The notes under the pieces: model-generated | What the model was told of the DNA's origin: nothing | Databases searched by the model: none | The model's input: the letters and a program-made list of their open reading frames with translations, nothing else | Part shown: positions 1-19,142 of the stretch, piece by piece | Layout: each line of letters starts with the position of its first letter | Position numbering within the stretch: position 1 is the first letter of the stretch | NCBI GenBank assembly: GCA_024278775.1 | Contig: JAJRSP010000015.1 | Location: 1 to 19,142 of the forward strand | Reading direction: 5' to 3' | Origin: Planctomycetota bacterium | GTDB taxonomy: Bacteria; Planctomycetota; Phycisphaerae; UBA1845 | DNA length: 19,142 nt | Made by a program: the position numbers and the translations under genes

Positions 1-399
1 AACGGAGTCTTGCGACAACGGAGACAGTAATGGTTCCAATGGCGAGTGGCGTCTTGCATGCGAAGTCCGTCCCCCACCCTTCGGGAGTACCCGAAGAATG
101 GGGCACCCCCACCAACGCCAAGCCGCCAAAAGTGTCTTGCACACGAAATGGTGTCTCACGCCCTTCACACGGAAGACCCGGTGGACACATCACGACCGCC
201 CGGATAGGGTTCGCCGCAACGTAATGCTCCGACACTGCTAATGTCATGGGTGGTACGGGCAAGCGATAGCATGCCCGTTCGAGATCGAGTCAGCGCAGGC
301 ACCTTCCGATTCTATCGGGATTCATGCCACCCGGAACCATCCCCCGCTTGCGCGGTGTCGAAACAGAAGGACGGCCACACGAAAGGTCACGAACGCGAG
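1..399. other. 5' region without a supportable gene
   Basis: All three plus frames stay open for part of this stretch, but none gives a recognisable protein. One frame runs into the window from the left and stops with TAA at 28-30, so it could be the last nine codons of an upstream gene. The in-frame extension of cdsA from ATG 241 to 399 (53 residues) is Arg/Ser-rich and unlike the hydrophobic N-terminus expected of the family, so I treat it as untranslated. The clearest structure is the hairpin at 79-96, listed separately. Confidence 0.5.
79..96. repeat. Perfect 7-bp inverted repeat (hairpin)
   Basis: CTTCGGG (79-85) and CCCGAAG (90-96) are exact reverse complements around a 4-nt loop, AGTA. 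C-rich and G-rich flanks (71-78 and 100-103) could lengthen the stem imperfectly. No U-tract follows, so it is not a classical intrinsic terminator. It may be an RNA hairpin ending the upstream transcript or a copy of a dispersed intergenic repeat; the window shows only this copy. Confidence 0.5.
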
Positions 400-1446
400 A
401 TGTTTCAACGTATCGCATATGGGACGGCGGTGATCCTCGCCCTCTTGTCTCTATTCCTCGCGGACGTGCTACTCACTAAAGAGGCCAACGTCTCGGTCGG
501 CCCTGCGATACAGACCGTCGCCACCTGGCGCACCACACCCATCGGCAGTCTGGTGCGTCATGGGAGCACGATCCCCCTGATGTTTATTCTGGTCGGTTTT
601 ATGGCTGCAGGTGAACTGGGTCGCTTCCTTCGCGAAAAGGGCATGCGTCCTTTCTTTCGCTTCGCCCGGGTGATGGTGTGCATCACACTGGCCGTACCGT
701 GGCTGTCGGCTGCGGGCTGGCTCGGTGCAGGCGTCGCCGAGACGGAAGGGCTGATGTGGTCGATCGTCTGTGTGATCGCTACGACGATGGGGGCCGGTTT
801 GTTGATGGTGCTGCGCCGCGACACGACCGATGCCATGCGCGACGTGGGAGCCACGTGGTTCATGGTGTTGTACGCCGGTTTCCTGCCCTCTTTCGGTCTT
901 CACCTTCGCTGTTCGCAGGATATTCCGGGGGCGGAGGGCGCGTGGCTTCTGCTCATCACCGTGCTCGTGTGTAAATCCTCCGATATCGGGGCGTATTTCG
1001 TCGGTTCGGCGATCGGTCGGCACAAACTGATTCCCGAGGTCAGTCCGGGAAAAACGGTCGAGGGCATGTGTGGTGGGTTGGCCGCTTCAGCTATCGTGGC
1101 GATAGGCTTCGTCATGCTTTATCGCTGGGCGAATGTTCGCACGGAGGACGTCGGCACGACCCGGCAAATGGTGTCCCTGCTCCTCGAAATGACGAGTTCG
1201 TTCGGATCCCCTGACAATCATGGCGTTGCATCCCCCATCCTCCGAGCCGGTCTTTTTGGACTGGCGATGTCCTCATCGGGTCAAATCGGCGATCTTATCG
1301 AATCCTGCTTTAAAAGAGACGCTCAAATAAAGGATTCGGGCAAGATCATACCGAAATTCGGAGGTATACTAGACCTAGTGGACAGTCCGGTGTTTTCCAT
1401 CCCGGTTGCCTGGCTTCTGCTAACGGTCTTGTGGAAGGTGATATAG
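400..1446 (+). CDS. cdsA: Phosphatidate cytidylyltransferase (CDP-diacylglycerol synthase family)
   Basis: Predicted integral membrane enzyme that converts phosphatidic acid and CTP to CDP-diacylglycerol, the branch point of phospholipid synthesis. From ATG 400 the protein has 348 residues with many hydrophobic segments. The family signature lies near the C-terminus, S302 to D328: SCFKRDAQIKDSG followed by IPKFGGILDLVDS. K305/R306, K311/D312, the GG pair, D325 and D328 are kept. The usual His before GG is Phe (F320) and the usual Arg after the Asp is Leu (L326). An in-frame ATG at 241 would add 53 residues without hydrophobic character. ATG 400 is preferred because a TM segment follows at once and a weak GAAAGG lies upstream. 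phoH begins 27 nt downstream, suggesting co-transcription. Confidence 0.85.
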   Translation: MFQRIAYGTAVILALLSLFLADVLLTKEANVSVGPAIQTVATWRTTPIGSLVRHGSTIPLMFILVGFMAAGELGRFLREKGMRPFFRFARVMVCITLAVPWLSAAGWLGAGVAETEGLMWSIVCVIATTMGAGLLMVLRRDTTDAMRDVGATWFMVLYAGFLPSFGLHLRCSQDIPGAEGAWLLLITVLVCKSSDIGAYFVGSAIGRHKLIPEVSPGKTVEGMCGGLAASAIVAIGFVMLYRWANVRTEDVGTTRQMVSLLLEMTSSFGSPDNHGVASPILRAGLFGLAMSSSGQIGDLIESCFKRDAQIKDSGKIIPKFGGILDLVDSPVFSIPVAWLLLTVLWKVI

Positions 1447-1473
1447 CGGTGGGGGGCGAACTCGGCGTGTCGC

Positions 1474-2460
1474 GTGGTCACGCGGTGTCGTCGGGATAAC
1501 TCAGGGCGAACGTTTTTGGAACTGACGATACCGATAGATGATCCCTCCCGGCGTACCGCGCTTTATGGTACGTCCGATCGCAACCTCCGTTTGATTCGTA
1601 CGGCCTTCGACGTGCGTATCACGGCTCGCGACAACGCGGTGCGGATTGACGGGCAGACGGAAGCTGTCAAGCAGGCGGCCTTTGTCGTCGAGACGCTACA
1701 GCGCGCCCTTCGCCACCGCCCGGAACTCTCCGATGATTTCGTTCAGGAGTCCATCGCGCTGGCGACTCAAGACGGACGCACGCAAACACGCGGCCTGCTC
1801 GACGTTTTTCTCTCCGGTGCCTCCGTCTCGCCACGGGGGGAGGGGCAAAAGAAGTATGTCGAGGCCATCCTTGACAACGATATGACGTTTTGTGTCGGCC
1901 CGGCGGGCACGGGCAAGACTTACCTGGCCGTTGCGGTAGCCGTATCTCTTCTGAAACGGCATCGGATCAAACGCCTGGTATTGGTTCGACCCGCGGTCGA
2001 AGCCGGAGAGCGGCTCGGCTACCTTCCCGGGGACCTCAAAGCCAAGGTCAATCCGTATCTTCGTCCTTTGTTTGATGCCATGCACGACATGATGACGTTC
2101 GAACAGCTCAAGCGTTTTGTTCGTGACGACGTGGTGGAAGTGGTGCCGTTGGCGTTCATGCGAGGCCGCACGCTAAACCACGCGGCCGTGATCCTGGATG
2201 AGGCTCAAAACGCCACGCCGTCTCAGATGCTGATGTTTCTTACCCGGCTGGGGAATCAGAGCAAGATGATCATCACGGGAGATGACAGCCAGAGCGATCT
2301 GTCTGACGGATCGCACAGCGGCCTGGTGGATGCCATGTCGCGGCTGGAGGGCGTTGAGGGCATCGCCCACGTGAGGCTGGGGCAGGTAGATATCGTCCGC
2401 CATCCGCTCGTACAACAGGTGGTGGAGGCTTATGGGGATTCAGACGAGATCGTCCGATAA
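1474..2460 (+). CDS. phoH: PhoH-like ATPase
   Basis: Cytoplasmic P-loop NTPase of the PhoH family, linked to RNA metabolism and often found beside ybeY. The N-terminal ~100 residues look like the family's KH-like region (DRNLRLIRTAFDVRI). The Walker A motif GPAGTGKT is at residues 142-149, and the Walker B-like ILDEAQN follows about 90 residues later. At 328 residues the length is normal. The start is uncertain: GTG 1474 gives the longest form, while TTG 1516, with AGGG about 9 nt upstream, would start at MELTIPIDD, closer to the usual family N-terminus. It sits between cdsA and the HD-domain gene, matching the phoH-pgpH-ybeY order common in bacteria. Confidence 0.92.
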   Translation: MVTRCRRDNSGRTFLELTIPIDDPSRRTALYGTSDRNLRLIRTAFDVRITARDNAVRIDGQTEAVKQAAFVVETLQRALRHRPELSDDFVQESIALATQDGRTQTRGLLDVFLSGASVSPRGEGQKKYVEAILDNDMTFCVGPAGTGKTYLAVAVAVSLLKRHRIKRLVLVRPAVEAGERLGYLPGDLKAKVNPYLRPLFDAMHDMMTFEQLKRFVRDDVVEVVPLAFMRGRTLNHAAVILDEAQNATPSQMLMFLTRLGNQSKMIITGDDSQSDLSDGSHSGLVDAMSRLEGVEGIAHVRLGQVDIVRHPLVQQVVEAYGDSDEIVR

Positions 2461-2573
2461 TGACGAGCGTGGTGGCGCACCGCTGTGACGCGGTGGAAAG
2501 CTTATCACTCTCGCGGCTTCAGGGCCGATAGGCACAGATCACGGTCGTGTGATACGTAGGGTCGGTTGGGACC

Positions 2574-4910
2574 ATGCTGGGTTTTTCGGGAAAAAACAAG
2601 ATTCGTCGCCGCCAAGTGCGGGAAAAGCGCGCCCAAGCTACAGGCTCGGTGTGGCGGCAGTTTTTCGCGCGGTCGTTTTCCTGGCCCGTGCTGGTAACCC
2701 TTCTTTTCGCGGGGGTGGCGTCCGTCATTGCGTTATTCGGTGAGGCACGAATCAACTACGCCCCAGGTCAGTACCTCGACGCGCCGGTCTATGCCCACGT
2801 AGCCTTCCAGGTGCCCGACGAGGCCAAGACCGCAGCCGCACGGGCGGCCGCTCGAAGTGAAACGCCGAGTTTCTATACTTTTAACGAGCCGGGTCTCACC
2901 TACGAACGAATTCGGGCCGACCTCATGCGGCTGTTCCAAGCTGCAGTAGATTCAGACACTTTTGAGGCTTATGAGTCCACCCTGAAACCGCTCGGGTGGC
3001 CCGCCGACAAATCTGCGTACAAACGGCTTCGTTTGTTGGCCGACATCGCCGACGACAAGGGGCGCACCCAGTTTCAGGAATGGGTGCGTCAGCTTCCTCT
3101 AGAAGCGCAGTATGTGGCCGTCAGCCTGTTGCACGAGCCCAGACAGCCGGCGAGTACGGCCGACTATATTGAAGTGGTAGCCTCCGACGCCGAGACGGGG
3201 GGCGAGGCCAAAAGAATCCGACACGCCGATATCGTGGGACAAACCAGCGGCACCGCACTTCGAGGCTGCGGGGTGAACGTTGCCCGTACGATTCCGTTCT
3301 ATGAATTGCGATCGACGGTCGAAGACGTGGTGGTGGCGGTTTTCAAAGAGCAGCCGACCCTGGTGTACGATCAGGAGCGCACGGAAGCGGCGATGCGGGA
3401 GGCGGAGGAGGCCGTTCCGGTGGCCATGACCACCTATCCGCCCGGGGCGGCGTTTGTCGAACTGGGTGTGATTGGAAGTACCGACTACGAGTTACTCATA
3501 GCCCACCACAAGGCGTACCTCGCCTATCTAGAGGGTGATGCACCGGAAGCCGAGCCCCTCCGTCAAAAGAGGCGGTGGCAACGCGCCGGATTGACCGTAG
3601 AGGTGTTAATCATCTGCATCGCCCTGATGGCGTTCGTGAGTATCAATCAGCGACGCATCTTTGACGTTCGCATGAGAAGTCTGGCTTTTTGCGTGCTCAT
3701 TTTGGGTATGTTGGCGACGGCTCGGGCGATGCACATGAGATGGCCCACGCTCCCCGAGTTGGTCTATGCGCCGGCCATACTGACCGGCATCGTGCTGGCC
3801 ATTGCCTATCCGCGGCACTTTGCGGTGGGGGCCATGGCGATCACTTCCGTGCTGGTGACGGTCATCGTTGACGGGGGGTTCGCGTTTGTGTTTGTGCTGT
3901 TGGTGGGGGTGGTCATCGCGACGTATCAGCTTGACGAAATCCGCTCGCGAACCAAGCTGCCGTTGTCGGGAGTGGTGACGGCCCTGGCAATGATCGTGGC
4001 CTCTATGGCCGCCGGTCTGGTTGACGGGCAAGTGAAGTCGTACGTGTTGCCCCACGCGCTCTGGTCCGGTGCGGCGGCGTTCACGGCGGCGTTGGTCGCC
4101 TCGGCGCTGCTACCGTTTATCGAACGTGTGTTCCGCATTGCGACCTCTCTGACGTTGCTCGAATGGCGTGACCCGACGAGGCCGCTGTTGCAGCTTCTCG
4201 CGCGTGAGGCGGCCGGCACCTACAACCACAGCTTGGTGTTGGGTACCCTGTCCGAGGCGGCGTGCGAACGCATCGGTGCCAACGGACTCCTCGCCCAGGT
4301 GGGGGCACTCTATCATGATATCGGCAAGATTCACAAAGCCGAATATTTTGTCGAAAACCAAGTGGGTTCCGCCAGTCGCCATGACAACCTGGCTCCCACC
4401 ATGAGCTTGCTCATTATCGTGGGGCATGTCAAAGACGGCATTGAGATGGCGCGCGAATACAAATTGCCTCGTGTCCTTCACCAGTTCATCGAGGAGCATC
4501 ACGGCACAAGCGTCGTGCGCTACTTCCACCATGTCGCCAGCGAAAAGCAACCCAAGATCGCAAGCGGCAAGCATGACCGCGAGGTGTCCGAAGCGGAATT
4601 TCGCTATGGCGGTCCCAAGCCGCGATCGCGCGAGTCGGCGGTATTGATGATGTGTGACGGTGTGGAGGGGGCGGTACGCGCCTCTTCCGAACCGACGCCG
4701 GGCAGGATCGAAACGATCGTTCATAAGATCATCACGGATCGGCTGAACGACGGGCAGTTTGACGATTGCGACATTACGCTTCGCGAGATTCATCAGGTGG
4801 AGGAGACGCTGGTGAAAACGCTGTCCAGCATTTACCATGGTCGAGTGGCCTATCCGACCGCACACAAGCAAACGGAGGAATCCGAAAGCCGCAAACGCGT
4901 AAGTGTCTAG
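2574..4910 (+). CDS. 7TM-HD family protein, probable cyclic di-AMP phosphodiesterase (PgpH/YqfF type)
   Basis: Large membrane protein of 778 residues. The order is: a short basic N-terminus, one TM segment at about 37-57, an extracytoplasmic domain to about 340 (7TMR-HDED type), seven TM segments at about 344-520, then a cytoplasmic HD phosphohydrolase domain. HD-domain residues are visible: H552 in YNHS, H581-D582 in YHDIGK, the RHDN and GHV/DG motifs, and EEHHGTS. Characterised family members (Listeria PgpH) hydrolyse c-di-AMP, so this function is inferred by family. Start ATG 2574 has only a weak purine-rich upstream region. It lies between phoH and ybeY, the conserved context of this family. 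Confidence 0.9.
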   Translation: MLGFSGKNKIRRRQVREKRAQATGSVWRQFFARSFSWPVLVTLLFAGVASVIALFGEARINYAPGQYLDAPVYAHVAFQVPDEAKTAAARAAARSETPSFYTFNEPGLTYERIRADLMRLFQAAVDSDTFEAYESTLKPLGWPADKSAYKRLRLLADIADDKGRTQFQEWVRQLPLEAQYVAVSLLHEPRQPASTADYIEVVASDAETGGEAKRIRHADIVGQTSGTALRGCGVNVARTIPFYELRSTVEDVVVAVFKEQPTLVYDQERTEAAMREAEEAVPVAMTTYPPGAAFVELGVIGSTDYELLIAHHKAYLAYLEGDAPEAEPLRQKRRWQRAGLTVEVLIICIALMAFVSINQRRIFDVRMRSLAFCVLILGMLATARAMHMRWPTLPELVYAPAILTGIVLAIAYPRHFAVGAMAITSVLVTVIVDGGFAFVFVLLVGVVIATYQLDEIRSRTKLPLSGVVTALAMIVASMAAGLVDGQVKSYVLPHALWSGAAAFTAALVASALLPFIERVFRIATSLTLLEWRDPTRPLLQLLAREAAGTYNHSLVLGTLSEAACERIGANGLLAQVGALYHDIGKIHKAEYFVENQVGSASRHDNLAPTMSLLIIVGHVKDGIEMAREYKLPRVLHQFIEEHHGTSVVRYFHHVASEKQPKIASGKHDREVSEAEFRYGGPKPRSRESAVLMMCDGVEGAVRASSEPTPGRIETIVHKIITDRLNDGQFDDCDITLREIHQVEETLVKTLSSIYHGRVAYPTAHKQTEESESRKRVSV

Positions 4911-4951
4911 CGGGGCGATGGGCCCGCAGCGTGACGGACGACGAATCCCGA

Positions 4952-5443
4952 ATGGACGACGACCCTTCCTACGACATTACCGTGACCGGTGCCGGGGGTA
5001 CCGGCCTGCAGCTCGTCTCCCGCTTGAAAGAGGCTGTTCAGGCCGCCCTTGGCCACCACCGAGCAAGACGCGCTCGCATCACGTTGGCGCTTGTCGACGA
5101 TCCCACGATCGCGATGTTGAACGAACGGCATCTGCAGCATGTCGGACCGACCGATGTGTTGACTTTCGATATGCGCGACGGTCACGTGACAGCTCCGGAT
5201 CAAGACTCGTGGGACATCGACGGCGAAGTTGTCATCTCCACCGACACCGCGGATCGCGAAGCGGGATCTCGGGGGCATGATGCCGCGGATGAGTTGGCCC
5301 TGTACGCGGTACACGGTACGCTGCACCTTCTGGGGTATACCGATTCGGACGAAGCGGCGGCCAGCGCCATGCACCGGGTGGAGGATCAGATTCTCTCGAC
5401 GATCGGTTTGGGATCCGTGTACGATCGTCAGAGTCGTCCGTGA
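4952..5443 (+). CDS. ybeY: Endoribonuclease YbeY (rRNA maturation factor)
   Basis: Putative single-strand endoribonuclease for 16S rRNA 3'-end maturation and ribosome quality control. From ATG 4952 it has 163 residues, the usual size. The family core is visible: LNERH, PTDVLTF, GEVVIS, and the zinc motif HGTLHLLGY with H121 and H125. The canonical third ligand (HGxLHLxGYDH) is not His; position 131 is Asp (GYTDSDE), with Ser next to it. The conserved Arg of LNxxYR is Leu (L61). GTG 4931 is an alternative start 21 nt upstream. The gene begins about 40 nt after the HD-domain gene and is probably in the same transcript. Confidence 0.88.
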   Translation: MDDDPSYDITVTGAGGTGLQLVSRLKEAVQAALGHHRARRARITLALVDDPTIAMLNERHLQHVGPTDVLTFDMRDGHVTAPDQDSWDIDGEVVISTDTADREAGSRGHDAADELALYAVHGTLHLLGYTDSDEAAASAMHRVEDQILSTIGLGSVYDRQSRP

Positions 5444-5534
5444 CGACGGATCGAATATAAGAGTAACGTTCCAGCACCCAGCAGGCGGGCGCTTGCGAAC
5501 TTGACAAGAGGAAGGCCTGCCAAGAGCTGTCACG

Positions 5535-6818
5535 TTGAACGGTTGGGTACTTGGAATTGGCGTCGCCTCGATCATCGTGGCGACGATCTGGTCTGCCTTG
5601 AATTTCTCGCTTCGGCTTCCTTCGAGGGCGCGCATCGCGGAGCAGTTCGAGCGGGTGGGCCGCAGCGGCGACTTCGATCGTTTTGTTCATCTGCGCGGAC
5701 CGTACACATTGGCGACGGCCATCGTGCGATCAATCGGCGAAGCGGTCTTGTGGGTGGATGTGTTCTGCTACGCCGGGCTGTTCTCCGGCGATTCCTCATG
5801 GCCGCAAATTGCCGGTACGGCCGCTGTAGTCTGGTTGTTATCGCTGGTGTTTGTAGTGGCGATTCCGGCATCGTGGGCCAAGTACTCCGGTGGCTGGCTC
5901 GTGGTGCGTTTGCTTCCCGTGTTGGACGCGACGCGATGGCTGTGCCAGCCGTTAAGCCTGGTGCTGGGCTGGTTTGACCCGCTCATTCGTCGGCTCGCCG
6001 GTGTGCCCATCCGAGATGCGAAGTCACACGCCGACGAGTTGGAGCAGGAAATTCTTCACGCCGTCACGGAAGGTGAATTGCACGGTGCCGTCGACGAAGA
6101 AGAAAAAGAGATGATCGAATCGGTGATCGAGCTGACGGATACGCGCGTGGAGGAAATCATGACACCGCGTACGGACATCATCGCACTCCCCCAAGACCCC
6201 GACCTCGATACCGTGCTGGCCACCATCCGCGAGAACGGGCGATCACGAATCCCCATTTATGCCGAGACGATCGACACGATCTGCGGCGTGCTCTACACCA
6301 AGGATCTGTTACGACGACCGGAATCCGAGCCGTTTAGTTTGGATCGCATCGCTCATAAGGCGTTGTTCATCCCCGAATCGAAACATGTGCGCGATTTACT
6401 TCGTGAGTTTCAGTCGCAGCAGGTGCATATTGCCATCGTGCTCGATGAGTACGGCGGCACGGCCGGTCTTGTGACGATTGAGGATATCGTCGAAGAACTC
6501 GTCGGAGAAATCGCGGACGAATATGAGAAGGAACGCCCGGCCGAGCTCAAACGCGTGGACGAGCACACCGTCGAAGTTGACGCGCGAATGCGTATCGACG
6601 ACCTCAACGACGAACTCAACCTTCACCTGCCCGAGGACGGCGATTACGAAACCATCGGTGGTCTGGTGTTCAGCACGATGGGTAAGATTCCTGACGTGGG
6701 TGAAACGTGCGCCCATGACAATGTGGACATTCGGGTTCTCGCGGCCGAGGCACGCCGCGTCACACGCCTGTGTCTCAAGATATCCCCTCCCGAGGAAAAC
6801 GGTCGAGACCCGGCGTAG
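5535..6818 (+). CDS. CorC/HlyC-family CBS domain membrane protein (CNNM type)
   Basis: Predicted membrane protein of 427 residues in the hemolysin C/CorC/CNNM group, associated with Mg2+ or Co2+ export; the substrate cannot be told from sequence. Hydrophobic segments cover about residues 1-25, 55-80, 90-115 and 120-150, corresponding to a rather divergent DUF21-like region. A CBS pair follows (MTPRTDIIALP to VLYTKDLLRR, then FIPESKHVRDLL to VTIEDIVEELVGEI). The C-terminal CorC_HlyC domain follows the pattern ..DYETIGGLVFSTMGKIPDVGE. The start is TTG 5535; GAGGAAGG at 5507-5514 is some 20 nt away, so the start is not certain. Confidence 0.85.
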   Translation: MNGWVLGIGVASIIVATIWSALNFSLRLPSRARIAEQFERVGRSGDFDRFVHLRGPYTLATAIVRSIGEAVLWVDVFCYAGLFSGDSSWPQIAGTAAVVWLLSLVFVVAIPASWAKYSGGWLVVRLLPVLDATRWLCQPLSLVLGWFDPLIRRLAGVPIRDAKSHADELEQEILHAVTEGELHGAVDEEEKEMIESVIELTDTRVEEIMTPRTDIIALPQDPDLDTVLATIRENGRSRIPIYAETIDTICGVLYTKDLLRRPESEPFSLDRIAHKALFIPESKHVRDLLREFQSQQVHIAIVLDEYGGTAGLVTIEDIVEELVGEIADEYEKERPAELKRVDEHTVEVDARMRIDDLNDELNLHLPEDGDYETIGGLVFSTMGKIPDVGETCAHDNVDIRVLAAEARRVTRLCLKISPPEENGRDPA

Positions 6819-6938
6819 CGATATGGCGGCGATCTCCACGCGGCCGGCATCCTGCGCTTGCCAAGCCTTGCTGCTACGCTTCCAATAGGCGCACCCACGG
6901 CGATTCGTGCCGAAGGGCGAATCGTTGGAGATGCTTCG

Positions 6939-8768
6939 GTGACGTCGATCGGGCCTTATCCGTATCTTGCGTTGGCCACACCGCCAAGCCCCGGCTTGTT
7001 GTTCGGGCTGATCCTGCTCGCAGCAATCGTTGGGGGTCACACCGCCCGCTGGGCACGTCTGCCGCGTGTCGTGGGGTATCTCGTGGGTGGTGCCTTGCTT
7101 CGTGCGGTGCTGGCGGCCGTCTGGCCGACGGAGGAGGCCAGTGCCACGCTCCAGGCCGCCGCGATGCCACTCAAAGCGATCCAAGATTTGGCGTTGGGGT
7201 TGATTCTGTTCAAGATCGGGGCGGTGTTCGATCGCTCTCAGATTCGAGCGGCTGGCTCGCGCGTCGGTGTGATCAGCCGTCGAGAAATCAGCACCACGGT
7301 ATTGTGCGTGTTCGTGGCCTGCTTCGGCGGCGGTCTCGTGGCGTTGAGCGGTTACACCGTCGGCGAGGTGGCCATGCTGGCGATGCTTCTGGCGTTTGCC
7401 GCCATCGCCACAGCACCGGCGGCCACGCTGTTTGTCCTGCAAGAATATGAAGCGAAAGGCCCCGTCACCGACACCATCCTCGGGCTCACCGGTGTCAACA
7501 ACATCGTTTGTATTGTTCTTTTCTACGCGGCCTTTCTGCTTTCGGGGTGGGCCGGTTGGATCGAGACCGGCGGCGATCTGGCCCAGCATATCGTGTTGGC
7601 CATCACGCTGACGACGATCGGCAGCGTGGCGCTTGGTGTGGTGTTCGGCGTGCTCATCAGTGTGACGCACGCCAAGCTACCGCTCGCGGAGACGATGCTC
7701 GTTTTCTTTGCGGTGTTCATCCTGCTGGGCGCGGGGGAGAAATGGCTTCTCGAGCATTTCGGGCTGTCGTTCAACTTTCTGCTGACGGCGTTGACCATCG
7801 GTGCGGTGTTCGCCAACGTCGGCATCGATTCTGAAAAACTCAACACCGGGTTGCGTACAATAGGTTCGCCGATCTTTGCTGGTTTTTTTGTCCTGGCGGG
7901 GTATTCGCTTCACCTGAACGATCTCGCGCACATGGGGTGGATCGGAGCGGCCTACATTCTCGCCCGATATGTCGGAAAAGTGGGGGGATGCAAAATCGGC
8001 ATCGGCCGCTCCAAATTGCCCGCCAACCTTGCGTGCAACTTGGGATCAGCACTTCTCTGTCAGGCGGCCGTGGTGATCGGACTCGCCTCCTTCGTGGAGC
8101 AACATTGGGATCATCCGCTCGCAAAAACCTTCTCCACGATCCTTCTGGGCAGTGTGGTGGTGTTCGAATTGGCCGGTCCGCTTCTGGTGAAGCGATGCGT
8201 GCGACTGAGTGGCGAGGTCAAACTCGTCACGCTCATGCGTCGCGGTTCGGATGCCAATGAGGAGGCGTCCATGCTGCGCCTCACAATCCGTTCCACGCTG
8301 CGGCTCCTCGGCATGACGCCGGCGCGTACCGCGGATGAAGACGCGCCGATGACGGTCGAGCACCTGATGCGGACGAATGTGCAGACCATCGCTGCGTCAG
8401 CCAGCCTTGATGAGGTGCTGCACTTCATCGAGCGATCCACCTATACCCATTTTCCCGTTGTCGATGACGACGGTGATATCGTCGGGGTGATTCATTTCAG
8501 CGACGTGAGGGATGTCATCTACGATCCCGCGCTCAGTGGACTGGTCACCGCGGTCGACCTGGCCGATACCAACTCCCCGATCGTCTACCCGGACATGCCG
8601 ATGACGGAGCTCCTGGCGCTGTTCGATCAAGACAACGTCGCGGTCTTGCCCGTCTGCGAAAAGGAGGGGAACCGCCACATCATCGGCTTGGTGGAGCAAC
8701 GAGACCTCCTGAACGCCATGCACCGCAACCCCGGAGCGAATGCCGGGACCGCGACCCCCAGCTCTTAA
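6939..8768 (+). CDS. Kef-type (CPA2-like) cation/proton antiporter with C-terminal CBS pair
   Basis: Membrane transporter of 609 residues from GTG 6939. About twelve hydrophobic segments span residues 10-430, with family sequences such as RLPRVVGYLVGGALL and AIATAPAATLFVLQEY. A cytoplasmic CBS pair lies at about 465-600 (MTVEHLMRTNVQTIAASASLDEV; VIHFSDVRDV; LVEQRDLL). The TrkA-N/RCK nucleotide-binding domain of KefB/KefC is absent. At the place where CPA antiporters carry a DD or ND pair, this protein has N187-N188 (GVNNIVCIVLF), so ordinary H+ exchange is doubtful. GTG 6939 is chosen because GGAG lies 8 nt upstream; TTG 6858 would add 27 residues and lacks a visible ribosome site. It follows the CorC-like gene on the same strand. 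Confidence 0.82.
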   Translation: MTSIGPYPYLALATPPSPGLLFGLILLAAIVGGHTARWARLPRVVGYLVGGALLRAVLAAVWPTEEASATLQAAAMPLKAIQDLALGLILFKIGAVFDRSQIRAAGSRVGVISRREISTTVLCVFVACFGGGLVALSGYTVGEVAMLAMLLAFAAIATAPAATLFVLQEYEAKGPVTDTILGLTGVNNIVCIVLFYAAFLLSGWAGWIETGGDLAQHIVLAITLTTIGSVALGVVFGVLISVTHAKLPLAETMLVFFAVFILLGAGEKWLLEHFGLSFNFLLTALTIGAVFANVGIDSEKLNTGLRTIGSPIFAGFFVLAGYSLHLNDLAHMGWIGAAYILARYVGKVGGCKIGIGRSKLPANLACNLGSALLCQAAVVIGLASFVEQHWDHPLAKTFSTILLGSVVVFELAGPLLVKRCVRLSGEVKLVTLMRRGSDANEEASMLRLTIRSTLRLLGMTPARTADEDAPMTVEHLMRTNVQTIAASASLDEVLHFIERSTYTHFPVVDDDGDIVGVIHFSDVRDVIYDPALSGLVTAVDLADTNSPIVYPDMPMTELLALFDQDNVAVLPVCEKEGNRHIIGLVEQRDLLNAMHRNPGANAGTATPSS

Positions 8769-8804
8769 CTGAGGAGCGTTCCCGCGAATTCCGGCGAGCA
8801 GGCG

Positions 8805-8821
8805 GCTGCCAATGTGGCAGC
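8805..8821. repeat. Short inverted repeat downstream of the antiporter gene
   Basis: GCTGCC (8805-8810) and GGCAGC (8816-8821) form a perfect 6-bp stem with loop AATGT, 36 nt after the antiporter stop codon. There is no U-tract, so this is at most a transcript-end hairpin. The rest of 8769-9036 shows no gene or recognised RNA; an AT-richer patch lies at 8895-8925. Confidence 0.35.
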
Positions 8822-9036
8822 GACCACCCGACGTTGCGGCGAGAATGACAGTCACTTCCCCAATTCGTCAACCGGACGACATATCCGATAATGTTCCTAA
8901 GTAGTTACATTCAATAGAGTTAAGCTCATCCGGTGGCGTGTGTTTTTTGGTGACGGTTCTGGCACCGCCCGTGTACAGTGTCCTGTGTGCGGGCTTTCCG
9001 CGCGGTCGCGGCTTGGTGCGCCGTTGAGGCCAAAAC

Positions 9037-9423
9037 ATGATGATGCGGACCGATCGGACACTCTTGCTCGCCCACAGCCGCCGCGCCGCGGGTGCGGACT
9101 GGCTGGTAGAGGCCGGTGCGGCAATCAAGCCGGAGGGCTGGGTCCTCCACCGCACGCACACCGGAGCGGAGACAATCGCCCGGGTGGAAGAGGGAGGGCT
9201 GTCAGCCGCCGTTCTGATTGCGGATCAGTCTCAGATCGACGGGATGTCCCTGTTGCGGATCATTCGTTCGATCGACTTGCATCTGCCGTGTTGGCTGGTA
9301 GCGGAATCACCCACGCGGCAAATGTTGGAGCAGGCGCTGACGCTCCGTGCGACGAGCGTGATTTCTCAGCCGGCAGAAATGGACGGACTGGTCATCACGC
9401 TGGAACGGCTGTTGCTGAACTAA
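9037..9423 (+). CDS. Small degenerate response-regulator receiver-like protein
   Basis: A 128-residue protein whose pattern resembles a CheY-like receiver fold but with altered active-site positions. VLIADQSQIDGMSLLRIIRSI matches the beta3-alpha3 region; the stretch between the two Asp residues is two residues shorter than the usual DxxMPxxDG, and no MP is present. The end (SVISQPAEMDGLVITLERL) matches the region holding the conserved Lys-Pro, with Gln in place of Lys. The N-terminus (RTLLLAHSRR) lacks the acidic pair. It has no output domain. If related to receivers, it is probably non-phosphorylatable and acts through protein contacts. It sits just upstream of groES on the same strand, but no functional link is demonstrated. 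Confidence 0.55.
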   Translation: MMMRTDRTLLLAHSRRAAGADWLVEAGAAIKPEGWVLHRTHTGAETIARVEEGGLSAAVLIADQSQIDGMSLLRIIRSIDLHLPCWLVAESPTRQMLEQALTLRATSVISQPAEMDGLVITLERLLLN

Positions 9424-9440
9424 CGACTATGGTTGTATTG

Positions 9441-9458
9441 GCGGGTCGATGGACCCGC
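9441..9458. repeat. Perfect 7-bp inverted repeat between receiver-like gene and groES
   Basis: GCGGGTC (9441-9447) and GACCCGC (9452-9458) pair exactly around GATG. It begins 18 nt after the upstream stop codon and ends 55 nt before groES. Without a U-tract it is a weak terminator candidate; it could equally be a structure in the groES leader. No CIRCE element (TTAGCACTC-N9-GAGTGCTAA) is visible upstream of groES. Confidence 0.45.
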
Positions 9459-9513
9459 GTGATTGTTGAACTCATTCCATGCACGAAGTTTTCAGAAAAG
9501 GAGCGTAACAGAG

Positions 9514-9810
9514 ATGGCAAAGCTGAACATCAGGCCGCTGGGTGACAAGGTGATCGTCAAGCGCGTCGAGGCGGAATCGAAAACAGCCGGTGGTATCGTG
9601 CTTCCCGATTCGGCGAAGGAAAAGCCCAAGCGCGGCATTGTCATGGCGACGGGCAACGGCCGCATGCTGGACGACGGCACGCGAAGCGACATGCAGGTTA
9701 AGAAGAACGACGAAGTGCTCTTCACGAGCTATGCCGGAACAGAAATCAAGATGGGTGGCGATGAGTACATGATTATGGACGAGTCGGACATCCTCGGCGT
9801 CATTGGCTAA
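9514..9810 (+). CDS. groES: Co-chaperonin GroES
   Basis: Cytosolic co-chaperonin that caps GroEL. The 98-residue protein starts MAKLNIRPLGDKVIVKR and contains TAGGIVLPDSAKEKP (mobile-loop region), GxGR-like GNGRMLDDG, and the end DESDILGVIG, all standard for the family. ATG 9514 is chosen over the in-frame ATG 9463 because AAAAGGAG lies 10 nt upstream and the family N-terminus begins there. groEL follows after 85 nt, so the two form the usual pair. Confidence 0.97.
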   Translation: MAKLNIRPLGDKVIVKRVEAESKTAGGIVLPDSAKEKPKRGIVMATGNGRMLDDGTRSDMQVKKNDEVLFTSYAGTEIKMGGDEYMIMDESDILGVIG

Positions 9811-9895
9811 CAAGAGGTTCGCAGAACGTCGCACGGCGACACGCTTGGTGCCGCGGGTTTGACGCTCTGGAATCCTACACTACGGAGAAACGAAT

Positions 9896-11575
9896 ATGGC
9901 AGCGAAACAGATTGCATATCAGATGGAAGCCCGAGAGGCGATCCGTCGCGGCGTGAAGCAGTTGGCCCGTGCGGTCAAGGCGACGCTCGGTCCTTGTGGG
10001 CGCAACGTCGTGATCGAGAAATCCTTCGGCGCACCCACCGTCACCAAAGACGGCGTGAGCGTCGCCAAAGAGATCGAGCTTGACAACGCCTATGAAAACA
10101 TGGGCGCACAGATGGTCAAAGAGGTTGCCTCCAAAACCTCTACGGTAGCCGGTGACGGCACGACGACCGCCACCGTGTACGCAGAAGCGCTCTTCGACGA
10201 AGGCCTGAAGAACGTGACGGCCGGTGCCGAAGCGATGCAGCTCAAGCGCGGTATCGAGATGGCCATCAGGGCCATCGTGGACGAGTTTGAAAAGATGAGC
10301 CGTCCCGTCAAAGGTACGGAGCAGATTACCCAGGTCGGCACATGTGCGGCCAATCAGAACGCCGAGATCGGCAAGCAGATTGCCCAGGCGATGGACAAGG
10401 TCGGCAAGGACGGCGTCATCACCGTGGAAGAGGGACAGACGCTTGACACCACCGTGGAGTTGGTCGAGGGCATGCAGTTCGATAAGGGCTACCTCTCCCC
10501 GCACTTCATCAACAAGTTTGAAGACCTTTGCTGCGAGCTCGAGAAGCCGTTCGTGCTGATCCACGAGAAGAAAATCTCCGCGATCAAGGATTTGATTCCC
10601 ATTCTCGAAAAGGTGTCGCAGTCCGGTCGTCCGCTGCTTATCGTCGCCGAAGATATTGAGGGTGAGGCGCTCGCGACGCTCGTCGTGAACAAGCTCCGCG
10701 GCACGCTTCAGATTTGCGCCGTCAAAGCCCCGGGCTTTGGTGATCGTCGCAAGGCCATGCTCGAAGACCTCGCCGTGCTGACCGGCGGCACGGCCATCTT
10801 CGAAGACCTGGGCATCAAACTGGAGAACATCAACCTGTCCGATCTGGGTTCGGCCAAGAAAGTCCGCATCGACAAGGACACCTCGACCATTATCGAGGGC
10901 GGCGGCGCGACCAAGGACATCAAGGGGCGCATCCAGCAGATCAAGAATGAGATGGACAACACGACCAGCGACTACGACCGTGAGAAGCTCGCCGAGCGAC
11001 TCGCCAAGTTGTCGGGTGGTGTGGCGCAGATCAACGTGGGGGCGGCTACCGAAGTCGAGATGAAAGAGAAGAAAGCCCTCGTCGAGGATGCGTTGCACGC
11101 CTGCCGTGCGGCCATCGAAGAAGGCGTGCTTCCCGGCGGCGGTGTGGCCGTCATTCGTGCCAGCAAGGTGCTCGATGCGGCTGCCAAGAAGTGCCGGGGC
11201 GACGCGAAGACGGGCGTGGACATCGTCCGTCGCGCCCTGCTCGCACCGATCAAGCAGATCTCCTCCAACGCCGGCGTCGATGGCTCCATCGTCTGCCAGC
11301 GCGTGATGGAAAGCACGGATGCGAACTTCGGGTTCAACGCATTGACCGGTGAATACGGCGATATGATTAAGATGGGCGTGCTCGTGCCGGCGAAGGTCGA
11401 GCGGGTTGCGTTGCAAAACGCCGGCTCCGTGGCCAGCCTGTTGCTCACGACGGACTGTGTGATTAGCGAGATCAAAGAGCCCAAACCGGCCGCTCCGGCT
11501 GGAATGCCCGGCGGCGGCATGCCTCCTGGCATGGGTGGCATGGGCGGCATGGGTGGTATGCCCGGCATGATGTAA
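9896..11575 (+). CDS. groEL: Chaperonin GroEL
   Basis: 60-kDa chaperonin of 559 residues, slightly longer than the typical ~545. Family hallmarks include the N-terminal [27 protein letters not shown], the ATP-site [38 protein letters not shown], and the late [20 protein letters not shown]. The C-terminus is a Gly/Met-rich tail of GGM repeats, as in tails that line the folding cavity. CGGAGAAA lies upstream of ATG 9896. A large minus-strand open frame covers nearly the whole gene but is only a shadow of its codon bias. Confidence 0.98.
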
Positions 11576-11604
11576 TCACCGCGTCCCCACATTCAATACC
11601 TACA

Positions 11605-11646
11605 GAGCGCCCCGTTGGGATTACTCCTGGCGGGGCGTTCTTTCGT
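11605..11646 (+). terminator. Terminator-like hairpin after groEL
   Basis: GAGCGCCCCG (11605-11614) pairs with CGGGGCGTTC (11631-11640) in a 10-bp stem with one G-U wobble and a 16-nt loop, followed by TTTCG. It lies 30 nt past the groEL stop. The stem is GC-rich and the U-run is short and interrupted, so an intrinsic terminator for groES-groEL is likely but of moderate strength. Confidence 0.7.
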
Positions 11647-11670
11647 AAACCAGCAAAACGCAAGACAGAT

Positions 11671-11715
11671 GCGTCACGTAGCCATTGTGATGGCAATACG
11701 TTACGAAAAAGACGC
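11671..11715. repeat. Long imperfect inverted repeat in the 11.6-11.9 kb intergenic region
   Basis: ACGTA-GCCAT (11676-11685) pairs with ATGGC-AA-TACGT (11690-11701) around a TGTG loop: ten base pairs with a 2-nt bulge. Outside it, GCGTC (11671-11675) matches GACGC (11711-11715) across an A-rich asymmetric bulge. It lies between the groEL terminator and the basic-protein gene and could be a leader RNA structure or a protein-binding site. Confidence 0.5.
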
Positions 11716-11720
11716 ACGTT

Positions 11721-11753
11721 AATTCACAGGCGAGCCGCCGCGTGTTGTGAATT
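11721..11753. repeat. Perfect 8-bp inverted repeat AATTCACA / TGTGAATT
   Basis: AATTCACA at 11721-11728 and TGTGAATT at 11746-11753 are exact reverse complements separated by a GC-rich 17-nt spacer. The AT-rich arms in GC-rich DNA and the 25-bp arm-to-arm spacing could fit a dimeric repressor operator, or a hairpin. The remaining intergenic DNA to 11936 (about 180 nt) shows no gene or clear promoter. Confidence 0.5.
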
Positions 11754-11936
11754 CATCTTGCGGGCGTCATCATCGGCGGTAGAATGGCCCTCCGCAGGCC
11801 GCCTCGGCGTCTTGCCGGGTGTCACGAAGGATCGCACACCAATTCACCGGACCGGGGGCAGGGACGCTTATCGTGGTCGTAGGATCGGGGCCGTGATACC
11901 GACGGTGCCAACATGTGGCACTATGGAGATGTCGTC

Positions 11937-12593
11937 ATGCTACTCTGGGAAATGCTGGAAGCTCGCACGCCGCAGGGACAAGCGGAATCACCGCTGGTCG
12001 CCCCGGAACCCTCGCACACGAAACGGTTGCCTTTCGACATGTTCTGTAGCGCCATGACCAAATCCGGTCGGCGGTGTCGTGGTAAGATTCGCAAAGGTGG
12101 TGAATACTGCGTCTTCCATGATCCCGAGTTGGCGGCCAAACGCAAGAAGGCGTTATCGTCCCACTCGAACAAACGCCGGCGTAAACTTTCGCACCTGCCC
12201 GATGGCTACTTGCGTAAGCTCTCCGATCATCGTTCAGTCGGGCAAGCGATGGACCGCCTCTACCGCGAAATCCGACTGGGCATCATTACGCCCGAGATGG
12301 GCCGGGTGATGTTCTCCATCCTCACACGCATTCTCGACTCGGGACTGGCTGATTTACAAGGCGTGCCGAAATCGGTCTCGCGTACCAAGGCGTCTCGCCT
12401 GCGGCCCAAGCTGGCGGATTTGCTCACCCGCGCCGAAAGAGCCGCATGGAAAAAGGCCGTTGCCCAAGCGACGCCCGCACGCCCCAACACCCCCAAACGC
12501 CGCACCGATCGCGCACCGGCCGAAAAAGCCATTCAGCCGCGCCGCGCCGCCGCGCCGACCCCTGCGCCCGTGCCCGTACCGGTCCGAAGCTAG
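11937..12593 (+). CDS. Basic protein with C-x6-C-x10-C-x2-H zinc-finger-like motif
   Basis: Function unknown; 218 residues from ATG 11937. An N-terminal motif CSAMTKSGRRC then GGEYCVFH has the pattern of small zinc-binding motifs seen in DUF5763-like proteins, but I cannot assign a family firmly. A basic stretch follows (AAKRKKAL.. NKRRRKL), then a mainly helical middle (YLRKLSDHRSVGQAMDRLYREI) and an Ala/Pro/Arg-rich tail ending in alternating P-V/A. The composition suggests nucleic-acid binding. ATG 11937 is chosen because GGAG lies 8 nt upstream; ATG 11913 would add eight residues. It is preceded by the two inverted repeats and followed by the metal operon, which has its own promoter. Confidence 0.65.
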   Translation: MLLWEMLEARTPQGQAESPLVAPEPSHTKRLPFDMFCSAMTKSGRRCRGKIRKGGEYCVFHDPELAAKRKKALSSHSNKRRRKLSHLPDGYLRKLSDHRSVGQAMDRLYREIRLGIITPEMGRVMFSILTRILDSGLADLQGVPKSVSRTKASRLRPKLADLLTRAERAAWKKAVAQATPARPNTPKRRTDRAPAEKAIQPRRAAAPTPAPVPVPVRS

Positions 12594-12727
12594 CGTCACC
12601 GCCTTTGAGCCGTTTGCCTCTCTCAGGCCATGGAGCCCCAGTCCCAGTGGCGCGTGACGGCCGTCCAAGCGGCACAGAGCCAACAAACGCCGTTTGAGGT
12701 CACGACGAGGATGGGCGTTGGGGCTCG

Positions 12728-12781
12728 AAAAAAAATATACGGACAGCCCTTGACCTTACATGTAGGTGCAAGGTGTATACT
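12728..12781 (+). promoter_or_regulatory. MerR-family promoter and operator of the metal operon
   Basis: The -35 TTGACC (12750-12755) and -10 TATACT (12776-12781) are separated by 20 bp, the over-long spacing typical of promoters activated by MerR-type regulators through DNA distortion. A dyad lies within the spacer: ACCTTAC (12753-12759) and GCAAGGT (12768-12774), 6 of 7 positions complementary, centred between the boxes. An A8 tract at 12728-12735 could act as an UP element. merR starts 23 nt past the -10, so merR and the three downstream genes would be co-regulated from here. Confidence 0.8.
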
Positions 12782-12804
12782 TTGGGGCAGTGAGGTCGTG
12801 AGTT

Positions 12805-13173
12805 ATGGAAAAGACGGAAAAACTGACCATCGGGGAGGTGGCCCGGGCGGCGGGCGTGGCCGCCACCACGCTTCGGTACTACGAGCGTGAGGGTCTGCTT
12901 TCACCAACTGGTCGAAGCCGTGCGGGCTATCGCTTGTACGACGAAGAGGCCGCCGAGCGGTTGGAGTTCATCCGGGCGGCGCAGGCCGTCGGGTTCACGC
13001 TGGGCGACATCCGCGCGCTCCTGGAGCTAAACGGAGACTCCCCGTGCAGGCAGGTGCAGGCGTTGATCGAACGACGGCTGACCGATGCTCTTGAGCGTTG
13101 CCGCAAATCAAAAAAAGGGTGCGCCGTCGTGGCGGACTTAAAACGAAACCGCAGAAAACGGAGATCAAACTGA
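12805..13173 (+). CDS. merR: MerR-family metal-responsive transcriptional regulator (shortened dimerization helix)
   Basis: DNA-binding regulator of 122 residues. The winged helix-turn-helix is typical: LTIGEVARAAGVAATTLRYYEREGL, then GYRLYDEEAAERLEFI and GFTLGDIRALLEL. Three Cys (C81, C99, C106) match in order the metal-binding Cys of mercury MerR. In Tn21 MerR, however, about 35 residues separate the first two Cys; here there are 18, so roughly half of the long dimerization helix appears missing. The C-terminus is unusually basic (KRNRRKRRSN). GAGG lies 9 nt before ATG 12805. Its TGA stop overlaps the next ATG by one base (TGATG). The metal is unproven; the neighbours suggest mercury or another thiophilic metal. 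Confidence 0.85.
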   Translation: MEKTEKLTIGEVARAAGVAATTLRYYEREGLLSPTGRSRAGYRLYDEEAAERLEFIRAAQAVGFTLGDIRALLELNGDSPCRQVQALIERRLTDALERCRKSKKGCAVVADLKRNRRKRRSN

Positions 13174-13502
13174 TGGGAACATTCAAAACTCGAATGCTGG
13201 CTTCTGTCGCCGTCGTGGGACTGGTAGCCCTTGCAAGCCTTGGGTATGCGAAGTCGCGCGCGGAGCGGGCGGACTGCCCGGGAAAGATTGTCTGTCCGGA
13301 GACGGGCCAGCTCATCTGCCGGGACAAGTGCCCGATGATTGACCAGAACCGCCCGGACTGCCCCGGTAAAGTGATCTGCCCCCTCACCGGGAAGCTGGTA
13401 TGCAAGGATCGCTGCCCGCTCGGCGGCACGGCCACGAAGAACATGGGCACGAAGACCACGGATGCAAAGGACAAGCCGGCCTGCTGTGCGAAGAAAGGCT
13501 GA
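13173..13502 (+). CDS. Secreted cysteine-rich protein with two four-Cys repeats
   Basis: No family recognised. The 109-residue protein has a clear signal peptide (basic FKTR, hydrophobic core ASVAVVGLVALASLG, likely cleavage after residue 26). The mature part holds two near-identical units, residues 34-54 and 62-82, each with pattern DCPGKxxCPxTGxLxCxDxCP (C35/C41/C49/C53 and C63/C69/C77/C81). A terminal CC (104-105) brings the total to ten Cys. This suggests metal binding or disulfide cross-linking outside the cytoplasm. ATG 13173 overlaps the merR stop and has GGAG 9 nt upstream; an in-frame upstream ATG at 13098 lies inside merR and is rejected. The stop overlaps the next start (TGATG), so translation is probably coupled. 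Confidence 0.8.
   Translation: MGTFKTRMLASVAVVGLVALASLGYAKSRAERADCPGKIVCPETGQLICRDKCPMIDQNRPDCPGKVICPLTGKLVCKDRCPLGGTATKNMGTKTTDAKDKPACCAKKG
13272..13418 (+). repeat. Tandem intragenic repeat encoding the four-Cys units
   Basis: Two 63-nt units, 13272-13334 and 13356-13418, start 84 nt apart and encode the DCPGKxxCPxTGxLxCxDxCP modules. The third positions differ while the Cys, Pro and Gly positions are kept, which points to an old duplication under selection. Confidence 0.75.
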
Positions 13503-13957
13503 TGACGGCCGGCCACGCCAACGACGACGACCCTATTGCGGAAAGCGCGCCGCGACGGGGCCGTCCGGCTTGGCTGCAAACGCTCATCGCCATTCCGGCA
13601 GCGGTGTTGCCGCTTTTGCCGAGTTTTTCGTGCCCGGTGTGTGTCGCGGCCTACGCTGGCCTGCTCTCTTCGCTCGGTTTGGGATTTCTACTCACGGATC
13701 GGGTGCAACGGCCGTTGATCGTCGCGTTCCTGATTGTCTCGGTGGCCGGTGTGGGCTGGGCGGCAAGGCAATACAACAAGATCGGTCCGTTGGTGCTTGT
13801 CCTACTTGGTTCCGCCGGGATCATCGCAGGCCGCCTGATCTGGAACATACCCTCCGGGCTTTACGTCGGCGTGGTCTGCCTCGTAGCAGGCACCGTCTGG
13901 AATCTGATACTGAAGCGGCCCCAGAAGAAAAAGAAGAAAAGGTGTCATGAAGAATGA
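13502..13957 (+). CDS. MerC-like membrane protein with CPVC motif
   Basis: Predicted inner-membrane protein of 151 residues with four or five TM segments (about 26-44, 46-66, 71-88, 95-112, 119-137). A Cys pair, C44-P-V-C47, sits at the start of the second hydrophobic stretch and is followed by AAYAGLLSSLGLGFL, resembling the CxxC.. GLGFL region of the mercuric transporter MerC. A third membrane Cys is C126, and the C-terminus is a Lys run ending in a Cys/His (KKKKKRCHEE). Likely role: transport or membrane-side binding of the operon's metal. ATG 13502 overlaps the preceding stop by one base, with AAAGG just upstream. Assignment to MerC is by local pattern only. Confidence 0.7.
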   Translation: MTAGHANDDDPIAESAPRRGRPAWLQTLIAIPAAVLPLLPSFSCPVCVAAYAGLLSSLGLGFLLTDRVQRPLIVAFLIVSVAGVGWAARQYNKIGPLVLVLLGSAGIIAGRLIWNIPSGLYVGVVCLVAGTVWNLILKRPQKKKKKRCHEE

Positions 13958-14040
13958 TGTGACGTTGCCCGAGCGATTGGGTCGGAGCCGACTATGACCA
14001 CAAATATTCTTCCTGGCATCTGTTCCGGAGAGATTGACTC

Positions 14041-14793
14041 ATGAATGGGATCATTACCTTGACATTCGCGTGTATCCTCGCAGCATCGGTATCATGTCAC
14101 AGTGCCGCAGGGGACTCACCGACTGCGGAACCGCCGGGTGTCGGTACCTCGAAGGCGGCGTCGTCGGTCCACAAGAAAGTCGCGTTCCATGTCCTCGGGC
14201 TGATGAAAACCAAGTCGGGCGCGACGTGACTGGGGTGACCGAACAAGGTCACAGCGTCCCTGGAAGGGACGAAGGCAACGAAGCGCATCACTTGGGATTA
14301 CGGTAAGGATCGCGTCACCATCGAATACGATCCGAAGCTGACGACGCCGAAAAAACTGGCCAAGGTCATCACCGATCTTGGATACAAGGCAGAGGAGACT
14401 GAAGTACCGAAGGCAGAGACCGATGCGAAGCAGGTGAAGCCCGTCAAAGCGCCGATACCGGACGACGCGCCTCAGTTTCTTCGCGACGCCTTCGACGCGG
14501 CGCGTCGAGCCAAGCAGCCGATCATCGTTGATTTCTGGGCCGCGTGGTGCGCGCCGTGTCTGAAATTGAAAAAGCTCACGTTCCACGACCCGGAGGTCGC
14601 CAAACTCCTTAACAAGGTGCAACTGGTCTTCGTCGATCTTGATAAGTATCCGGCGCTGGGGACGGCCTTCAGCGTGGAATCCGTGCCGGATCTGTTCCTG
14701 ATTGACCGCAAGGGAATGATCGTGGATCGGCTACACCACTTCGGGCCGCCGGAAGCGTTCCTCGTTCGGCTGAGGCGGTTGCTCGACGAGTAA
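14041..14793 (+). CDS. Putative selenoprotein: secreted HMA (UxxU) - thioredoxin fusion, two in-frame TGA codons
   Basis: One frame runs from ATG 14041 to TAA 14791 (250 residues), interrupted only by TGA at 14227 and 14236 (positions 63 and 66). GGAGAG lies 8 nt before the ATG. An N-terminal signal ends ASVSC (C19), possibly a weak lipobox. An HMA/MerP-like domain spans about 45-117: VAFHVLGLMKTKSGAT, U63-L-G-U66, PNKVTASLEG, RVTIEYDPKLTTPKKLAKVITDLGYKAEE. The two TGA fall on the metal-binding CxxC, giving UxxU if read as selenocysteine. A charged linker leads to a thioredoxin-fold domain (about 141-250) with WCAPC (C170, C173) and the cis-Pro P216. Both halves keep frame and family sequence, which argues against decay. 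A hairpin with SECIS features follows the TGA pair. The alternative is a pseudogene with two nonsense changes; a conventional reading would stop at 14229 and miss the HMA core. Confidence 0.75.
14235..14271 (+). promoter_or_regulatory. Candidate bacterial SECIS element (tandem hairpins)
   Basis: The main stem is CGTCCCT (14255-14261) with AGGGACG (14265-14271), seven perfect pairs capped by GGA, or six pairs with loop TGGAA. The loop starts 23 nt after the second TGA and 32 nt after the first, inside the usual bacterial window, and has G at its first positions as SelB recognition requires. Immediately upstream, GTGACC (14235-14240) and GGTCAC (14247-14252) form a second perfect 6-bp stem with loop GAACAA; this one contains the second TGA. 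Confidence 0.65.
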
Positions 14794-14886
14794 CCCGCCG
14801 GTCACACCCTTCGTCGAACGGCGCGCCGTGATTCACCCGGCGATGTGAGAGAACAATCCGGATGGACACCCAACCGGAAGCACGCG

Positions 14887-15501
14887 TCAAGAGATCGCGG
14901 CCGGCATACGTTCCAGGATGGAATCACCAAGACCGTAGGCTAGCGACTCTTTGGCGTCGAGCCACTTGTTTCGGTCGCAGTCTTTTTCGATGGTTTCCAT
15001 GCTCTGCCCGGTTCGCTGCGAGAGGATTTCGTACAGCACCTTACGCAGCCGGACAATCTCCTCCGCCTCGATTGACAGATCGGACGCGGAGCCTTGCATC
15101 ACACCACCCAACAACGGCTGATGAAGCAGCACGCGAGAGTTGGGAAGCAAAAACCGCTTGCCCTTAGCCCCGCCACAGAAGATCACCGCGCCCATGCTGG
15201 CGGCCATACCCACGTCATACGTGGAGACATCGCAGCGCAAGTACTGCATGGTGTCGTAGATCGCCAGACCGGCGGATACGGACCCACCCGGCGAATTGAC
15301 GTACATGTGGATGTCCGCGCCGGTATCCTCATTCGAGAGAAAAAGCAACTGCGCGATAATCAGGTTGGCGACCTCATCGTCCACACCGCCGGTGAGAAAC
15401 ACGATCCGGTCCTTCAGCAGTCGCGAGAAGATATCCATCTCGCGTTCGCCGCGTCCGGTGCTCTCAATCACAAAGGGAACTCGCTGGTTGATCGCGCTCA
15501 T
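14887..15501 (-). CDS. clpP: ATP-dependent Clp protease proteolytic subunit (first paralogue)
   Basis: Serine peptidase subunit of 204 residues, usual for Clp[38 protein letters not shown] and the catalytic Ser in GMAASMGA (S102) are standard; His is H127 in LLHQPL, and the Asp lies in EKDCDRNKW (D174 or D176). The usual DRD motif is DRN here. It is the last gene of the minus-strand tig-clpP-clpP cluster, 132 nt behind its paralogue. GGAGG lies 13 nt upstream of the ATG. The gene converges on the metal operon, with 93 nt between the two stop codons. Confidence 0.95.
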
Positions 15502-15633
15502 AAGTCTTTTGAAGCCTCCCTCAGACGCGCCCGGTATGATGACGACCGGGCGAAATTCCTTAATCGGTGAGTCTGCCGCGTCCGTCGCCGGCGGGCTGTC
15601 TTCGGCGGCACCGTCACGGAACCGCTCGATACG

Positions 15634-16254
15634 CTACTTCGCCTTCTTGCGTTTTTGTTCCTCGTCCTTGAGCACTTCATCGACAATGCCGTATTCGAGC
15701 GCCTCTGTGGCGTTCAAATAGCGGTCACGATCGGTATCCTCGGCCACCTGCTCGATGGATCGGCCCGTCGCATCCGAGATGATTTTGTTGAGTACGGCCT
15801 TATCACGAAGCACTTCGTCCGCCTGGATGCGAATGTCTTCCGCCTGGCCGGTGATGCCGCCGTAGGGCTGATGCAACATCACCTTGGCGTTAGGGAGGAT
15901 GTAGCGTTTACCCTTCGAGCCAGCCATCAGGATGATGGCCGCCCCGCTGGCAGCTTGGCCGATGCAGTAGGTGGCCGCTTCCGAGCCCATAAATTGCATG
16001 GTGTCGTAGATGGCGAGGGTTTGATCTACCAAACCACCCGGCGAGTTGACGTACAGGTTGATGTCCTGGTCACGCCGAATTGATTGAAGATACAACAACT
16101 GCTGAATCACCGTGCTGGCCGTCCGCTCCACGATCGGACCGGATAGGAAGATGATTCGGTTTTCCAGCAGCATGTCGCTGAGCGACATTTCGCGCGTACG
16201 CTGATAAGACGGGTACTGATTGTAAACGCCCGGTGGGCCGTGTCGTTCTTGCAT
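15634..16254 (-). CDS. clpP: ATP-dependent Clp protease proteolytic subunit (second paralogue)
   Basis: ClpP paralogue of 206 residues from the ATG at 16254. It shows [37 protein letters not shown], catalytic S103 in GQAASGAA, H128 in MLHQPYGG, and Asp in AEDTDRDRY. The motif after the Ser is SGA rather than SMG. The C-terminus ends in a short Lys-rich tail (EEQKRKKAK). ATG 16254 is chosen because GAGG sits 8 nt upstream and the length is normal; upstream in-frame starts at 16329 and 16365 give extensions without family sequence, and the longest version would overlap tig. It lies 154 nt after tig, so co-transcription is likely. Two different ClpPs may form mixed rings (inference). Confidence 0.93.
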   Translation of the reverse strand: MQERHGPPGVYNQYPSYQRTREMSLSDMLLENRIIFLSGPIVERTASTVIQQLLYLQSIRRDQDINLYVNSPGGLVDQTLAIYDTMQFMGSEAATYCIGQAASGAAIILMAGSKGKRYILPNAKVMLHQPYGGITGQAEDIRIQADEVLRDKAVLNKIISDATGRSIEQVAEDTDRDRYLNATEALEYGIVDEVLKDEEQKRKKAK

Positions 16255-16408
16255 GAATGTGACCTCGTTGACTTCTCGCAATCCGTTCGGCGCTTCTTGC
16301 CCCTGCCTGGTCAAAACCTCTTCGGCCATCCGGCCACCATCTCCAACCTCAGTGGCGACACCCATGGCCCCCTGCGACCTACCGTCTTGTCGGCAGATTG
16401 GGCGTCCG

Positions 16409-17986
16409 TTATTTGGAGGTCTTTTTCTTGGACGTTTTCTTCGTCGTGGTCTTCTTGGCGGGCGTTTTGGCCTCACCCTTTTTTACGGCTTTCTTTACGG
16501 TTTTCTTAGATGCCTTTTTCACGGCCTTCTTGGCTGTGGTTTTTTTCGGACTTTCCGTTTCGGTGATCTCGGCGTCTTTCAAGAGCTGCGCGAGCACCTG
16601 TTTGTCACGCAGCTGGACATAGAGTGTCATCAAGCGGTTGTTTTTGCTCAGCTCATCACGCATCCGGTCGAAACGCATGTTGGCTTGTTGGGCCATCATA
16701 GCAATCGCGCCGTTGATTTCTTCCTCACCGACCTCGATTTTTTGATCCTCCGCGATTTTTTCCAGAATGAAGAACAGCTTCAGATCACGCACGGTCTGAT
16801 CGTGGGCCGCCGCACGCATATCGTCGGCGTTTTTTTCTACTTCGGACATGGGTATACCGGCTTGGAGCATCTCGACCGTTCGACGTGCCACGCTGCGCTC
16901 GGCCTGTCGCTGCGATAGCCCCGCAGGCACATCCATCTTCGTGTGGTCGACCAGATAATCTGCAATTTGCTCCTGCATGCGCTGACTGACCTGATCCCCA
17001 ATTCGTGTTTCAAGATTCGATCGGATGGCGTCGCGCAGTTCCTCTTCGCTATCCACCGCCAGCGCCGCGAGGAAGTCTTCGTCGAGCTCGGCCGGTACCA
17101 GCCGCTTGATCTCCTTGACCGTGAACTCGAAGGAGGCTTTCTTGCCTCGGAGGTCGAGATCGGTGTAGTCGTCGGGTATCGTCACTTCGAGCGAACCTGT
17201 ATCACCCACCTTCTTGCCGATGACGGCCTCTTTCAGGCCTTCGAGACGCATCCCCTTGACGACGATATCGCGTGCAGCGATGTCGTAGTTCTCCTCCTCC
17301 AGAAGCACCGTGTCTCCGGAGGAGAGCTTCGCATCGACATAGAGCATGTCATCTTCTTCGGCCCCGCCCTTTTCGATCGGGTTGAAGGAACCCCGTGACA
17401 GGCACATGTTTTTGATCGCGCTTTCCACGTCATCGTCTTCGACGACAAGCGGTGTTTTTTCGACGGGAATCTTTTCGAGCTTGGGCAATTCAAACTGGGG
17501 CTTGAGCTCCACTTCACAAGAGAAGGTCAACGGCTCACTCTGGGGGAGCTTGAAGTGATCCAATGCCTCATCGAAGGGCAACAACTGTTCCGTGTGACCG
17601 TCGTCACCATCTTTTTCGGATGGCACGCGGGTCCAAATCAAGGGATCGCCCAGCGTTTTGATATCCTCCTTCTCCACAGCCGCCAGATAGGCGCTGCTGA
17701 GTAGTTGGCTCTTGAGCTGGTCTCCCACGTCGGAGCCGAACCGCTTCTCCACCAGCTTCATGGGCGCATGGCCCTTGCGAAAACCAGGGATGGCGGCGTC
17801 ACGTTTGAGTTCCTTGAATTGCTCTCCCATTCGCTCATCAACCGTTTCTTTCGGGACGGTGATCGAAAGCTTGAGCTGTAGAGAACCGATGTCCTCCGTC
17901 TTTACGACGATGGCCTCCTTGAGCTTGGCCATCTGCTGATCTTCTTCCGAAAGCTGCTCCTCGACAGCCATTCCTTCATCGCTCAT
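16409..17986 (-). CDS. tig: Trigger factor with histone-H1-like lysine-rich C-terminal tail
   Basis: Ribosome-associated chaperone of 525 residues, clearly longer than E. coli trigger factor (432). The ribosome-binding motif GFRKGHAP is at residues 68-75. An expanded acidic stretch follows in the N-domain (VPSEKDGDDGHTEQLLPFDEA region). Next come an FKBP-like PPIase domain (about GGAEEDDMLYVDAKL to FTVKEIKRL) and the helical C-domain. The last 47 residues are a low-complexity tail of Lys, Ala and Thr (21 Lys) with KKAVKKA/KKT motifs. Start 17986 is chosen over the in-frame 18010 because GGAG lies 7 nt upstream. It is the first gene of the tig-clpP-clpP cluster, a standard folding/proteolysis arrangement. 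Confidence 0.93.
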   Translation of the reverse strand: MSDEGMAVEEQLSEEDQQMAKLKEAIVVKTEDIGSLQLKLSITVPKETVDERMGEQFKELKRDAAIPGFRKGHAPMKLVEKRFGSDVGDQLKSQLLSSAYLAAVEKEDIKTLGDPLIWTRVPSEKDGDDGHTEQLLPFDEALDHFKLPQSEPLTFSCEVELKPQFELPKLEKIPVEKTPLVVEDDDVESAIKNMCLSRGSFNPIEKGGAEEDDMLYVDAKLSSGDTVLLEEENYDIAARDIVVKGMRLEGLKEAVIGKKVGDTGSLEVTIPDDYTDLDLRGKKASFEFTVKEIKRLVPAELDEDFLAALAVDSEEELRDAIRSNLETRIGDQVSQRMQEQIADYLVDHTKMDVPAGLSQRQAERSVARRTVEMLQAGIPMSEVEKNADDMRAAAHDQTVRDLKLFFILEKIAEDQKIEVGEEEINGAIAMMAQQANMRFDRMRDELSKNNRLMTLYVQLRDKQVLAQLLKDAEITETESPKKTTAKKAVKKASKKTVKKAVKKGEAKTPAKKTTTKKTSKKKTSK

Positions 17987-18184
17987 TGAGCTGCTCCCAC
18001 GGTCGATCAAGGGTCCGGCCGGCTCCTCACTGCGAAGACCAGTGCCTTTTACCCGGATTCCGCGTCAAGCTACACGAACCCGGCGAGACAGGCAACGGGA
18101 CCCGTCACACCCCGCCGCCGAAAAGAATCGCCACGGCCGTCGATTCCGCCATGCACCCGCCCCGGCCACACTGGACGCCCTCGA

Positions 18185-18214
18185 TTGCCAAGGCCTCCGC
18201 GGTGCCTATATTAT
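18185..18214 (+). promoter_or_regulatory. Sigma70-like promoter for the aldolase gene
   Basis: TTGCCA (18185-18190) is followed after 16 bp by TATATT (18207-18212), or after 18 bp by TATTAT (18209-18214), in an AT-rich island of otherwise GC-rich DNA. It points toward the aldolase start about 52-54 nt downstream. On the opposite strand, the divergent tig gene shows only a poor TTGACG-like box near 18063-18068. Confidence 0.55.
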
Positions 18215-18265
18215 GCTGCCGACGGTATGAAATGTGCGGGGAATATCCCATGGAGGATTAGATAC

Positions 18266-19142
18266 ATGAGTGCCATTACCGATTTGCTTGGCAGCGACGG
18301 CGAAAGCCTGCTAACTCACAAATGCACCACTATCGACAAGTCCATGCTAACGCTACCGGGACCGGACTATGTCGACCGGGTTTTCTCGGTGACGGACAGG
18401 CCCGTACCGGTGCTTCGCAACCTACAGGCGATCTACAATCACGGTCGCCTCGGCGGAACCGGGTTTCTTTCCCTGCTGCCTGTGGACCAAGGTATCGAGC
18501 ATACGGCCGGTGCCTCCTTTGCGCCCAATCCGATCTATTTCGATCCGGAAAACATCGTCCGGCTCGCCATCGAGGGCGGTTGTAATGCCGTCGCCTCGAC
18601 GCTTGGCGTGCTTGGCTCGGTCGCTCGGAAGTACGCCCACAAAATCCCGTTCCTCGTCAAACTGAACCATAACGAGCTGTTGACCTATCCCAATACCTTC
18701 GATCAGATCATGTTTGCCGACGTTCGGCAGGCGGCCGACATGGGTGCCGCCGCGGTCGGCGCGACGATCTACTTCGGCTCGGAAGAATCCGGACGGCAGA
18801 TTCAGGAAGTGTCTGAGGCGTTTCATATCGCCCATGAGCTGGGGCTGGCGACCGTGCTCTGGTGCTACCTGCGGAACAGTGCCTTTAAGAAGGACGGCAC
18901 GGATTATCACGTGGCCGCGGACATGACCAACCAGGCGAATCACCTTGGCGTGACGATCGAGGCTGACATCATCAAGCAGAAGCAGGCCGAAACAAACGGC
19001 GGCTTCACCGCCATCAATTTCGCCAAAACTCACAAGGCCGTCTATACCGATCTCACGAGCGATCACCCGATCGACCTGACGCGGTATCAGATCGCAGGCT
19101 GTTACATGGGGCGCATCGGGCTCATCAACTCCGGTGGGGCCT
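18266..19142 (+). CDS. fbaB: Class I fructose-bisphosphate aldolase, FbaB/DhnA type (partial, runs off the window)
   Basis: Glycolytic/gluconeogenic aldolase that cleaves fructose 1,6-bisphosphate by a Schiff base. The first 292 residues are present with no stop before the window end. Family segments: [64 protein letters not shown], and [14 protein letters not shown], where K237 is the expected Schiff-base lysine. GGAGG lies 9 nt before ATG 18266. It is transcribed divergently from tig with a 279-nt gap. The gene is unrelated in function to the cluster on its left. Confidence 0.93.

What the first reader, a model, noticed from the sequence alone, without database searches (positions are those of the whole stretch)
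14041..14793. Two in-frame TGA codons replace the CxxC of an HMA domain: a probable UxxU selenoprotein fused to thioredoxin
Seen: one frame from 14041 to 14793 is broken only at 14227 and 14236 by TGA, spaced exactly as the Cys codons of CxxC. Sequence on both sides (VLGLM.. before; PNKVTASLEG and EYDPKLTTPKKLAKVITDLGYKAEE after) aligns with MerP/HMA domains, putting both TGA on the metal-binding Cys. The downstream thioredoxin domain is intact with WCAPC. Ordinary genes nearby end in TGA, so the code is not reassigned. Known: selenocysteine usually replaces Cys, and selenols bind mercury very tightly. I recall genome annotations using names such as HMA-domain (seleno)protein, but know of no characterised diselenol HMA-thioredoxin fusion. 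A conventional gene call would truncate it at residue 62 or begin at residue 132, so the HMA core would be lost.
Basis: partly seen in the sequence, partly recalled or inferred. Interest (0 to 1): 0.95.

Follow-up and report, generated by a model that had tools for sequence, protein, structure and literature searches.

The report
Double-selenocysteine metal-binding protein fused to thioredoxin
In this piece of bacterial DNA, and in 47 of 48 related genes, both metal-binding cysteine codons of a small metal-carrier domain joined to a thioredoxin are replaced by UGA, which is predicted to be read as selenocysteine, so that the protein would likely grip a soft metal such as mercury between two selenium atoms.

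Summary
Observation confirmed: frame 14041-14793 is interrupted only by TGA at 14227 and 14236, at the two cysteine positions of an HMA (heavy-metal) domain, followed by an intact WCAPC thioredoxin domain. It is not a quirk of one contig. Of 49 loci typed with the fusion (this window plus 48 in 43 genomes of the same phylum, Planctomycetota), the HMA motif is UxxU in 48 and UxxC in one; CxxC in none. In the window a hairpin that fits the published bacterial SECIS model for both UGA codons follows them; it covaries across the family. The four closest genomes hold SelA, SelB and SelD; three of the four hold tRNA-Sec. Selenocysteine insertion is very well supported, though no protein was seen. 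Beyond the finding: the thioredoxin site is itself UxxC in 15 of 49, and three members carry four in-frame UGA. MerR, MerT or MerC relatives lie near 23 of 49. Best reading: an exported diselenol metal carrier kept reduced by its own thioredoxin in a mer-like system; metal and function are inferred, and MerA reaches its cut-off in 0 of 13 related genomes. A UxxU metal-binding domain alone is already catalogued (NF041115); the fusion appears in no listing I could read.

The parts
14041..14793 (+). UxxU-HMA-thioredoxin gene, 250 residues with TGA read as Sec, stop TAA
14227..14229 (+). first in-frame TGA (residue 63), first metal-ligand position of the HMA loop
   Evidence: TGA in 49 of 49 loci
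14236..14238 (+). second in-frame TGA (residue 66), second metal-ligand position
   Evidence: TGA in 48 of 49 loci, TGC in L194
14255..14271 (+). SECIS-like hairpin H2, 7 bp, loop GGA; 23 nt between second UGA and loop, 32 nt from the first; -9.8 kcal/mol
14235..14252 (+). hairpin H1 that contains the second UGA in its 5' arm; role unknown
14212..14388 (+). HMA domain (residues 58-116)
   Evidence: PF00403; MerP 1osd, TM 0.89 by target
14473..14787 (+). thioredoxin domain (residues 145-249) with WCAPC at 14545-14559; top-ranked solved fold is DsbD gamma
12805..13173 (+). MerR-family regulator, upstream in the same orientation
13173..13502 (+). small Cys-rich protein with CPGK/CPETG repeats, no family over a cut-off; found in 9 of 49 loci, the window included
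13502..13957 (+). MerC-like membrane protein
   Evidence: PF03203, 37.5 bits, cut-off 27.6

Best explanation
The gene at 14041-14793 has UGA at both metal-ligand positions of an HMA domain fused to a thioredoxin, and these codons are predicted to be read as selenocysteine, giving a likely exported protein that would bind a soft metal between two selenolates and be kept reduced by its own thioredoxin domain. Shown by sequence: the two UGA codons, the two domains, their conservation, a covarying hairpin downstream, and neighbouring MerR- and MerC-like genes. Inferred: SelB, bound to hairpin H2, delivers Sec-tRNA at both UGA codons, since the hairpin's spacing (23 and 32 nt) suits both. Inferred: the signal-like N terminus sends the protein across the membrane. 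Inferred: the UxxU loop captures the metal (Hg(II) is my first choice; Cu(I), Ag(I) and Cd(II) remain open) and hands it to the MerC- or MerT-type membrane protein, while the DsbD-gamma-like thioredoxin reduces the diselenide that would otherwise form. In 15 of 49 family members the thioredoxin's first active-site residue is itself a UGA codon.
For: UGA at both positions in 48 of 49 loci, and at the first in 49 of 49 (L161 read by eye). Hairpins in 15 close sequences: covariation score 0.126 against 0.050 shuffled, 0 of 500 shuffles reach it. In 48 sequences: 0.232 against 0.109, 0 of 500; slid controls at most 0.087. SECIS-model hairpin at -5 kcal/mol or better after the second HMA UGA in 47 of 47, against 343 of 1469 background codons; at the Trx motif after UGA 11 of 15, after Cys 4 of 33, p = 0.002 on energies. 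SelA, SelB and SelD over cut-off in 4 of 4 closest genomes, tRNA-Sec(TCA) in 3 of 4. MerR, MerT or MerC relatives in 23 of 49 loci against 0 of 76 neighbourhoods of other thioredoxin genes. AlphaFold model mean pLDDT 81.3 with two confidently predicted domains; HMA resembles MerP, Trx resembles DsbD gamma.
Against: No protein, selenium or metal measurement exists. The window's own genome is not held. Of the 13 genomes of the same order with the gene, SelA is over cut-off in 9, SelB in 8 and tRNA-Sec found in 7; G410 shows none of them. SelA is over cut-off in 93 of 114 genomes of that order, so its presence is no specific association. Only 33 of 47 HMA hairpins and 3 of 15 Trx-UGA hairpins reach the published -7.5 kcal/mol, and my scan (unbroken stems only) finds none after 4 of 15 Trx UGA. 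Two of five shuffle measures do not stand out (pairs changed on both sides 86 of 500, pair types 367 of 500). The outermost H2 pair is unpaired in 10 of 15. MerA over cut-off in 0 of 13. No MerR, MerT or MerC relative was found in 26 of 49 loci, some on short contigs. The window's N terminus is signal-like by eye but has no lipobox by my crude pattern, and no signal-peptide predictor was run.
Confidence: 0.68

Rival explanations
1. A diselenol oxidoreductase rather than a metal carrier: the HMA fold serves as a redox partner domain, and UxxU passes electrons between the thioredoxin and a periplasmic substrate.
For: Most known selenoproteins are thought to be redox proteins (review PMC13188914, section 7 part 1). 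The fused domain is an intact or UGA-containing thioredoxin, and some neighbours carry UU or UxxC motifs.
Against: Loci carry MerR-, MerT- and MerC-like genes and the UxxU sits on the HMA metal loop. In one genome MerT-like sequence, an HMA and the UxxU-HMA-Trx lie in one open frame (L201).
Confidence: 0.2
2. The upstream UxxU part is a decayed pseudogene and only a downstream thioredoxin piece is made, as databases annotate it.
For: Database relatives are such pieces: none of 35 hits covers more than 70% of the query, and the 18 sequences I read all lack the N-terminal part through residue 63.
Against: The same two TGA and an otherwise open frame in 48 of 49 loci, conserved residues on both sides, hairpin covariation, and codon-position differences typical of coding sequence (0.203, 0.280, 0.552 per codon position for residues 78-93).
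Confidence: 0.03
3. UGA is read here as another residue (for example Trp or Cys) through code change or suppression.
For: UGA lies in frame in a conserved gene.
Against: UGA ends 6 of 15 close family genes, a SECIS-model hairpin follows, tRNA-Sec and SelA, SelB, SelD occur in relatives, and the positions are Cys ligands in HMA domains, with a Cys codon at one of them in L194.
Confidence: 0.02

Closest known systems
NF041115 UxxU_metal_bind, metal-binding (seleno)protein (listed in PMC13188914 Table 1 as UxxU, 2 Sec, 'putative mercuric reductase')
   Same: HMA-type domain with Sec at both metal-ligand positions
   Different: A 74-position model; the window scores 30.7 bits against a cut-off of 95, 0 of 114 genomes in the order reach it, and the model has no thioredoxin part
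MerP / MerTP mercury carriers (TIGR02052, NF033556)
   Same: HMA fold, likely exported, near MerR- and MerC/MerT-like genes
   Different: CxxC rather than UxxU (recalled for MerP), no Trx; 18.4 and 30.6 bits, below the cut-offs of 92.55 and 180; MerA over cut-off in 0 of 13 related genomes
DsbD gamma domain / thioredoxin (PF00085); selenoprotein TsoB (NF045694)
   Same: Trx fold with WCxxC; top-ranked solved fold is DsbD gamma at 28% identity; the TsoB C-terminal part aligns with 63.1 bits
   Different: No DsbD membrane domain or rhodanese part in the 250 residues; TsoB cut-off of 805 not met; fused to a UxxU HMA instead
NF045683 MerT/CopZ fusion-like heavy metal transport selenoprotein
   Same: Selenium in a mer-type transport setting
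   Different: The window protein scores 13.5 bits against 375; a CopZ-MerT-HMA protein without in-frame stops is the upstream neighbour in L002

Membership tests
Bacterial selenoprotein | in-frame UGA conserved in homologues at a Cys position | tested here: met
   HMA: 48 of 49 UxxU, 1 of 49 UxxC; Trx first position: 15 UGA and 34 Cys codons (L161 by eye)
Bacterial selenoprotein | bSECIS downstream: 3-9 nt loop with G in its first two positions, stem 4-16 bp, 16-37 nt from UGA, -7.5 kcal/mol or lower (PMC13188914 section 5 passage) | tested here: met
   window hairpin: loop GGA, 7 bp, 23 and 32 nt, -9.8 kcal/mol; over the family 33 of 47 reach -7.5
Bacterial selenoprotein | SelA, SelB, SelC, SelD in the same genome | tested here: inconclusive
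   own genome not held; closest relatives: A, B, D 4 of 4, tRNA-Sec 3 of 4
Bacterial selenoprotein | selenium in the protein | not testable with these tools
   needs 75Se or mass spectrometry
NF041115 UxxU_metal_bind | curated score cut-off of 95 bits | tested here: not met
   30.7 bits; a wider family member, L170, reaches 61.5
NF041115 UxxU_metal_bind | UxxU on the HMA loop | tested here: met
MerP | curated score cut-off of 92.55 bits | tested here: not met
   18.4 bits
Thioredoxin domain protein | PF00085 above gathering score, WCxxC and the later conserved proline | tested here: met
   46.1 bits, cut-off 23.5; W169, C170, C173, P216 invariant in 15
mer operon (classical) | MerA mercuric reductase with MerR and MerT/P/C | tested here: inconclusive
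   MerR- and MerC-like genes present; MerA over cut-off in 0 of 13 related genomes, best 398.2 bits against 454.45; own genome not testable

The most novel reading that the evidence does not exclude
An unrecognised Planctomycetota selenoprotein superfamily with two to four selenocysteines runs a selenium-based soft-metal (mercury) capture system: an obligate diselenol HMA site, re-reduced by its own fused thioredoxin or selenothioredoxin and fed by MerR-controlled MerT/MerC-type proteins, working without MerA, and translated with one hairpin that serves two UGA codons nine bases apart.
Probability: 0.4. Interest if true: 0.88.

Novelty: new variant of a known kind. Interest (0 to 1): 0.76.

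Why it matters
If true, a branch of environmental bacteria binds metal with paired selenols, with the reductant built into the same chain, and standard gene calling hides it by cutting each gene at UGA. It gives a testable system for two questions: why selenium is chosen over sulphur for metal handling, and how two UGA codons nine bases apart are decoded, perhaps from one hairpin. The 2026 review table gives most families one Sec and a small subset 2-3 (PMC13188914); the four-UGA members would exceed that.

Tried and rejected
Code reassignment was rejected because TGA ends 6 of 15 close family genes. Decay or sequencing error was rejected by 48 of 49 loci with the same two TGA. Membership in NF041115, MerP and TsoB was rejected on curated cut-offs. 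An association of selA with the gene could not be shown: SelA is over cut-off in 93 of 114 genomes of the order, 9 of 13 with the gene and 84 of 101 without. A phage family library gave nothing; plasmids gave 25 records, none covering 80% of the query, the 10 listed matching only its Trx half. Rfam gathering search of the window: no match.

Rows dropped before counts. One search kept the best 80 of 396 relatives; only L001-L004 cover the HMA with both TGA, and L005-L080 (thioredoxin-type matches) served as the 76 controls. Of the 51 places, 15 align without a UxxU HMA (thioredoxin only, or L180 from query residue 75) and were not typed; one place is G002 again; two rows of G628 are one gene. 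G307/L099 is a partial Trx match and not counted. L159/L175, L155/L211, L158/L212, L167/L206, L168/L207, L169/L208 and L170/L209 are the same genes. In one search the L163 stretch was out of frame and its empty row is void. In one search one query (CxxU_HMA) was out of frame; one search repeats it in frame. One search read L002 in a wrong frame; one search shows all three.

Print status: I found no HMA-thioredoxin selenoprotein fusion in the listings (several capped lists; titles and abstract starts seen), nor in Table 1 of PMC13188914 (section 7 parts 1 and 2 read, part 3 not read; other sections by passages). Haft and Gwadz 2023, Haft and Tolstoy 2025 and Zhang and Gladyshev 2007 were not held, so they are unread and could contain it.

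Full report
What is in the window. The frame 14041-14793 (+) is open except for TGA at codons 63 and 66 and ends in TAA. Conventional ORFs are a 62-residue N-terminal piece and a 119-residue C-terminal piece. Read through, the protein has a signal-like N terminus (by eye), an HMA domain at residues 58-116 and a thioredoxin domain at 149-223 with WCAPC. The two TGA are the two ligand positions of the HMA metal loop. An AlphaFold model from 15 sequences (mean pLDDT 81.3, pTM 0.73) shows two confidently predicted domains; residues 1-41 are below pLDDT 50. In the PDB the Trx part ranks nearest DsbD gamma (1vrs, 28% identity, TM 0.75 by target) and the HMA part matches copper HMA domains and MerP (1osd, TM 0.89 by target).

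Neighbours. Upstream on the same strand are a MerR-family regulator (12805-13173), a small CPGK-repeat protein with no family over a cut-off (13173-13502) and a MerC-like membrane protein (13502-13957, PF03203 37.5 bits). Downstream, on the other strand, are two ClpP-like reading frames and a trigger-factor-like one (listed as ORFs; the names are my recall, no family search was run).

Close relatives. A genome scan kept the best 80 of 396 relatives; four of them, in Planctomycetota or Phycisphaerae MAGs (L001-L004), cover the whole fusion, all with TGA at both codons. Profile searches found the gene in 13 genomes of the order, 14 loci (14 of 114 genomes matched, one of them only in the Trx part); an even sample of the class gave 11 of 397, again one in the Trx part only. 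With the window this makes 15 genes: 15 of 15 have both TGA and a Trx WCxxC. Six of the 15 end in TGA themselves. Database relatives are truncated: none of 35 hits covers more than 70% of the query, and in the profile search (only the 7999 best candidates scored, 120 of 166 hits listed) none of those listed covers more than 74%. The 18 I read all lack residues 1-63. P0037 begins at the position of residue 64 and has Cys at the position of residue 66; the codon before it was not seen.

Wide family. A search of 392 genomes across the phylum matched 44. Of the 51 places, 34 distinct further genes carry the HMA part, in 30 genomes. Together 49 loci were typed (48 by script, L161 by eye). HMA motif: UxxU in 48, UxxC in one (L194), CxxC in none. 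Trx motif: Cys first in 34 (one of them CxxS, L188), UGA first (UxxC) in 15. Three of the 15 (L206, L207, L208 in G695, G565, G590) have a fourth TGA in IPDTUIL, where relatives looked at have Arg (CGC in L181, CGA in L174) or other residues. The Trx position, where Cys and UGA interchange among relatives, is the clearest Cys/Sec pairing; the HMA first position is UGA in all 49.

RNA element. Hairpin H2 (14255-14271) has seven pairs and a GGA loop, 23 nt from the second and 32 nt from the first UGA, -9.8 kcal/mol. This fits the bacterial SECIS constraints quoted in PMC13188914 (passage seen) for both UGA codons. In 15 close sequences three pairs change on both sides and the covariation score is 0.126 against 0.050 in shuffles, 0 of 500; but the number of pairs changed on both sides (86 of 500 shuffles as high) and of pair types (367 of 500) do not stand out, and the outermost H2 pair is unpaired in 10 of 15. 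In 48 sequences the score is 0.232 against 0.109, 0 of 500; pair types reach 1 of 500 and pairs changed on both sides 50 of 500; slid partners score at most 0.087. Six members with another register (L182, L188, L193, L199, L200, L201) are included as misses. In L002 and L003 a Gly to Glu change accompanies a silent change on the other arm, as expected if pairing is kept. The shuffle control does not remove relatedness, so these numbers are not probabilities. As an internal control I scanned for SECIS-model hairpins with unbroken stems: -5 kcal/mol or better after the second HMA UGA in 47 of 47 and after background codons of the same genes and their ends in 343 of 1469; after the Trx codon in 11 of 15 when it is UGA and 4 of 33 when it is Cys (p = 0.002). 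At the published -7.5 the counts are 33 of 47, 145 of 1469, 3 of 15 and 2 of 33, and after 4 of 15 Trx UGA none was found. A further hairpin, H1 (14235-14252), holds the second UGA in its arm; four of its six pairs form in 42 or more of 48 sequences, one in 37 and the outermost in 19, with little covariation, and I have no explanation for it.

Decoding machinery. In G001-G004 SelA, SelB and SelD exceed their cut-offs in 4 of 4 (SelD with an internal TGA in all four), and tRNA-Sec with anticodon TCA is in 3 of 4. Over all 13 genomes of the order with the gene: SelA over cut-off 9, SelB 8, tRNA-Sec 7; at least one of these in 10; fragments in G341 (SelA) and G398 (SelB); none in G410. SelA over cut-off is common in the order (93 of 114), so this shows capacity, not association. 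SelD was tested only in the four, and the 30 further genomes were not tested.

Function. MerT (without its HMA, 13 loci), MerR (21) or MerC (4) relatives occur in 23 of 49 family loci and in 0 of 76 control loci around other thioredoxin genes. The queries came from the window and L002, so two of the 23 are self matches, and the controls are from mixed phyla. The upstream neighbour in L002 is a CopZ-MerT-HMA protein, and in L201 MerT-like sequence, an HMA and the UxxU-HMA-Trx lie in one open frame. A crude lipobox pattern fits 25 of 48, one of them a MerT segment, so export is likely for many; the window itself has only a signal-like start. MerA is over cut-off in 0 of 13; the best match has 398.2 bits against 454.45, so a divergent MerA is not excluded. 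I therefore infer capture of a soft metal, Hg(II) first, by a diselenol, with reduction by the fused Trx, and probably not a classical reduction of Hg(II) to Hg(0). Metal, export and electron flow are untested.

Known and new. NF041115 already names UxxU metal-binding selenoproteins (Table 1 of PMC13188914; PMC9312934 passages), and Sec-containing Trx is in the same table. The window protein fails the NF041115 (30.7 against 95 bits), MerP and TsoB cut-offs, and 0 of 114 genomes reach NF041115. The HMA-Trx fusion with two, three or four UGA is in none of the listings I could read; three key papers were not held. I file it as a new variant of a known kind. Passages of PMC2398784, PMC1088965 and PMC8938466 were also seen; the last reports Se and Hg together with sel gene transcription in Challenger Deep sediments, which is only a plausible setting. 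PMC12013277 was searched for six terms without a match.

Noticed in passing
L206 4196-4948, L207 2274-3002, L208 4816-5520: Three family genes with four in-frame TGA: HMA UMAU, Trx UxxC and a further U in IPDTUIL, where relatives looked at have Arg or other residues.
   Followed up: partly
L004 3816-4172: A separate HMA protein with CxxU (GLSCPFUVHN) in the same island as the UxxU-HMA-Trx gene; relatives in L113 and weakly in L222.
   Followed up: partly
L002 9707-11803; relatives in L106, L107, L108, L110, L113: Downstream protein of 699 residues with two motifs SPTUGGC and SPTUPGC, no NCBIfam match and only a sub-threshold HMA match in Pfam; found in 6 of 49 loci, L002 included.
   Followed up: partly
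L158 2242-3051; L157 1507-2940: PDZ protein with two adjacent in-frame TGA (GAETUUAST); in L157 it is in one frame with the UxxU-HMA-Trx, giving four TGA.
   Followed up: partly
L003 860-1591: A Cys-only HMA-thioredoxin paralogue (CDTC and WCGPC) in the same gene cluster as the UxxU form.
   Followed up: no
window 14235-14252: Conserved hairpin whose 5' arm contains the second UGA; not part of the SECIS model.
   Followed up: partly
window 12805-13173: The MerR-like regulator lacks a 17-residue stretch compared with the 53% identical MerR of L002; its three aligned cysteines remain.
   Followed up: partly
L201: MerT-like sequence, a Cys HMA, the UxxU HMA and the thioredoxin lie in one long open frame (1631 residues).
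   Followed up: no
L194 855-911: Only typed member with Cys at the second HMA position (UxxC); its Trx site is UxxC.
   Followed up: partly
window 13173-13502: Small protein with repeated CPGK/CPETG motifs and no family over a cut-off, found in 9 of 49 loci, the window included.
   Followed up: no
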